Assembly (NCBI GenBank): GCA_902794825.1
Contig: CADBIU010000013.1
Coordinates: forward strand, 1-53,721
DNA from: an uncultured Lachnospiraceae bacterium
Lineage (GTDB): Bacteria > Bacillota > Clostridia > Lachnospirales > Lachnospiraceae
DNA: 53,721 nt
Reading direction: 5' to 3'
In this document: positions 1 to 53,721 of the stretch, piece by piece
Position numbering within the stretch: the first letter of the stretch is position 1
Layout: each line of letters starts with the position of its first letter
Translations under genes and position numbers: made by a program
The notes under the pieces: model-generated
The model's database searches: none
Told to the model about the DNA's origin: nothing
What the model saw: the letters and a program-made list of their open reading frames with translations, nothing else

Positions 1-110
1 GCATCATTCGGCCATATCCGACAGGCAGACAGCTAACAACAGATGTAATATCGGGGTGCTGGGCGCTGGTGTGACCACCGTTCAGCATGCCCTAATTATG
101 ACATTTTTGT

Positions 111-160
111 CATTTTCGGCGCCGGACGCAGGGAAACTGTTTTCCGGCGCCGCTTTTCAT
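111..160 (-). terminator. Intrinsic terminator after the permease gene
   Basis: Two exact arms, CGGCGCCGG at 117-125 and CCGGCGCCG at 144-152, flank a loop of about 18 bases. On the minus strand they follow the permease stop codon and lead into an A/T-rich stretch containing a T run. The remaining bases 1-110 show no gene I can support. Confidence 0.6.
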
Positions 161-166
161 TCTGTC

Positions 167-1480
167 TTACAGGATCATCGCGACTGCAAAGTTGAAAATG
201 GCGCATACGATGACGCTGAGCGGTACTGCTGTGAAAAGAAGTCTGTTGAAGAGAGTGTTGCGCTCTTCTTCATCGCCGCAGGAGCCGAGGATCAGCGAGC
301 CGCCTGAAGAGAAGGGGCTGATCGCGGAAGACTGCGCGCCTATGACTGTGCATGCAAACAGCGCTGTAGCAGACAGTCCTGTGGATGCCGCAAGGCCGGG
401 GATCAGAGGGAACAGCGCGGGAGCAACTACGCCCGTGGTGGAGCTGAAGAAGCTCATGATCGCACCTACAATACTGAAAGCGATAGGGACCAGAAAAGTG
501 GGAACGTTCGCGCCGATCCAGTTGGACAGCGCCTGAATGGTTCCAGCTTCCACTGCGACCGCGATCAGCATGCCTGCGCCTGCGATCATAATGATGGTGT
601 TCCAGGGAATTCTTGCAATGGCTTCTTTCTGCGGTGCCAGCTTCATAAGCAGTGCGATCACTGCAAAGATGATGGCTACCAGTCCTACATCGACCTTACC
701 GGCGATCATTTTGATCACTTCGTTTCCGGGCATGAAGAGCTTGAGCAGAGGGAAGATCAGCACGATGACCATCATGGCGATCATCAGAGTGAGGGTTGTC
801 TTCTGGACCCGTGTGAATGCCTCCGGCTTCTTAAACTCTACTCCCTGGCCGATGTTGCGGTTGGATTTGAATCCAAAGCGCACGATCGTGACCAGAATTA
901 CAGAGAACAGAACTGCGAGCAGGAAAATCAGCATTTCGGTCTTGAATGTGTCGATTGCCGGCAGATCGGGGTTGTTTTCATAGGCCGTATCAACAAGACC
1001 CCTGAATACAACGCCGAGGTTGGAAGTCGGGAAATTGCCTCCCGCCAGTGCTCCGCAGTTGATCGCAATGGCACCGGTCAGCTTGTCCATTCTGGACTCC
1101 TCACAGATCAAAAGAGTGATCGGCGCAAGGAATGCCAGAACTGTAAAGTATGTCGCGCCCATCACAGAAAGGATGATCGCTACAGCCAGCAGTGCGTAAG
1201 GAAGAAGTCCGGGGAACTTTCTGCAGGTATAGAGAAGTGATCCGGACATCTTCTCCAGTGTTCCGTTTACCGCCGCGATATTATAAAAGAGCGAAACGGA
1301 AAGGATAACGAACATTGTGCTCGTCGGCCAGAAGCCGATGATTTCCTTCGGCTTAAGACCCATAACGAAACATCCGATAATGTATGCAAATACCATGCAA
1401 AACAGACCTGTATTGATCTTTGTCTTTGCACCCAGAAAGATCGCGATAGCAATCGCAGCGATAATAAATATTCCTAACAT
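167..1480 (-). CDS. SLC13/MatC-like anion (dicarboxylate) permease
   Basis: This 437-residue protein is almost wholly hydrophobic, with about a dozen membrane segments and few charged residues, as in the ion transporter superfamily. The N-terminal half resembles the MatC dicarboxylate carrier N-terminal domain. Conserved small-residue loops include CGALAGGNFPTSNLG near residue 150 and a Ser/Gly-rich SSAISPFSSGGSL loop near 390, both typical of re-entrant substrate-binding loops. It probably imports a di- or tricarboxylate or related organic acid. It lies 25 bases downstream of the amidohydrolase gene with a good GGAGG site before ATG 1480, so the two are likely co-transcribed. The substrate cannot be read from the sequence; the partner enzyme suggests a lactone- or pyrone-type carboxylate. 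Confidence 0.8.
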   Translation of the reverse strand: MLGIFIIAAIAIAIFLGAKTKINTGLFCMVFAYIIGCFVMGLKPKEIIGFWPTSTMFVILSVSLFYNIAAVNGTLEKMSGSLLYTCRKFPGLLPYALLAVAIILSVMGATYFTVLAFLAPITLLICEESRMDKLTGAIAINCGALAGGNFPTSNLGVVFRGLVDTAYENNPDLPAIDTFKTEMLIFLLAVLFSVILVTIVRFGFKSNRNIGQGVEFKKPEAFTRVQKTTLTLMIAMMVIVLIFPLLKLFMPGNEVIKMIAGKVDVGLVAIIFAVIALLMKLAPQKEAIARIPWNTIIMIAGAGMLIAVAVEAGTIQALSNWIGANVPTFLVPIAFSIVGAIMSFFSSTTGVVAPALFPLIPGLAASTGLSATALFACTVIGAQSSAISPFSSGGSLILGSCGDEEERNTLFNRLLFTAVPLSVIVCAIFNFAVAMIL

Positions 1481-1505
1481 GATGCTTTCCTCCTTCTTCT
1501 ATCAA

Positions 1506-2381
1506 TCAGAATCTGTATACTTTTGCGGGGTTATCTACCAGTATCTTCTTGAAATTCTCATAATTTCCGGCCTGCTCGTAGAGAGCGTCCAGCATGTCGG
1601 AGTCATTGGGGAAGTTCTGTTTTTTGTCATATACGATGGGGTGCGGCCAGTCGGTTCCCCACAGGCAGCGGTCAGGATTGACCCGGCACAGGGCCTTGCC
1701 CACCGCGATCGTGTCGGAAAAATCTTCCTTGACGGAGTCAATATACAGGCCCGTCAGTTTGAGCCAGATCTTCTCATCTTTAAGAAGCCCGCACAGAACC
1801 TCAAAAGCAGGATGGTTCACGCCCTGGTCTGCAGGCAGGTGGCCTCTGTGGTCGATGATGACTTCGCAGGGAAGCTCTCTGATGAACTGCTCCATGGAAA
1901 CGACCAGATCTGCCGCCATGAAAAAGCTGATCGACCATCCCATAGGTGCAACTCTCTCCGCCAGTGTCCGGATCTCATCCAGTTTGGAGGGACCGCCGCC
2001 ACTGTTGAGATTAAAGCGAAGGCCTTTGACTCCCATATCGTCCATCTCGCGAAGCTCTTCATCGGTCACTGTATTGTCGATGACCACGACAGCGCGGGTA
2101 TTCTCTTTTCCCATTGTCTGCAGGGCGTCCAATGTGCAGCGGTTATCAAGCGCGTAGGCTGAAGGCTGAACAATGACGTTCCTTGTAGTACCGAGCTTCT
2201 TCTGCAGAAGCCTGTAGCAGGCAACGTCAGCCGGGGGCTGGTTTCTTACATCTTCCGGACGATAAGGAAAACGTACCGGATCGTAGATGTGATGGTGGCA
2301 GTCACACGCCCCGGCGGGGATCTCGTGGGAAGGATTATTTCTTCCTGTGCAATAAGGTACCTGAATTCCGATTGTGCTCAT
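1506..2381 (-). CDS. Amidohydrolase-2 family hydrolase (LigI-like)
   Basis: A 291-residue TIM-barrel hydrolase of the amidohydrolase-2 family. Near residue 25 it has CDCHHHIYD, the HxH metal-binding start of the barrel. GTDWPHP near residue 245 is the late Asp-containing motif. The overall pattern resembles 2-pyrone-4,6-dicarboxylate lactonase and related carboxylate lactonases or decarboxylases. Length is normal for the family. AAGAAGGAGGAG precedes ATG 2381. It is first in a two-gene unit with the permease and divergent from a LysR regulator, a typical arrangement for an inducible organic-acid catabolic operon. Exact substrate unknown. Confidence 0.78.
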   Translation of the reverse strand: MSTIGIQVPYCTGRNNPSHEIPAGACDCHHHIYDPVRFPYRPEDVRNQPPADVACYRLLQKKLGTTRNVIVQPSAYALDNRCTLDALQTMGKENTRAVVVIDNTVTDEELREMDDMGVKGLRFNLNSGGGPSKLDEIRTLAERVAPMGWSISFFMAADLVVSMEQFIRELPCEVIIDHRGHLPADQGVNHPAFEVLCGLLKDEKIWLKLTGLYIDSVKEDFSDTIAVGKALCRVNPDRCLWGTDWPHPIVYDKKQNFPNDSDMLDALYEQAGNYENFKKILVDNPAKVYRF

Positions 2382-2544
2382 GCTGTACTCCTCCTTCTTT
2401 TCTGGTGTCTGTGTTTTGGTTTTGTGTCCTGAGTCGATGTCCTGAATCGGTGTTCGGGACCTGTGTTCTGACTCTGTGTTCTATCCCTGATCTGTTTTTC
2501 TATACTCCCATCATAGAATCTGTGCACTTGCCTCGAAAGTACCA

Positions 2545-2576
2545 AATCCCTATACTGGATATAGGCAATTCCTATA
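2545..2576. promoter_or_regulatory. Candidate LysR-type boxes
   Basis: In the 240-base divergent gap, ATAGG-N5-CCTAT at 2561-2575 fits the T-N11-A LysR box. It is immediately preceded by a second interrupted dyad, CCTAT...ATAGG, at about 2549-2565. The boxes lie upstream of the LysR gene and the divergent operon, so they plausibly serve both. This is inferred from symmetry and position only. Confidence 0.5.
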
Positions 2577-2664
2577 ACTATAGACATTGTTTTATCCGAT
2601 AATAAAAGAAAGGCGTACGCATATGAAAAAACCATCTGTCATACCGGGATTTCAAGGAGAAACA

Positions 2665-3570
2665 ATGGAACTCAAGGAGATCGACTATATTTTGACCATA
2701 GCGGAATGCGGCAGCCTCTCAAAGGCAGCGGATAAACTGCTGATGACGCAGCCCTCCCTGTCGCAATTCCTGCAGCAATTCGAAGCTCAGCTGGGCTGCC
2801 AGCTCTTTCTGCGCACGACCCGGGGCGTGGTGCCCACCGTAGCCGGAAAGGCTTTTATAGATGACGCTGTCATGATTCAGCGCTTATATAGGGAGACACA
2901 GATCAGGCTCCGTGACATCAACGACGTCAAAGGCGGAAGCGTCCGGCTTGGCATCTCGACTTTCCGCGCGCAGGAATTCCTTCCTCCGATCCTGGAAAAG
3001 TTCTACTCCAAATTCCCGGAAGTCGCTGTCGAGATCACAGAATTGGACACCATCCCCTTGGAGACACACGTCCTGGAGGGAACTGTTGACATGGGCATCG
3101 TCGCCTTCCCCCTTCATAAATTAAGAAAGGACGAAAATATTGAGATCCTTCTCAATGACGAAGTAGTCATTGCAGCAAAAAAAGACCACCCGATCCACCG
3201 ATATCTTCATACCGGGGAGGATGGCCGTATATGGGTCAACTTCCGCGACGCCGCTCGATTTGAATTTGTACTTGGCCCGGTGGATACCAGGCTTGGCAGG
3301 ATCGCAAGGCAGCAGTTCCACGCCTGCAAAAAGACTCCCATCACCCGCAACGACAACCTCTCTGCTTCGCTGGCTCTGTCAATGGCCAGACGCGGCCTGG
3401 CACTCGCACTGACCTACAGTTCCGCCATGTCCACCAGAAACGTCGACTTTATATCCATCGGCGAAGAGGGGATCTATCTGCCCCTGGCCCTGGCTTACCC
3501 GCCCTCTTCCTACCGCTCCAAAGCGGTGATCGAACTGGCTAAAGTGATCCATGAGGTACTGGAGGAGTGA
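2665..3570 (+). CDS. LysR-family transcriptional regulator
   Basis: A 301-residue LysR regulator. The N-terminal winged helix-turn-helix is clear (residues 1-60: KAADKLLMTQPSLSQFLQQFE, then LFLRTTRGVVPT), followed by a periplasmic-binding-protein-like effector domain from about residue 90. I chose ATG 2665, preceded by AAGGAG at 2654-2659, because MELKEIDY is the usual family N-terminus. An in-frame ATG at 2623 with a weaker site would add 14 residues. It is divergent from the amidohydrolase/permease pair and probably controls it, with an organic acid as coinducer. The 3' end runs into a half palindrome. Confidence 0.88.
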   Translation: MELKEIDYILTIAECGSLSKAADKLLMTQPSLSQFLQQFEAQLGCQLFLRTTRGVVPTVAGKAFIDDAVMIQRLYRETQIRLRDINDVKGGSVRLGISTFRAQEFLPPILEKFYSKFPEVAVEITELDTIPLETHVLEGTVDMGIVAFPLHKLRKDENIEILLNDEVVIAAKKDHPIHRYLHTGEDGRIWVNFRDAARFEFVLGPVDTRLGRIARQQFHACKKTPITRNDNLSASLALSMARRGLALALTYSSAMSTRNVDFISIGEEGIYLPLALAYPPSSYRSKAVIELAKVIHEVLEE

Positions 3571-3575
3571 GATTA

Positions 3576-3604
3576 AGCGACCTCTGGGGTGGTTTGGTCC
3601 CACT
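3576..3604. repeat. Half copy of the CCTCTGGGG palindrome family
   Basis: GACCTCTGGGGTGGTTTGGT lies six bases after the LysR stop codon and just before the converging TerB-like gene. It matches the left arm of the palindromic family found at 4434-4481 and elsewhere; the right arm is absent. Confidence 0.7.
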
Positions 3605-3609
3605 CATTT

Positions 3610-4374
3610 TCAATGCTCGGCTGTTTCGATCGCCTTCTGGCCGCTGATTGTTTGCTCCATCTCGGTCAATACTTTGTCATCAACTCCCGTCTTCCCGGCA
3701 ATGAACCGGATCAGTCGTCTCTCTTCTGTGGAGTACTCGCCCTCACTGTGGGCGATCACAAGAAGGTTCCTGATCAATTCTTTGGCCTGTACGCCCTCGG
3801 TGCGGTAGAAATTATCTTCTCTGATCAGGTTTTCGACGTAATCGTGGATCTGATCGTAGTATTCCCCGCTGTCCTCTGACTCTATTGAGACGAACTCGAC
3901 GCCCAGCGCCGACTCCGATTGAGCCGCCGTATAGCTCTCATCGATCAGCTGCTTTTTGAATATGTCAAAATCCTGATCATACGCCAGTCCCATCTCATCA
4001 AATTTCTTCCCCTCCTCCGGGGAAACAATGCCGTCTATGAGCATCAGGCTGTACATAATGCGGAGAGCATCGCGCACTGAAAACATTGCCTCGCTGTTTC
4101 TCTCATTGGTCAGCGCAGCGTCCAGGGCGATCTTGGCTTCGTCTGCCCTCTCTTTCCTGTCTGCGTTCCTGACTGCGGTCAGTTCATCTCCCTTGGCTTT
4201 CAGGGCATCCATCATATTCTGGCCTTTTTCGGCCATGTCTTTGACGGCTTCGGAATTAATAATATTCTTCGCGGGCTCCGGCAGTTTCTCAGCGGCATCT
4301 GAGATGGTTTTCCTGATCTCGTCAGCTGATTTGCTGACGCTGTCCTTGATCTTGTTTATATCGAATAACTGCAT
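3610..4374 (-). CDS. TerB-like conserved protein
   Basis: A 254-residue soluble protein with no signal peptide. The first 95 residues are charged, Ala/Lys/Glu-rich and probably helical or coiled. Two acidic segments resemble the TerB/tellurite-resistance helical fold: IDGIVSPEEGKKFDEM near residue 115 and AHSEGEYSTEERRLI near residue 205. These resemble the DG..s..E pattern by which TerB binds metal. Start ATG 4374 is chosen because AAAGGAGG lies seven bases upstream; a TTG six bases earlier is less likely. Function unknown, possibly stress related. It is a single gene between palindrome copies. Confidence 0.55.
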   Translation of the reverse strand: MQLFDINKIKDSVSKSADEIRKTISDAAEKLPEPAKNIINSEAVKDMAEKGQNMMDALKAKGDELTAVRNADRKERADEAKIALDAALTNERNSEAMFSVRDALRIMYSLMLIDGIVSPEEGKKFDEMGLAYDQDFDIFKKQLIDESYTAAQSESALGVEFVSIESEDSGEYYDQIHDYVENLIREDNFYRTEGVQAKELIRNLLVIAHSEGEYSTEERRLIRFIAGKTGVDDKVLTEMEQTISGQKAIETAEH

Positions 4375-4433
4375 GACCAAACCTCCTTTGGTGATGGTTG
4401 TTTCCTGCTGATTTTATTATATCAGACATGGAG

Positions 4434-4481
4434 ACCTCTGGGGTAGTTTGTCCACAGGTGTGGACAAACTACCCCAGAGGT
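4434..4481. repeat. Palindromic element, full copy
   Basis: A perfect inverted repeat with arms of 23 bases and centre GG (ACCTCTGGGG...CCCCAGAGGT), between the TerB-like gene start and the hipBA promoter. It is one member of the family listed in the findings. It could form a very stable hairpin on either strand. Confidence 0.9.
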
Positions 4482-4535
4482 ATCTTATCGCAAGAGCCCC
4501 CCCACAGCAGCAACGTCGCAATTAGTACACGTAAT

Positions 4536-4608
4536 ATATTGCATTTTATCCCTAATCCCAACGAATAACATGCATTATATTGCATTTTACTTTTTCTCCA
4601 TGTATACT
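4536..4608 (+). promoter_or_regulatory. hipBA promoter with duplicated operator motif
   Basis: ATATTGCATTTTA occurs identically at 4536-4548 and 4577-4589, centres 41 bases apart (about four helical turns). The second copy contains TTGCAT (4581-4586), which with TATACT (4603-4608) forms a promoter with a 16-base spacer. Repeats overlapping the -35 box fit HipB-type autorepression. This is inferred, not shown. Confidence 0.55.
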
Positions 4609-4629
4609 GAATACGGAGGTGGTGTATTC

Positions 4630-4977
4630 ATGAAAATTACATTCTATTCTTCTACCCCGGAAGTTCTTGCAGAAATTGGCAGCCGCATTAAAGCCGCACG
4701 TATAGCCATGCCTGCTACGCAGAAGGAAATGGCTGAGATGGCAAATCTCTCCTTGCGTACGATCAGTAATCTGGAGAGCGGCAAGGATGTTTCTTTCTCT
4801 ACAGTTATTGAGGTGCTTCGCGCTTTGGGACAATTGCAGAGTTTAGAGCTCATGATTCCGGAGCAGGGGCCGCGCCCAAGTGAAATTGCAGCACTCGGAA
4901 AACCACGAGAACGGGCGCGCAAAAAGGCCAACACAGCTGCGCCGCAAACCGGATGGAAATGGGGGGATGAAGTATGA
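4630..4977 (+). CDS. hipB: HipB-like XRE antitoxin/regulator
   Basis: A 115-residue protein with an XRE helix-turn-helix at about residues 15-70 (IGSRIKAAR...TQKEMAEMANLSLRTISNLE) and a basic, Pro/Ala-rich C-terminal tail. This is the usual HipB layout: DNA-binding antitoxin that binds HipA and represses the operon. ATG 4630 is preceded by GGAGGTG at 4615-4621. The stop overlaps the hipA start as ATGA, implying translational coupling and balanced production. Direct repeats upstream are likely its operators. Confidence 0.85.
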   Translation: MKITFYSSTPEVLAEIGSRIKAARIAMPATQKEMAEMANLSLRTISNLESGKDVSFSTVIEVLRALGQLQSLELMIPEQGPRPSEIAALGKPRERARKKANTAAPQTGWKWGDEV

Positions 4978-6260
4978 CTGTGGCAGAAATTATAATGTGG
5001 GGAACAAAGATCGGGACGGTAGTTTTTGACCGAGAAACCGGACTGGGTTCTTTTGAATATGATCCCGCTTTTCTCTCATCCGGAATCGAAGTATCTCCCC
5101 TTGCCATGCCGCTCTCCAGACGTGTTTATGCTTTTCCCGAGCTTGCAAGGCAGAGCTTTCATGGTCTTCCGGGACTTCTTGCAGATAGTCTGCCTGACAA
5201 ATTCGGAAATGCGATAATTGACGCCTGGCTGCAAAGTCAGGGAAGAAGCCCTTCTTCATTCGATCCTGTGGAACGGCTTTGTTACACAGGCAGCCGTGGC
5301 ATGGGCGCTCTTGAATATGTGCCGGCAAGAGGGCCGAGCCCGCTTGAATCGGAGAGCATCGAGATTGATCGCTTAGTACAGCTTGCTTCGGATATTCTTC
5401 GCTCTCGCGAGGATATGCACATTGTTGCCGGGGGAAACGCCATGCAGGAGCTTATCCGGGTAGGAACCTCAGCTGGCGGCGCAAGGGCTAAAGCAGTCAT
5501 TGCCTGGAATGAACAGACCGGCGATATCCGTTCCGGACAGATCGATGCCGGGAAAGGCTATGAGTATTGGTTGATCAAGTTCGACGGCGTCAGCAAAAAC
5601 GGTGATAAGGAAGGCGACGATGCCCCTCAATATACCAAAATAGAGTACGCCTACTATCTGATGGCTCAAAACGCAGGAATTTCAATGAGCGAGTGCCGCC
5701 TGTATGAAGAGAATGGACGATATCATTTCATGACCCGGCGGTTTGACCGGGATCTCTCAACCGGTGCAAAACTCCATATGCAGTCTTTGGGTGGTATAGC
5801 GCATTTCGACTTCAATCTTCCCGGAGCATACAGCTATGAGCAGGCAGCGCAGGTAATGCGGCAGATAAGGATCTCTAATACAGAGATCAGCCAGTTTTAC
5901 CGCCGTATGGTCTTTAATGTCCTGGCACGAAATCAGGACGACCATGTAAAAAATGTTTCTTTTCTCATGGACAAACGCGGCAGATGGAGTCTCTCACCCG
6001 CTTATGATGTGACGTATGCGTACAATCCTCACGGCATGTGGACCGGAACACATCAGATGACCGTAAACGGCAAACGCGATGCGATAACTATGCAGGACCT
6101 CCTTTCCACTGCAAGGAATATGGGGGTAAAGAACGCAGAGGCAGAAAGGATCATTTCCGAAGTTCGGGAAAGCCAGGCCGGGTGGCTGCAATTTGCTGAA
6201 AAAGCTGAGCTGCAGGAATCAACTGCCATGAAAATTCAGAAAGCATTCATAACTGTTTAG
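4974..6260 (+). CDS. hipA: HipA-family Ser/Thr kinase toxin
   Basis: A 428-residue full-length HipA kinase. The N-terminal subdomain ends near LPGLLADSLPDKFG (residues 65-78). The Gly-rich phosphate loop is VGTSAGGARAK (163-173). Catalytic RNQDDHVKN lies at 319-327, and the metal-binding SPAYDVTY at 341-348. All key residues look intact, so the kinase should be active; E. coli HipA phosphorylates glutamyl-tRNA synthetase and causes persistence, but targets vary between homologues. Overlaps hipB by four bases. A half palindrome follows nine bases after the TAG stop. Confidence 0.9.
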   Translation: MTVAEIIMWGTKIGTVVFDRETGLGSFEYDPAFLSSGIEVSPLAMPLSRRVYAFPELARQSFHGLPGLLADSLPDKFGNAIIDAWLQSQGRSPSSFDPVERLCYTGSRGMGALEYVPARGPSPLESESIEIDRLVQLASDILRSREDMHIVAGGNAMQELIRVGTSAGGARAKAVIAWNEQTGDIRSGQIDAGKGYEYWLIKFDGVSKNGDKEGDDAPQYTKIEYAYYLMAQNAGISMSECRLYEENGRYHFMTRRFDRDLSTGAKLHMQSLGGIAHFDFNLPGAYSYEQAAQVMRQIRISNTEISQFYRRMVFNVLARNQDDHVKNVSFLMDKRGRWSLSPAYDVTYAYNPHGMWTGTHQMTVNGKRDAITMQDLLSTARNMGVKNAEAERIISEVRESQAGWLQFAEKAELQESTAMKIQKAFITV

Positions 6261-6268
6261 ATAATAAT

Positions 6269-6293
6269 CGACCTCTGGGGTAGTTTGTTCACA
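6269..6293. repeat. Half palindrome after hipA
   Basis: CGACCTCTGGGGTAGTTTGT matches the left arm of the palindrome family, immediately after the hipA stop. The right arm is missing, though a short GACCTCTTTTTC remnant appears at about 6319. Confidence 0.75.
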
Positions 6294-6391
6294 AAAATCA
6301 AAGTCGTTTGCCGGGCGACCTCTTTTTCAAACGCTTTTGCTATCATCATGCTAACAAGAAAAGACATAGTTTAAGAAAGGGGTTGATCATT

Positions 6392-7366
6392 ATGAAGAGA
6401 AACACAAATATCTGGATCAATGGAATCATGGGAGTTATTGCAGGAGACGCACTTGGCTGCCCGGTGCAGTTCAGGTCACGCGAAGAAGTCGCCGGCAATC
6501 CGGTCACAGGGATGCGCGGTTACGGAACCTTTAATCTTCCTGAAGGGTCCTGGACAGACGACAGCAGCCTTACTCTCGCGCTTTTGGAGAGCATCCGCCG
6601 CGTGAAGGGGATCGATCTCGATGACATCATGGAGAATTTCATGAAGTGGATGTATGACGGCGAGTTCACTCCGTACGGTTATTCTTATGACATCGGAAAC
6701 GGCACAATGGAGGCGATCAACCGCTACAGAAGAACCAGAAATGCCCAAAAGTGCGGCGGCGAGCGCGACTGGAATAATGGAAACGGAAGCCTGATGAGGA
6801 TCCTTCCCGCCTGCATCTACTGCAGCGAGATGCTCCGGCGCGGTAAATTCACCGAGAGCGATGCAGTGCAGACGATCCATGCAGTCGGCGGCCTGACACA
6901 CGCCCACATCCGTGCCAAAATAGCGTGCGGCCTCTATTTCTTTATGGCCGACAGTATTTTGACAGGAGAAGGTTCCCTGCGCAGCAGACTGCAGGCCGGT
7001 CTGGACAAAGGATTCGCATTCTACGAGTCCTATCTGGCTGACAAAGATAACCTTTGCCATTATCACAGGCTACGGGATCTGGACAGATTTGCAGCTGTTC
7101 CGGCCGAGCGGATCAAGAGCAGCGGCTACGTCGTGGATACGCTGGAGGCGGCGGTCTGGTCGCTGATCACGACCGAGAACTTCACGACCGATGGCTTCGA
7201 GCAGGCACTGCTGAAGGCAGTCAACCTTGGCGATGACAGCGATACAGTCGGCGCAGTCACCGGCGGCCTTGCCGGATTGTACTACGGATACGACCAGATC
7301 CCCGCGGCCTGGCTTGACACGATCAAGCGCAGGGAGTGGATCGAGGAGCTGTGCGACATGAATTGA
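6392..7366 (+). CDS. ADP-ribosylglycohydrolase (DraG family)
   Basis: A 324-residue all-helical ADP-ribosylglycohydrolase. It shows the family signatures: GVIAGDALGCPVQF (residues 14-27), the metal-binding SWTDDSSLTLAL (53-64) and the C-terminal GDDSDTVGAVTGGLAG (280-295) that supplies the second di-metal site. Such enzymes remove ADP-ribose from Arg, Ser or other acceptors on proteins or small molecules. ATG 6392 follows AAAGGGG with good spacing. No ADP-ribosyltransferase was seen nearby, but the neighbouring minus-strand gene is an unrelated bacterial-type PARG, which suggests local ADP-ribose metabolism or detoxification. Confidence 0.88.
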   Translation: MKRNTNIWINGIMGVIAGDALGCPVQFRSREEVAGNPVTGMRGYGTFNLPEGSWTDDSSLTLALLESIRRVKGIDLDDIMENFMKWMYDGEFTPYGYSYDIGNGTMEAINRYRRTRNAQKCGGERDWNNGNGSLMRILPACIYCSEMLRRGKFTESDAVQTIHAVGGLTHAHIRAKIACGLYFFMADSILTGEGSLRSRLQAGLDKGFAFYESYLADKDNLCHYHRLRDLDRFAAVPAERIKSSGYVVDTLEAAVWSLITTENFTTDGFEQALLKAVNLGDDSDTVGAVTGGLAGLYYGYDQIPAAWLDTIKRREWIEELCDMN

Positions 7367-7379
7367 TGCCGAGCCCAGT

Positions 7380-7425
7380 TGATATGACCTCTGGTGTTGA
7401 TATGACCTTCGGGGTGGTCTGTTAA
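7380..7425. repeat. Degenerate palindrome fragments
   Basis: Two decayed half copies: GACCTCTGGTGTT and GACCTTCGGGGTGGTCTG. They belong to the CCTCTGGGG family and start the 380-base non-coding stretch after the ADP-ribosylglycohydrolase gene. Confidence 0.5.
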
Positions 7426-7440
7426 CTTGGCGAACTGCCT

Positions 7441-7665
7441 TTTCTCGGAGTCTATACTGGCGGGATTTCCGCCAGTATAGACTCGAGTACACATATACCT
7501 ATACTCCAGGACCCTGTGAGTACCCTTTTTCAAAGCCCTTTATTGGCGGGATTTCCGCCAATATAGACTCGAGTAAGCATATACCTATACTCCAGAACCC
7601 TGTGAGTACCCTTTTTCAAAACCCTTTATTGGCGGGATTTCCGCCAATAAAGGGTTCTGAAAAGG
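7441..7665. repeat. 86-bp tandem hairpin array
   Basis: The hairpin core GGCGG-GATTT-CCGCC occurs at 7459, 7545 and 7631, exactly 86 bases apart, separated by a near-identical spacer (CGAGTA...CATATACCTATACTCCAG...). Outer stems differ between copies. The first is TATACT/AGTATA, the third is CCCTTTATT/AATAAAGGG. The middle copy has a type-three left arm and a type-one-like right arm. Non-coding. Confidence 0.85.
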
Positions 7666-7745
7666 GGTGTGCAGCTATTTTTTGACGAAAAATCGACTAT
7701 AACTGCCCAAATTCGCGGGGGCGTTCCCTGCCCCCCCCCGGCTGG

Positions 7746-7943
7746 TCAGTTATTTTTTGCCGGGTAGTAAGAAACGCTTACGGTTATGTGGTATTTCTTC
7801 TTTTTGTCACGGTAGACGTCCTGACTGATTTCCAGGACTTTAAAACCGTCGCTGATGCGGATCCCGTTCCCTTCTGGTGACAAAATGACCTCTACTGGGG
7901 TGTCTTGTCCAAGCCCCCAGAAGTCGATTAAACCAGAGGTCGT
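7746..7943 (-). pseudogene. Remnant of an unidentified gene
   Basis: An open frame of about 65 codons runs from just after an in-frame TAA at 7944-7946 to a TGA at 7746-7748. It has no ATG and no ribosome site. Its first residues come from a palindrome remnant (TSGL); the rest (GIRISDGFKVLEISQDV, then YHITVSVSYYP) reads like the C-terminal beta strands of a real protein. Probably a gene end left after an element-associated deletion. I do not recognise the family. Confidence 0.35.
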
Positions 7944-7945
7944 TT
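7886..7945. repeat. Decayed palindromic element
   Basis: GACCTCTACTGGGGTGTCTTGTC on the left and ACCAGAGGTCGTTT on the right resemble the two arms of the family, with substitutions and a broken centre. It lies just downstream of the PARG gene. Confidence 0.5.
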
Positions 7946-7954
7946 AAACCGGAT

Positions 7955-8794
7955 TTACCCCAGCACTCGGGAAAACGTCTCGTAATTCTTCTGGTCTGCC
8001 GGGCTGCAGTACACAGCAAATTCTATCTTCTTGAAGACCTTCGGGAATTCCCCGATGGCGACCTTATAGGCTCGCGCCACCACTTCCGGGTCGTTCCGGA
8101 ACGCGCCGCAGCCAAATGCACCCAATACCAAAATATCGACACCCTGCGCGGCTGCACATGTAAGTACATGGATCGCTCTTTTGACATGATAGCCGAATAG
8201 TTCTGCATTTTTCATGAAGGTGCCGCCGCCAACCAGCGGTGCGTAATGGTTCGATTTGTCGCGCAGGTCGGGCGCGGCGACTGTGATCACATCGACGTTG
8301 ACCCACTGCTCGCGGGGCATCCTCCTGGGCAGGTCTTCGTCGGTCTTGCAGATGACGACGTCTTCCGTGTAGATGAGGGCATCAGTTGCTTTGGGCGTCT
8401 TCAGGGTGCGATGATGCTTATAGAAAGTATCCCGCAGAGTCTTCCTATACAACAGCGGGTACAGCGTTGAGGTCCGACACAGGCACTCCTCCTGGGCGCT
8501 GGCTCCTTTGACGACGCCGCCGCCGGCATGAAAGGCATTAGCGAAGTTCATGACCGCGATCCTGCTGCCCTCGTTCTCCGCGGCGAGCCTCATGGCCGCC
8601 TGATAGGAGCGGTCCCGGGTCACCGTGACTTCTGTATCACATTCTTTCGCGCCGTCAAATTCCGGATAATCATTCTCCCAATATATCTTCGTGTGCTCCT
8701 TGGAATAGATCACTGACGCGGACAGCTCGATGTCGTTCTCGATCCAGTTCAAAGTATCTTGAAACACTTCTATTCTTTCTGAACTTGTTGACAT
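7955..8794 (-). CDS. Bacterial-type poly(ADP-ribose) glycohydrolase (TIGR02452/DUF2263)
   Basis: A 279-residue macrodomain-fold enzyme with the bacterial PARG signature: NFAN at 83-86, the diphosphate loop AGGGVVKGASAQEE at 90-103 with catalytic Glu-Glu, and GAFGCGAFRNDP near 222. Members hydrolyse poly- or mono-ADP-ribose. ATG 8794 follows AAGGAGGGG. It converges with the DraG-type hydrolase gene across a repeat-filled gap and has palindrome copies on both sides. The substrate may be host- or phage-derived ADP-ribosylation or an unlinked endogenous transferase. Confidence 0.88.
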   Translation of the reverse strand: MSTSSERIEVFQDTLNWIENDIELSASVIYSKEHTKIYWENDYPEFDGAKECDTEVTVTRDRSYQAAMRLAAENEGSRIAVMNFANAFHAGGGVVKGASAQEECLCRTSTLYPLLYRKTLRDTFYKHHRTLKTPKATDALIYTEDVVICKTDEDLPRRMPREQWVNVDVITVAAPDLRDKSNHYAPLVGGGTFMKNAELFGYHVKRAIHVLTCAAAQGVDILVLGAFGCGAFRNDPEVVARAYKVAIGEFPKVFKKIEFAVYCSPADQKNYETFSRVLG

Positions 8795-8849
8795 TTTCCC
8801 CTCCTTAGGCGCTTACCACTTGCTTCACCAATTCTATTATAGCAATTAA

Positions 8850-8953
8850 CCGACCTCTGGGGTAGTTTGTCCCCACCTGTGGACAAACTATCCAAACAAA
8901 AGACCTCTGGGGTAGTTTATGGACACCTGTCCGCAAACTACCCCAGAGGTCTC
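8850..8953. repeat. Two tandem palindromic elements
   Basis: One copy at 8851-8887 has a decayed right arm. A second at 8901-8951 has near-perfect arms with a compensated inner stem: GGACA and TGTCC replace the usual loop-proximal bases. Both lie between the lipoprotein gene end and the PARG gene start. Confidence 0.85.
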
Positions 8954-8980
8954 TTAGTCCCTCACTATTTTGGAAAAATC

Positions 8981-9613
8981 TTAATCCAGCAATGCCTTGT
9001 CAATGATCTGGAAGTTGGCCCTGTGAATATACAGTGCCTTTCCGTCTATCATCAGTTTTGTAAACCTTGGCAGGTCTTCCTGTATCTCCCAGTACACCTT
9101 GTCCCCGGAAAAAGCATAGATGGGCGCGCCCATCTGCGATTTGATGACCACTACCATGGGCTTGCCGAATTCGTTCTTGATGCTGTTCACTCTGCCGCTG
9201 ATCAGTGTCGAGTCCAAAATGCCTGAGGAGTCGCTCTCTATTTTGTCCAGGTAGAACTCGTACTCCGGAGTGAGGCGTTTGTCGTAGAAAATGCAGGTAT
9301 CTCCGCAGGAAATCAGCTGCCTGCCGTCGACTGTGATCGTAATCACAGAACTCAAAGTCTTAGTCGTGTACCACTCATCGGTGGCAGAGGCATAGGTCCT
9401 CTCCTCCACAATGTTGTTGTCGATATCGATCTTCTTTCCGTGGGACCGCAGCGCGCGGACTCCGGTATTGTCGAAAATATCGATATTATACTCGTTTCCG
9501 ATGATGCTTCCATGGAGATCATGGATGCCGCTCTGCAGCCTGGCGCAACCGGCGGTGCCTGTCATCAGGATCAACATGATCGCAATTATCAAAAAGTTCC
9601 TGGTTTTCCTCAT
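8981..9613 (-). CDS. Lipoprotein, DUF5052-like
   Basis: A 210-residue predicted lipoprotein. After a basic start comes a hydrophobic stretch ending in TGTAGC, the lipobox Cys. The mature part begins with GSIIGNEYNIDIFDNTG and contains HGKKIDIDNNIVEE, a pattern I associate with the DUF5052 family of Firmicute lipoproteins. It is mostly beta strand and of unknown function. Start is ATG 9613 or ATG 9619; AGGA lies just upstream of both. It follows a 223-residue gene by 13 bases and may be the last member of that operon. Confidence 0.65.
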   Translation of the reverse strand: MRKTRNFLIIAIMLILMTGTAGCARLQSGIHDLHGSIIGNEYNIDIFDNTGVRALRSHGKKIDIDNNIVEERTYASATDEWYTTKTLSSVITITVDGRQLISCGDTCIFYDKRLTPEYEFYLDKIESDSSGILDSTLISGRVNSIKNEFGKPMVVVIKSQMGAPIYAFSGDKVYWEIQEDLPRFTKLMIDGKALYIHRANFQIIDKALLD

Positions 9614-9626
9614 ATCCATTCCTGTT

Positions 9627-10298
9627 CTACTCCACCCCATACATATGCTTCAGCACGATTCTCTGCATCGTCTCCTTGCCGAAGAGCTTAGCCATCATGT
9701 TGACAGCCGGCCCGTCGTTCGCCACGAGTTTGTGGGCGAACTCGCTGACGCGAGCTTTTTTGAGATCTGCCGGGCACTTCTCCGCCGCCGAGAGCTCCGC
9801 GACGAACAAATCAGTGTACTCTTTCGCCAACTTGTTGAAGGAATCTGTCAGGCCTTTCCCCTTCTTGTGGATCGAGCAGGGGTACAGGACCGAATCGTAC
9901 CAGTGCTCACCGGACGGAGCGTCCGGAAGATTGTCAAATCCAGTCTTGATCGCAAGAAACTTTCCCTGAGATTCCTCGGTCCACGGCTCAAGCTGCGTGT
10001 CGTACAGCTCCGCTATCTGCGTCTCGGTCCCAAAGGCTTTCACCCAGTCCGCGTTATAGAGCGGCAGGTCCGCCTCGAAGGGAGCGATCACGACCGTCTC
10101 CATCTTCATCAGCCCGAGGAACGCGTTCATCCGCAGCACGCACAGGTGGCCGACGCCTCGGATTTCCCAGCTCTTGGTCTCAAATATCATCCCACGCTTG
10201 GAGCGGCGCGAGTCCTCCCCGAGGTCCTTCGGCACGAGGTCAAAATATCGACCCAGCGACTCCACTGTATATTGTCCCAAATCTTTGTGTTTGCTCAT
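9627..10298 (-). CDS. Conserved protein, family not recognised with certainty
   Basis: A 223-residue soluble protein without signal peptide or membrane segments. The centre (MKMETVVIAPFEADLPLYNADW, then AELYDTQLEP) looks like an alpha/beta sandwich. It recalls ferredoxin-dependent bilin reductases in the spacing of a Pro-rich strand and a YDT segment, but I would not assign that function. Start ATG 10298 has AAAGGA upstream. It lies 27 bases after the DUF1295 gene in the TetR-led operon, so a redox-linked role beside the flavin-reductase-like and SDR proteins is plausible but inferred. Confidence 0.5.
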   Translation of the reverse strand: MSKHKDLGQYTVESLGRYFDLVPKDLGEDSRRSKRGMIFETKSWEIRGVGHLCVLRMNAFLGLMKMETVVIAPFEADLPLYNADWVKAFGTETQIAELYDTQLEPWTEESQGKFLAIKTGFDNLPDAPSGEHWYDSVLYPCSIHKKGKGLTDSFNKLAKEYTDLFVAELSAAEKCPADLKKARVSEFAHKLVANDGPAVNMMAKLFGKETMQRIVLKHMYGVE

Positions 10299-10325
10299 GA
10301 TGTCTCTTTTCCTTTGAATTATTTC

Positions 10326-11105
10326 TTAATCTCTGTACACCTTCATGGAATGATACTGCCTGGTAAACGGGAACAGGAGCGGCACTGTGTCGGAATACTT
10401 CTGGTATTCCGGATCCAGGCCGTAGGTCTTCTCATGCCGCAGCTCAAGGCGCTGGGCGGAGTTGTACATAACGAATGTGATCAGGACAAAGGCCACGAGC
10501 ACCATGATCCACTGCTTGCCCTGCACCGCGCCTATGCCGGAGACGGTCACGCCGAACCAGAACAGGACCTCGGAAAAATAGTTCGGGCATCGCACGTATT
10601 TGTAGAGCCCCGTGTCGCAGAAGCGCTTGGGGTTGATCTTTTTGGCCGCCGATTTCTGGTGGTCAGCCGTCGCTTCTCCGTAGATGGCTACTGCCATGAT
10701 CAGGACGCCGAGCCACGCGAAGAGGTTGTCGCCGGCCCTGTTAATGACCCGGTATGTCACCGCGGAAGTCTCCGCGACGTACAGCCACGTGCAGAAAGCC
10801 CACATGAAGAGAGAGACCGGGATCGGCATGCGCTTCGTGGAACCGGTGGATTCCAGCGTCTTGCGGTAAGCCGCGTTAGTCAGCTCACGTTTCAAAAGAT
10901 AGCCGCCCAGACGGTATCCGTAAATCGCAAAGAGCACTGCCGTAATGGCCGTTGCCACTGTCAGGCTTCCGTTTACAAAGCCGAAGATCAGGTGGAAAAT
11001 ACCGATGCACATGACCGCAAAGCCGTAGCCCACGGACATGAACCAGACAAATTCGTGAAAGCCCATGCAGCAGCCGAGCGCCGAGACGATCGTCACTGTC
11101 CACAT
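10326..11105 (-). CDS. DUF1295 family membrane protein
   Basis: At least 259 residues with about six membrane segments and the C-terminal steroid-5-alpha-reductase/isoprenylcysteine-methyltransferase-like motif CDTGLYKYVRCPNYFSEV (about 188-205). This motif binds a nucleotide or SAM-like cofactor in relatives. The only nearby ATG (11105) falls inside a hydrophobic stretch. The frame continues upstream for about 17 residues (LHLDPSYIGKVW) to the stop of the preceding gene, so translation probably starts at a non-ATG codon (ACG, CTG or ATA) after GGGAGG. Third gene of the TetR-led operon. Confidence 0.75.
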   Translation of the reverse strand: MWTVTIVSALGCCMGFHEFVWFMSVGYGFAVMCIGIFHLIFGFVNGSLTVATAITAVLFAIYGYRLGGYLLKRELTNAAYRKTLESTGSTKRMPIPVSLFMWAFCTWLYVAETSAVTYRVINRAGDNLFAWLGVLIMAVAIYGEATADHQKSAAKKINPKRFCDTGLYKYVRCPNYFSEVLFWFGVTVSGIGAVQGKQWIMVLVAFVLITFVMYNSAQRLELRHEKTYGLDPEYQKYSDTVPLLFPFTRQYHSMKVYRD

Positions 11106-11155
11106 GAAAGCCGGCCATACTTTGCCAATATAAGAGGGATCCAGATGCAGCGTTT

Positions 11156-12016
11156 TTATTTCCTCCCAAAGTACTCATTAATGTATTCCCTGAAGGAATG
11201 GTCTCCGGTCACGTCTTTGCCCACGAGGTCGTGGGACAGCGTCCACTTGGAGAACAGAATGATGTCATGCTTGCCGGCCTTCTTGATCTTGGGCAGGTTT
11301 GCCAAAATAGAGAACATCCAGATCGGGCTGTCCTTGATGATGACGGGCTTTCCGGCCGCGCGGAAGCAGAGCTTGGCCATCTCCTCGTAGGTGTAAGTCT
11401 CCTTGCCGCCGACCTCGTAGATCGCGTTTGTGTCCATCATGTGTTCCGCGATGAAAGCCGCAAAATCAGGGCAGTCCACAACATTTGCTTTCACACCGTG
11501 GTAGCCCTTGAGAAGCTGCATCTCGCCTTTGTCAATGTAGGGCTTGAATACTTTGGCAATGTCGTAGAAATAGCCGGTCGGGCGGTAGATCACGTACTCG
11601 AGGCCGCTCTTAACAAGCTCGTCCTCGAACATGGCCTTGGCGTGCAGCATAGGCACTTTCTCAGCGCCGGGCTCTTTGCAGGCGATAACTGATATGTAGT
11701 TGAATTTCCCCACGCCGGCAGCCTTAGCCTCTTCGAGAAGGTTCAGGTTGCCCTGATAGTCGATGTCGTAGGCTGTGAATTTCGTGGACGACGTGGTGAG
11801 GCCCATGGTCGTGATAACGACCTCTGCGCCGTCACAAATTCCTTTCATTGTCTCTTTTTTGGTCGCGTCGATGGCGCGGAAGGTGTATTTGCCTTCCAGC
11901 CCGTTGTTCTCTTTCTCTTTGAGGTCTGCCGCGATGACTTCATGGCCGCCCTCGCAGAGGACTTTCAGGATCTCGATTCCCAGATTTCCGAACGCGCCTG
12001 CCAGTAAGATTTTCAT
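11156..12016 (-). CDS. NAD(P)-binding atypical SDR (NmrA-like)
   Basis: A 286-residue atypical short-chain dehydrogenase/NmrA-like protein. The N-terminus MKILLAGAFGNLGIEIL is the Rossmann GxxGxxG motif, followed by AADLKEKE at the end of strand two. YRPTGYFYDIAKVF near 165 is typical of NmrA relatives. The classic YxxxK is not obvious, so it may be a redox sensor or isomerase-type member. ATG 12016 has GGGGAAG upstream. The last codons (GGGAGGAAATAA) provide the ribosome site for the next gene. Confidence 0.8.
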   Translation of the reverse strand: MKILLAGAFGNLGIEILKVLCEGGHEVIAADLKEKENNGLEGKYTFRAIDATKKETMKGICDGAEVVITTMGLTTSSTKFTAYDIDYQGNLNLLEEAKAAGVGKFNYISVIACKEPGAEKVPMLHAKAMFEDELVKSGLEYVIYRPTGYFYDIAKVFKPYIDKGEMQLLKGYHGVKANVVDCPDFAAFIAEHMMDTNAIYEVGGKETYTYEEMAKLCFRAAGKPVIIKDSPIWMFSILANLPKIKKAGKHDIILFSKWTLSHDLVGKDVTGDHSFREYINEYFGRK

Positions 12017-12039
12017 AGTTTTCTTCCCCTTTCTGCCAT

Positions 12040-12096
12040 GGGGACGGTTCTTTTGACACCTTTTGTGACGCAAGAGTTGTCAGTAGAACCGTCCCC
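12040..12096. repeat. REP-like hairpin GGGGACGGTTCT
   Basis: GGGGACGGTTCT at 12040-12051 is exactly inverted as AGAACCGTCCCC at 12085-12096, with TTGACA/TGTCAG extending the stem. This motif resembles a REP-type repeat common in Clostridia. It sits in the 86-base gap between the flavin-reductase-like gene and the SDR gene. Confidence 0.8.
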
Positions 12097-12102
12097 GCGA
12101 CA

Positions 12103-13173
12103 TTACTTGTTTTTTTCTTTGGATCTCTTGTCGTTGATGATGTCCATCTGCTCTACGTCGATCACTTTTACGTTGTTCTCCTCCGCCCAACTGACACACC
12201 CTTTGAGTACGGTCGGCAGAAAGATGCGCGGGACCTTGACCAGTTTCTCCAGAGCCGCGTCTGTAAACTGCACGTCTGTCTGCAGGCGGTTGGCCGCATA
12301 GCGCACAGACTGGACTGTCGTCTGCCGCTGCGGGAGAAGCTCAGGCAGAAGCCTTCTGTGCTTGTGATACCAGAAGTTCTTGGAATCCCTGTAGCCGTAA
12401 TCCACCGGGAGCGGCGGAAAATCCTGCGCCCGCACGCCGTTCACGATCGCGTCGCGGTAACGGGGTTTCATCAATATTTTGTCAATTTTCAGGACAAAGT
12501 GCGCGCCGTAAGGCGATGTGATGCCGTTGAAGTCATGGTACTTCTCGAGCTCATAGTGGTCCGCGCCTTCCGGGAGCGGGCCGTCGTCCTGCGCGCCGTC
12601 GAGGGTGTCGACCCAGGTGCACTCCACGGCCTGCAGTGCCTCGGAGATCACCTTGGGATAGGTGCCCTCGGGGTCCTCCGCCTTGCGAAGTCCGTTCTCG
12701 AGGTGGAATGCGAAATCCTTCATCTTCTCGGCAGGCGTATCACCCGGCCAGCCCAGGCGCACCATCTCCTTGAAGGTCTTCCTGTCGTCATCCAGGAAGT
12801 TGATGACGCATTTTTTGTGCTTGATTAGGTTCTGGGCCGTGTTGGAGGAGTTGCGGCACTCCAGCATGAAAGCGTAGTATTCTTTGCCGGCCACATAAAA
12901 CGGCGCCAAAAGAGAGCACGGCCCGCAGGTCGTCTTCCCCTCGTCTGTAAGCGTGCTGACAAGCACGGCGGGCATGGGGAAATACAGGGAAGTCTGATAG
13001 AAATTGTCGACTGCCCTCAGTTCCGTGAAGGATGATCCGGACGGTGAACCTGATGATTTCCCGGATGATGACCCGGGGGATGACTTGGCCTTATGCGGCT
13101 TGGCCGGAAGTAAGTCGACCGACAATATTTTGGCCGGATCTAACTTGGCCGGAAGTTTAAATAATGATTTCAA
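12103..13173 (-). CDS. Flavin-reductase-like (FMN-binding split barrel) protein
   Basis: About 356 residues. The core from about residue 55 resembles flavin reductase-like split-barrel proteins: FPMPAVLVSTLTDEGKTTCGPCS and YAFMLECRNSSNTAQNL. A further C-terminal region is of unknown role. The first 50 residues are low complexity, built from repeated LPAK and Ser/Gly/Pro runs. Start TTG 13173 is chosen because GGAGGAGATCA precedes it. This overlaps the TetR gene end by 17 bases and implies coupling. It is the first enzyme gene after TetR, so probably the repressor's main target. Confidence 0.65.
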   Translation of the reverse strand: MKSLFKLPAKLDPAKILSVDLLPAKPHKAKSSPGSSSGKSSGSPSGSSFTELRAVDNFYQTSLYFPMPAVLVSTLTDEGKTTCGPCSLLAPFYVAGKEYYAFMLECRNSSNTAQNLIKHKKCVINFLDDDRKTFKEMVRLGWPGDTPAEKMKDFAFHLENGLRKAEDPEGTYPKVISEALQAVECTWVDTLDGAQDDGPLPEGADHYELEKYHDFNGITSPYGAHFVLKIDKILMKPRYRDAIVNGVRAQDFPPLPVDYGYRDSKNFWYHKHRRLLPELLPQRQTTVQSVRYAANRLQTDVQFTDAALEKLVKVPRIFLPTVLKGCVSWAEENNVKVIDVEQMDIINDKRSKEKNK

Positions 13174-13675
13174 TGATCTCCTCCTCTCTGATCTCCGGGT
13201 GCTGGGCCCCGGCAATGATTAGTTCCGCGTAAAGAATCGTTCTGTGCTCCTCACATGGCGCGTCAAAGCGCTCATACAAGCCTTTGATCATCTCTGTGAT
13301 CTGGGACAGAAGCAGCTCGTGGCGCTTGCGGTAGCGCATACTGAATTCGCCGCCGGTGGGATATGAGCTCCACACTTTCTGATGGCGCAGGCAGAAGTTC
13401 CGGATCCCGCGGCAGATGTGCAGAAGCCCTTCCTGCAGGGACTGTGATTGCATCAGCCCCTCGCGGGTTCCCTTCAGCGCGTCCATCCAGTCCTGGATCA
13501 TAACAGCCGCCATGAGGCTCTCTTTATCCTTGAAATAGTTGTAGATCGTCCCCACGGCGATCCCGCAGTCCGCCGCGACGCCCCTGAGCGAGAAAGAAGA
13601 CAGGTCCTTATCCAGCAGTCTGTTTCTGGCTGCCTGAAGGATCCTGTCTTCCGGATTTTTAATGATCTTCGGCAT
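13157..13675 (-). CDS. TetR-family transcriptional regulator
   Basis: A 172-residue TetR repressor. The helix-turn-helix is at residues 20-50 (GVAADCGIAVGTIYNYFKDKESL), followed by a ligand-binding helical domain ending in an Ile/Glu-rich tail. ATG 13675 has GGAGG seven bases upstream. It leads an operon of flavin-reductase-like, SDR, DUF1295 and unknown proteins. A perfect 16-base palindrome 36 bases upstream is a likely operator, implying autoregulation of the whole unit. Confidence 0.88.
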   Translation of the reverse strand: MPKIIKNPEDRILQAARNRLLDKDLSSFSLRGVAADCGIAVGTIYNYFKDKESLMAAVMIQDWMDALKGTREGLMQSQSLQEGLLHICRGIRNFCLRHQKVWSSYPTGGEFSMRYRKRHELLLSQITEMIKGLYERFDAPCEEHRTILYAELIIAGAQHPEIREEEIIEIII

Positions 13676-13710
13676 ACCGCACCTCCGTGAAAATGCCCGC
13701 CGGTGTTTTT

Positions 13711-13726
13711 TATGAACATGTTCATA
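13711..13726. promoter_or_regulatory. TetR operator candidate
   Basis: TATGAACATGTTCATA is a perfect 16-base palindrome centred 43 bases before the TetR start codon, within an AT-rich promoter region. Size, symmetry and position fit a TetR dimer site. Confidence 0.65.
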
Positions 13727-13761
13727 ATAGCACTTATGAGGGAGTGAGTCAATAAAAGCTA

Positions 13762-13821
13762 AAATCGACCTCTGGGGTAGTTTGTCCACACCTGTGGACA
13801 AACTACCCCAGAGGTCGATTT
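13762..13821. repeat. Palindromic element, longest perfect copy
   Basis: Arms of 29 bases (AAATCGACCTCTGG...CCACA and its exact complement) flank a CC centre. It lies between the TetR promoter and the phosphoesterase stop codon. A further fragment, GCAGAGGTCGATTTG, follows directly. Confidence 0.95.
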
Positions 13822-13841
13822 GCGCAGAGGTCGATTTGTTC

Positions 13842-15059
13842 TTACCACGAAATCTCCAGCTCCCCTGCGTTGTACTTGGTCGTCTCGATCGTCGCCTTCA
13901 TCCAGGGCCCGTAATTGTAATCCCACAGCCCCTTGAGCATGAGCTCGTAGGAGGGGTCCTCTTTCAGCTCTTGTGCGTGATCCGCCAAAGTCCCTGCCCC
14001 GTGATAGCCCATGTACTTGCTGATGAGCCCCAGGACCTTTTTCTTTTTGGACCCGTAAATCTTCTCTTTTTCCAGCAGCTCGGAGAAAACCTTGTTCATG
14101 TATTCCCCGCTCTCTCGGTCCAGACGATCGAGCTCCTCCTTCACCGTTCCTCCATAAGCGGCAAAGTCGATCGGCTCAGCATAATAGACCAGCCTGTTCT
14201 CTCCGACCGCAAGGTTCCCCAGAAGGTGTTTCCCCGAAAACGGCATTCCGCTCAGGATCTCCCACAGCCCATCCATCTGTGTTATATAGGGGAAATGCAT
14301 GTGTCCGGTCAGCGCCAGTTTGACACCGCCGTCCGACAACAGCTTCGGCAGTTCGGGGTTATTGATCAGGTGTGATGAAGAGCCCTCCTCCCCATATCCG
14401 TAGAGAACATTGTGGTGCGAGAGGAAAATGATCGGGCGGCCGCTATATTTTGCCAGCATTTCTGAAATCCACCGCATTGTCTCCGGGGAAAACTCTCCTC
14501 CGACTCCCGACTCTGCGGCATTATCATCCATTGCCAAAAAAACGACATCCTTCACGATCGCCGTATAACTCAGGGACGCCGGATCCCGGTCGACAGGTTC
14601 CAGCAGTTCGAAATATGCTTTCTCGAACTCCCCCGCGTCCATCAGGTCAAAATCGTGATTGCCCGTAGTTATAATGATCGGAATCCCGTTTTCCTTGATC
14701 TTCCGAAGCTTAGGGACCAGCCCCGCCACGTCCCTTATATAGCCGCTGTTAGTGTTGTCGCCGGTCATGATCAGGACATCCGGGTGCCGGTCGATCACTT
14801 CTGCCGCGAGCGTGTCCGTGATCTCACCTGCCAAAGCAATGCTCGGCACGAGCACAGGATCCACTTCCTTGTACTCAGTGTAGTGGAGATCCGATATGAT
14901 CATCGCCTTGACGCTCTGCGGGTCGGCCCAGATGGGGTCATCCTTAAGAGGGGATACTTCCCAAACTGCCTGCACGCTGTCGGTCGCGTTTGATGCGCCG
15001 CACCCTGCCAGAAATACAATCCCCATAAAGAACAATAATAAACTTAGCGCTTTCTTCAT
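13842..15059 (-). CDS. Metallophosphoesterase lipoprotein
   Basis: A 405-residue calcineurin-like phosphoesterase. The signal peptide ends in VFLAGCG (lipobox). Metal-binding motifs appear in order: SDLHYTEY, GDNTNSG, GNHDFD, LSHHN and GHMHFP. Length is typical of surface-anchored phosphodiesterases that act on nucleotides or phosphate esters. ATG 15059 follows AGGAGA. Palindromic elements bound the gene on both sides. Substrate unknown. Confidence 0.88.
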   Translation of the reverse strand: MKKALSLLLFFMGIVFLAGCGASNATDSVQAVWEVSPLKDDPIWADPQSVKAMIISDLHYTEYKEVDPVLVPSIALAGEITDTLAAEVIDRHPDVLIMTGDNTNSGYIRDVAGLVPKLRKIKENGIPIIITTGNHDFDLMDAGEFEKAYFELLEPVDRDPASLSYTAIVKDVVFLAMDDNAAESGVGGEFSPETMRWISEMLAKYSGRPIIFLSHHNVLYGYGEEGSSSHLINNPELPKLLSDGGVKLALTGHMHFPYITQMDGLWEILSGMPFSGKHLLGNLAVGENRLVYYAEPIDFAAYGGTVKEELDRLDRESGEYMNKVFSELLEKEKIYGSKKKKVLGLISKYMGYHGAGTLADHAQELKEDPSYELMLKGLWDYNYGPWMKATIETTKYNAGELEISW

Positions 15060-15077
15060 ACATTCTCCTGACAGAGA

Positions 15078-15129
15078 CGACCTCTGGGGTAGTTTGTCCA
15101 CACCTGTGGACAAACTACCCCAGAGGTCG
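15078..15129. repeat. Palindromic element, full copy
   Basis: A perfect inverted repeat of 25-base arms with CC centre, filling the gap between the S66 peptidase stop codon and the phosphoesterase ribosome site. Confidence 0.95.
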
Positions 15130-15139
15130 ATTTACACTT

Positions 15140-15970
15140 TTACCCGGCCAGCTCAATCTCACGCCCGATCACAATGGCTTTCGAATCGTCGCCGTGTCCG
15201 ACCTCGGCTGTTTTTGCAATCGGCATTTCCCGGCCGCAGATCTCTTTTACAAGTGTGACGATGTCCGGCTCGCAACGCTTCTGCTCCATTGTAGTGAAAG
15301 TCCCAAGAAGGACGCCGTTCACTTTTTTGAAAGCCCCAATCTGCTTGAGCTGTGCCAGATATGTCGCCATCTGCGGCACTTCACCGCCCAAAGACTCGAG
15401 GAAGAGTATCTTGTCCTGCAGATCCGGAAAATATCTGGTCCCCGCCAGCTTCAGGAAGCAACGAATATTCCCTCCGACGACCACACCCTTCATAGCGTTC
15501 TTCTGAATGAATGTGAAAGAAGGCTCGAATAATTCCTTTCTGTTCCGGAAACGCTCCCGCTGAAGTGCTGTATACTCCCCGCGCACCATGTTTTTGACCT
15601 GGTAAAGGACGCTTTCCTTTCCGGTCATCGTATAAATTGCATTGATCACAGTAGATAAATCGCTGTATCCCCAATATATAGCCTTACTGGCAGCGATTAC
15701 CTTGTAATCCAGCTCATCCAGTATCTGGTTTGCGACATCTCCGCCTGAAATATCATAAATCTCTTCAATTTCCGGGGCTCTGAACATCTTCATCAGCTGA
15801 GCTCCCCGCTCCCGGGGTGTTCCTGAAAAAACACTGTCATCCGAATATATGCACTCGCTCAGTTCTGTCTCTATTCCAATTGACTGAAGAAAAGTGATAA
15901 GCTTCCCGATCTGCGGTCTGTATTTTGACTGCTGCGCATTGGAACATGCTACGATTGCTGCTTTTTTCAT
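15140..15970 (-). CDS. S66/MccF-like peptidase, nucleophile apparently lost
   Basis: A 276-residue protein of the LD-carboxypeptidase/MccF (S66) family. It has the YWGYSDLSTVINAIYTMTG segment after the nucleophile elbow, LGTFTTME (likely catalytic Glu) and GHGDDSKAIVIG (catalytic His). S66 enzymes cleave D,L- or other unusual amide bonds in muropeptides or microcin-like toxins. At the elbow this protein reads SGGDVANQIL (75-84), where MccF-type enzymes have GGxNSN. The nucleophile Ser is therefore replaced by Ala80, and it may be inactive or use another residue. ATG 15970 follows AGGAGA. Confidence 0.75.
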   Translation of the reverse strand: MKKAAIVACSNAQQSKYRPQIGKLITFLQSIGIETELSECIYSDDSVFSGTPRERGAQLMKMFRAPEIEEIYDISGGDVANQILDELDYKVIAASKAIYWGYSDLSTVINAIYTMTGKESVLYQVKNMVRGEYTALQRERFRNRKELFEPSFTFIQKNAMKGVVVGGNIRCFLKLAGTRYFPDLQDKILFLESLGGEVPQMATYLAQLKQIGAFKKVNGVLLGTFTTMEQKRCEPDIVTLVKEICGREMPIAKTAEVGHGDDSKAIVIGREIELAG

Positions 15971-16006
15971 GATCCTGTCTCCTGGCCTCCGACTCGGCCT
16001 CGACCT

Positions 16007-16058
16007 CGACCTCTGGGGTAGTTTGTCCACAGGCGTGGACAAACTACCCCAGAGGTCG
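16007..16058. repeat. Palindromic element, full copy
   Basis: Arms identical to the other copies, but the centre is AGGC instead of CACCTG-type. It lies between the dinB stop codon and the S66 gene, preceded by short CGACCTCGACCTC repeats. Confidence 0.95.
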
Positions 16059-16063
16059 ATTTG

Positions 16064-17497
16064 TCATTCTGAACTTCCTTTTCTGATCGTTCCTTTCCCA
16101 TACCGCTCGTTGAGCTTGCCCATCATTGCGTCCAGTTTGTCCTGGCGCGCTTTTTTGGCCTGTGCAGCCTTCTGCGCCTTTTCCCGGGCTTCCTGATCCG
16201 CCCTCTGAGCTTTCTCGGCTTCCGCTCTCCGGCTCTCTTCTTCTTCATTGCGCTCCGCCCACTCGAAGAGGTCCATCTGGTGCACCGTTTTCTCCTTTTC
16301 CGAGAGTCGCGATACGCCGACTCCGATGAGCCGTATTGTAACTCCCTGCGCAAATAAGCCCTCCGGCCCGCCCAAAAGTTGGTCTGCGAGAAGTAAGGCT
16401 GCCGCCTCTATATCTTTTGACTGATCTGTCACAGCCGTCAGGGACATCTGCCGGGAATGCCTCTCAAAGTCCGAGGATTTGATCTGAAAAGTGATCGTTT
16501 GGCCGACCAGACCGCTCTTCTGCAGCCTGCCCGCGACTTTCCGGGAGAGCATGCAAATGACAGGAACGCCGTCCGCCTGGTAATTCTCCCTGCCGATATC
16601 CTCCGACAGCGTGCGCTCGTTGGAAACGCTCTTGGCCTGCTCCCGCTCCGCAACCACTTTGGACTTGCTGATCCCGTTGGCGCTGTTCCAGATGTAAGCG
16701 CCGCTGCTCTGCCCCAGAAAAGACTGCAGAAGCGCCCTGTCCGCCGACGCGGCATCGCCGATCGTGTTGATCCCGATCAGCTGCAGTTTCTGCGCCGTCG
16801 ACTTCCCGCAGCCGTGCAGCGCCTCGATGGGGAGCGGCCACATCTTGGCCGGCACTTCCTCGGGATACAGAGTATGCGTCCGGTCGGGCTTCTCAAAGTC
16901 ACTCGCCATTTTTGCCAAAAGCTTGTTGCATGAAATTCCGACATTCACCGTGAATCCCAGCTCCGCCCTCACTTGATCGCGGATCTTCTGAGCCAGCGCT
17001 GCCGCACGCTCGCGCTCGCCGGAGGTGCAAACCACCCCAGAGGTCTCTTGAGTGTAAATTACCCCAGAGGTCTCTTTGCACCCCACCTGGGGACAAACTA
17101 CCCCAGAGGTCCCTTTCTCAGAAACCCTCTCTGTCACGTCCAGGTATGCCTCATCAATTGACACCTGCTGCAATAAGGGCGAATACCGGGAAAGGATCTC
17201 CATCAGTGCATGCGAATACTTCCGGTACGTCTCGAAATCCGGCGGCACCAGCACCAGCTGCGGACATTTCTGCAATGCTTTGACAACCGGTTCCCCTGTC
17301 TGAACGCCGTATTTCTTGGCCGGAATGGATTTTGCCGTGATGATTCCGTGGCGCGTTTTGACATCGCCGCCCACACCTGAAGGAATTGTGCGCAGATCCA
17401 CTGCATCAGGATCTTCCTCCAGGCGCTTGAGCGCCGACCATGATAGAAATGCGGAATTTACATCCACATGAAAAATAGTGCGTCCTTCAGATTCCAT
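16064..17497 (-). CDS. dinB: DNA polymerase IV (Y family), with repeat-encoded insertion
   Basis: A 477-residue translesion polymerase. Catalytic residues are intact: HVDVNSAF (Asp12) and SIDEAYLD (Asp115, Glu116). Helix-hairpin-helix and little-finger domains follow, and QMDLF near residue 409 is a beta-clamp-binding motif, followed by a highly charged coiled C-terminal tail. Between DVTER and RAAALAQ, residues 125-160 are an insertion not expected in the family. It is encoded by three half copies of the palindromic element and reads as repeated TSGV(V/I) units. ATG 17497 follows GAGGTC, itself part of a repeat fragment. Confidence 0.9.
   Translation of the reverse strand: MESEGRTIFHVDVNSAFLSWSALKRLEEDPDAVDLRTIPSGVGGDVKTRHGIITAKSIPAKKYGVQTGEPVVKALQKCPQLVLVPPDFETYRKYSHALMEILSRYSPLLQQVSIDEAYLDVTERVSEKGTSGVVCPQVGCKETSGVIYTQETSGVVCTSGERERAAALAQKIRDQVRAELGFTVNVGISCNKLLAKMASDFEKPDRTHTLYPEEVPAKMWPLPIEALHGCGKSTAQKLQLIGINTIGDAASADRALLQSFLGQSSGAYIWNSANGISKSKVVAEREQAKSVSNERTLSEDIGRENYQADGVPVICMLSRKVAGRLQKSGLVGQTITFQIKSSDFERHSRQMSLTAVTDQSKDIEAAALLLADQLLGGPEGLFAQGVTIRLIGVGVSRLSEKEKTVHQMDLFEWAERNEEEESRRAEAEKAQRADQEAREKAQKAAQAKKARQDKLDAMMGKLNERYGKGTIRKGSSE
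17018..17125. repeat. Three in-frame half palindromes inside dinB
   Basis: Right-arm units ACTACCCCAGAGGTC or close variants end at about 17046, 17063 and 17112. All lie in the same orientation and frame, giving KETSGV-type peptides in DinB. Total added length is 108 bases, or 36 codons, with no frameshift. Confidence 0.9.
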
Positions 17498-17500
17498 TTT

Positions 17501-17587
17501 GACCTCGAATGACCTCGACCTCGAATGACCTCTGGGGTAGTTTGTTCCCCCCACCGGGACCTCGAATGACCTCTGGGGTGGTTTGTC
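17501..17587. repeat. Cluster of half palindromes upstream of dinB
   Basis: GACCTCGAAT units repeat at 17501 and 17511-17525. Two left-arm copies, GACCTCTGGGGTAGTTTG and GACCTCTGGGGTGGTTTG, follow at 17528 and 17568. The cluster fills the gap between acylphosphatase and dinB and supplies the dinB ribosome-site region. Confidence 0.85.
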
Positions 17588-17589
17588 GC

Positions 17590-17874
17590 TCAGAACCTCG
17601 TCCTGAATCCGGATTCATCCGCGACTGTCGGGACCTCTTTCTCGTCGATACTTTCAATCCTTACATACCGCCCGCGCTTGATGATCATATGTTTTAAAGA
17701 CAGCATCACTCCTTCGAGCTGCTCTTCCGTTCCCTGAATTTCCATGGTTACAGATCCGTCCAGCTCATTTCTGACCCAGCCTGTAACGCCGATCAGATCG
17801 GCAGCGCGGCGTGTAAGGTATCGAAAGCCGACACCCTGCACCCGTCCATTGAACACAAATCTCTTACGAACCAT
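17590..17874 (-). CDS. acyP: Acylphosphatase
   Basis: A 94-residue acylphosphatase. The N-terminal VFNGRVQGVGFRYLTRRAA carries the signature GxVQGVGFR with catalytic Arg, and GWVRNELDGSVTMEIQG carries the conserved Asn. It hydrolyses carboxyl-phosphate bonds such as acetyl phosphate or acylphosphates. ATG 17874 is preceded by AAGGAGA. The stop codon lies directly beside a half palindrome. Confidence 0.93.
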   Translation of the reverse strand: MVRKRFVFNGRVQGVGFRYLTRRAADLIGVTGWVRNELDGSVTMEIQGTEEQLEGVMLSLKHMIIKRGRYVRIESIDEKEVPTVADESGFRTRF

Positions 17875-17900
17875 CGAAAATCTCCTTATTAGGCCGGCTC

Positions 17901-17949
17901 GACCTCTGGGGTAGTTTGTCCACACCTGTGGACAAACTACCCCAGAGGT
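17901..17949. repeat. Palindromic element, full copy
   Basis: Perfect 23-base arms with CC centre (ACCTCTGGGG...CCCCAGAGGT), between the flavodoxin-fold reductase stop codon and the acylphosphatase start. Confidence 0.95.
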
Positions 17950-17962
17950 TCCCTTAACTCCG

Positions 17963-18601
17963 TCACTTTCCCCCGCTCAGCCTTGCTCCCATCTCAAAAG
18001 CCTTCTCCATATCAAGCGGGAACTGCTTTTCCCTCACTTCCCTCTTGTGCTCTTCACTGAAACTTGCCATATCGTACTTGCTGTAATCCGCCACCTGCAG
18101 GGTGTCGCAGCTCGCGTAGACCTCAACCGCCCCGTTCAGCGCCTTAAAACTCTGCGCGACCTCCTTGGCCTTCTTCCCGTAAGCAAGCTTATAAAAAGCC
18201 TTCGGCGCATTCATTGTCAAAATAATGCCCACATCAACTTTCCCGGCAAAATAATTCGAATAATCGTCATAAGACAGCGCGCAGAAATGCAGCCGCTCGA
18301 TCAGCCCTCGCACCTGACTGGTAATATCACCCAGATATATAGGAGAGCCTATGATCAGCGCGTCAGCCGCAAAAATGCGGTCGATCATCGGTGACAGATC
18401 ATCCTTCCAAAAGCACTTGCACCTCTCTGCGCCCTTCCGCTTGCAAGCGAGGCACGACCGGCACCCGGTATAGGAAAGATCAAACAAATCTATATACTCT
18501 ACCTCCGCGCCGACCGATTCGGCCCCTCTTTTCGCTTCTTTCAGCAGCGTGGCCGTATTCCAGTTCTTTCTGGGACTGCCGTTCAGAATTATTGTTTTCA
18601 T
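17963..18601 (-). CDS. NAD(P)H-dependent flavodoxin-fold oxidoreductase
   Basis: A 212-residue FMN reductase of the NADPH-dependent flavodoxin-like family. It has IILNGSPRKNWNT at the N-terminus (FMN phosphate loop) and a Cys cluster, GCRSCLACKRKGAERCKC (51-68), typical of the iron-sulfur flavoprotein-like subgroup. SPIYLGDITSQVRGLIERL closes the flavin site. It reduces flavin or quinone-type substrates in the cytoplasm. ATG 18601 follows GGAGGG. An upstream ATG (18616) overlaps that ribosome site and is unlikely. Confidence 0.85.
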   Translation of the reverse strand: MKTIILNGSPRKNWNTATLLKEAKRGAESVGAEVEYIDLFDLSYTGCRSCLACKRKGAERCKCFWKDDLSPMIDRIFAADALIIGSPIYLGDITSQVRGLIERLHFCALSYDDYSNYFAGKVDVGIILTMNAPKAFYKLAYGKKAKEVAQSFKALNGAVEVYASCDTLQVADYSKYDMASFSEEHKREVREKQFPLDMEKAFEMGARLSGGK

Positions 18602-18626
18602 AATCTTTCCCTCCAAAATTCCACAA

Positions 18627-18720
18627 GTGGGTACAAACTACCCCAGAGGTCTCTTGCACCTTTACGCCCCATCTGGGTACAAACTACCCCAGAGGTCTCT
18701 TTCACAGAGGTCTCTTTCAC
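18627..18720. repeat. Half palindromes forming the radical SAM gene end
   Basis: Right-arm copies ACAAACTACCCCAGAGGTCT start at 18633 and 18679, followed by a short CAGAGGTCTCTTTCAC piece ending at 18720. The last two overlap the radical SAM coding sequence and give its final residues and stop codon. Confidence 0.85.
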
Positions 18721-19813
18721 CCCGTGCTTCATCAAACAAAATCCCCCTCATACAAATCCTTTGCTCATTCAAATCGTAGTCCCAACTGTGGAAGGAACCG
18801 CCCGCGCAGTACTTAGCGGCGCTGCACTCCCGGCAGACAGAGTTCCGCTCGCTCAGCGGCCTGCGGAAAAGCTCAAACCGATTTTCCCAGACATCGACGA
18901 AACTATCCTTCCCGATGTTTCCCTGGATCGTCTCCGGCCGGCGCTCGATATCCAGGCACGCGCCGATGTCCCCGTTGCTCAGGATCCCGGCAACATACAC
19001 GCCCGCATTGCACAGGAAATACCAGTCGCGCACTTCTCTCTCCCACTCAAGCCCCAGGTAGTGTGAGCACCCGTAAGTCACGGGGAAGTCCGCTACCCGC
19101 TTATCCCGAATGAAAGCGAAGAGCCTTCTCTGGTCCTCCGGCGTCAGCAGCAGATCCGGGTGCTCAAGCGCGCGGCCTATCGGTTCGAGTCCGATCACCC
19201 GCCAGGAGTCGATATCAACATCGCCAAAATATTCAAAGAGCGCGTCCAGTTCCCCTATATTTTGGTGGTTGACGACCGTCGTGATCTGTATCGAGTGAAA
19301 CCCGCCTTCCTCGATCAGGTTGCGCACTCCCGCCATCGTCCGCTCAAACCCGCCGGGCATTCCCCGCAGGCGGTCATGGGTTTCCGGCAGTCCGTCCACA
19401 CTGATCGAGATCGTTCCCATGCCGGTCTCATGGAGCCTGCGAGCGACTTCGCGGCTGATCAGCGTCCCGTTCGAAGTCATCCCCCATCGGAATCCCCGGT
19501 CGTGAATTTCCTGCGCCAGTTCAAAGAACTCCCCATAAAGCAGCGGCTCTCCGCCCGTCAGGCAGACCTGCGTCATCTCATTTCCGTAACGCGCCCTTAC
19601 CTCATCGAGCACCCTCAGATACTCTCCGACCGGTAGGCCGTCCGGCGACTGCGGCGTGCATCGGCTTCCGCAATGAAAGCATGCCGAATTGCACTTCAGC
19701 GTCAGTTCAAAAAACAGCTGCCTCAACTGCGGCGCCTTATACAGCCTTTCCCGATATTCGCTCAGCTCGTCCAGCTGTTTTTTCTTTATGGACAGTATTT
19801 CCTTGCGGTCCAC
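18662..19813 (-). CDS. Radical SAM/SPASM enzyme paired with a YGPP lipoprotein
   Basis: A 383-residue radical SAM protein. CNSACFHCG near 40-48 is the CxxxCxxC cluster motif. LTGGEP and ISVDG are the SAM-binding and strand-five motifs. The C-terminal SPASM-type region holds GACLDIERRPETIQGN and CRECSAAKYCAGGSF for auxiliary clusters. SPASM enzymes typically modify peptides. It lies 31 bases downstream of a tiny lipoprotein gene, the obvious candidate substrate. The final 19 or so residues (ERDLCERDLWGSLYPDGA) are encoded by palindromic-element halves and were probably acquired by insertion. No peptidase or exporter gene is adjacent. Confidence 0.85.
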   Translation of the reverse strand: MDRKEILSIKKKQLDELSEYRERLYKAPQLRQLFFELTLKCNSACFHCGSRCTPQSPDGLPVGEYLRVLDEVRARYGNEMTQVCLTGGEPLLYGEFFELAQEIHDRGFRWGMTSNGTLISREVARRLHETGMGTISISVDGLPETHDRLRGMPGGFERTMAGVRNLIEEGGFHSIQITTVVNHQNIGELDALFEYFGDVDIDSWRVIGLEPIGRALEHPDLLLTPEDQRRLFAFIRDKRVADFPVTYGCSHYLGLEWEREVRDWYFLCNAGVYVAGILSNGDIGACLDIERRPETIQGNIGKDSFVDVWENRFELFRRPLSERNSVCRECSAAKYCAGGSFHSWDYDLNEQRICMRGILFDEARGERDLCERDLWGSLYPDGA

Positions 19814-19844
19814 AGTGTTCTCCTATCTGATGCGTCATTCCCGC

Positions 19845-20129
19845 CTACTCCATATCCGAAGGCGGTCCGTAGACATCCTCATTCATATTATCATCAGGCA
19901 CAAAGACCTCATTTGTCACGCCGGCAGCACTGTTCGCCTCACCGGCGGCTCCGGTTATTCCGGCCTCGCTATTCGTTCCGCCCGAACCGTTTTCTTCCTC
20001 CTTCTGTGTCTGAAACTCCTCCGGAGGACCGTAAACAGCCGGATTACTCTTATGGCAGGAAGTCGCGGAAACAACGACAGAACCTGCCAGCAGCGCGGCA
20101 ACGGCGAGTTTTTTCTTCGATTTCTTCAT
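19845..20129 (-). CDS. Small lipoprotein with two YGPP motifs, putative radical SAM substrate
   Basis: A 94-residue predicted lipoprotein. A basic start (KKSKKK) and Ala/Val-rich membrane stretch end at a Cys after SATS. The mature peptide holds NPAVYGPPEEF near its start and EDVYGPPSDME at its very end. A Gly/Ala/Asn/Glu-rich linker separates the two motifs. The duplicated VYGPP motif beside a SPASM enzyme resembles radical-SAM-associated lipoproteins known from other anaerobes with Y-G-x-P motifs. ATG 20129 follows GAGG. It probably heads a two-gene operon. Confidence 0.7.
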   Translation of the reverse strand: MKKSKKKLAVAALLAGSVVVSATSCHKSNPAVYGPPEEFQTQKEEENGSGGTNSEAGITGAAGEANSAAGVTNEVFVPDDNMNEDVYGPPSDME

Positions 20130-20315
20130 GGCAGCCTCATTTCTCAGGAGACGCCTTTACTGTCTCCTGCATCCTCTTCACGGGCCTTGATCCCATTTTT
20201 AGCCAAGTGGTCTATCACTCTATAATCGTATCACACTCAGCAACACACCACCAAATCTTTGTTTTCGAGAAGCTTTTTGCCAATCTTATCGCCAACTCTG
20301 CAATATATTCACCTA

Positions 20316-20345
20316 TTGACATACTAGGTTTATAGATTGTACAAT
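20316..20345 (+). promoter_or_regulatory. Promoter of the glutamate-cysteine ligase gene
   Basis: TTGACA at 20316-20321 and TACAAT at 20340-20345 are separated by 18 bases and lie 39 bases before the start codon. Confidence 0.65.
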
Positions 20346-20383
20346 ATATCAACTTTAAACGCACACTATTTTGGAGAATCACC

Positions 20384-21667
20384 ATGTTTCACATTGAGAA
20401 TGATATCGTCCGTTCACTGCTTCTTAAGGGAAACTTCGGCCTGGAAAAAGAAAGCCTGAGGATCACGAGAGACGGCAATTTTGCTCTGAGCCTCCACCCT
20501 TTCCCGGACAACAAGAATATCGTCTATGATTTCTGCGAAAACCAGACTGAGATCAACACCGATGTGGCGCCCTCTGCCGAGGAAGCGGAGAAGCTTCTTG
20601 CATTCCATACATGTCAGGTTCACAAGAAGCTTGTCACTTTGGACGAGCCCGAGTATATGTGGCCCTTTTCCAATCCTCCCTATATCCGCAATGAGCGCGA
20701 TATTCCCATCGCGCACCACAACTCCAAAGCGGAGTATTCGGAAGGTTACCGGGAATATTTGGCTAACCGCTACGGAAGGTATATGATGTCCTTGAGCGGG
20801 ATCCACGTGAACTACTCTTTTTCCGACGAGCTGCTGAGAGCTGATTTTAATCTGAGCGGAGGCGGCAATTTCGAGGAGTACAAGAACAAAGTTTACCTTG
20901 ATCTCGCCGCGGGTCTAGCCGCATACGGCTGGATCGTAACTGCTCTGACCGCGGCAAGTCCGCTTTTAGACGGAAGTTATCTTGAGCGGGGCAGGCGCGG
21001 CATCACTGCTTTCAATGGTCTTGCGAGCACAAGGTGCAGCGAGCTGGGTTACTGGAATTACTTTGTTCCGGTTTTCGACTACTCGGATATAAAGGCCTAT
21101 GCCGCCAGCATCCGGCAGTACGTCGACGCGGGCCTCATCGTCTCTCCGACAGAGCTCTACTACCCTGTCCGCCTCAAGTCTTACGGAAAGAACAACCTGG
21201 ACAGGCTCGCCGCGGAGGGCGTCAGCCATATCGAGCTGAGGACCGTTGACCTCAATCCTTATGAACTATCGGGGATCAACCTCAAGGACTTGAAATTCAT
21301 CCAGCTTCTCTTTGCCTGGATCGCCTCAAATCCGAGAAAGGAACTCACTCTCAGGGACCAGGTCCAGGCCGCGCAGAATTTCAAGAAGGCCGCCCACTAT
21401 GACCTCAAGACTGTCAAAATAGTGATTCCCAAAGGCAAATCCCTCTCCGTCGTGAAGACCGGATTCGAAGCCTTAGAGCAGATGAAAAAGTTCTATCGCG
21501 ATTTCCCTGATGATGTCATGGAAATACTGGAATTCGAGGAAGAAAAGCTGAGGATCCCCGAGAAGAGATATGCCTGGATGATCAAAGAACAGTTTGAAGA
21601 CGACTTCGCCGGCAAAGGACTTAAACTTGCCAAAGAACTTCAGGAGAGAATACTGACAAATGTGTGA
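20384..21667 (+). CDS. gshA: Glutamate-cysteine ligase
   Basis: A 427-residue glutamate-cysteine ligase, related to the gamma-proteobacterial GshA/GshF N-terminal type. Motifs include GLEKESLRIT (residues 19-28), DFCENQTEINT near 50, YMMSLSGIHVNYSFS near 133 and HIELRTVDLNPYE near 281. It makes gamma-glutamylcysteine from Glu, Cys and ATP. No glutathione synthetase domain is fused or adjacent. GGAG precedes ATG 20384. The end overlaps the next gene by eight bases, which couples it to a class II amidotransferase. Confidence 0.9.
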   Translation: MFHIENDIVRSLLLKGNFGLEKESLRITRDGNFALSLHPFPDNKNIVYDFCENQTEINTDVAPSAEEAEKLLAFHTCQVHKKLVTLDEPEYMWPFSNPPYIRNERDIPIAHHNSKAEYSEGYREYLANRYGRYMMSLSGIHVNYSFSDELLRADFNLSGGGNFEEYKNKVYLDLAAGLAAYGWIVTALTAASPLLDGSYLERGRRGITAFNGLASTRCSELGYWNYFVPVFDYSDIKAYAASIRQYVDAGLIVSPTELYYPVRLKSYGKNNLDRLAAEGVSHIELRTVDLNPYELSGINLKDLKFIQLLFAWIASNPRKELTLRDQVQAAQNFKKAAHYDLKTVKIVIPKGKSLSVVKTGFEALEQMKKFYRDFPDDVMEILEFEEEKLRIPEKRYAWMIKEQFEDDFAGKGLKLAKELQERILTNV

Positions 21668-22550
21668 ACTTTTTGGACTGACCGGTCCTGATGAAATAGT
21701 CGTAAATGAATATCTCGAGACTTTCGCCAGCCACAGCGTGGACCACCCGAACGGATGGGGGATCGCTCTATTTTGCGGCAAAGAGGTCAACATCGAGAAA
21801 GAGCCCGTCGCCGCCTATCGGAGCAGTTATCTTAAAGAGCGCCTCAGAACACCGCTTCGCGCCGCGAACATGATGGCTCATATCCGCTTCGCGACCCGCG
21901 GCCACATGTCATACGAGAACTGCCATCCCTTTGTCAGACATGACGCGGGCGGGAGGGCCTGGACCTTCATGCACAACGGCACGATCTTCAGCTGCCCTCT
22001 GCTCAGCAAATACCTGTATACCCAGAGCGGTCAGACGGACAGCGAGCGGATCCTGCTGTATATGATCGATCAGATCAACGCCGAGATCGAAAAGCAGGGG
22101 CGGATCCTCAAAGACAGCGAGCGCTTTGATGTGATCGACCGCGTGGTGCTCGAGATCACAGCCCACAACAAAGTCAATTTCATGCTCTACGACGGGAGCA
22201 TGCTCTATGTGCATGATAATCTGAAAGGAAGTCTGTTCGTGCATCACCTTGAGCGCTCATTGCTGTTCGCGACCACACCGCTGAACAGTAAAAAATGGGA
22301 GCCTGTCGAGCCCTGCCGGCTCCAGGCCTACAAAAATGGCAGGCACGTTCTGTCAGGAACTGCCCACCAAAATGAATACATCGAAAATCCCGAAGACATG
22401 AAACTTATTTTTCTGGATTACGCTAACGGGCGCTCAGCTTCATACCTGCATAAACCATGCGGAACATGCGGATCGCTCCCTTGTAGTAGAGCTCCTCGGC
22501 CTTCTCCAGTGCTGTTGCGAGCGGCATCGGTCTGTCAACCGTTGTCATGA
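21660..22550 (+). CDS. Class II glutamine amidotransferase
   Basis: A 296-residue N-terminal-nucleophile hydrolase. MCELFGLTG exposes Cys2; HPNGWGIALF, AHIRFATRG and FMHNGTI are the usual glutaminase loops. Relatives include YafJ and the ergothioneine enzyme EgtC, which removes gamma-glutamyl groups. Overlap with gshA suggests action on a gamma-glutamylcysteine derivative. The family-like part ends near FLDYANG; the last 40 residues are antisense to the 3' end of the glycerate kinase gene, so the native stop seems to have been lost. Confidence 0.82.
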   Translation: MCELFGLTGPDEIVVNEYLETFASHSVDHPNGWGIALFCGKEVNIEKEPVAAYRSSYLKERLRTPLRAANMMAHIRFATRGHMSYENCHPFVRHDAGGRAWTFMHNGTIFSCPLLSKYLYTQSGQTDSERILLYMIDQINAEIEKQGRILKDSERFDVIDRVVLEITAHNKVNFMLYDGSMLYVHDNLKGSLFVHHLERSLLFATTPLNSKKWEPVEPCRLQAYKNGRHVLSGTAHQNEYIENPEDMKLIFLDYANGRSASYLHKPCGTCGSLPCSRAPRPSPVLLRAASVCQPLS

Positions 22551-23568
22551 TGGAGTCGATTCCGTGCTCGTAGATCTGGTCATATCCTTTGCCGAGTCCG
22601 CCGCACAGAGCAACGACCGGGATGTCGTACTTGTTCGACCTGTCTCCTACGCCCTGCATTACTTTGCCAAAACAGCTCTGCCAGTCCGTTCTTCCCTCGC
22701 CTGTCACGACCAGGTCCACGCCCTTAAGCAGTGAGTCAAAATCGATCAGATCCAGAACAGTCTCGATACCGGACTTCATCTCCGCGTTCAGGTAGATCTT
22801 CAGCGCTGCGCCAAGGCCGCCTGCCGCGCCGGTTCCGGGAGTCTCGTCGGGGTTGATGCCGAACTTCTCGATGATCACGTCTCTGTAGTTGCACATTCCC
22901 TTCTCCAGGCGATCCAGGATCTCGGGAGTGCCGCCCTTCTGCTTGCCGAAAGTATAGGTTGCGCCATCTTTGCCGCAGAGCGGATTCGTGACATCGCACA
23001 TAACCGTAAAGTGTGCTGCCTTTGCCTTCTCGTCGAGACCGCTCACGTCGATATCTGCCACTTTCTCGAGATCGCTGCCCTTGCCTTCGAGCTCATTTCC
23101 ATCCGCATCCAGGAAGCGGATTCCCAGGGCGCGGGCAAAGCCCATGCCGCCATCATTTGTAGCGGAGCCGCCGATTGCGATCGAAATCTCTGTGAAGCCT
23201 GCGTCCAGCGCTGCTTTGACCAGCTCGCCGGTGCCATAAGTCGTTGTGTTGAGCGGGTTTCTCAGTTCCTCAGGTACCATGGGAAGACCGGAAGCCTGGG
23301 CCATCTCCAGAACAGCCTCTTTCTCGCTCAGCTTTCCGTAGTATGCATTGGCCTTCTCCATCAGCGGGCCGTGTACGTCTGCGTAGACTTTGACGCCCTT
23401 TCTTGCCAGGATCACCGCGTCAGTCGTGCCCTCGCCGCCGTCCGCGACCGGAACTCCGATCGTCTCGCAAGGCCCGAACACCTCGTGGGCTGCCTTCGTG
23501 AGAAGCTCCACTGTCTGCTCGCTGGAGATCGTTCCCTTGAAAGAATCAGAAGCAAATAAAAGTTTCAT
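22423..23568 (-). CDS. Glycerate kinase
   Basis: A 381-residue glycerate kinase of the GarK/GlxK type. LFASDSFKGTISS at the N-terminus, PVADGGEGTTDA, GGSATNDGGMGFARALG, and GTGAAGGLGAAL plus VVTGEGRTDWQS are characteristic. It phosphorylates D-glycerate to 2- or 3-phosphoglycerate. ATG 23568 has AGGAGGGG upstream. Its 3' end overlaps the convergent amidotransferase frame by 128 bases. Confidence 0.93.
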   Translation of the reverse strand: MKLLFASDSFKGTISSEQTVELLTKAAHEVFGPCETIGVPVADGGEGTTDAVILARKGVKVYADVHGPLMEKANAYYGKLSEKEAVLEMAQASGLPMVPEELRNPLNTTTYGTGELVKAALDAGFTEISIAIGGSATNDGGMGFARALGIRFLDADGNELEGKGSDLEKVADIDVSGLDEKAKAAHFTVMCDVTNPLCGKDGATYTFGKQKGGTPEILDRLEKGMCNYRDVIIEKFGINPDETPGTGAAGGLGAALKIYLNAEMKSGIETVLDLIDFDSLLKGVDLVVTGEGRTDWQSCFGKVMQGVGDRSNKYDIPVVALCGGLGKGYDQIYEHGIDSIMTTVDRPMPLATALEKAEELYYKGAIRMFRMVYAGMKLSAR

Positions 23569-23745
23569 CGTTCCCCTCCTTTTTGTTGTTCTGCACCAAA
23601 CCGTCTCTGTTCTGCATTTGGCGTGTTTCCGGATTTTTTGTTGACATTTTTCTTGGTTTTCGCTGCTGTTTTGTTCTCTCTTTTGTTTTCTTGATTATAT
23701 TTTACCCAAATCCCTGATAATTCGTAGATTCCCTCAATATAAAAA

Positions 23746-23782
23746 GAGCGCACGCTTTTGTTCTTATGAAACAAAACGTGCG
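23746..23782 (-). terminator. Intrinsic terminator after the CPBP gene
   Basis: On the minus strand, stem CGCACG plus TTTTGTT pairs with AACAAAA plus CGTGCG, followed by CTCTTTTTAT. It separates the CPBP gene from glycerate kinase. The rest of the 250-base gap is AT-rich with no gene. Confidence 0.85.
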
Positions 23783-23823
23783 TTCCTGTTTTTTGTATCG
23801 GTAAATTTTCGACCGTAAACGGA

Positions 23824-24702
23824 TTACTTACCGGTCTCCGGAGCTGCGGCTTCCGCCGGAACTGCCGCCAGCTTCCATTTTCTGTTCCAGATCTCGCGGA
23901 TCTGCTCTGTTTTGGCATCGCGGAGTAACCAGAATGCCGCTGCTGCCATCACAGCCGCCATTGCGAGGTTGAAAACGTCCCCCCACCAGAATGCCCTGGC
24001 GGACATAATGCCGTTTTCCGAGACGTTGCTCTCGCAGGCAATCGCAATTATGTCATGCAGCGCATGGTAAAACATGCACGGCAGAATGCTTCCGTTTCGC
24101 AGATACACAGCTGCAAAGATAAAGCCGACGCTCACGGATCCGATCACCTGAAAAAGCGTCTGCAGAGGATCAGCGCCCGCAAAAATATTCGCCGCGTGGA
24201 TCAGGCCGAATACAATTCCTGAAACCAGTGCAGCCTGCCTGAACAAATTCCTGTCCTTCCACTGGCGCATCAGAGTGCTGATGATCACGCCTCTGAATAC
24301 GACTTCTTCTTTAATACCGGCTGTGAGTGAAACGAAGAGGATGGTCAACGTCAGCGGCTTAATACTGAAGCTGCCGTCGATCAGGTTAGGGGCATACGAG
24401 ATCAGTACATAACCCAGCTCGATGAGGCCCAGAAGGAACCCCAGCGGAAGATCGCCCTTCAGCATTCCCTCGAACTCCGGCCTGAACCACCACTTATACA
24501 AAACCAGCGTGATCGCAGCGCCTGCAAAGAGTCCGACCGGCCCTGTTGCGACATCGTACCCGCTGATCACCATATGAATTCCGAAATTAATAATGACTTC
24601 GATGATTTCAAATAAAAGCATCCAAAAGATAGCCATAAGAATTGCGGCAACCACAGGGAATTTCTCAACAAACTTGTGCTGTCTCGTTTTTTGATTGTCC
24701 AT
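23824..24702 (-). CDS. CPBP family intramembrane protease
   Basis: A 292-residue membrane protein with about eight hydrophobic helices. It carries the CAAX-protease motifs KEEVVFRGVI (Glu-Glu and Arg, near 130), FGLIHAANIFAG and FYHALHDIIA. Bacterial CPBP proteins often process peptides or protect against bacteriocins. AAGGAG lies 11 bases before ATG 24702. The C-terminal tail is Pro/Glu/Ala-rich. A terminator follows. Confidence 0.88.
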   Translation of the reverse strand: MDNQKTRQHKFVEKFPVVAAILMAIFWMLLFEIIEVIINFGIHMVISGYDVATGPVGLFAGAAITLVLYKWWFRPEFEGMLKGDLPLGFLLGLIELGYVLISYAPNLIDGSFSIKPLTLTILFVSLTAGIKEEVVFRGVIISTLMRQWKDRNLFRQAALVSGIVFGLIHAANIFAGADPLQTLFQVIGSVSVGFIFAAVYLRNGSILPCMFYHALHDIIAIACESNVSENGIMSARAFWWGDVFNLAMAAVMAAAAFWLLRDAKTEQIREIWNRKWKLAAVPAEAAAPETGK

Positions 24703-24799
24703 TTCTAAATTACTCCTTACGATTAGTCATATATATTCTGTAGTTGGCTGCCCTGGCTTTAACTGCCGCCGAATAGCCGCGCGTCCGCGCGCAGGCACT

Positions 24800-25372
24800 T
24801 CATTTGAGGAATGCCTCGGTCTCTTTCATGACCCGTCTCAGTTCTTTCATATCCTCGAACACGTCCTTGCTCTCCAGAGAGTGGTTCGCGTGAGGGACCA
24901 GTCTGCAGGGAATGCCCCGCTCTTCGCATAGCGCGGGAATCCGGCTGTTCTCTTTGCCGACCCACGGATCGTCATCGCCGGTAAAAGCAATCGCTTCTCC
25001 GATCGGAAATCTGAAAGTATCTTCCAGCGGCGTGTAGAGAACCTGGCGGATCCGGGCTTTTGCCGAACTATCCGCCGCGATCTTAGCCGCCACGATCGTT
25101 CCAATACTCTTTCCGATGAACACAACATCGTCGTACTCCGTAAAGTCGACGCCTGCAAGCATCTCCTCAGCCTGGCGCAGCGCAATAAAAAACGACTCCT
25201 CCATCCGGTTCCGGTCGCCCTTCACCTTCGGTGGAAAGCCTTTATAATCCATAATACGGATCTCATATCCGTATTCCACGGCGATCCTTCTGCCAAAATA
25301 TAGCAGCGGCTTGTCCGCCGTGTATCCGATTCCGGGAAAAATGACTGCCAGTTTATGTGCTTCTTTCTTCAT
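24800..25372 (-). CDS. Small alpha/beta hydrolase
   Basis: A 190-residue alpha/beta hydrolase-like protein. It has VIFPGIGYTADKP at the N-terminus and GKSIGT as nucleophile elbow (Ser near 91). FTGDDDPWV supplies the acid and PHANHSLES the catalytic His. It lacks a lid domain. Likely a carboxylesterase or acyl hydrolase of unknown substrate. It lies about 100 bases upstream of the CPBP gene on the same strand. Confidence 0.78.
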   Translation of the reverse strand: MKKEAHKLAVIFPGIGYTADKPLLYFGRRIAVEYGYEIRIMDYKGFPPKVKGDRNRMEESFFIALRQAEEMLAGVDFTEYDDVVFIGKSIGTIVAAKIAADSSAKARIRQVLYTPLEDTFRFPIGEAIAFTGDDDPWVGKENSRIPALCEERGIPCRLVPHANHSLESKDVFEDMKELRRVMKETEAFLK

Positions 25373-25419
25373 GCTCTGTCACCCGCCTCGTCCGATTTCA
25401 ATTTCAGTAGTTCCCATAC

Positions 25420-25480
25420 TCTCAAATCCCCCGCGGCAATTCCCGCGCACTCAAATCCCCCGCGGCATCTGCCGCGGGGG
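25420..25480 (-). terminator. Hairpin and partial duplicate after the nitroreductase gene
   Basis: CCCCCGCGGC at 25457-25466 pairs with GCCGCGGGGG at 25471-25480. The left arm and flank (ACTCAAATCCCCCGCGGCA) also occur once more at 25419-25437, so the structure was partly duplicated. There is no clear T run, so terminator activity is uncertain. Confidence 0.5.
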
Positions 25481-25489
25481 AAACTGAAT

Positions 25490-26002
25490 TTAAAGATAAC
25501 TGACCGTCTCCGCCAGCGGCTTCCTGCTGCTGTGATTCGGAAGTGGGCCTGCGCCCTCCGCCGCGTAACCGAGGTCAAGCAGCATCAGGATCTCTTCGTT
25601 TTCCGGAAGGCCGATCGCTTCCGCCATCTTATCTGGGTCGAAGAAATTGATCCAGCAGCTGTCCACGCCTTCATCTGCCGCGGCCAGGATCATGTGGGTC
25701 GCCACGATCGTCGCGTCCTCCACGCCCGAATCGCGCTTTCCGCCCGGATATGTGAACACATTGTTTTTGTCGAAAGCTACTACCAGCACAACAGGTGCGC
25801 CATAGCGGCAGGGAGTTACGCCGTCAATCTTAGCCAGGATCTCTTCTGACTGAACGACGTACACATGTTGCTCCTGCAGGTTCTTGGCAGTGGGAGCAAG
25901 TCTTCCGGCTTCCAGGATCGCCTCAAGTTTCGCTGCTTCAAGCATGCGGGCGCTGTATTTTTTGCATGAATAACGATTCTTCACAACTTCTTTGAATTCC
26001 AT
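25490..26002 (-). CDS. Nitroreductase family protein
   Basis: A 170-residue nitroreductase-fold flavoprotein. NRYSCKKYSARML at the N-terminus is the FMN-binding RxSxRxF-like motif; APTAKNLQEQHVYVV and DEGVDSCWINFFD follow the family pattern. Short members reduce nitro compounds or flavin-linked substrates with NAD(P)H. ATG 26002 follows AAAGGAGG. It is downstream of a lipoprotein/ATP-grasp pair. Confidence 0.88.
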   Translation of the reverse strand: MEFKEVVKNRYSCKKYSARMLEAAKLEAILEAGRLAPTAKNLQEQHVYVVQSEEILAKIDGVTPCRYGAPVVLVVAFDKNNVFTYPGGKRDSGVEDATIVATHMILAAADEGVDSCWINFFDPDKMAEAIGLPENEEILMLLDLGYAAEGAGPLPNHSSRKPLAETVSYL

Positions 26003-26033
26003 GTTTTGCCTCCTTTGGCTTATTATTTGTTTC

Positions 26034-26852
26034 TTATTTGTCCTCTTCCAGATACCCGGACGCAAATGACCAGAAATCCCCCAGGTTTTCCAGCGTGAAA
26101 ATATGCGGTTCCGAGTGAATATAGTGCTCGAGATTTCGCAAATTCAGGCTGATGGATGACTTCGAGCCGTCCTTCCAGGTGAGACTGATCCAGTTATAAT
26201 TGTCCGTGACCATTTCGCCGGTCTCTTCACCGATCCGGATCTTGCAGAACAGATCGAGCGCTTCATCGAGCAGCTTGCCGTTTTCGCTTGTAAAGACAGC
26301 CGTGCGCCCGTATCCGCCCTGGTCGATGTGGAAAGCGAGTTCTGCGGGCGGCTCTGTTTTGACATTCGCGAGTTTGTCGTCGCCAAGCGCTTCATAGAGG
26401 TACTCGCCTTTCTGAGGGACATGCGCGGGCGGCAGCTCGTCTTCCGTCTGCACCGAGCTGATGCCGATCGACACCGATGCGGGAACGGATTGTGCGCCCC
26501 ACTTAATGCCGTCGTGGAAAAAACTGACCGCGCCATGCGGCGGGATCGCTTCGTTCACCCCGTCATAAGGAATTCCGAACGATCGGAACTCCTCTCCATC
26601 CTTATCACAGATGGAAAAAGTATAGATGACCCTCATGACGCCAACGTCCGAATTGTTCTCGATCGTTCCACTGAAGCTGTATTCGTAACGGGAAGGATTT
26701 GTCTTTTTTTGCGCCGCCGCTTTTTCCAGCGTCACGGTCACGCCCTCCTGCGTCGCGGAGCCGCCTCTGATCTTAAGGTCTGTGCCGCACCCGGCGAGCG
26801 CAGACAGCACAGCTGCCATTACTATGGCCAATGCAATCGATCTAAAGCACAT
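26034..26852 (-). CDS. Lipoprotein of unknown function
   Basis: A 272-residue predicted lipoprotein: hydrophobic signal ending in LSALAGC. The first half (EYSFSGTIENNSDVGVMRVIYTF) looks like an immunoglobulin-like or FxLYD-type beta domain. The second half (SENGKLLDEALDLFCKI, then ISLTWKDGSKSSISL) resembles small extracellular sensor domains. GGAGGACCTC before ATG 26852 fixes the start. It begins 21 bases after the ATP-grasp stop and is probably co-transcribed with it. Confidence 0.65.
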   Translation of the reverse strand: MCFRSIALAIVMAAVLSALAGCGTDLKIRGGSATQEGVTVTLEKAAAQKKTNPSRYEYSFSGTIENNSDVGVMRVIYTFSICDKDGEEFRSFGIPYDGVNEAIPPHGAVSFFHDGIKWGAQSVPASVSIGISSVQTEDELPPAHVPQKGEYLYEALGDDKLANVKTEPPAELAFHIDQGGYGRTAVFTSENGKLLDEALDLFCKIRIGEETGEMVTDNYNWISLTWKDGSKSSISLNLRNLEHYIHSEPHIFTLENLGDFWSFASGYLEEDK

Positions 26853-26873
26853 GAGGTCCTCCGTTCGTCTCAC

Positions 26874-28073
26874 TCACCCGAGTACAAAGGCAAAATATTG
26901 CTCCATGTCCTCTTTCTCTTTAAACTTCGCCATGTAAACATAGCGGCCCATGGACGGCCAGTCGATCGGGGGCATTTCTTCCTGCATCACGATGTCGCTT
27001 CCATAGCGCTCCGCGATCTCTTCCGGTGTGTGCATGTAGCTGCCTCCATCTCTGCGGGCAGCGTAAGCGCAGAAATAATGTTCAGGTGCGGCTCCGTCCT
27101 CCGAAGTTTCGTCCGCCGCTGTTTCTTCTCCCGTAACCATCCGCGCGTAAATGTCAAAAACATCGATCGACTGCGCGTAATTCATCATATCCGGGTCATG
27201 TCCGCCGGCCGGGCGCATATTGACTTCCATGATCGCGAAATCGCCGGCCTTGCCGATGCCCTTGTAGTCCTTCGTGATGTTGATGAACTCGAAATGGACG
27301 AAACGACGGTCCGCGCCGAACGCCTTCGCGGCTTTTCTTCCGAATTTCTTCAGCTGCTCCGGGACCTCTGCGACCGTGTAGAATTTGATCTCATCATTGT
27401 TCAATACGGCGTCGATCACCGGCGGATACGTGCACGTGGACTCAAAGATCGGCTCGCAGTCGGCGTCAAGGATCGCATCGTAAGTGCAGATATCGCCGCA
27501 CAGGAACTCCTCCATGACATAGGGGGTTTCCGGCAATTCTCTGTAAAAACTCAGCAGGTCTTCTTCGTTATTGATCTTCATCGTGCCGTTCGCGCCGACG
27601 CCGATGTCCGGTTTTACGATCACAGGGTATCCCACCTGCTTCACGAAAGCCTTCGCAGCTGCAAGGTCAGATACTATGTGCTGGCGGGCAGTCGGTATTT
27701 TGGCATCAAGGAAGACCTGCTTCATGCAGGATTTCCTGACGAGGTTTCCGATCCCGTCTTCGCGTGTGCCAACGGCGATGTTGAAATCCGTGCGCAGTCT
27801 CGCGTCCACAGGAAGCCAGTATTCATTCAGGGACTCCAGCCAGTCGATCCTGCCATACTTGTGTATGAAAAAGGCGACTGCGCGGTACACCTGATCGTAA
27901 TCCTCCAGCGAGTCCACATAATAATACTCCATCAGAGAAGCCTTAAGCTGGTCGTTCAGCGTGTCATAAGGCACATCGCCGATTCCGAGCACATTCACGC
28001 CGTGCATGTGCAGGCGGTCGATAAACAGTGTGCAGGTGACAGGGTATGCAGGGGATATAAATACATAATTCAT
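26874..28073 (-). CDS. ATP-grasp domain ligase
   Basis: A 399-residue ATP-grasp enzyme. Residues 1-110 form the N-terminal Rossmann-like domain. GYPVIVKPDIGVGANGTMKI (about 150-170) is the nucleotide-binding loop; YVMEEFLCGDICTYDA and AIMEVNMRPAGG carry ATP- and Mg-binding residues. The C-terminal region is variable and includes an acidic ETSEDGAAPEH stretch. It likely forms an amide or ester bond between a carboxylate and an amine. Neither partner can be identified; the adjacent lipoprotein gives no clear hint. Confidence 0.8.
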   Translation of the reverse strand: MNYVFISPAYPVTCTLFIDRLHMHGVNVLGIGDVPYDTLNDQLKASLMEYYYVDSLEDYDQVYRAVAFFIHKYGRIDWLESLNEYWLPVDARLRTDFNIAVGTREDGIGNLVRKSCMKQVFLDAKIPTARQHIVSDLAAAKAFVKQVGYPVIVKPDIGVGANGTMKINNEEDLLSFYRELPETPYVMEEFLCGDICTYDAILDADCEPIFESTCTYPPVIDAVLNNDEIKFYTVAEVPEQLKKFGRKAAKAFGADRRFVHFEFINITKDYKGIGKAGDFAIMEVNMRPAGGHDPDMMNYAQSIDVFDIYARMVTGEETAADETSEDGAAPEHYFCAYAARRDGGSYMHTPEEIAERYGSDIVMQEEMPPIDWPSMGRYVYMAKFKEKEDMEQYFAFVLG

Positions 28074-28160
28074 GGTATTGCCTTCCTTTGCCTTGTCTAA
28101 TTACTCTTCATTCCTAATTTATAGCATATGCGGCAAACCGTGCAAATATAAATTGAAAAA

Positions 28161-28192
28161 CGCCGGACAGACTCTGATAAGCCTGTCCGGCG
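28161..28192 (-). terminator. Intrinsic terminator after the XRE gene
   Basis: CGCCGGACAG at 28161-28170 pairs with CTGTCCGGCG at 28183-28192; on the minus strand the stem is followed by TTTTTCAATTT. Confidence 0.9.
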
Positions 28193-28235
28193 TCGCCTCA
28201 CTCTAATGTCCTAATCGGTCTTTACGGCGTTCGCC

Positions 28236-28433
28236 TCACTCTTCTGTCCAGAAAAGCTCGTCCAGAGTCTTTCCCAGAACCTTGCAGATTTTAATGCACA
28301 GATTGATCGTCGGGTTGTAATCGCCCTTCTCGATCGCGCTGATCGTCTGCCGGGAGACTCCGACCGCTTCGGCAAGATCCGCCTGCGACATGTCCAGGCC
28401 TGCCCGGGCCGCTTTCAACTTCAGATTCTTCAT
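28236..28433 (-). CDS. Small XRE regulator
   Basis: A 65-residue stand-alone XRE helix-turn-helix protein of the YozG type (MSQADLAEAVGVSRQTISAIEKGDYNPT). ATG 28433 overlaps the stop of the upstream membrane protein gene as ATGA. XRE plus multi-pass membrane protein pairs are common in Firmicutes and often autoregulated; the regulator may respond to the membrane partner. Confidence 0.9.
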   Translation of the reverse strand: MKNLKLKAARAGLDMSQADLAEAVGVSRQTISAIEKGDYNPTINLCIKICKVLGKTLDELFWTEE

Positions 28434-28954
28434 GCCTCTTCCTCCCGGTCAGTCACTTTTTTGACAAGGCCAACTATTCCGATCACCGCAAACATCAGGC
28501 CGCACAGCAGGTTGACTGCAGGTGCCTGGAACTTGCCGTCCGCAAAGAGCTCGCCGGCCCTCCAGGCCATGAACGCGCTGGAAAAATTGAGCACCGAAAC
28601 CACTGCCATGAGAATAATATACCTCTGCAGATTTGTATTCTGCCCGATATAGGCTCCCTTCCAGATGCAATAGCAAGCCTGCACTGTGATACCCACAAAA
28701 ATAGCAAAAAAGTGAACTACATAGGGCTCAGCCGGCAGCACCACTCCCAGTGTAAGCACGCACAGCACGGCTTCAAGGATCATCACTGAGTAAAACGCAT
28801 ACTTATAACCCTCTCCGCGGATCTGCTTCTGCATCTCATCATATTCCGTGGTCAGCTTCTTGTTCCGGTTCACATAGCGAATGATGAAAATCGCGACGAT
28901 CAACCCGACAATTATACCTATTGTTACTCCGATCATACGAGCACTGTTGTACAT
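28430..28954 (-). CDS. Four-to-five-helix membrane protein partnered with XRE
   Basis: A 174-residue membrane protein with a first hydrophobic helix at 8-28, then a cytoplasmic EYDEMQKQIRGEGYKYAF segment and three or four more helices. The DEMQ..IR.kg.kyaF pattern is seen in membrane proteins paired with small XRE regulators. Function unknown. It is first in the two-gene operon and has a clear promoter upstream. Confidence 0.8.
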   Translation of the reverse strand: MYNSARMIGVTIGIIVGLIVAIFIIRYVNRNKKLTTEYDEMQKQIRGEGYKYAFYSVMILEAVLCVLTLGVVLPAEPYVVHFFAIFVGITVQACYCIWKGAYIGQNTNLQRYIILMAVVSVLNFSSAFMAWRAGELFADGKFQAPAVNLLCGLMFAVIGIVGLVKKVTDREEEA

Positions 28955-28994
28955 ATATGCCTCCTTTGGTGAGCTTGTTTTTCTTGTTATGGAT

Positions 28995-29023
28995 ATAATA
29001 CTGCTCCGGCGGCATTATGTCAA
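28995..29023 (-). promoter_or_regulatory. Promoter of the membrane protein/XRE operon
   Basis: On the minus strand TTGACA (29018-29023), a 17-base spacer and TATTAT (28995-29000) form a near-consensus vegetative promoter 41 bases before the start codon. Confidence 0.8.
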
Positions 29024-29174
29024 CTATATTTTACATAAATCTATTTACAGAGGCGTTTTGCTATTCTGCAGGTCGGATGCGGTAAATAGCAAGCCGAGAG
29101 TCCCAGGTCAGATGCCTCAATTGGGCAGGCTGAATTCATTCATTGGGGCGGAGGCCATCTTTTTTTGTTGAACG

Positions 29175-29575
29175 CCAAAATGGATGGAGCCCATTTAGGC
29201 ACTTCTTGCCATGTGCCCCATCGAATATGGATGAACTAGAAAATGGATGGGCCCATTTATGGCACTTCTTGTCGACTGCCCCATCGGATATGCCGTAAGG
29301 TCGGAGACGGATGGAGGGGTTCAAGCACAAGGAAGCCTTTACAGACCATCGGATTCGTCGCATAGCCGTAGGTGGATGGAGAGTTTGTGCACAAAGAAGC
29401 TTTTGCATACCTTCGGATTCGTCGCAAGCCATAGGTGGATGGAGGATTTGTGCCAGAGCACTTTTTTGCAGTCCATCCGATTTCTCGACAAGCCAAAGTG
29501 GATGGAAAGTTTGTGCCAGTTGACATCTCCACAGTGGCCTCCTCAGACAAGTTTTTCACGCCCCATCCAATTTGA
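29175..29575. repeat. Diverged 63-65-bp tandem repeat array
   Basis: GGATGGA-type cores start at 29181, 29244, 29308, 29373, 29436 and 29499, spaced 63-65 bases. Units share TTTGTGC...ACTTTTTTGCA and CATCGGATTCGTCGCA segments. In the 29436 unit GGATGGA pairs with TCCATCC as a hairpin. This fills the non-coding gap from 29024 to the small membrane protein gene. No gene or promoter is supported in it. Confidence 0.8.
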
Positions 29576-29581
29576 TACTTC

Positions 29582-29806
29582 TCACTTCTCCCCGCGAAAC
29601 GCGATTCTGAACACCTTCGTCATCAGCGGTACATACGTCACGGCAAACACCCCCGCTGCCACTCCGACCGCCGCTTTCTTGTACTTGTCAGGCACCTGCG
29701 TGCCCGCCGCCAGGCCCATGGCAAACAGGCAGAACTTCACAAGGGCAAAGTCCTTCCAGGTGCTCTCTTTTGCATAACGGTTACCAATGTCCAATAACTT
29801 GCGCAT
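29582..29806 (-). CDS. Small conserved membrane protein
   Basis: A 74-residue protein with two hydrophobic segments (FALVKFCLFAMGLAAG and AAVGVAAGVFAVTYVPLM) and basic ends. Similar short proteins in Clostridia, with MRKLLDIGNRYAK starts, are sometimes labelled phosphate ABC permease without clear basis. ATG 29806 follows GGAGG. It is divergent from the TIR-propeller operon. Function unknown. Confidence 0.75.
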   Translation of the reverse strand: MRKLLDIGNRYAKESTWKDFALVKFCLFAMGLAAGTQVPDKYKKAAVGVAAGVFAVTYVPLMTKVFRIAFRGEK

Positions 29807-29961
29807 AATTTTACACCTCCACAATAGACAGGGGATGATTCCCTATCTCCATGCTATCAGATTTGATATTCTACGGCACGCTAATATCGTATTTCGTGTA
29901 AAATATACTCATGAGGCTCATGCAGTTATAAGCAGGTTTCGCGACAGAAGGCAGGTAAACT

Positions 29962-31869
29962 ATGAAGTTGGGGATGCATAGAAAAAAACTGAACAAAATT
30001 CGAGCCGCAGCTCTTGTAGTCCTTGCAGCCATTCTTTGTTTTGCCGGTTGCAGCACAGGCCAAAACAGTGCCGGCCTAGGCAGCACAGGTCAAAACAGTG
30101 CCGGCCTCCATCCCGAAGAAATGGCAAGACTCTGCTACTACAGAAATGTAAAAGATGAGAACTTCGACACGGATATGGAAATCGTGGAAGGGCGGATCAA
30201 TGCTTTGACTGATGGCAATTATCTTAAGGAGGACACGACGGTAGAGACACCGCAGGGAATTCTCGATGCCGTCAGCTTTTATGTGCCCAGGGAAGTCTAC
30301 GGCGAAGACAGCCTCGGGGATATCAGCCGCATACTGATCAGCCGCCCCATGAATCTGTGGCTCGGCAACGATACGAGCACCGGGACGTGGAACAACTTTA
30401 CAGACCAGATTGCTCTTCCAAGGGAAGCGATCGAGTCTGCAGAAGTTCTCTACGGATGTCCGGAACACTACACCCCGATGGATTACGGCATCAAGCTGAA
30501 GGAATTCACTTATCTTAAGATCACGCTGACCGAGGAGTTCTGCCGGGAAAATCCGCAGATCTGGGAGTGGAAGCAGCCGAGTATTCTGCAGGATATTGAA
30601 GGGTTTGAAGGCTATGCGCACATGAGAGTTTTCCCGGATGCGGAGAGCCGCTGCATGATCTTTTCTGAGAACGATGATCGAAAAGGCTACAGTAACGCCC
30701 TGTACTATGCCTTTACGCATGAGCCGCTTTCCAACGCATTTAATCTGATCTCGTTTCCCGTCGTCGAATGGGAAAGCGGCGCGGCCATTAAGGGCGCGGG
30801 ACAGATTGAAAACACCGGATTTAATACCGAGACAGTGGTCAATGAATATGTGCCTGAAGAGGAGTATGTGAGCGACAAGAACTGGGAACAGACGCTTCAG
30901 GCGATCCGCGAGAGACTGGACGCGTCCGGAGTTCCCTATGCGCTGGGGCACAGGCCCGGCGTTGACCGCTCGATCGTGATCCGAATGGAGAAGGGACAGT
31001 TTACCGACAATTTCCTGGGCTATGTGATAAGCAATTCGGCTGTCGATCTCAGCTCCTGCGGGGAGGCTCTGCGGGAAGCGTCATCCGGCATAGAGGCGTC
31101 CGTTCAGGAGCGATCCGGCAAAAAAGTGCTGGCCCTTGATATGTCAGCTCTCAGGAAAGAAGCTTTCAATAAACTGTCCGCGAATTGCGTGAAAAAAGGA
31201 GGCGGCAGGATCGTCCTGTTGGTGGATTCAAATGCTGTCGCTTATGGCTATTGTGACAGTATGATTGGTGACGGCAAATTTGTCATGGACTATAACGCGT
31301 TCAACGCGGAGAACGGATTTGCGGGAGAAATGGAGTGGATGGCGGATTTCTGGGCGGCACTGATCAGCGGAACGCAGATTCCTGTGCTCTATTCCAGCAC
31401 TCCTGCCGTCACACTTCAGAACAAAGAACAGATCTTTCTGAATGAGGAAGGACAACCCTGTATCTTAAACCAGTACAGCATTCCGAGGGACAATCTCTAT
31501 GCGGAGATAAAAAGAGAACTCGGGGATTTAGAATATACGCGGATCGGTGTTTTGACAACCGGAAAGCCGTGCCTGCAGTTTGCGCTTCCGGAAGGTGAGG
31601 ATAGAAACGGGCAGATCGCGGCAGTCATGAGCCGGGTATTTAAGAAACTTGACGATGAGATCTTCACTTATTGGTTCAGATTCGATTTTGTCGACGGCAG
31701 CGGAATGCCGCAGCTGATGTTCCTTACTCGCACGCCCGGCTCAGGCAGTAAGATGAAAATCGGCTATTCCATGTATTACGATTCCGGGTTTACGGAGGAG
31801 GATGAAGCGGAAATCCGGAAGCTGCTGACAGAGGACGAGTCTTTGGCAGACCTGGTAACAGCGGAATAA
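29962..31869 (+). CDS. Large lipoprotein, SecD-like head segments, TIR operon
   Basis: A 635-residue predicted lipoprotein. The lipobox ends in CFAGC. A 30-base tandem duplication at 30050-30109 encodes two STGQNSAGL units right after the Cys. Segments such as DTDMEIVEGRINALTDG and LQAIRERLDASGVPYALG resemble the P1 head repeats of SecD (xxVxxRIxxLG). This suggests paired alpha/beta domains outside the membrane. No catalytic motif seen. The start has AGGCAGG upstream. It ends 15 bases before the TIR-propeller gene, so they probably work together at the envelope. Confidence 0.65.
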   Translation: MKLGMHRKKLNKIRAAALVVLAAILCFAGCSTGQNSAGLGSTGQNSAGLHPEEMARLCYYRNVKDENFDTDMEIVEGRINALTDGNYLKEDTTVETPQGILDAVSFYVPREVYGEDSLGDISRILISRPMNLWLGNDTSTGTWNNFTDQIALPREAIESAEVLYGCPEHYTPMDYGIKLKEFTYLKITLTEEFCRENPQIWEWKQPSILQDIEGFEGYAHMRVFPDAESRCMIFSENDDRKGYSNALYYAFTHEPLSNAFNLISFPVVEWESGAAIKGAGQIENTGFNTETVVNEYVPEEEYVSDKNWEQTLQAIRERLDASGVPYALGHRPGVDRSIVIRMEKGQFTDNFLGYVISNSAVDLSSCGEALREASSGIEASVQERSGKKVLALDMSALRKEAFNKLSANCVKKGGGRIVLLVDSNAVAYGYCDSMIGDGKFVMDYNAFNAENGFAGEMEWMADFWAALISGTQIPVLYSSTPAVTLQNKEQIFLNEEGQPCILNQYSIPRDNLYAEIKRELGDLEYTRIGVLTTGKPCLQFALPEGEDRNGQIAAVMSRVFKKLDDEIFTYWFRFDFVDGSGMPQLMFLTRTPGSGSKMKIGYSMYYDSGFTEEDEAEIRKLLTEDESLADLVTAE

Positions 31870-31884
31870 TAGCGGGGGCGTCTT

Positions 31885-33954
31885 ATGGAATATCACTACA
31901 AAGCATTTATTTCATACCGGCATGCAGAGCTGGACACCAAGGTAGCTGTGGAGATCCAGAACCGGATCGAGCGCTACATCATACCCGGCAGCATCCGCAG
32001 AGAGCTGGGGATCAGGTCGATCGGCCGCGTCTTCCGCGACAAGGACGAGCTGCCTTCTACCAGCGACCTCAACGACAATATCAAGAACGCGATCACTAAC
32101 AGTGAATACCTGATCTGCATCTGTTCGCCGCGCTATATCGAGTCGATCTGGTGTCAGAAGGAAATAGAGTTCTTTCTCGAGAGCCACGACAAGCACCATA
32201 TCCTGACGGTGCTCGCGGAGGGCGATCCCTACGAAGTCGTTCCGGAGATCCTGTGCAAAGAAACAGTGACAGTGAAGGACGAGAACGGCAATGATGTCAA
32301 GATCGAGGCGAAACTGGAGCCGCTCAGCTGCGACTACAGGGGAGACCGCCACAGGGCCAGAAATGAGGAGTTCCCCAGGCTTGCCGCGGTCCTGATCGGC
32401 TGCCGCTACGCGGACCTTCGCCAGAAGATGCGCAAACGCAGAATGCGTCTAGCGGCTGCGGCGGGTGCTTTCGCGGCAGCGCTGGCAGGCTATTTTATCT
32501 GGAGTTACATCAACATCCAGAACAATTACCGCCGATCGCTGATCAACCAGAGCCAGTATCTGGCTTCTTCGGCGCGGGAGGCGCTCAGCACCAACGACAA
32601 TATTCTGGCAGCCCAGCTCTCTCTGGCTGCACTGCCTGACCGGGGCAATGAGCGGCCTATAGTGCCTGAGGCGGTCTATACCCTGTCCCGGGCGATCGGG
32701 GCGTATCAGACCAGGCAGATCATGAACCTCAGAGGCGTCGCTTCCTATACGCCGCAGTCCGGCACGCTCAGTTATTTAACCATTACGGCAGACGCCCACT
32801 ACATGGCCATGGTCTCCTCAGGAGGAGATGTGGAAGTCTGCGATCTGTCAAAAAATACAGCGCCTTACACGATCTCGTCCTACAGTCTCTTTGGCGCCGC
32901 AGCGAACAGGGCAGACGCCTGCGGGAGCGACCGCTTTGCGCTCTACGGCGAACTTCTGGACGATCTGGCCATGATCCGTTTCAGCGACGGCGAAGTGCTC
33001 TGGCACCAGCAGTTCAAAGGGCGGTATAAAAGAGTCATGAGCCTCGGGAAAGACGGAGCCTCTCTTCTGCTGCTCACAGATAAAGAAGTGATGATCCTGA
33101 ATTCGGAAAACGGCGAAGTCGTAAGCCGCTGCAGCATTGAGGAAGCATCGGGAGGCGGCGCTACACAGTCCTACAAATACTCCTATTCATTCAGCAGCGG
33201 GAATTTCGCCAGCATGAACGAGGAAAACGCCAGCTGCACGATCCTCTGTTCCATCGACGATGATTCTTTCTCGGAACCGGCGTCGGGCGTTCTGACTTAT
33301 TACTATAAGACCGGAAAGACGGTCTGGACTCCCTTCGGACAGGAGAACTATCACTTTGAAGGCGTCAGTCAGGACACGGACGGTAACATCCTGCTCGCTT
33401 ATGCTGAGAAAGAAACGGACTATACGCTCAATAATTACTACAGTGTTTCCTATGACAGCGGATCCGCGTTTTTTGACAGCGGCCGGGTCTCAATGCTTAT
33501 GATCAAGGAGGGAACAGGAGAAATCCTCTGGCAAAATTCTGTGGATTACATGGGTCTGAGGGGGAGTAACTACAGCTGCTTTGAGATCAGGACAGTGCCC
33601 GGCGACGCAGAGCATCCGGCGAGAGAAGTGGTTCTTGCCGCGGTTTCCAACAAAATCTGCCTCTTCGATGCGGCTGACGGCACAAAGATCAAGGACATCA
33701 CTCTCTCAGACTGGGTGGTCTCGGCAGACAAACAGGGGGCTTTTGAGCCGTACGTCCGTGTGAACGGAGCCAGCGGGACGCAGTACTATTTTGACAGTTT
33801 CTCCGAGGGCTACAACGGAATGACTTACATAGACGGGGAAGTTACGACAACCTTTTTCTACCACGCCAAAGAGGCCTTTGACGGTGTGTCCCAGTTTGTA
33901 GTAGTGCAGGGAAATACGGTCCGCGTCTTTAAGGGAGAACAGGGAGACAACTAG
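31885..33954 (+). CDS. TIR domain - TM - beta-propeller protein, cut by an in-frame amber codon
   Basis: A 689-residue product. TIR domain at residues 1-120: YKAFISYRHAELD, SEYLICICSPRYIESIWCQKEIEFF with the conserved Glu93 expected for NAD hydrolysis. A basic stop-transfer (RKRRMR) and one membrane helix lie at about 188-207. Beyond it are repetitive Tyr/Ser/Gly-rich blades (DGEVLWHQQF, TGKTVWTPFG, TGEILWQNS) of a beta-propeller, presumably outside. Such membrane TIR proteins could couple an external signal to a cytoplasmic TIR enzyme. Frame 33955-35112 continues without another stop, so the intact gene would give 1075 residues. Confidence 0.8.
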   Translation: MEYHYKAFISYRHAELDTKVAVEIQNRIERYIIPGSIRRELGIRSIGRVFRDKDELPSTSDLNDNIKNAITNSEYLICICSPRYIESIWCQKEIEFFLESHDKHHILTVLAEGDPYEVVPEILCKETVTVKDENGNDVKIEAKLEPLSCDYRGDRHRARNEEFPRLAAVLIGCRYADLRQKMRKRRMRLAAAAGAFAAALAGYFIWSYINIQNNYRRSLINQSQYLASSAREALSTNDNILAAQLSLAALPDRGNERPIVPEAVYTLSRAIGAYQTRQIMNLRGVASYTPQSGTLSYLTITADAHYMAMVSSGGDVEVCDLSKNTAPYTISSYSLFGAAANRADACGSDRFALYGELLDDLAMIRFSDGEVLWHQQFKGRYKRVMSLGKDGASLLLLTDKEVMILNSENGEVVSRCSIEEASGGGATQSYKYSYSFSSGNFASMNEENASCTILCSIDDDSFSEPASGVLTYYYKTGKTVWTPFGQENYHFEGVSQDTDGNILLAYAEKETDYTLNNYYSVSYDSGSAFFDSGRVSMLMIKEGTGEILWQNSVDYMGLRGSNYSCFEIRTVPGDAEHPAREVVLAAVSNKICLFDAADGTKIKDITLSDWVVSADKQGAFEPYVRVNGASGTQYYFDSFSEGYNGMTYIDGEVTTTFFYHAKEAFDGVSQFVVVQGNTVRVFKGEQGDN

Positions 33955-34029
33955 TTCGCGTTTTTCGGATTTGACGCTCCCAAAGGGACTATCATACATT
34001 GGTATATACTCGGCAGCCGGCTGGTCCTG

Positions 34030-35112
34030 ATGAACAGTGACAACAAGATCTATATCTACGATATGGAGAATGAAAAGAAACTCCATGAGATTGAGCTGGA
34101 CAGCGAAAACCATTATTCTTATATATGCTGTGACGCAGATCAGTCCTGTTTCTATATGACAACATCCGAAGACATTTACAACCGCAGCCTGCTGCGCGTA
34201 GATCTGGGGGAAGGAACTTGCGAGACAGTAGATATAAGCAAAGCAGATTTCCTTTCCGGGGAAGGCAAATGGGATTTCGACTGCTCGAACCGCGCCGTAA
34301 GCGGTGATTACATCTTTTACAGGGTTTCCAACTTTAACTCCATGACCAGTTACTGGTTCCGCTACTCGATGAAAGATGGCAGTATGGCCTATCTGGCGCT
34401 TCCCTACTATGAGGACCTGGGTAAAAGTTCTTCCGTTGTGCCAAAATGCATGTTTGCAGAAGACGGGTCCAAGGGCGTGCTCTATTTTGACAACGCGCTG
34501 TATCTGGCGGATTTCGGAAGCGGCACAGTAACGCCGATCGACGCCGGGATCCCGGGCGTGACATACAGCACCCGCCGTGAGTCGGACGGGATATTCGCAT
34601 GTTATTATCAGGGTTCCCAGGAGGGCGACAGCCGGAAGGAGCTGCACGTCTACGACGCGTCCGGCACTCCCGTCTGGCAGATCGATAACCTTCCTGAGGC
34701 GGTCACCGCAATGCGTTTCTACAAAGACGTCCTTGTAGTGGCAACGGACAACTCCCGGCTATACGCGTACGACGCGCGAAGCGGAGCCAAAAAAGGCGTG
34801 GTCGAAATCGGAAAACAGCTGTATCACACGGGCATACAGATTTACGACGGCACAGACGGCGACCTGATCTTCGACAGTGGTGCAGGATCCGTCATCATGG
34901 TGAACTACGAGAACTGGGCACAAACCGGAGCCATTTCCGATATCATAGGTTACTGCCCTGATCTCAAGTGGATCATCAGTTCCATCGACTACGCAGATAA
35001 GTACGGCTACTGCCGCTACTACTCCGTCGACGACCTCGTAGAGAAGGGCAAGGCCTTCGTGGGCGAGCAGACCATGTCCGAGGCGGATATGGCAACTTAT
35101 GGATTGAATTAA
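34030..35112 (+). CDS. C-terminal part of the TIR/beta-propeller protein (same frame, after TAG)
   Basis: A 360-residue frame in the same phase as the TIR gene, separated only by TAG at 33952-33954 and 25 further sense codons. It encodes more propeller blades (NKIYIYDMENEKKLHEIEL, SRLYAYDARSGAKKG) and a C-terminal GEQTMSEADMATYGLN tail. ATG 34030 has no good ribosome site, and the piece has no signal peptide, so separate use is doubtful. Most likely it is the rest of one gene with a nonsense mutation or read-through codon. Confidence 0.6.
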   Translation: MNSDNKIYIYDMENEKKLHEIELDSENHYSYICCDADQSCFYMTTSEDIYNRSLLRVDLGEGTCETVDISKADFLSGEGKWDFDCSNRAVSGDYIFYRVSNFNSMTSYWFRYSMKDGSMAYLALPYYEDLGKSSSVVPKCMFAEDGSKGVLYFDNALYLADFGSGTVTPIDAGIPGVTYSTRRESDGIFACYYQGSQEGDSRKELHVYDASGTPVWQIDNLPEAVTAMRFYKDVLVVATDNSRLYAYDARSGAKKGVVEIGKQLYHTGIQIYDGTDGDLIFDSGAGSVIMVNYENWAQTGAISDIIGYCPDLKWIISSIDYADKYGYCRYYSVDDLVEKGKAFVGEQTMSEADMATYGLN

Positions 35113-35124
35113 AGGGAGGATAAA

Positions 35125-35352
35125 ATGAGTTATTTAATCAAAGACACCACAGAAGAAGAACGCCGCAGGATTGTCGAGGAATCCCTCGGCAACCTCAGCG
35201 GCGCTTGTGACGGCTGTTCTCAGAGAGTGGCCGATATGTATGACGCGTATATCCGCGGCGAAATGGAACTGAAGGACATCAACATGGCCTTCAGCACGCG
35301 TTACGTGAAAGGCGCGATGGAGAGGGAGCCTCGCTCATCCTGCCCGATGTAG
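35125..35352 (+). CDS. Small conserved protein of the TIR-propeller operon
   Basis: A 75-residue acidic/basic helical protein without signal peptide. It has a CDGC motif (residues 32-35) and EMELKDINMAFSTRYV near the end. GGGAGG lies upstream of ATG 35125, 12 bases after the propeller frame. The spacing suggests it is the last gene of the operon. Not assigned to a family; comparable short helical proteins occur in Lachnospiraceae. Confidence 0.65.
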   Translation: MSYLIKDTTEEERRRIVEESLGNLSGACDGCSQRVADMYDAYIRGEMELKDINMAFSTRYVKGAMEREPRSSCPM

Positions 35353-35368
35353 AAACTCGCGGCTCTCT

Positions 35369-36760
35369 TCACACCGTAATATCCCTGATCCAGAAGCCTG
35401 TTTTCACGAGCTTCCATCCGATCGCCACCTTGATCATCTCGATAGCCGACACCAGCGCGAACATCTGCACGATCGGCACCTGCGTGTAGTGCGCCAGGAA
35501 GTAAGCAGCCGGAATGGACGCGATCCAGCAGAAGCAGGAGTCAAACAGGAAAGTGATCCATGTTTTGCCGCCGGAGCGGAGGATGAAATAGGCCGCATTG
35601 TTGAATGCGTGAATGGGCATGAAGCAGGCCGCTACACAGATAAGCCTCGCCGCCAGTGCCCTGATCTCATCGCTGGTGTTATAGATCTTGGGGAAGAAGG
35701 CGGACGTCGAGATCATCAGCACGGCTGATATCACGCACAAAAATACAGAGAAAATCGTCAGACGCCACGCCTCATCTTTGAGTTCGTCCGGATGGGACTC
35801 TCCCAATTCGCCAAGTTTCTGCCCGATTATGATCGCAGTCGCCGATCCCATCGCGATAAAAGCGACATTAAAGAAATTCGCAAGCGTCTGCGAAATGTTG
35901 AGGGACGAGACAACCGACAGCCCGCGCACACTGTAGCACTGCGTGAGTGTCGCCTGCCCGCCGGACCAAAGCGCTTCATTGAGAAGGAGCGGCACGCCTT
36001 TCCTGATGCAGCTGACCGTAAGCTCTGCCGGCACATACATACTCCGCAGCGCGCCTTCCACGAACGGCACCCTTGCAGCATGTGTGTGCGCCCACCCCAC
36101 AATATATGCAAACTCCACAAACCTTGCGATCACGGTTGCCATCGCTGCGCCTACAACGCCCAGTTTCGGCGCGCCAAACTTTCCGAAGATCAAAACATAG
36201 TTGCCGACAAGATTCACTCCCACGGAAATAAAAGACGCGATCATTGGCGCGACTGTCTCCCCGTAGGACCTGATCGTCGTGTAATACACCATCGTAAGTG
36301 AAAGCGGCAGAAATCCGACGCACATCACCGAGAGATACTGCAGCGCCGCGCTCATAGTTGCCTCTACGGAGCCTCCGCCGCTGTCTTCATGCAGGTAGAG
36401 ACCGATGAGCGATTCCCCGAAGTTCACAAAGACAGCGATTCCTGCTGCCACGAGCAGAATCGCCAAAATGATCTGCAGGCGGAAGGTCCGGCGAACTCCC
36501 TCATCATCCTCCTTGCCGCAATACTGGGCCGTAAAGATCCCGATTCCCGACAGACCTCCGAAAAGGCACAGATTCCACACAAATAAGAGGGAGTTCACAA
36601 TAGAAACTCCCGTCATCGGGTCCGTTCCGATCCGCCCCACCATTATGTTATCGAGCATATTCACGAAGTTGGTGATCCCGTTCTGAAGCATGATCGGAAG
36701 GGCGATCATCATCGTGTGCTCCACAAATCTTCTCTCAAATGTCGACTTAAGCAGTTTCAT
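35369..36760 (-). CDS. MATE family efflux transporter
   Basis: A 463-residue multidrug and toxin extrusion transporter with twelve predicted membrane helices. ALPIMLQNGITNFVNMLDNIMVGRIGT at the start is the classic N-terminal MATE motif, repeated in a diverged form after residue 230 (GVPLLLNEALWSGGQ). It exports cationic compounds using a Na or H gradient. It follows the second MATE gene by 13 bases, so the two form an operon. Confidence 0.92.
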   Translation of the reverse strand: MKLLKSTFERRFVEHTMMIALPIMLQNGITNFVNMLDNIMVGRIGTDPMTGVSIVNSLLFVWNLCLFGGLSGIGIFTAQYCGKEDDEGVRRTFRLQIILAILLVAAGIAVFVNFGESLIGLYLHEDSGGGSVEATMSAALQYLSVMCVGFLPLSLTMVYYTTIRSYGETVAPMIASFISVGVNLVGNYVLIFGKFGAPKLGVVGAAMATVIARFVEFAYIVGWAHTHAARVPFVEGALRSMYVPAELTVSCIRKGVPLLLNEALWSGGQATLTQCYSVRGLSVVSSLNISQTLANFFNVAFIAMGSATAIIIGQKLGELGESHPDELKDEAWRLTIFSVFLCVISAVLMISTSAFFPKIYNTSDEIRALAARLICVAACFMPIHAFNNAAYFILRSGGKTWITFLFDSCFCWIASIPAAYFLAHYTQVPIVQMFALVSAIEMIKVAIGWKLVKTGFWIRDITV

Positions 36761-36773
36761 ATCAGTTCAATTC

Positions 36774-38147
36774 CTACGGTTTCTCACTCCCCCGGATATA
36801 CGGATTCGTGAAAAACGCGATCAACAGATGCACTGTCATCACACACCATATCAGCGGCTCGCACAAAATGACAGCCCTATATCCCATTTTCGGCACAAAA
36901 ATCCAGGCAAAGAGGCATTTCCCCACAAGTTCAATGAAGCTCGAGACTAAAGGCGTGAACTTGGCGCCGAGTCCCTGCAGTGCGAGCCTTGTCTGATGCA
37001 GCACGCCCAAAATGCCTGAAAAGACTGCTGCAAACCGCACATACGCGACCACATTTCCGATCAGCTCCGGATTCCTCGATCCCGAGATCAAAACAGCCAG
37101 CTCGTCCGCAAACAGGAACAGTATCACGACCGTGAACAAGCCGCACACCAGGTCATAGACATAGGATTCCTTGACGCCGCGGATGATCCGCTCTCTCTGC
37201 CCCGCCCCTTTATTCTGTGAGACGAACGTCGAGATCGCCATTCCCATCGAAATATTCGGCAGCGCGCACAGCATGAACAGCTTCCTTGCTGTCGTGTGCC
37301 CTGCGATCACTGTCGCTCCGAGGCCGTTGATCCCATACTGCAGGATCACGGACCCGAGATTGACGACAGATCCCATGAAGGCCATCGCATATCCCTGTCC
37401 GGCCAGTTCCAAATACAGTTCCTGTCCGCAGTCAAAATCTCCCCTGTGAGGAATGAGAATCCTCTCCTTTTTCAAAATATAGCCCGCACACAGCACTGCG
37501 CTGATGCCCTGCGCTATGACAGTCGCAGTCGCAGCGCCCTGAACTCCCATTCCTGCGCCGGCCACCAAAGCAATATCAAGAAATATATTCAGGATGGAAG
37601 AAATGATCAGAAAGACCAGCGACATCGTGGAATTCCCGATCGCCCGCAGCAGAGACGACAAAAGGTTATAGGCAAACATAACCGCGATCCCGCCGCCAAT
37701 GATCCTAATGTACGCCAGCGCTTCTCCAAAAATCGCTTCCGGCGTTCCCAGGATCCGCAGGAGCGGTCCCAGCCCAAACAGCGACAATACCGTCATCACT
37801 GCAACCGTGCCCGCTCCGATAACAAGCGAGCCGGCCACAGACTTGCGCAGCTTGCTCTCATCGCCTGCCCCGTACGCTCTGGACACGACGATACAGAGGC
37901 CGTTTCCCAGCGACTGCGCAAACATGACCATCAGGTCAAAAATCGCGACATTCGCCCCGACAGCAGCCAGTGACTGCTCTCCCAGAAAGTGCCCCACAAT
38001 CGCGGTGTCCACCGCATTATACAGTTGCTGAAATACATACGAGATCAAAATCGGCAGCATGAAGATCAGAAGGTTCTTCATGATCGGGCCGCCAATCAGG
38101 TCGACCGCAGTGCCTTGGCTTTTTGTTCTGTTCATATCAGGCTTCAT
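36774..38147 (-). CDS. MATE family efflux transporter
   Basis: A 457-residue MATE transporter. LPILISYVFQQLYNAVDTAIVGHFLG is the NorM/DinF-type N-terminal signature. Twelve hydrophobic helices fill the rest. It shares little obvious identity with the adjacent MATE, so the pair is not a recent duplication. ATG 38147 has AGAGAGG upstream and lies 20 bases after thpR on the same transcript. Confidence 0.92.
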   Translation of the reverse strand: MKPDMNRTKSQGTAVDLIGGPIMKNLLIFMLPILISYVFQQLYNAVDTAIVGHFLGEQSLAAVGANVAIFDLMVMFAQSLGNGLCIVVSRAYGAGDESKLRKSVAGSLVIGAGTVAVMTVLSLFGLGPLLRILGTPEAIFGEALAYIRIIGGGIAVMFAYNLLSSLLRAIGNSTMSLVFLIISSILNIFLDIALVAGAGMGVQGAATATVIAQGISAVLCAGYILKKERILIPHRGDFDCGQELYLELAGQGYAMAFMGSVVNLGSVILQYGINGLGATVIAGHTTARKLFMLCALPNISMGMAISTFVSQNKGAGQRERIIRGVKESYVYDLVCGLFTVVILFLFADELAVLISGSRNPELIGNVVAYVRFAAVFSGILGVLHQTRLALQGLGAKFTPLVSSFIELVGKCLFAWIFVPKMGYRAVILCEPLIWCVMTVHLLIAFFTNPYIRGSEKP

Positions 38148-38167
38148 GTGATACAGCCTCTCTTTTG

Positions 38168-38665
38168 TTACAAGTTGACTGCGAAAATCTCCGTATACAC
38201 CCTCTTTCCATCCTTCTGCTCAGACTTCATGAGAGACACTTTTTTGACCGTCATGTCGCCTTTGGGCGGAGACACCTTCTTCCAAGGGCCGCCCATGTTG
38301 CGGATGATCGTGATGTGCGGGACAAATTTCTTTCGGTCGTAAGGAATCTGCGCTTCGTCGAGCGCTGTTGTAACGTATTTGGCCAGCTTGTTCAGGCCCT
38401 GATTGCCCTTGATTCCGACCCACAGGAGATTATCAAAGACTCCCATATCCGCGAAAGCCATGCGGAAAGGCTTGCAGGAAATTGTCTGCATCGCTTCTTT
38501 GATCGCTGCGGCGTCCTTGGTCTCGCCGATAAAAGCCAGCGTGACATGCAGATTCTGCGCCGGCACATAACTGCCTCTCACGTCGGCTTTCTTCAGTTCG
38601 TGCATAGTGCCGATCACGGATTTCTTCATCTCATCAGAAAGCATTATTGCAATAAAAAGTCTCAT
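38168..38665 (-). CDS. thpR: RNA 2',3'-cyclic phosphodiesterase
   Basis: A 165-residue 2H phosphoesterase. The two catalytic HxT motifs are HVTLAFIGE near residue 40 and HITIIRN near 117, at the usual spacing. RLFIAIMLSDEMK at the N-terminus is typical of ThpR/LigT. It opens 2',3'-cyclic phosphates on RNA ends. It heads a run with two MATE genes. Confidence 0.92.
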   Translation of the reverse strand: MRLFIAIMLSDEMKKSVIGTMHELKKADVRGSYVPAQNLHVTLAFIGETKDAAAIKEAMQTISCKPFRMAFADMGVFDNLLWVGIKGNQGLNKLAKYVTTALDEAQIPYDRKKFVPHITIIRNMGGPWKKVSPPKGDMTVKKVSLMKSEQKDGKRVYTEIFAVNL

Positions 38666-38714
38666 ATGAGTTCCTCCAGTCGTCCTTCTCCTTGACGGAG
38701 CAGCCTGCCGCCTT

Positions 38715-39539
38715 TTACTTCAGTGTAAAAGTCTGCATCGCCCACTTGAACGCCATCGGCGTCACCTCGTCGCCTTTATCGTAAATCGCATACCAGCAAT
38801 AGGTCTTCCCGCCGATCTCCTCATAGAACTCTTCCGCCACGATCGTCTTCGAGCCGTCCACCGCGGAATATGTAGTCACAAATCCAGCGAGCCTGCGGTC
38901 TCCGGTCTCCAGCAGTTGCACCTTCGGCTGCCCGATCATGCGCACACCGAGAAACTCCGTCACTTCCTTAATGCGGCTCACGATCGTCTCACCGATGCCT
39001 CCCTCGAGTTCCACTTCCTCGACACTGAAATACGCGCCTTGCATCGTTCCGCCGGTATAAACCTGCGTCGTATTTCCATCCGCCAGGATCAGAAAAGATT
39101 TATCAGTGTCAAAATAGTAATCCCCTTCAAATTCAGAAGCAGCAACTGAGCCATAACTGCCGGAAGGTGCCGCGCCGAGGAACGCCCCGCTTCCCTCGGT
39201 ATCTAAGGTCGCCATCTCAGAAGAAGCTTCAACGATCTCTTCTACGTTGATTTCCTCCTCAGATTCCTCTGCAGATGCTGCCTCGGTTTCCTGAGCGGGT
39301 TCTGCCGCAGGTTTCTCTTCGGCTGCCTCTACAGTTTCTTCTACAGCTTTCTCCTCAGCAGCTTCTACAGCTTTCTCCTCGGCTTCCTCTACAGCTTTCT
39401 CTTCAGCAGCTTCTGCAACTTTCTCTGCGCCTGCCTGTTCGGGTTCTGTCTTTTGCCCGCACCCAGCCACAGTCAGCGCAACTAAAATCATCGCGCAGAT
39501 TAAAGCCAAAAACCTTCTGTAACTGATAGCGTTTCTCAT
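38715..39539 (-). CDS. Lipoprotein with Glu/Ala repeat linker
   Basis: About 274 residues. A signal peptide ends in LTVAGCG. Residues 35-85 are a low-complexity EKAVEAAEE repeat, encoded by tandem DNA repeats, that could act as a helical spacer from the membrane. A globular domain follows from about residue 110 (GDYYFDTDKSFLILADG, GRL-type strands, CWYAIYDKGDE). It is unclassified; structure probably beta-rich. Start ATG 39539 has better spacing to GGAGG than ATG 39545. Confidence 0.7.
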   Translation of the reverse strand: MRNAISYRRFLALICAMILVALTVAGCGQKTEPEQAGAEKVAEAAEEKAVEEAEEKAVEAAEEKAVEETVEAAEEKPAAEPAQETEAASAEESEEEINVEEIVEASSEMATLDTEGSGAFLGAAPSGSYGSVAASEFEGDYYFDTDKSFLILADGNTTQVYTGGTMQGAYFSVEEVELEGGIGETIVSRIKEVTEFLGVRMIGQPKVQLLETGDRRLAGFVTTYSAVDGSKTIVAEEFYEEIGGKTYCWYAIYDKGDEVTPMAFKWAMQTFTLK

Positions 39540-39589
39540 TAACATGTTCCTCCTTCTTTAATCACATATGTGCTTTCTTTTCTGGTCTT

Positions 39590-39958
39590 TTATAACTTGA
39601 AAACTTCGGGCGTTTGAGCCCGGCCCGCTTCACCACTGTTCTTATATCCCAGCATATCCGGATCATCGTGTACGTTAAAACGAACAACCGCATTGCTGGT
39701 GATCATTACAGACTCCTGGTGGAAAGCCGTGCACACTTCTTTGGCAATTTTATAGACCACCATCTGAGGCGTGCCTATGAGCGTGATCAGAAGTGTGTTT
39801 TCGTCCACCCAACTGCCGTCATTGTGGAAATATCCGCCCTCGATCACCTTCAGCTCTGATCCATCGGGCAGCAGGTCCAGCGATGTTTTGACCCGGTCCA
39901 TATTCAGGTAAGGATCCTTGTCACCGCATATGACCAGCGTCGGCACCGTGATCTTCAT
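39590..39958 (-). pseudogene. Chimeric remnant: hydrolase end joined to an unknown domain
   Basis: A 122-residue frame. Residues 1-42 match the late part of an alpha/beta hydrolase (ITVPTLVICGDKDPYL...LKVIEGG, around the catalytic Asp and before the His). From residue 43 (YFHNDGSWVDENTLLITLIG, QESVMITSNAVVRFN) the pattern is of an unrelated small beta domain. No ribosome site is visible, and the 5' side is cut by the 70-bp repeat array four bases upstream. Probably a broken fusion rather than a working gene. Confidence 0.5.
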
Positions 39959-39961
39959 TGG

Positions 39962-40370
39962 TTTCTGCCGTTTGAGTGCCCCTCAACTACCTCCAGCGCC
40001 GCTTTAACGGCAATATCACGGTTTTGATTAATTTCTGCCCTTTGAGTGCCCCTGTACTACCTCCAGCGCCACTTTAACGGCAATATACCAGTTTTGATTG
40101 ATTTCTGCCCTTTGAGTGCCCCTCAGCTACCTCCAGCGCCACTTTAACGGCATTATACCAGTTATAGCTGATTTCTGCCTTTTGAGTGCCCCTGTACTAC
40201 CTCCAGCGCCACTTTAACGGCAATATACCAGTTATAGCTGATTTCTGCCCTTTGAGTGCCCCTCAGCTACCTCCAGCGCCACTTTAACGGCGATATAACA
40301 GTTATAGTTGATTTCTGCCCTTTGAGTGCCCCTCAGCTATCTCCAGCGCCACTCAAACGTCGCCACATCT
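39962..40370. repeat. 70-bp tandem repeat array, six copies
   Basis: TTTCTGCC(C)TTTGAGTGCC units start at 39962, 40032, 40102, 40172, 40242 and 40312, exactly 70 bases apart. Variation lies mainly in short segments (CCTCAGCTAC or CCTGTACTAC; GTTTTGATT or GTTATAGCT). GAGTG and CACTT can pair within units, perfectly only in the last. No coding potential. This is the gap before the tRNA array. Confidence 0.92.
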
Positions 40371-40401
40371 ACATCAATATTAACACGCTCACAAACCATT
40401 A

Positions 40402-40434
40402 CAACAAAAAGAAGCACTCCCCTATCGGGAGTGC
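40402..40434 (-). terminator. Terminator of the tRNA array
   Basis: On the minus strand GCACTCCC pairs with GGGAGTGC over a short loop, followed by TTCTTTTTG. It lies 36 bases after the last tRNA. Confidence 0.9.
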
Positions 40435-40470
40435 AAGAACCACACAAATTCAGCAATTCTTCCGAGTGAG

Positions 40471-40541
40471 AGCCCTGAACGGGAGTCGAACCCGCACACC
40501 AGGTTTGGAAGACCTGTATGCTGCCTTTGCATCACCAGAGC
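40471..40541 (-). tRNA. tRNA-Gly (TCC)
   Basis: Acceptor GCTCTGG/TCAGGGC has two G-U pairs. D stem is ATGC/GCAT, anticodon arm CAGGT-CTTCCAA-ACCTG, T arm GCGGG-TTCGACT-CCCGT. CCA is not encoded. Confidence 0.8.
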
Positions 40542-40556
40542 GTTTATTAATAATAG

Positions 40557-40628
40557 TGGGCATGACAGGACTCGAACCTGCGTCTGACGGGTTAAAAGCC
40601 CGCTGCATAACCGTTTTGCTACATACCC
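40557..40628 (-). tRNA. tRNA-Lys (TTT)
   Basis: Acceptor GGGTATG/CATGCCC, anticodon arm GCGGG-CTTTTAA-CCCGT and a TTCGAGT T loop are all intact. No encoded CCA. Confidence 0.85.
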
Positions 40629-40631
40629 GGA

Positions 40632-40704
40632 TGTCTCATACAGGATTCGAACCCGTATTGGAGGATTAGAAGTCCTCTGTCCTCTCCTATTGAACGAATG
40701 AGAC
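40632..40704 (-). tRNA. tRNA-Arg (TCT)
   Basis: Acceptor GTCTCAT/ATGAGAC, anticodon arm GAGGA-CTTCTAA-TCCTC, T arm with TTCGAAT loop. No encoded CCA. Confidence 0.85.
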
Positions 40705-40708
40705 ATGA

Positions 40709-40777
40709 AGTGCACAGATGGATTCGAACCATCCACGTAAGGAGTTGCAGTCCAGACTGGTCCCAGACCATATGCAC
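40709..40777 (-). tRNA. tRNA-Cys (GCA), divergent
   Basis: Acceptor GTGCATA/TGTGCAC and T arm GATGG-TTCGAAT-CCATC are good. The D arm GGTC-TGG-GACC has only three loop bases, and the anticodon stem is weak around CTGCAAC. At 69 nt it is short and may be decayed. Confidence 0.6.
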
Positions 40778-40782
40778 GCAAG

Positions 40783-40854
40783 TGGACAGTGTTCGAGTCG
40801 AACGAACCTCCTCCGGGCTTCAACCGGCTACCTCTCCCTGTCGGCCAACTGTCC
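40783..40854 (-). tRNA. tRNA-Phe (GAA), divergent
   Basis: Acceptor GGACAGT/ACTGTCC and T arm GTTCG-TTCGACT-CGAAC are intact. Anticodon arm CCGG-TTGAAGC-CCGG gives GAA after U33. The 80 bases upstream of it (40855-40935) hold only uncertain tRNA-like pieces. Confidence 0.65.
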
Positions 40855-40935
40855 AAATTTTTTTAACTGTTAAAGTGTTGCGACCACAAAAGCAGTCCCG
40901 ACTGAAAAAGTGTTTTACCACTAAAGCCAGCCAGA

Positions 40936-41009
40936 TCACCCCAACGGGACTTGAACCCGTATCTCCAGGTTGAAAGCCTGGCCACCTGACCGTGTTAGTA
41001 TATGGGGCG
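40936..41009 (-). tRNA. tRNA-Glu (TTC)
   Basis: Acceptor CGCCCCA/TGGGGTG, anticodon arm CCAGG-CTTTCAA-CCTGG, T arm ACGGG-TTCAAGT-CCCGT. No encoded CCA. Confidence 0.8.
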
Positions 41010-41011
41010 CG

Positions 41012-41086
41012 ATTGCAGAGACCGGATTCGAACCGACATAGTTCGCCGTATGAGGGCGCCGCCTTACCAATCGAGCCACTCTGCAA
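41012..41086 (-). tRNA. tRNA-Met (CAT)
   Basis: Acceptor TTGCAGA/TCTGCAA, anticodon arm CGCC-CTCATAC-GGCG, T loop TTCGAAT. Elongator Met or an Ile CAT type cannot be told apart. Confidence 0.75.
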
Positions 41087-41177
41087 TATCATTTTCAGGG
41101 CAACCGGAACATGACTAAAGGCCATGCCCCAATTGCCTCTATTCAAAACAAACAGACTGAGAACTTGATCTGTTCCG

Positions 41178-41235
41178 TCCGCATCTGCCGGCGTTGGAAC
41201 CGGTGCTCACACTGAGGATTAGTCAGTAGCGGACA
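41178..41235 (-). other. tRNA-like three-way junction lacking an anticodon arm
   Basis: GTCCGC/GCGGAC closes a junction of two hairpins. One is CTGA-CTAATCC-TCAG, like a D arm. The other is CCGG-TTCCAAC(G)-CCGG, like a T arm. No anticodon arm lies between them. Possibly a tRNA remnant or a distinct small RNA. The surrounding 41087-41450 region otherwise shows no gene; a CTGGTTTT/AAAACCAG hairpin lies near 41243. Confidence 0.35.
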
Positions 41236-41450
41236 TCAACACTGGTTTTGCAAAAACCAGCAAACTCTTGCATCAGGACGTTATAAATTTCCTTTGGGCA
41301 CATTCTTCCTTGCGGGATTCAGAGACTGCCGTCTCTTAGAGTTGCACTTACTCGATACTCTTTCTTATGTCGGCTTGCGGCTTTCATAAGTGTTCATATT
41401 GCAGAACAATAAGTTGATTTTCTTTCCTGAAGCCGTACACTCTTTGGCAG

Positions 41451-41523
41451 CTGCATATGCCGGATTCGAACCGGCAACCCTTCGATTCATAGTCAAATGC
41501 TCTACCAATTGAGCAAACATGCA
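41451..41523 (-). tRNA. tRNA with anticodon ATG (His-like)
   Basis: Acceptor TGCATGT/ATATGCA, D stem GCTC/GAGC, anticodon arm TTTGA-CTATGAA-TCGAA, T arm GCCGG-TTCGAAT-CCGGC. The anticodon ATG would read the His codon CAU, but A34 is unusual here and no extra G at -1 is evident. Confidence 0.7.
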
Positions 41524-41902
41524 TGAGGACTGTGAGGTGTACATTTACCATCCCTATCTTTTGGATAAGGCCCGGAATTCACAGCCCTGGTCGTCTTGCG
41601 GACTTCCTTCTGTCCTTTCGTCCCTTCCTTTCGGTTTGAGGGACCTCCGGCAGATAAATACAGCACTTGTCCTTGCGGGGCTCGCACCGTAGATCCATAG
41701 AACGCTCTCCCCTGTTTCCAGGTTAGGAACCCTGCGATGTACCGCCGATCCCGATTCCGCCATACCCTCAGCAGTTGCCCTTAGGCAGAAGGCAAAATCT
41801 AGTTCCATGAGTTTTCTGTCGCACTCGCCATATGGCAAGTCGGGACTTGCATCCCTTTATCCCCATCACTGGGTTTATCATAAAGGGCCGAAACCACCCT
41901 TT
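41524..41902. other. Gap with tRNA-like fragments, no clear gene
   Basis: On the minus strand GGGTATGGCGGAATCGGG looks like a tRNA-Leu/Ser start. It is followed by CAGGGTTCCTAACCTG (anticodon-arm-like) and GTGCGAGCCCCGCAAGG (weak T-arm-like), but they do not fold into one standard tRNA. The long open minus frame here lacks protein-like features. I see no supported gene. Confidence 0.3.
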
Positions 41903-41929
41903 GTGTCACGGGGACAGTCCCCGTGTCAC
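41903..41929. repeat. REP-like hairpin CACGGGGAC/GTCCCCGTG
   Basis: A near-perfect palindrome, related in its GGGGAC/GTCCCC core to the elements at 12040 and 43563. Confidence 0.7.
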
Positions 41930-41958
41930 GTTGAACAATTCTTTCGAAAAGTTCAGAG

Positions 41959-42080
41959 CCCGGTGGGTTGGACTCGAACCAACAACCTCTGCGTTAGGAG
42001 CGCAAACGATAATAATTGCTGTCAAAACCCCGCACAGGATTTATTTCATCATAGAGCTCTACCCTTTGAGCTACCACCGG
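41959..42080 (-). tRNA. tRNA-Arg (CCT) with a 49-nt insertion after the D arm
   Basis: Acceptor CCGGTGG/CCACCGG, D stem GCTC/GAGC, anticodon arm TTGCG-CTCCTAA-CGCAG and T arm GTTGG-TTCGAGT-CCAAC are all present. About 49 extra nucleotides separate the D arm from the anticodon arm, including AAATCCTG and CGGGGTTTT, which can pair. Total length 122. Confidence 0.65.
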
Positions 42081-42087
42081 TTATGAG

Positions 42088-42161
42088 TAGGAACAGGCGG
42101 ACTCGAACCGCCGATTTCCTGCGTATCAGACAGGCGCTCTAACCAACTGAACTATGTTCCT
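42088..42161 (-). tRNA. tRNA-Ile (GAT)
   Basis: Acceptor AGGAACA/TGTTCCT, D arm GTTC/GAGC with GTTGGTTA loop, anticodon arm CCTGT-CTGATAC-GCAGG, T arm GGCGG-TTCGAGT-CCGCC. The most canonical tRNA of the array. Confidence 0.9.
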
Positions 42162-42169
42162 ATGTTTTG

Positions 42170-42252
42170 ACCGCTTGTGCGGCCTTGCGACCGCTGCCGC
42201 AGTCTGATCACCGCATGTGCGGCTTGCCGACCGCTGCCGCGGTCTGATCACC
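42170..42252. repeat. Short direct repeats abutting tRNA-Glu (CTC)
   Basis: GACCGCTGCCGC(A/G)GTCTGATCACC occurs twice, about 40 bases apart. The second copy ends inside the 3' end of the tRNA-Glu gene, so the tRNA end itself was partly duplicated. Confidence 0.7.
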
Positions 42253-42321
42253 CCAACGGGAGTCGAACCCGTATTTCCACACTGAGAATGTGGCGACCTG
42301 AACCATTAGTACGATGGGGCG
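42248..42321 (-). tRNA. tRNA-Glu (CTC)
   Basis: Acceptor CGCCCCA/TGGGGTG is identical to the TTC isoacceptor at 40936. Anticodon arm CCACA-TTCTCAG-TGTGG; T arm ACGGG-TTCGACT-CCCGT. Confidence 0.8.
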
Positions 42322-42325
42322 TTAG

Positions 42326-42398
42326 TGGGCTACCAGGGATTCGAACCCTGATCTGACGGATTAAGAGTCCGCTGTAATGGCCGTTATACGAGTAACCC
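42326..42398 (-). tRNA. tRNA-Lys (CTT)
   Basis: Acceptor GGGTTAC/GTAGCCC, anticodon arm GCGGA-CTCTTAA-TCCGT, T loop TTCGAAT. No encoded CCA. Confidence 0.82.
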
Positions 42399-42401
42399 AT
42401 A

Positions 42402-42437
42402 GACAAAGAAAACCGCCTCCCTTGTCAGGAAAGCGGC
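42402..42437 (-). terminator. Terminator inside the tRNA array
   Basis: On the minus strand CCGCTTTCC pairs with GGGAGGCGG (with G-U pairs), followed by TTTTCTTTG. It would end transcripts from upstream tRNA and small-ORF genes. Confidence 0.75.
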
Positions 42438-42457
42438 ACTGATCTGCATTATCAGGA

Positions 42458-42541
42458 AACCCGGATGCACTTACACATCCGACCGGAATCCGGATGCACT
42501 TATGCATCCATCTGGAATCCGGATGCACCTACGCATCCGCA
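42458..42541. repeat. Three short GGATGCA hairpin repeats
   Basis: GGATGCAC-N-GCATCC type hairpins occur at about 42462, 42491 and 42520, spaced 29 bases. The last contains the stop codon of the small ORF at 42529-42666. Confidence 0.75.
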
Positions 42542-42666
42542 TGGACTTCCTCAATTGCATATATGTTTTGCTTTTCTGAAAAGGGTATATTTAACAGACG
42601 TTCCAGGAATCCCCTGAAGCGCATTGTCTCGCGTTCTTTATTCTTGCAGATCATAATGTTCTTCAT
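42529..42666 (-). CDS. Small ORF in the tRNA array
   Basis: A 45-residue frame with a strong AAGGAG site before ATG 42666; an in-frame ATG at 42690 would add eight residues. It reads MKNIMICKNKERETM, then a basic helical middle (FRGFLERLLNIP) and ends AIEEVHADA. The size is far below usual gene cut-offs, but ribosome site, length and position before a terminator argue for translation. Its last codons lie in a hairpin repeat. No family recognised. Confidence 0.4.
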   Translation of the reverse strand: MKNIMICKNKERETMRFRGFLERLLNIPFSEKQNIYAIEEVHADA

Positions 42667-42688
42667 TTCTTCTTTCTCCTTATAACTC

Positions 42689-42768
42689 ATGACCCGATAA
42701 TTTACGGATTCGAACCGTTTATTAAGCGTGACAGGCTTTTTTTACCACTGAAATTGCTGTGCGGGTCA
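42689..42768 (-). tRNA. tRNA-Asp-like (GTC) with expanded junctions
   Basis: Acceptor TGACCCG/CGGGTCA, anticodon arm AAGC-CTGTCAC-GCTT and T arm ACGG-TTCGAAT-CCGT are visible. Eight bases separate the acceptor from the D region, and about six separate the T arm from the acceptor. AATTT and AAATT there could pair as an extra helix. Probably degenerate or atypical. Confidence 0.45.
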
Positions 42769-42866
42769 CATTTTATACTGTTCAGGACACAATATTTCTT
42801 AACAGGATTTATTGATCTTGTGAAATGTGTTTTGTTCGCTGTAAGTGTCCCCTTTAACTTATGAAC

Positions 42867-42981
42867 ACCGATGGACTGGATTCGAACCAATAACAACTGC
42901 GTCCCCTACGAATAAGCTGCAGTTAAAACCCCGGTCAGGATTTGTTTTTCTCAGTGCTCTACCAGATTGAGCTACCATCGG
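42867..42981 (-). tRNA. tRNA-like (possible Pro GGG) with insertion after the D arm
   Basis: Acceptor CCGATGG/CCATCGG, D stem GCTC/GAGC and T arm ATTGG-TTCGAAT-CCAGT are good. About 40 extra nucleotides follow the D arm and share AAATCCTG-NN-CGGGGTTTT with the insertion at 41959-42080. The anticodon arm is unclear (CGT-AGGGG-ACG, or AACTGC/GCAGTT around a large loop). Confidence 0.5.
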
Positions 42982-42985
42982 TAAT

Positions 42986-43055
42986 TGAAAATGTCGGATT
43001 CGAACCGCTCCTCTGCGTCCCAGGCGCAGCGTGCTACTCTTTACACCACATTCTC
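42986..43055 (-). tRNA. tRNA-Pro (TGG)
   Basis: Acceptor GAGAATG/CATTTTC, D stem GTGT/GCAC, anticodon arm CTGCG-CCTGGGA-CGCAG. Position 33 is C rather than U, and the T stem has only three firm pairs. Divergent but foldable. Confidence 0.65.
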
Positions 43056-43060
43056 ATCAG

Positions 43061-43132
43061 CAACCCCAACGGGAATCGAACCCGTGCTTCCGGAGCGACA
43101 GTCCGGCGTACTCGCCGCTATACTATGAGGCT
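43061..43132 (-). tRNA. tRNA-Asp (GTC)
   Basis: Acceptor AGCCTCA/TGGGGTT, D stem GTAT/GTAC, anticodon arm CCGGA-CTGTCGC-TCCGG, T arm ACGGG-TTCGATT-CCCGT. First tRNA of the array in transcription order. Confidence 0.8.
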
Positions 43133-43243
43133 ATGTTTTAGGTTATGTTTTATGGTTGCCTTTTGAGGCTATGTTTTGGCGGGCCGGCAGCACCGGCAAA
43201 CACCTATCAGGCTATGTTTTGGCGGGCAGGCAGTGCCGGCAAA
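43126..43243. repeat. Repeats copying the tRNA-Asp 5' flank
   Basis: GGCTATGTTTT occurs at 43130, 43167 and 43210. The last two continue as GGCGGGC-GGCAG-CCGGCAAA units 43 bases apart. The first overlaps the 5' end of tRNA-Asp. Confidence 0.7.
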
Positions 43244-43276
43244 TAAAAAGGCCGCCTGTCTGATTGGACAAGCGGC
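43243..43276 (-). terminator. Terminator upstream of the tRNA array
   Basis: GCCGCTTGTCC pairs with GACAGGCGGC on the minus strand, followed by CTTTTTATTT. It would end the transcript of the small ORF at 43309-43473. Confidence 0.85.
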
Positions 43277-43308
43277 AGTCTCAGCAATTCATACTGGAAT
43301 TTGTTTGG

Positions 43309-43473
43309 TCATCCCACGGCTCGCTCTGAAGCTCCCGGTCCCAAACATCCACTTGATCCGGTCATATTAAGGCATACACAAATAAGCCATTCCGCATCCT
43401 TGACGGTCGGCATAATTGTTTCCTGAAGATCAAACATGCAATTTGTATTTTTGTTTGTTCTATTCTGCAGCAT
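43309..43473 (-). CDS. Small Cys-containing ORF before the tRNA array
   Basis: A 54-residue frame with GGAAAGGAAAGG before ATG 43473 and a strong terminator 33 bases after its stop. It contains DLQETIMPTVKDAEWLICVC and a Gly-rich tail with one more Cys. Not recognised. Its own terminator supports a genuine transcript. Confidence 0.4.
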   Translation of the reverse strand: MLQNRTNKNTNCMFDLQETIMPTVKDAEWLICVCLNMTGSSGCLGPGASERAVG

Positions 43474-43562
43474 TGCCTTTCCTTTCCGGACCTCTTGTCC
43501 TTTTTTCTACGCCTAATATATCACCTGCGTTTTGGTCTGTCATTCAACCTGTGGTATAAACT

Positions 43563-43589
43563 TGTCACGGGGACTGTCCCTGCGTCACA
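43563..43589. repeat. REP-like hairpin, imperfect copy
   Basis: TGTCACGGGGACTGTCCCTG resembles the element at 41903 with a few mismatches. It lies in the gap before the thioesterase gene. Confidence 0.6.
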
Positions 43590-43728
43590 CCTGTGTCTCA
43601 TCTATTATTACTTACGTATCAAACCGAAAAAATCCAGTGCGCTGCTACCAAAAGAACATATATAATAGCATCAAAATATCGTTTCCTATTGTCAGGCACA
43701 AATCCGCAAGAAAAAGCAGGTGAAAAAC

Positions 43729-44142
43729 ATGGAAAAATACAAGCACACCGTCCACTATTATGAAACCGACCGCATGGGTTTTACCCACCACTCCAACTAC
43801 ATTCGCTGGATGGAGGAAGCGCGAATTGATTTCTTCGACCAGCTTGGCTGGAGCTACCAGAAATTCGAAGATGAAGGCGTAATCTCCCCGGTCACAGCAA
43901 TCGAATGCAAATACAAGCAGACTACAACTTTCCCCGAAGATGTCTACATTTCTATCGCCGTAGAGGGCTTCCGCGGTTTGAAGCTCAAGCTCAATTACAC
44001 CATGACCAATGCCGCAGGCAACATTGTGTGCGAGGCTTCTTCGGAGCATTGTTTCCTCAGTAAAGATGGCGGCTTCATCCGTATCAAGAAGGAATATCCT
44101 GAATTCTGGCAGGCTTTGAATGACCTGGCATCGTCAGAATAA
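43729..44142 (+). CDS. Acyl-CoA thioesterase (4HBT hotdog fold)
   Basis: A 137-residue hotdog-fold thioesterase. YYETDRMGFTHHSNYIRWMEEARIDF is the 4HBT/YbgC pattern with the catalytic Asp and the Tyr/His pocket. It hydrolyses acyl-CoA or acyl-ACP thioesters. ATG 43729 follows CAGGTG; an in-frame GTG nine bases earlier is possible. Monocistronic. Confidence 0.9.
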   Translation: MEKYKHTVHYYETDRMGFTHHSNYIRWMEEARIDFFDQLGWSYQKFEDEGVISPVTAIECKYKQTTTFPEDVYISIAVEGFRGLKLKLNYTMTNAAGNIVCEASSEHCFLSKDGGFIRIKKEYPEFWQALNDLASSE

Positions 44143-44660
44143 GAAGAATTGTCGCATTGTTGGCAATTGCTGCTCCTCACTCCGGTCGATTTCTCCCGCC
44201 ACTGTTAGCGGCAGGCGAAATCCGTCATGGTCATTTTCTCCTGCCGCTAACGCCACTGACGCCATCAAGGGAAATTTCGGTACAGAACGACAATTTTGAG
44301 AAAATTACGTCCACGCAAGCCGGCCAAAACAGTGTGCGGCGCTTGATCTGCAGACCGGGGTGACAATGAATTCGGCACAGAAGCATAATTTTCACACATC
44401 CTCGTCCCTCAAACAGCAAGATTTTCGGAAGCAAGTCAGAGACAATCCTGAATTCAGCAGAATTCATGGACGAGAATTCTAGAAAACGAGGCTTCTGTGC
44501 CGAAAATCAAGTAATAATTGTCCCGGCAGGCAGGAACTCATCAGCCAGAACAGTTCATCAGGGACGAGAGTTCATAAAAAAAGGCTTCTGTGCCGAAACC
44601 GAAAACCGGATGCAACCGCCCGCCCACATCCGTAATAAAAAGCACTAAATCAAATAAAAG
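44143..44660. repeat. Non-coding gap with inverted and direct repeats
   Basis: GTTAGCGGCAGG at 44204-44215 is inverted exactly at 44240-44251 (possible thioesterase terminator). CTTCTGTGCCGAAA occurs directly at about 44489 and 44583 (94 bases apart), and its complement TTCGGCACAGAAG at 44370. CTCGTCCC at 44401 mirrors GGGACGAG at 44559. The whole forms nested hairpins. No gene supported. Confidence 0.7.
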
Positions 44661-44706
44661 GGGGTCGTCGCATCTTGCTGATTAATCAGCAAGATGCGAC
44701 GACCCC
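44661..44706 (-). terminator. Perfect 46-bp palindromic terminator of the MerR gene
   Basis: Two exact 23-base arms (GGGGTCGTCGCATC...) meet at ATTAAT with no spacer. On the minus strand the stem is followed by CTTTTATTT. Confidence 0.9.
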
Positions 44707-44726
44707 ATAGGTGCACAGCACCCACC

Positions 44727-45524
44727 TTACTTGCAATATATTTCAATCGCCTGATGCACAAACTCCGCAGTTCCTTCGCCGCCGTAACTGTCAATGTTTT
44801 TCGTGAAGTCGCCTCCACCAGCATACATCTTGCCAAGCCCGCTCAGAATCTCCTTCGTACAATTATAGAAATGCTGCGTGATATAATCCTGCAGCTTCTT
44901 CACTAAGGCCTGCGCCTCAGCTGAAGCCGGATCCGCGCCCTTGTCGGTCCCGAGGTTCGCGTCCTTGGTGGCTCCGAACTCAACGTCCTTGGCAGCCTCA
45001 GACTCTGTGTCCTTGATAGCTCCGAACTCTGCGAAAATATCCATCAATCCCTGAGCTATATTTTGGTCGTCTGCCCGCGTCCGGCCCTTGGATTTCTGCT
45101 CAAATTCCTTGTAGGCCGAGGTCGTTCCCCAAGTGGCCTTCGCCTGTGCGGCGTACTCGTCGATCTTCCTGGTATCAAATGCGTCGAATTTCAAATGTCT
45201 CACTCCTCTCAATTTTAATCCTTTGGCAAGGTCGATCAGGTTCTCAAGGTGCTCCTTCTTCAGCGTCAGGAGCTCGATCTGCTGCGCCAGCGCCTTACTC
45301 CTGTCAAAATCCGGACTCCCCACAATTTTCTTAATATCCTTCAGAGGGAATTCCAATTCTCTGAAGAGCAGGATTTGCTGCAGAGTCTCCAAAGCCGCAT
45401 CGTCATACAGCCTGTACCCTGCCTCCGTATATTCCGCCGGATGCAGAAGCCCAATTTTGTCATAGTACTGCAGCGTGCGTATACTCACGCCTGTCAGTTT
45501 GCTGACTTCATTTACAGTCATCAT
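44727..45524 (-). CDS. MerR regulator with TipAS-type ligand domain
   Basis: A 265-residue regulator. Residues 1-75 form the MerR winged helix (VNEVSKLTGVSIRTLQYYDKIGLL), then a coiled dimer helix. From about 112 comes a TipAS drug-binding domain (FDAFDTRKIDEYAAQAKATWG; NCTKEILSGLGKMY; GGGDFTKNIDSYGGEGTAEF). Residues 169-203 are an insertion of imperfect KDxE/ATKD-type repeats. TipA relatives bind thiopeptide-like or other antibiotics and activate promoters. ATG 45524 follows GGGAGG. Its own promoter has the MerR-type long spacer, so it is probably autoregulated. Confidence 0.88.
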   Translation of the reverse strand: MMTVNEVSKLTGVSIRTLQYYDKIGLLHPAEYTEAGYRLYDDAALETLQQILLFRELEFPLKDIKKIVGSPDFDRSKALAQQIELLTLKKEHLENLIDLAKGLKLRGVRHLKFDAFDTRKIDEYAAQAKATWGTTSAYKEFEQKSKGRTRADDQNIAQGLMDIFAEFGAIKDTESEAAKDVEFGATKDANLGTDKGADPASAEAQALVKKLQDYITQHFYNCTKEILSGLGKMYAGGGDFTKNIDSYGGEGTAEFVHQAIEIYCK

Positions 45525-45556
45525 AGTTTGTTGCCTCCCTTGCCTTTGGTACCTAT

Positions 45557-45587
45557 AGGATAAACTATGACGTTGCGTAAGGGTCAA
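45557..45587 (-). promoter_or_regulatory. MerR-type promoter with 19-bp spacer
   Basis: On the minus strand TTGACC and TATCCT are 19 bases apart, with CTTACGCAACGTCATAG between, much like known TipA/Mta-family operators that need DNA distortion for activation. Confidence 0.75.
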
Positions 45588-45595
45588 GGGATTTC

Positions 45596-45925
45596 TTAAA
45601 AGGTTTCTTGTTTCATGGTAGAATTCTGCCCACCTTTTTGCCGGTTTCTGATTATCCGATGGGCTGCGATAGGCTTCCTGGCTTGTCCATGCACTCTTCT
45701 GGCGCTGGAGTGACGCTTGAGTTCCGCTGGAGACCCTCCAGCGGCATCTAAACGGCAATTGACTTGTTTTTGACCAATCCTGACGCCGCAGCGCCTCCCG
45801 CCCTGCCCAACTAAAAAGAGACAGGGTCCATCCCCTGTCTCGATAATCTCCAGCAACACATTCCACCTAGCAGCACATTCCACCCAGGATCTCATTCTTC
45901 CCAGAAGCACATTCCACACAGGACC
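45596..45925. repeat. Gap with terminator and short repeats
   Basis: CCGCTGGAG/CTCCAGCGG forms a hairpin at 45724-45744. GAGACAGGG/CCCTGTCTC at 45818-45841, followed on the minus strand by TTTTTAG, terminates the dehydrogenase gene. AGCACATTCCAC-type units occur three times at 45853-45912. No gene supported. Confidence 0.7.
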
Positions 45926-46906
45926 TCATTCCTCCTCCGGATACACCAACCCCCAATCATTCCTCAAGGTTGTCATGATATCCATCACATCTTTGGAATA
46001 GCCCAGCTGCATCTGGCTTGCATCCCCGGTCGCGACGGCATTTTCCATGTCTGTGAGCTCGTAAAAGAGTGCGTTTGCCGTCTCGCCCGCGACGATTTCC
46101 CGGCGCTCGCCTGTCGCCGCATCGGTGATCACCGCCCTCTCGGCGCGCGGGAATTCCATTATCTCGATGTAGGCTTTCTCGCAGCTGATCATGGCTCGCT
46201 TGGGCTGCTTGGAATGCATGGTGAGGGCCACCGTGGCCATTTGGCCGACACTGTTTTGCAACAGGATCGTCGCCTGCTCGTCCACTCCGGTCGGGGCAGG
46301 CTTCCATTGGCTCAAAACATAGCCCGGCGCCTCTTCCATGAAGCTCCGCACGATGCTGAGTGCATACACGCCTATGTCGAGCATAGCGCCGCCCGCCAGA
46401 TTCCGGTTAAAAAAGCGATTGGCCATGTTGTATTCTTTGAAACTGCCGAAGTTGACCGTAATCATCTGAACCCGGCCCAGCGCGCCGCTCTGCACAATGC
46501 TCCACAATTCTTTGTAGAGCGGCATGTGCCAGATCGTCATCGCCTCAGCAAGGACGAGGCCTTTGCTCTCCGCGAGCGCGATCATCTCGTCGAGCTCCTG
46601 CGAATTGAGAGTGATCGACTTCTCGACAAGCAGGTGCTTGCCGTTTTCCAGCGCCTTCTTCATGAAGCCGTAGTGAGTATTGTGAGGGCTGGTGATGTAA
46701 ATGATGTCGACATTGTCGTCCGTGAACATCTCGTCGATTGTCCCGTAGACCTTTCCAATGCCATACTTTTCGGCAAAAGCAACTCCTTTGGAATGCGTGC
46801 GGTTGCCGACCGCGTACAGGGACTTGCCCATCTTCTGCAGCCCTGCGGCCATTTCATTCGCAATCACGCCGGTTCCAAGAACTGCCCAATTCATATCTTT
46901 TGACAT
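45926..46906 (-). CDS. Gfo/Idh/MocA family oxidoreductase
   Basis: A 326-residue NAD(P)-dependent dehydrogenase. AVLGTGVIANEMAAGLQ is the Rossmann motif; ITSPHNTHYGFMKKALENGKHLLVEKSITL contains the EK(S/P) catalytic Lys region; GGAMLDIGVYAL is the active-site helix. Such enzymes act on sugars, inositols or their phosphates. ATG 46906 follows GGGAGG. Confidence 0.9.
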   Translation of the reverse strand: MSKDMNWAVLGTGVIANEMAAGLQKMGKSLYAVGNRTHSKGVAFAEKYGIGKVYGTIDEMFTDDNVDIIYITSPHNTHYGFMKKALENGKHLLVEKSITLNSQELDEMIALAESKGLVLAEAMTIWHMPLYKELWSIVQSGALGRVQMITVNFGSFKEYNMANRFFNRNLAGGAMLDIGVYALSIVRSFMEEAPGYVLSQWKPAPTGVDEQATILLQNSVGQMATVALTMHSKQPKRAMISCEKAYIEIMEFPRAERAVITDAATGERREIVAGETANALFYELTDMENAVATGDASQMQLGYSKDVMDIMTTLRNDWGLVYPEEE

Positions 46907-46996
46907 ATCTGTGCCTCCCTGAAGATCTTCCGAGACATCCGCATGTGCCTCCTTTATTCAACTTCCGCGAAATTAGCCTGCGCCCATCAGTATGTT

Positions 46997-47137
46997 CTAA
47001 TCAATATCATCCAGCCCTGCCAGGTAACTGCCGAACACCGTTGCCAGCCCGCCGATGACAAAAGCTTCCTTCAAAATGCCCACAACTCCGATTATGATGA
47101 GCGCCAGGCCTAATGCCTTTTTTATGATGGTCAACAT
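46997..47137 (-). CDS. Small hydrophobic protein (46 residues)
   Basis: MLTIIKKALGLALIIIGVVG starts a protein that is mostly one or two membrane helices and ends SYLAGLDDID. A weak GGGTG lies 8-10 bases upstream. It is probably a small membrane protein; no family recognised. Confidence 0.5.
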   Translation of the reverse strand: MLTIIKKALGLALIIIGVVGILKEAFVIGGLATVFGSYLAGLDDID

Positions 47138-47200
47138 CTTTACACCCGAATTACATGAACTGAACGGTCACGCCGGCCGGTGTTGACGCCAGCGTCGCTG

Positions 47201-47482
47201 TCAGCGGATCTCTCTTTCCTCATCAAGAATCTCCGCCTCTGTATTCTCCTCCACAAAAAGGGAAATATCATCCATCAGGCTGTCCGCCATTGCATTATGC
47301 GGAACTATAGCCGCCACGCCGATCACAATCATCTGATGCACATCCTGCTCATCAATCTCTGCTGCCGATACGTGATACCGATTCTGTAGCTTTGCAATGA
47401 GGCTTTTTACTATCATTCTTTTTTCTTTCAGGCTGTGCACCCATGAGGCGCGGAGCCTGAATGTCATTACTGCGATTTTCAT
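47201..47482 (-). CDS. DUF503 family protein (YlxP-like)
   Basis: A 93-residue DUF503 protein: MKIAVMTFRLRASWVHSLKEKRMIVKSLI matches the conserved N-terminus with the HSLKEKR core. In Bacillus the relative YlxP lies beside translation and ribosome-binding-factor genes. Here it stands alone, with only a weak ribosome site. Confidence 0.88.
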   Translation of the reverse strand: MKIAVMTFRLRASWVHSLKEKRMIVKSLIAKLQNRYHVSAAEIDEQDVHQMIVIGVAAIVPHNAMADSLMDDISLFVEENTEAEILDEEREIR

Positions 47483-47543
47483 AGTTGTTTCTTACTTAAT
47501 CTGTTTTATTTGTTTGGCAGCGTTTTGTTTCGGTAATTGCTTA

Positions 47544-48110
47544 CTACCTGCCGCCTCTGTTCCAATCCGTCTCTATAGTTCTCCATATGATCTTCGCGGC
47601 GAATTCGATTCCATGCTCAGAGGCATGTGCTCCGTCCTGATCATACATTTCGACCTGATTATTGCTCTCTTTGTATGGCCACCAGGCTTCACCGACTGCT
47701 GCGTAGAGTGCATCCAGATCTTGTGCCAGTTGACGATTCACCTTGTTCATGGTTTCCTGGACATTTTTCTCTGTTTTTCTGGCCCATGTTCCGTAGATCA
47801 CCGGCTTGCCGCCGGCCTCCCGGATTCGTCCGGCAAGTGTCGTAGCAGCCTCAATATACCCAGGAATATCATCAAAAGGATGTGAATGCTCCTGCAATAC
47901 CACATAGTCATAATGGCCATACTTGATATTGAAGCGGGCTTCGGGTTCCTTCACATGTTGGTGCAGATACCAGCCGGGATGCGCCAGCATTGTGACATCA
48001 CATTCGTATCCTTCTTCACTTGCTATTTGGGCAGCCCATGCCGGCAAATTATGATAATAGGTGTGGCTGTTGCCGATGAATAGAATTCTTAAGTGTTTCT
48101 TATTGGTCAT
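47544..48110 (-). CDS. SGNH/GDSL-like hydrolase
   Basis: A 188-residue SGNH-fold protein. LFIGNSHTYYHNLP holds the nucleophile Ser (block I, GNSxT form), YVVLQEHSHPF lies where block III is expected, and QDGAHASEHG carries the Asp-x-x-His pair. Likely a carbohydrate esterase or lipase-like enzyme without signal peptide. AAAGGA precedes ATG 48110. Confidence 0.8.
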   Translation of the reverse strand: MTNKKHLRILFIGNSHTYYHNLPAWAAQIASEEGYECDVTMLAHPGWYLHQHVKEPEARFNIKYGHYDYVVLQEHSHPFDDIPGYIEAATTLAGRIREAGGKPVIYGTWARKTEKNVQETMNKVNRQLAQDLDALYAAVGEAWWPYKESNNQVEMYDQDGAHASEHGIEFAAKIIWRTIETDWNRGGR

Positions 48111-48163
48111 ATGGGATTCCTTTGGTTTGTGAGGGTGCTTGGCTTCTGGCTTTTCTGGGCGCT

Positions 48164-48500
48164 GACGTTTCGACGCCGTTTTAGTGCCTTTAGCGGCGCC
48201 GAAACGGCGCCGCGCCTGTTTTGAATCTCTTGCCGACGTTTCGGCGACGTTTTAGTGCCTTTAGCGGCGACGAAACGGCGCCGCGCCTGTTTTGAATCTC
48301 TTGCCGACGTTTCGACGACGTTTTAGTGCCTTTAGCGGCGCCGAAACGGCGCCGCGCCTGTTTTAAATCTCTTGCCGACGTTTCAGCGACGTTTTAGTGC
48401 CTTTAGCGGCGCCGAAACGGCGCCGCGCCTGTTTTGAATCTCTTGCCGACGTTTCGGCGACGTTCTAGTTCCTTTAGCGGCGCCGAAACGGCGCCGCGCC
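48164..48500. repeat. 71-bp tandem hairpin array, five copies
   Basis: GACGTTTCG units start at 48164, 48235, 48306, 48377 and 48448, all 71 bases apart. In each, CGTTTCGGCG pairs with CGCCGAAACG around TTTTAGTGCCTTTAG. Differences between copies are concentrated at paired positions of the stem. Non-coding. Confidence 0.92.
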
Positions 48501-48713
48501 TTTACAAAGCTTCTTCGTTTGGTCTTCTGCCCCTAACTGAGCCCTTACGACTACCTCTAGGGCCTCAGTTACAGCAATCGGCTAGACAACCCGCCCAGCA
48601 ACTACCACAAATCAACAGCCAACCGACCAACCGACCGGTCAGCCGCCCAGCAACTGCCACAAATCAACGGCTAGCCGACCAACCGACCGGCCAACCGCCA
48701 ACAAACCACCACA
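48501..48713. repeat. Gap with hairpin and 52-bp duplication
   Basis: TAACTGAG(CCCT) at 48534 is inverted as (AGGG)CCTCAGTTA ending 48571. CCGCCCAGCAACT plus an ACCGACCAACCGACCGG tail occurs twice, 52 bases apart (48591 and 48643). No gene seen. Confidence 0.7.
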
Positions 48714-50462
48714 TCACTCCCCAACAACCGTAATCCTTCCCTGCACTTCCTCGTAAATCTCAGGGATCGTGCCTTCCAGTTCGGTTTTCATATAGTTGAG
48801 CAGTGCCTCATAGTCGAGATATCCGACATAAACCATTGTTGTGGCGCCCGCCTCGGCAAAGCAATAGTAAGTGTCGCCGCCGGTGGCAACGAATTCATTG
48901 GTCGCAATGGTATATGTGGCTTCCGGATCGAATTCTTTTCCGGCCACTTCGTGGATAGTGATCCTGGTGCCCGGCGCGGCCGGCGCGTAGTATGTGGTGC
49001 CGGGATAGAGTTCTCCCTTCTCATACGGGACTGTCGTGTCCAGCGTGTACTTGATTCCGTAAACCTGCGGGAAGGCGCCCATGGGATCCGGAGAAGACTG
49101 CGTTGCGGCTTCAAGAGCTTCCAGAAGCTGTGCGCCGGTCACTTCGACGGTGCAGAGCTGGTTGTTGAACGGGAACACATTGTGGATGTCAAGCAGCTTG
49201 ATCTCGCCTGCTTTGATGGATGCACGGATCGCTCCGCCGTTCAATACCACTGCGTCCGGAGCTGAACCGGCAGCCTGAGTTACCTGCCAGTACATAGCGT
49301 CGCTGGCCAAGTCGCCCATGGTGGTCTCCTGGGTCCTGTTTCCGGGTGCCGCCTCGCCGTAGAGCTCGAAATCCGTAACCGCGACGACCTCCTGCATTGT
49401 GGCCTCAATTTCCGCAGTTTCCTCTGCGACCATCTTCTCCAGCTCCGGATCGCTTCCTGTGTAAGTTCCCACTTCCACCAGGCTGTCCGTAAACTGCCCA
49501 TTCTCATATGTCAAAACACCGATATTCTTCAAGTAGTAGCCCGTCTCGGCGATCAGGACATCATTTCCTTCTTTGTCCTTGACTGTCTGGTTCTCCACCA
49601 GATGGTCGTGTCCGTCGATCATGACAGTGAGGCCGCTGGTATTTGCCACGACATTCGCCGCGTTGTTTCCTTCATTGGAAGCTTCTTCTCCGAGATGGCC
49701 CACGCATACGATTATGGAACAATCCTGTCCCTTCAACTCGTCGATCTGAGCCTGCGCCGCAGCGTACAACTCTTCTCCCTGGGCAAAAGTCAGGCCGGCT
49801 GTATTTTTTGGCACAGAAGTAGTTGCGGTACTGGGCGTATCCAACCCGAACACGCCGACCTTTGTGCCGTCTGAAAGCGTAAATACCGCATTTTGCTGAA
49901 TAAAGGGCTCCCCTGTGGCGTCCACTGTGATGTTGGCTGCCACTGCCGGGAAATTCATCTCCGATATGCGCTTTTCGAGCACATCTGAGCCGTAGTCAAA
50001 CTCATGATTGCCCAGCGCCGCGACGTCGTATCCGGCAGCATTCATGACCTCCACGACCGACTCGCCCTGAGTAAAGCTCGCAAAAGAACTGCCCTGCAGA
50101 TAGTCGCCGGCATCCATGAGCAGGACGTCGTATCCCTGCTGCTGGTAATCCTTCTTGAGCTGCGCCACTGCGACGATTCCCAGGCAAGTGTCCGAAGCCT
50201 GCATATAACCATGCATATCGTTGGTGTGCAGGATCACAAGCTTTGTGCCTTCGGTGCCCGGATTGCCGGAGGCAGTTTGGTCGCCCGGATTGCCGGAGGC
50301 AGTTTGCTCGCCCGGATTGCCGGAGACCGTCTGTCCCTCTGTGCCGGTCATACCCCCTGTGCCGGACTGCGCCTCCTGGCCGGTCTGCCCGCACGCCGCC
50401 AGCCCCGTACACAGGACCAGCATTGCCGCTGCGATTGATAGTTTTTTCAGTATTCCTTTCAT
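48714..50462 (-). CDS. 5'-nucleotidase/UshA-type metallophosphatase lipoprotein
   Basis: A 582-residue surface phosphatase. The signal ends in GLAACG (lipobox). Residues 30-70 are a repetitive (Q/E)TASGNPG linker made of a 27-base tandem repeat. The metallophosphatase domain follows: LHTNDMHGYM, MDAGDYLQG, LGNHEFDYG, GHLGEEAS and DGHDHLV. The C-terminal 5'-nucleotidase domain has NGGAIRASIKAGEI and FPFNNQL. It likely dephosphorylates extracellular nucleotides. ATG 50462 follows GGGGAG. Confidence 0.92.
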   Translation of the reverse strand: MKGILKKLSIAAAMLVLCTGLAACGQTGQEAQSGTGGMTGTEGQTVSGNPGEQTASGNPGDQTASGNPGTEGTKLVILHTNDMHGYMQASDTCLGIVAVAQLKKDYQQQGYDVLLMDAGDYLQGSSFASFTQGESVVEVMNAAGYDVAALGNHEFDYGSDVLEKRISEMNFPAVAANITVDATGEPFIQQNAVFTLSDGTKVGVFGLDTPSTATTSVPKNTAGLTFAQGEELYAAAQAQIDELKGQDCSIIVCVGHLGEEASNEGNNAANVVANTSGLTVMIDGHDHLVENQTVKDKEGNDVLIAETGYYLKNIGVLTYENGQFTDSLVEVGTYTGSDPELEKMVAEETAEIEATMQEVVAVTDFELYGEAAPGNRTQETTMGDLASDAMYWQVTQAAGSAPDAVVLNGGAIRASIKAGEIKLLDIHNVFPFNNQLCTVEVTGAQLLEALEAATQSSPDPMGAFPQVYGIKYTLDTTVPYEKGELYPGTTYYAPAAPGTRITIHEVAGKEFDPEATYTIATNEFVATGGDTYYCFAEAGATTMVYVGYLDYEALLNYMKTELEGTIPEIYEEVQGRITVVGE

Positions 50463-50477
50463 AATGCATCTCCCCTT

Positions 50478-51287
50478 TTATGCAAATAGATAACTGTATT
50501 TTCTCCGCTGCGACATAAGCACCTCAAAGACCCGGTCCTTCACAGCCTTTTCGTAGCACTCATCCTGCTCCAGAATTTCCCGTATCTCCCGCTCGCCAAA
50601 TGTGAACCGAAGAACTTGCCCATATAATTCCTCCGCCGCGTCCAGCTGTTCGTCGAAATCAGACGAAACTGTCTTGCTCTGAACCTCTCCAATCAGTTCA
50701 TATACATCGCCTCCCATTGGATAATCCAGCGTTGTATCCGACAACAGCGACGCGCCGTTATCAAAAATCGGGCAATACTCATATGATCCGCCCGGATCCT
50801 CAATCATCGCCACATTGTGGAGATGCCGGTCCTCGTTTAGGAACAGGGCGTCAACTGTCAGTATTTTGGCAAAATACTGCCCAGCCTCCTTCTTTCCCGT
50901 CATGCGCTCTGTCATTTCAACCAGAAACTTCAATCTTTCCTTAACATCGCGAATTCGGAAAACCATTTTGTACAGGCTCTCCCCGCAGGCGTTCTGAAAC
51001 ATTCTCTCCAGTGTCAGAAGTTGATCTCCCGCCGGAAGAAAATTCCTGCTGCTGCATCCCTTCAGGATCTGTCTCCTGTAGCGGATCTCCTCGGTCTGAT
51101 AGATAACAAATTCACTGCTCTGCAGGTTCGAGTATAGCAGCAGCTGAGACACCGCATACTCCGCGAGTCCTTCATAGCCCGCGTAATCCGCCTTGTACCA
51201 TGTATCGCCATGGAGCCACTTCAGCTGGTTTCCTTTCGATGATTTCCGATTCTCAGCGCGTATTTCTTTTTCCGATAATTCGATCAA
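50478..51287 (-). CDS. HipA-like single-domain kinase
   Basis: A 269-residue protein similar to the HipA C-terminal kinase region. It has an N-terminal GNQLKWLHGDTWYKADY (phosphate-loop/Lys region). LTVDALFLNEDRHLHNVAMI holds the catalytic NxDRHxxN, and CPIFDNGASLLSD supplies the metal Asp. It lacks the N-terminal HipA subdomain. TTG 51287 is the start, six bases after GAGGAG. The upstream XRE gene is the likely antitoxin partner. Confidence 0.78.
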   Translation of the reverse strand: MIELSEKEIRAENRKSSKGNQLKWLHGDTWYKADYAGYEGLAEYAVSQLLLYSNLQSSEFVIYQTEEIRYRRQILKGCSSRNFLPAGDQLLTLERMFQNACGESLYKMVFRIRDVKERLKFLVEMTERMTGKKEAGQYFAKILTVDALFLNEDRHLHNVAMIEDPGGSYEYCPIFDNGASLLSDTTLDYPMGGDVYELIGEVQSKTVSSDFDEQLDAAEELYGQVLRFTFGEREIREILEQDECYEKAVKDRVFEVLMSQRRKYSYLFA

Positions 51288-51343
51288 AGCAAGCTCCTCA
51301 ATCCTCTAAACACAAATATCCCGGTAACTGCGCCGCCTTACTA

Positions 51344-51886
51344 TCACCTCTCGACCTGCAGCCAGAATTCATCCTCAGCCATCCTTCCCTGCGTCTTCTC
51401 GATAATAAGCAGCGGATCATAAAACGGAATGCCGAGTTCCTGCAGGCGGATCTTCATCTTATCGCCGCTTCTCGGAAAGCACCGGCTCTCCAGAAACTCC
51501 TGAAACTCCTCGAAAGACGGTTCCACATTGATTCCAAAAGCGCGATACTGGATACGGTTCGTGTAATTGCGAATCTGTACCTCTCTACGCATCTCATCCA
51601 CATCTATCAAAGTACAGACCTCATTCCGATGCATATACCAGATCCGCATTGGAAAACGCTTCTCAGGCACGGAAAAATACTCTGTAAGCTTAGGCTGCTC
51701 CCAAAGAATCCTGACAAGCGTCGTAATCGGGCCGGTGATCGGATCCGCAGTACTCTCCCAACGCTCCACCGTTTTGTGAGACACCCCTGCCAAAGAAGCA
51801 AACTCTTTCTGCGTTAACCCTAGAGTTTTCCTGAGTCGTTTTATGTCTTCACTATATATAGTTTTGCTGATGGCATAAGTCTGCAT
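51344..51886 (-). CDS. XRE regulator paired with the HipA-like kinase
   Basis: A 180-residue protein with an XRE helix-turn-helix at 12-60 (IKRLRKTLGLTQKEFASLAGVSHKTVERWE). A C-terminal region (WYMHRNEVCTLIDVDEMRREVQIRNYT) probably binds the kinase. Gap to the kinase is 56 bases. A large inverted repeat overlaps the likely promoter, consistent with autoregulation. Confidence 0.8.
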   Translation of the reverse strand: MQTYAISKTIYSEDIKRLRKTLGLTQKEFASLAGVSHKTVERWESTADPITGPITTLVRILWEQPKLTEYFSVPEKRFPMRIWYMHRNEVCTLIDVDEMRREVQIRNYTNRIQYRAFGINVEPSFEEFQEFLESRCFPRSGDKMKIRLQELGIPFYDPLLIIEKTQGRMAEDEFWLQVER

Positions 51887-51984
51887 ATTCTGCGTTACTC
51901 TCCTGAATCAACATTAGCGTCAGGCGCTATTCACTGCTTGGGTCAGTATCTCCTGCTGTCAACATCAACTGTATTCTCAATATG

Positions 51985-52043
51985 ATAATACCCTAAAATA
52001 TAGTAGTATTTCAACGAATAATTACTATATTTTAGGGTATTAT
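51985..52043. promoter_or_regulatory. Inverted-repeat operator/promoter of the XRE-kinase pair
   Basis: Two exact 21-base arms (51985-52005 and 52023-52043; core ATACCCTAAAATATAGTA) flank 17 bases. On the minus strand, TTGAAA in the spacer and TATTAT in the far arm form a promoter with an 18-base spacer. Each arm could hold one regulator dimer. Confidence 0.6.
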
Positions 52044-52050
52044 ATTAGTG

Positions 52051-52611
52051 TCATTTCAGCCCCAGCTCCTCAGCATGCTCCTGCATACCCCGGATGCAGA
52101 TCTCCGCTACATCCCGGATATCCATGCCCAGCATTCCGCAACCCTTAAGGATCAAATCGCGATTGCAGCCCGCTGCAAAACGTTTGTCCTTCCACTTCTT
52201 CATGAAGCTCTTCAGGCTCATATCCACAATGCCATTGGGCCGCATTCTGGCCGCCGCCTGAACGATTCCGCTCAGTTCGTCTACTGTAAACAAACTCTTC
52301 TCCATATCGGAGACAGGCTCCACATCAGTGCATATGGAATAACCATGGCTGAGGATTGCCCGAATGTCCTCCTCAGGAACGCCTTCCGCGCGCAGAGGCT
52401 CTTCCGTATGGGCCAGGTGCTCCTCCGGATACTTCTCATAATCGTAATCGTGCAGATATCCGACCGCTTCCCAGTGCTCCTTATCCGCGCCGAAATGATC
52501 CGCCATCGCACCCATGCATGCAGCAACATTCGCAGCATGGAGCTTGAGGTGATCTTCTGTCACCATCATGTCATTCAGTCTCTTCGCTTCAGCAATTGTC
52601 AGTTTTTCCAT
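52051..52611 (-). CDS. HD domain protein
   Basis: A 186-residue HD-superfamily phosphohydrolase-like protein. HAANVAACMGAMADHFG supplies the first His, GYLHDYDYEKYPEEH the HD pair, and ILSHGYS a later His. It resembles stand-alone HDIG hydrolases. ATG 52611 has AAAGGAGA upstream. It follows the ZIP gene by 34 bases, so probably same operon. Confidence 0.85.
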   Translation of the reverse strand: MEKLTIAEAKRLNDMMVTEDHLKLHAANVAACMGAMADHFGADKEHWEAVGYLHDYDYEKYPEEHLAHTEEPLRAEGVPEEDIRAILSHGYSICTDVEPVSDMEKSLFTVDELSGIVQAAARMRPNGIVDMSLKSFMKKWKDKRFAAGCNRDLILKGCGMLGMDIRDVAEICIRGMQEHAEELGLK

Positions 52612-52645
52612 AATTATCTTATCTCCTTTACAAACATGTTCGTTT

Positions 52646-53425
52646 TCATCCCAGCGCCACATCCAGAATCATCATCAGCACGAATCCAACTGCGAATGCG
52701 ACTGTCCCCCAGTTCGAGTGCTTTCCTTCGGACATTTCCGGAATCAGTTCCTCCACGACGACGTACATCATGGCGCCAGCCGCAAACGCCAGAAAATATG
52801 GCAGCACCGGCACAACCGCACTTGCCGCAAGAATCGTGATCAAAGAAGCGATAGGCTCCACTGCGCCGGACAACACACCGTACAGAAAAGTTCTTCCTTT
52901 CGGCATTCCCTCCGCTCGCAGCGGCATAGAAACGATCGCACCCTCCGGGAAGTTCTGGATCGCAATACCCAACGCCAGAGCCAGCGCAGCCGCCTGACTC
53001 ACGCCTGTCCCGCCTGCCAGCCAGCCCGCATATACGACGCCGACCGCCATTCCTTCCGGAATGTTGTGCAGTGTAACCGCCAGAATTAGCTTAGTTGTCC
53101 GCTTCAGATTGTTCTTAGGTCCCTCGTCCTGATTGTCCATATGCATATGAGGCGTGACCTCATCGAGAAGCAGCAGGAATCCGATACCTACCAGGAATCC
53201 TACCGCAGCCGGGGCAAAAGACAGCTTCCCCATACCCTCACTGCTCTCCAGCGCAGGCTGCAGAAGGCTCCAGAAAGAGGCCGCCACCATGACGCCGGCA
53301 GCAAATCCCGTCAAAATTTTCTGCACATTCTCAGATATCTGGTTTTTCAGAAAGAATACCATGCCTGCACCGAGACTGGTGCCGATAAACGGGATCATTA
53401 TTCCCAACAACACTTCGCTTGTCAT
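52646..53425 (-). CDS. ZIP family metal transporter
   Basis: A 259-residue ZIP transporter with about eight helices. The metal-binding motifs are LHNIPEGMAVG and IQNFPEGAIVSMP, with a His-rich loop (HMHMDNQ). It imports Zn or other divalent metals, ZupT-like. ATG 53425 has AAGGAGACG nearby. Confidence 0.92.
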   Translation of the reverse strand: MTSEVLLGIMIPFIGTSLGAGMVFFLKNQISENVQKILTGFAAGVMVAASFWSLLQPALESSEGMGKLSFAPAAVGFLVGIGFLLLLDEVTPHMHMDNQDEGPKNNLKRTTKLILAVTLHNIPEGMAVGVVYAGWLAGGTGVSQAAALALALGIAIQNFPEGAIVSMPLRAEGMPKGRTFLYGVLSGAVEPIASLITILAASAVVPVLPYFLAFAAGAMMYVVVEELIPEMSEGKHSNWGTVAFAVGFVLMMILDVALG

Positions 53426-53505
53426 TCAACGTCTCCTTTTTATGCCGACATTTTCACTCCTCTTCCACAAAATCTGCCAAAATATCGATCACATCATCCA
53501 GCGCT

Positions 53506-53721
53506 TCACTGCTGCCCCTCACAGGAGTCCTCCGCCCACACTTCATCCGGGCGCCATCCGCCCGCAGAATTGCCGCTCGTAATAACGTCAAACTTTTGCC
53601 GCCTGAAATATCCAACGCATTTCCTGATATTCTCCAAATTCATGTATACCGGTTCCGCACTGCTCTCCGGAAACCGGACTGAAAAGCCACTCAATATTTT
53701 GTCAAGGAGCGGGGCCGACAG
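53506..53721 (-). CDS. 3' part of an unidentified gene, cut by the window edge
   Basis: An open frame enters from beyond 53721 and stops at TGA 53506. It reads LDKILSGFSVRFPESSAEPVY, NIRKCVGYFRRQKFDVIT and WRPDEVWAEDSCEG. An internal ATG (53643) follows no clear ribosome site. A short overlapping frame downstream (SSEALDDVIDILADFVEEE) ends at 53455 and may be a frameshifted tail or next small gene. Family not recognised. Confidence 0.4.
   Translation of the reverse strand: MSAPLLDKILSGFSVRFPESSAEPVYMNLENIRKCVGYFRRQKFDVITSGNSAGGWRPDEVWAEDSCEGQQ

Follow-up and report, generated by a model that had tools for sequence, protein, structure and literature searches.

In-frame REP-like repeat units in a Lachnospiraceae dinB gene differ in number among sister genomes

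We analyzed a 53,721-nt stretch of DNA from an uncultured Lachnospiraceae bacterium, the whole of which is referred to as the window. The window carries a dinB-like gene with repeat copies inside it and on both sides (Table 1). At its full open length, the dinB reading frame covers positions 16064-17554 of the minus strand. The Pfam domains IMS (E = 5.7e-40, in a match spanning the insert described below), IMS_C (3.1e-23), and IMS_HHH were matched by the product, and the NCBIfam models of DNA polymerase IV matched at a best E value of 3.9e-84, every one of them under its curated cut-off. Beside the tandem halves that precede dinB, a 16-nt GACCTC-rich unit occurs twice without mismatch at positions 17501-17532; GACCTC strings were also observed beside an element copy near a RAYT gene, and EVEV-like peptides were observed beside a CarB copy. 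The terminus of the radical-SAM reading frame (18662-18702) is the element-encoded peptide DLWGSLYPDGA.

Table 1. Repeat copies and the dinB gene in the window (a point marks features given without a strand)
Feature	Position	Strand	Remarks
Single half	3580..3597	-	
Intact inverted pair	4433..4481	.	
Single half	6271..6288	-	
One half, then inverted pair	8853..8950	.	
Intact inverted pair (REPIN)	13766..13818	.	24-bp stem as single-stranded DNA, z -12.6
Intact inverted pair	15078..15130	.	Identical to pair at 13766
Intact inverted pair	16007..16059	.	Directly downstream of dinB
dinB-like Y-family DNA polymerase IV gene	16064..17497	-	477 aa; start is the Met common to relatives
REP-encoded in-frame insert	17021..17119	-	33 codons by alignment; net 32 versus insert-free relatives
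REP half, coding-order unit 3	17029..17044	+	AAACCACCCCAGAGGT
REP half, coding-order unit 2	17056..17071	+	AAATTACCCCAGAGGT
REP half, coding-order unit 1	17095..17110	+	AAACTACCCCAGAGGT, exact core
Two tandem REP halves	17528..17586	-	Directly upstream of dinB start codon
Intact inverted pair	17900..17949	.	Upstream of dinB, past acylphosphatase gene
Two tandem halves	18633..18696	+	3' end of radical-SAM gene; second encodes DLWGSL near C-terminus

The alignment placed the insert (EKGTSGVVCPQVGCKETSGVIYTQETSGVVCTS) at residues 127-159 of DinB, beginning six residues past the SIDEAYLD segment (113-120) and 11 residues past the catalytic Glu of SIDE. An earlier note on this DNA had described palindrome halves of one orientation lying in frame within dinB, and the analysis bore this description out: three core copies, all on the plus strand within a minus-strand reading frame, were spaced 27 and 39 nt apart. 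The 36 codons claimed in that note had taken in flanking native residues; the insert itself is real, and its net size is 96 nt, or 32 codons, because the distance from SIDE to FTVNVGI is 234 nt in the window and 138 nt in the six insert-free relatives of that alignment. Similarly, the proposed position after SIDE in a palm/finger loop held for the palm, but not for the fingers. Judged from the sequence, only one of the six frames in which a REP unit can be read is interrupted by a stop. Single-strand folding of the three dinB units was unremarkable (z -1.3).

The repeat was strongly enriched in the window and throughout the genome. At three or fewer mismatches, the core AAACTACCCCAGAGGT was found 22 times in the window, whereas 100 shuffles averaged 0.30 occurrences and never exceeded 2; all 22 copies lay within 3.5-18.7 kb, and none was present in the other 35 kb. 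The entire genome contained 154-158 core copies, those of the window included, versus 0 for the reversed control, and the exact 12-mer ACCCCAGAGGTC occurred 185 times. In its intact form, the element forms a palindrome of 48 bp, and several of these lie in the window (13766, 15078, 16007, 17900, and 4433). Among the 34 adjacent inverted pairs less than 80 nt apart in 19 stretches of this genome, 27 exhibited a spacing of 37, and tandem spacings were many. The core was preceded by AAACT (GTAG on the other strand) in 113 of 174 copies in this genome and by AAACC (GTGG) in 17. A strictly conserved GTAG tag was not found: GTGG, GTAT, and GTCG occurred too, the last of these in the related species G035. 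Plasmid records yielded no match.

The folding analysis revealed two palindrome designs. A single half from the window's own genome (G000) did not fold alone, and the strong hairpin of the window arose between two inverted halves. The G035-type unit folded alone (z -6.5), each unit of that genome being a perfect hairpin with the loop CCAGA and covarying arms. Own-arm pairing exceeded all 300 shuffles in four of eight genomes, namely G035, G000, G032, and G077, and fell short of this in G063, G067, G079, and G081. The excess was strong in G035 (5.78 versus a shuffle mean of 4.45 and a maximum of 4.84) and narrow in the other three. The use of one core in two palindrome designs is apparently new.

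We compared the dinB loop among relatives. DinB matches were identified in 50 of 61 genomes searched at the protein level, the best 30 loci being retained, and a scan of named genomes added 38; the resulting alignment of 68 loci represents some genomes twice and includes one locus (L065) that stops short of the region. The TSGV insert was present only in the window, G012 (L042 and L072), G077 (L073), and G079 (L071). It was missing from most relatives examined. The outcome that the earlier note had named as refuting its reading, an equally long insertion of unrelated DNA conserved among distant species, was not observed; the TSGV units were confined to four close genomes. The dinB gene carried three units in the window and G012, two in G077, and one in G079. 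The corresponding net gains over insert-free relatives were 32 codons in the window (with an equally long array in L072), 23 in L073, and 11 in L071. The differences in array length, 27 nt between the window and L073 and 36 nt between L073 and L071, are all multiples of three; the latter corresponds to a 39-nt unit minus one extra codon in L071. Because the window is nearer to L071 than to L073 (synonymous distances of 0.19 and 0.26), at least two changes are needed for the copy numbers 3, 1, and 2.

No unit was found in dinB of G063, G067, G081, or the other insert-free rows; elsewhere in these three genomes, the core occurred 52, 105, and 49 times, respectively. G032 and G024 were without an orthologue over the loop region, and the G080 loop was left out. 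In G035, the same loop holds a different, glycine- and serine-rich insert. We considered whether this insert was a repeat of that genome and rejected the idea: beyond itself, it had one 25-nt partial match and was otherwise single-copy. The DinB loop therefore tolerates length changes, since G035 carries an unrelated insert there.

An AlphaFold2 model of DinB built from 33 sequences had a mean pLDDT of 83 and a pTM of 0.60. Residues 128-157, flanked by a short helix (122-129) and a helix at 159-180, formed the sole long stretch with a pLDDT below 50. In a Foldseek search with this model, the first-ranked hit was 9a5e, an integrative model, and the best crystal match was the DinB-DNA complex 4r8u (E = 3.7e-32), the polymerase of which we take to be Escherichia coli DNA polymerase IV. 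The loop of that polymerase at the insert position is short (DSVHCHGSA). The insert peptide lies in a length-variable palm loop at the surface and is predicted to be disordered. Outside the insert, the dN/dS ratio against the window was 0.10 for L072, 0.09 for L073, 0.10 for L071, and 0.09 each for L074, L075, and L076; between L071 and L073, it was 0.08. Because the ratio remained at 0.08-0.10 over these seven comparisons, which cover genes with and without the insert, the insert-bearing polymerase looks functional on sequence grounds, and the claim that the repeat can be tolerated as peptide apparently stands. No sign of altered catalysis emerged from these sequence-based analyses. Within the insert, counts were too low for judging selection.

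Copies in frame were not limited to dinB. We scanned 61 element-rich stretches from nine genomes with the 12-mer core; these stretches were picked for holding elements or RAYT genes, so the in-frame counts are not genome-wide rates. Among 344 clusters, 32 were flagged as lying within genes and 299 were not, with the remaining 13 at stretch edges; some flagged clusters are one site seen in two genomes. Clear in-frame hosts were DinB, CarB (two sites), MurT, a FUSC/HAD protein, an HSL-type esterase, a GH2 enzyme, and a DUF4153 protein, the gene of which also carries an inverted pair. DinB is therefore not special in this respect. The main CarB segments of G000 and G012 were 98% identical, and the number of exact cores, all in frame, was three versus two at site 1 and one versus four at site 2. 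A further observation concerns CarB of G008 (L206), a 1401-aa open frame with long low-complexity inserts at the same loops in a genome without an exact core.

Several candidates were discarded. From a reading of the peptides, we regard nine of the 32 flagged clusters as native sequence spelling the core by chance: three in what we presume to be GH1 enzymes, two in proteins presumed to be PQQ-like, three in acyltransferases, and one in an esterase. The tandem cluster L238:17795 lies in a doubtful reading frame without a Pfam match, and a CobA-HemD linker (L143) and a DUF2752/HflK-like junction (L153), flagged with an 11-mer and not with the 12-mer, were left uncounted. A bias toward repair genes was not apparent, DinB being the sole repair enzyme among the clear in-frame hosts of this small sample. 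With edge clusters dropped (seven inverted and two tandem), inverted clusters were flagged inside genes less often than tandem ones (1/86 versus 10/123; Fisher 0.029). We place little weight on an exclusion of the inverted form from genes because G000 and G012 share some sites.

A gene resembling those for REP-associated tyrosine transposases (RAYTs), with element copies on both sides, was identified in the same genome (G000:C113:2811-3569). One core precedes its start by approximately 30 nt, and further cores follow its end at 67-144 nt. Its product matched PF01797 (E = 7.1e-14, over the cut-off) and the NCBIfam model REP_Tyr_transpos NF047646 (E = 2e-17; 63 bits versus a cut-off of 80); a sequence search of solved structures with the RAYT gave no match. 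A second RAYT-like gene (contig C102, 69% identical) adjoins variants with the same core and different arms. Among the 30 loci from the RAYT search (L159-L188), the 11-mer core was present in 13, all from matches of at least 300 bits, and absent in 17; one locus without the core (L170 of G021) nonetheless scored 312 bits.

Across 62 genomes of the genus, all 12 with a RAYT match of at least 300 bits had at least 12 copies of ACCCCAGAGGTC (range, 12 to 235), compared with two of the other 50 (Fisher 4e-11). In these 50 genomes without a close RAYT, two had 19 and 17 copies, two had 7 and 5, and the rest had 0 or 1. The exceptions were G023 (19 copies and a weak match), G080 (17 copies and no RAYT found), G009 (7), and G006 (5). 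G080 is listed as 93% complete; its 17 cores, accompanied by no RAYT match, are perhaps a relic population after transposase loss. In G063, an assembly of approximately 40 contigs, 32 of 52 copies lay in a 36-kb stretch around one RAYT match, and its two other RAYT matches had just two copies each on their contigs.

These features resemble the REP/REPIN and RAYT systems as described in the available parts of PMC8266576 and PMC6006769: short palindromic units that occur as singlets, inverted pairs, and tandem clusters in high copy number, mostly extragenic, with a flanked RAYT gene; here, copy number also tracks RAYT. The differences are that those systems have a conserved GTAG or CGTC at one end, whereas a strict GTAG tag was not found here and the common part is the 12-mer ACCCCAGAGGTC; that a half from this genome does not fold alone, although G035 has perfect-hairpin units; and that the host is a member of Lachnospiraceae. 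The likeness to Rickettsia palindromic elements (RPEs) proposed in the earlier note holds as to kind, in that palindromic repeats lie in frame in protein genes (here DinB, CarB, MurT, and others). The phylum differs, however, and the DinB inserts are tandem half-units rather than whole palindromes. The REP/REPIN-RAYT systems are the better match because element copies lie on both sides of a RAYT-like gene in this genome.

A literature search for in-frame palindromic insertions led, for REPs, to PMC3733652, a 2013 report of intragenic REPs ("REP-decorated proteins") in several species; a search directed at intragenic REPs yielded, besides this report, just one unrelated paper. According to the available text of this report, grouped inserts encode 20-30 and up to 82 aa, many intragenic REPs lie in DNA synthesis and repair genes, including the error-prone DnaE2, and RPE-4 and RPE-6 are equated with its intragenic R. 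conorii repeats. Its main text mentions neither dinB and polymerase IV nor Firmicutes and Clostridia. Unlike the cases in that text, the number of in-frame copies here differs from one sister genome to another. No relevant account of RAYT or REP in Firmicutes, Clostridia, or Lachnospiraceae turned up in the literature searched, which lacked most subscription papers. The Lachnospiraceae host and the in-frame change in copy number between sister genomes are apparently new.

We consider it very likely that the dinB units are REP halves of a REPIN-type element served by RAYT, which entered the loop, were subsequently gained and lost in frame, and persisted. RAYT is an HUH-type Y1 tyrosine transposase, and its mechanism is known from other systems. 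It most likely copies and moves the nonautonomous element via single-stranded DNA, and the RAYT identified here is presumably the enzyme that moves it. One unit of approximately 27 nt (nine codons; its coding-sense sequence in L071 is AAAGAGACCTCTGGGGTAGTTTGCACT) would have been inserted into the palm loop of DinB, ahead of the helix at 159-180. The simplest history is one such event in a common ancestor of the four sampled genomes, and we infer a single origin of the insert. The array probably then gained or lost units with the frame kept, through recombination or slippage between direct repeats or through insertion beside the first copy. The insert would persist because five of the six unit frames are stop-free, the loop was already length-variable, and the peptide is predicted to be disordered. 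This peptide is presumably translated and may well be functionally neutral.

Other explanations share part of this evidence. An ordinary tandem repeat, produced by slippage from the native loop and resembling the genome-wide repeat by coincidence, would suit the length variability of the loop among relatives and the unrelated, essentially single-copy insert of G035; moreover, recombination between direct repeats would account for unit spacings of 27 and 39 nt and for arrays that differ by 27 and 36 nt. Slippage could explain the later copy changes, but not the origin, for which it is contradicted by the match of the units to a core present 154-158 times in the genome (versus 0 for the control) and 22 times in the window (versus 0.3 expected); as an account of the origin, it appears highly improbable. 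We also give very little credence to a dispersed, nonmobile site for a host regulator or nucleoid protein, whose presence in dinB would be accidental or regulatory. The well-preserved core and the arrangement of half-sites, inverted or in tandem, do look operator-like, and the copies cluster regionally; nevertheless, the patchy distribution tracks RAYT, the RAYT genes are flanked by copies, and copies occur in unrelated genes, including the interiors of CarB and MurT.

An adaptive modification of the polymerase by the insert, such as a new contact with the clamp or a partner that tunes mutagenesis, seems quite unlikely. The gene is under purifying selection, the array occurs in all four close genomes examined, and PMC3733652 had already described REPs in repair genes; against this, the copy number ranges from one to three across sister genomes, the peptide is predicted to be disordered, and similar arrays lie in biosynthetic enzymes. 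The assembly is fragmented (127 contigs, 84.6% complete), which could point to an artefact or a pseudogene, yet the same three-unit array was found in a separate assembly (L072), related arrays were found in L071 and L073, internal stops were absent, and dN/dS was about 0.1, making this explanation extremely improbable. Returning to the REP-derived origin, we regard as doubtful, albeit conceivable, an extension in which the RAYT system itself adds and removes units beside an in-frame copy and thereby lengthens coding arrays. If it were true, mobile DNA would steadily generate and retune disordered loops in the housekeeping enzymes DinB, CarB, and MurT, and, through DinB, the mutation rate could shift.

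Nothing is overturned by these findings, since intragenic REPs were already known; what they add to the record of in-frame REP insertion is a Lachnospiraceae genus as host and a DinB polymerase as target. The series of zero, one, two, and three units, together with selection on the same gene, would constitute a record of mobile DNA becoming protein, and both the flanking copies and the genus-wide distribution tie this series to a candidate transposase.

Other repeats were also observed in the window. Positions 7452-7652 contain an 86-nt repeat in two full copies and a partial one; this repeat has its own palindrome, CTATACTGGCGGGATTTCCGCCAGTATAG, and is unlike the element in sequence. A 70-nt tandem repeat (39958-40353; 5.7 copies, 90% matches) adjoins a tRNA gene cluster at 40470-43132, and a 71-nt tandem repeat (48164-48501; 4.8 copies, 95% matches) is followed just past its end by a 52-nt repeat at 48591-48713.
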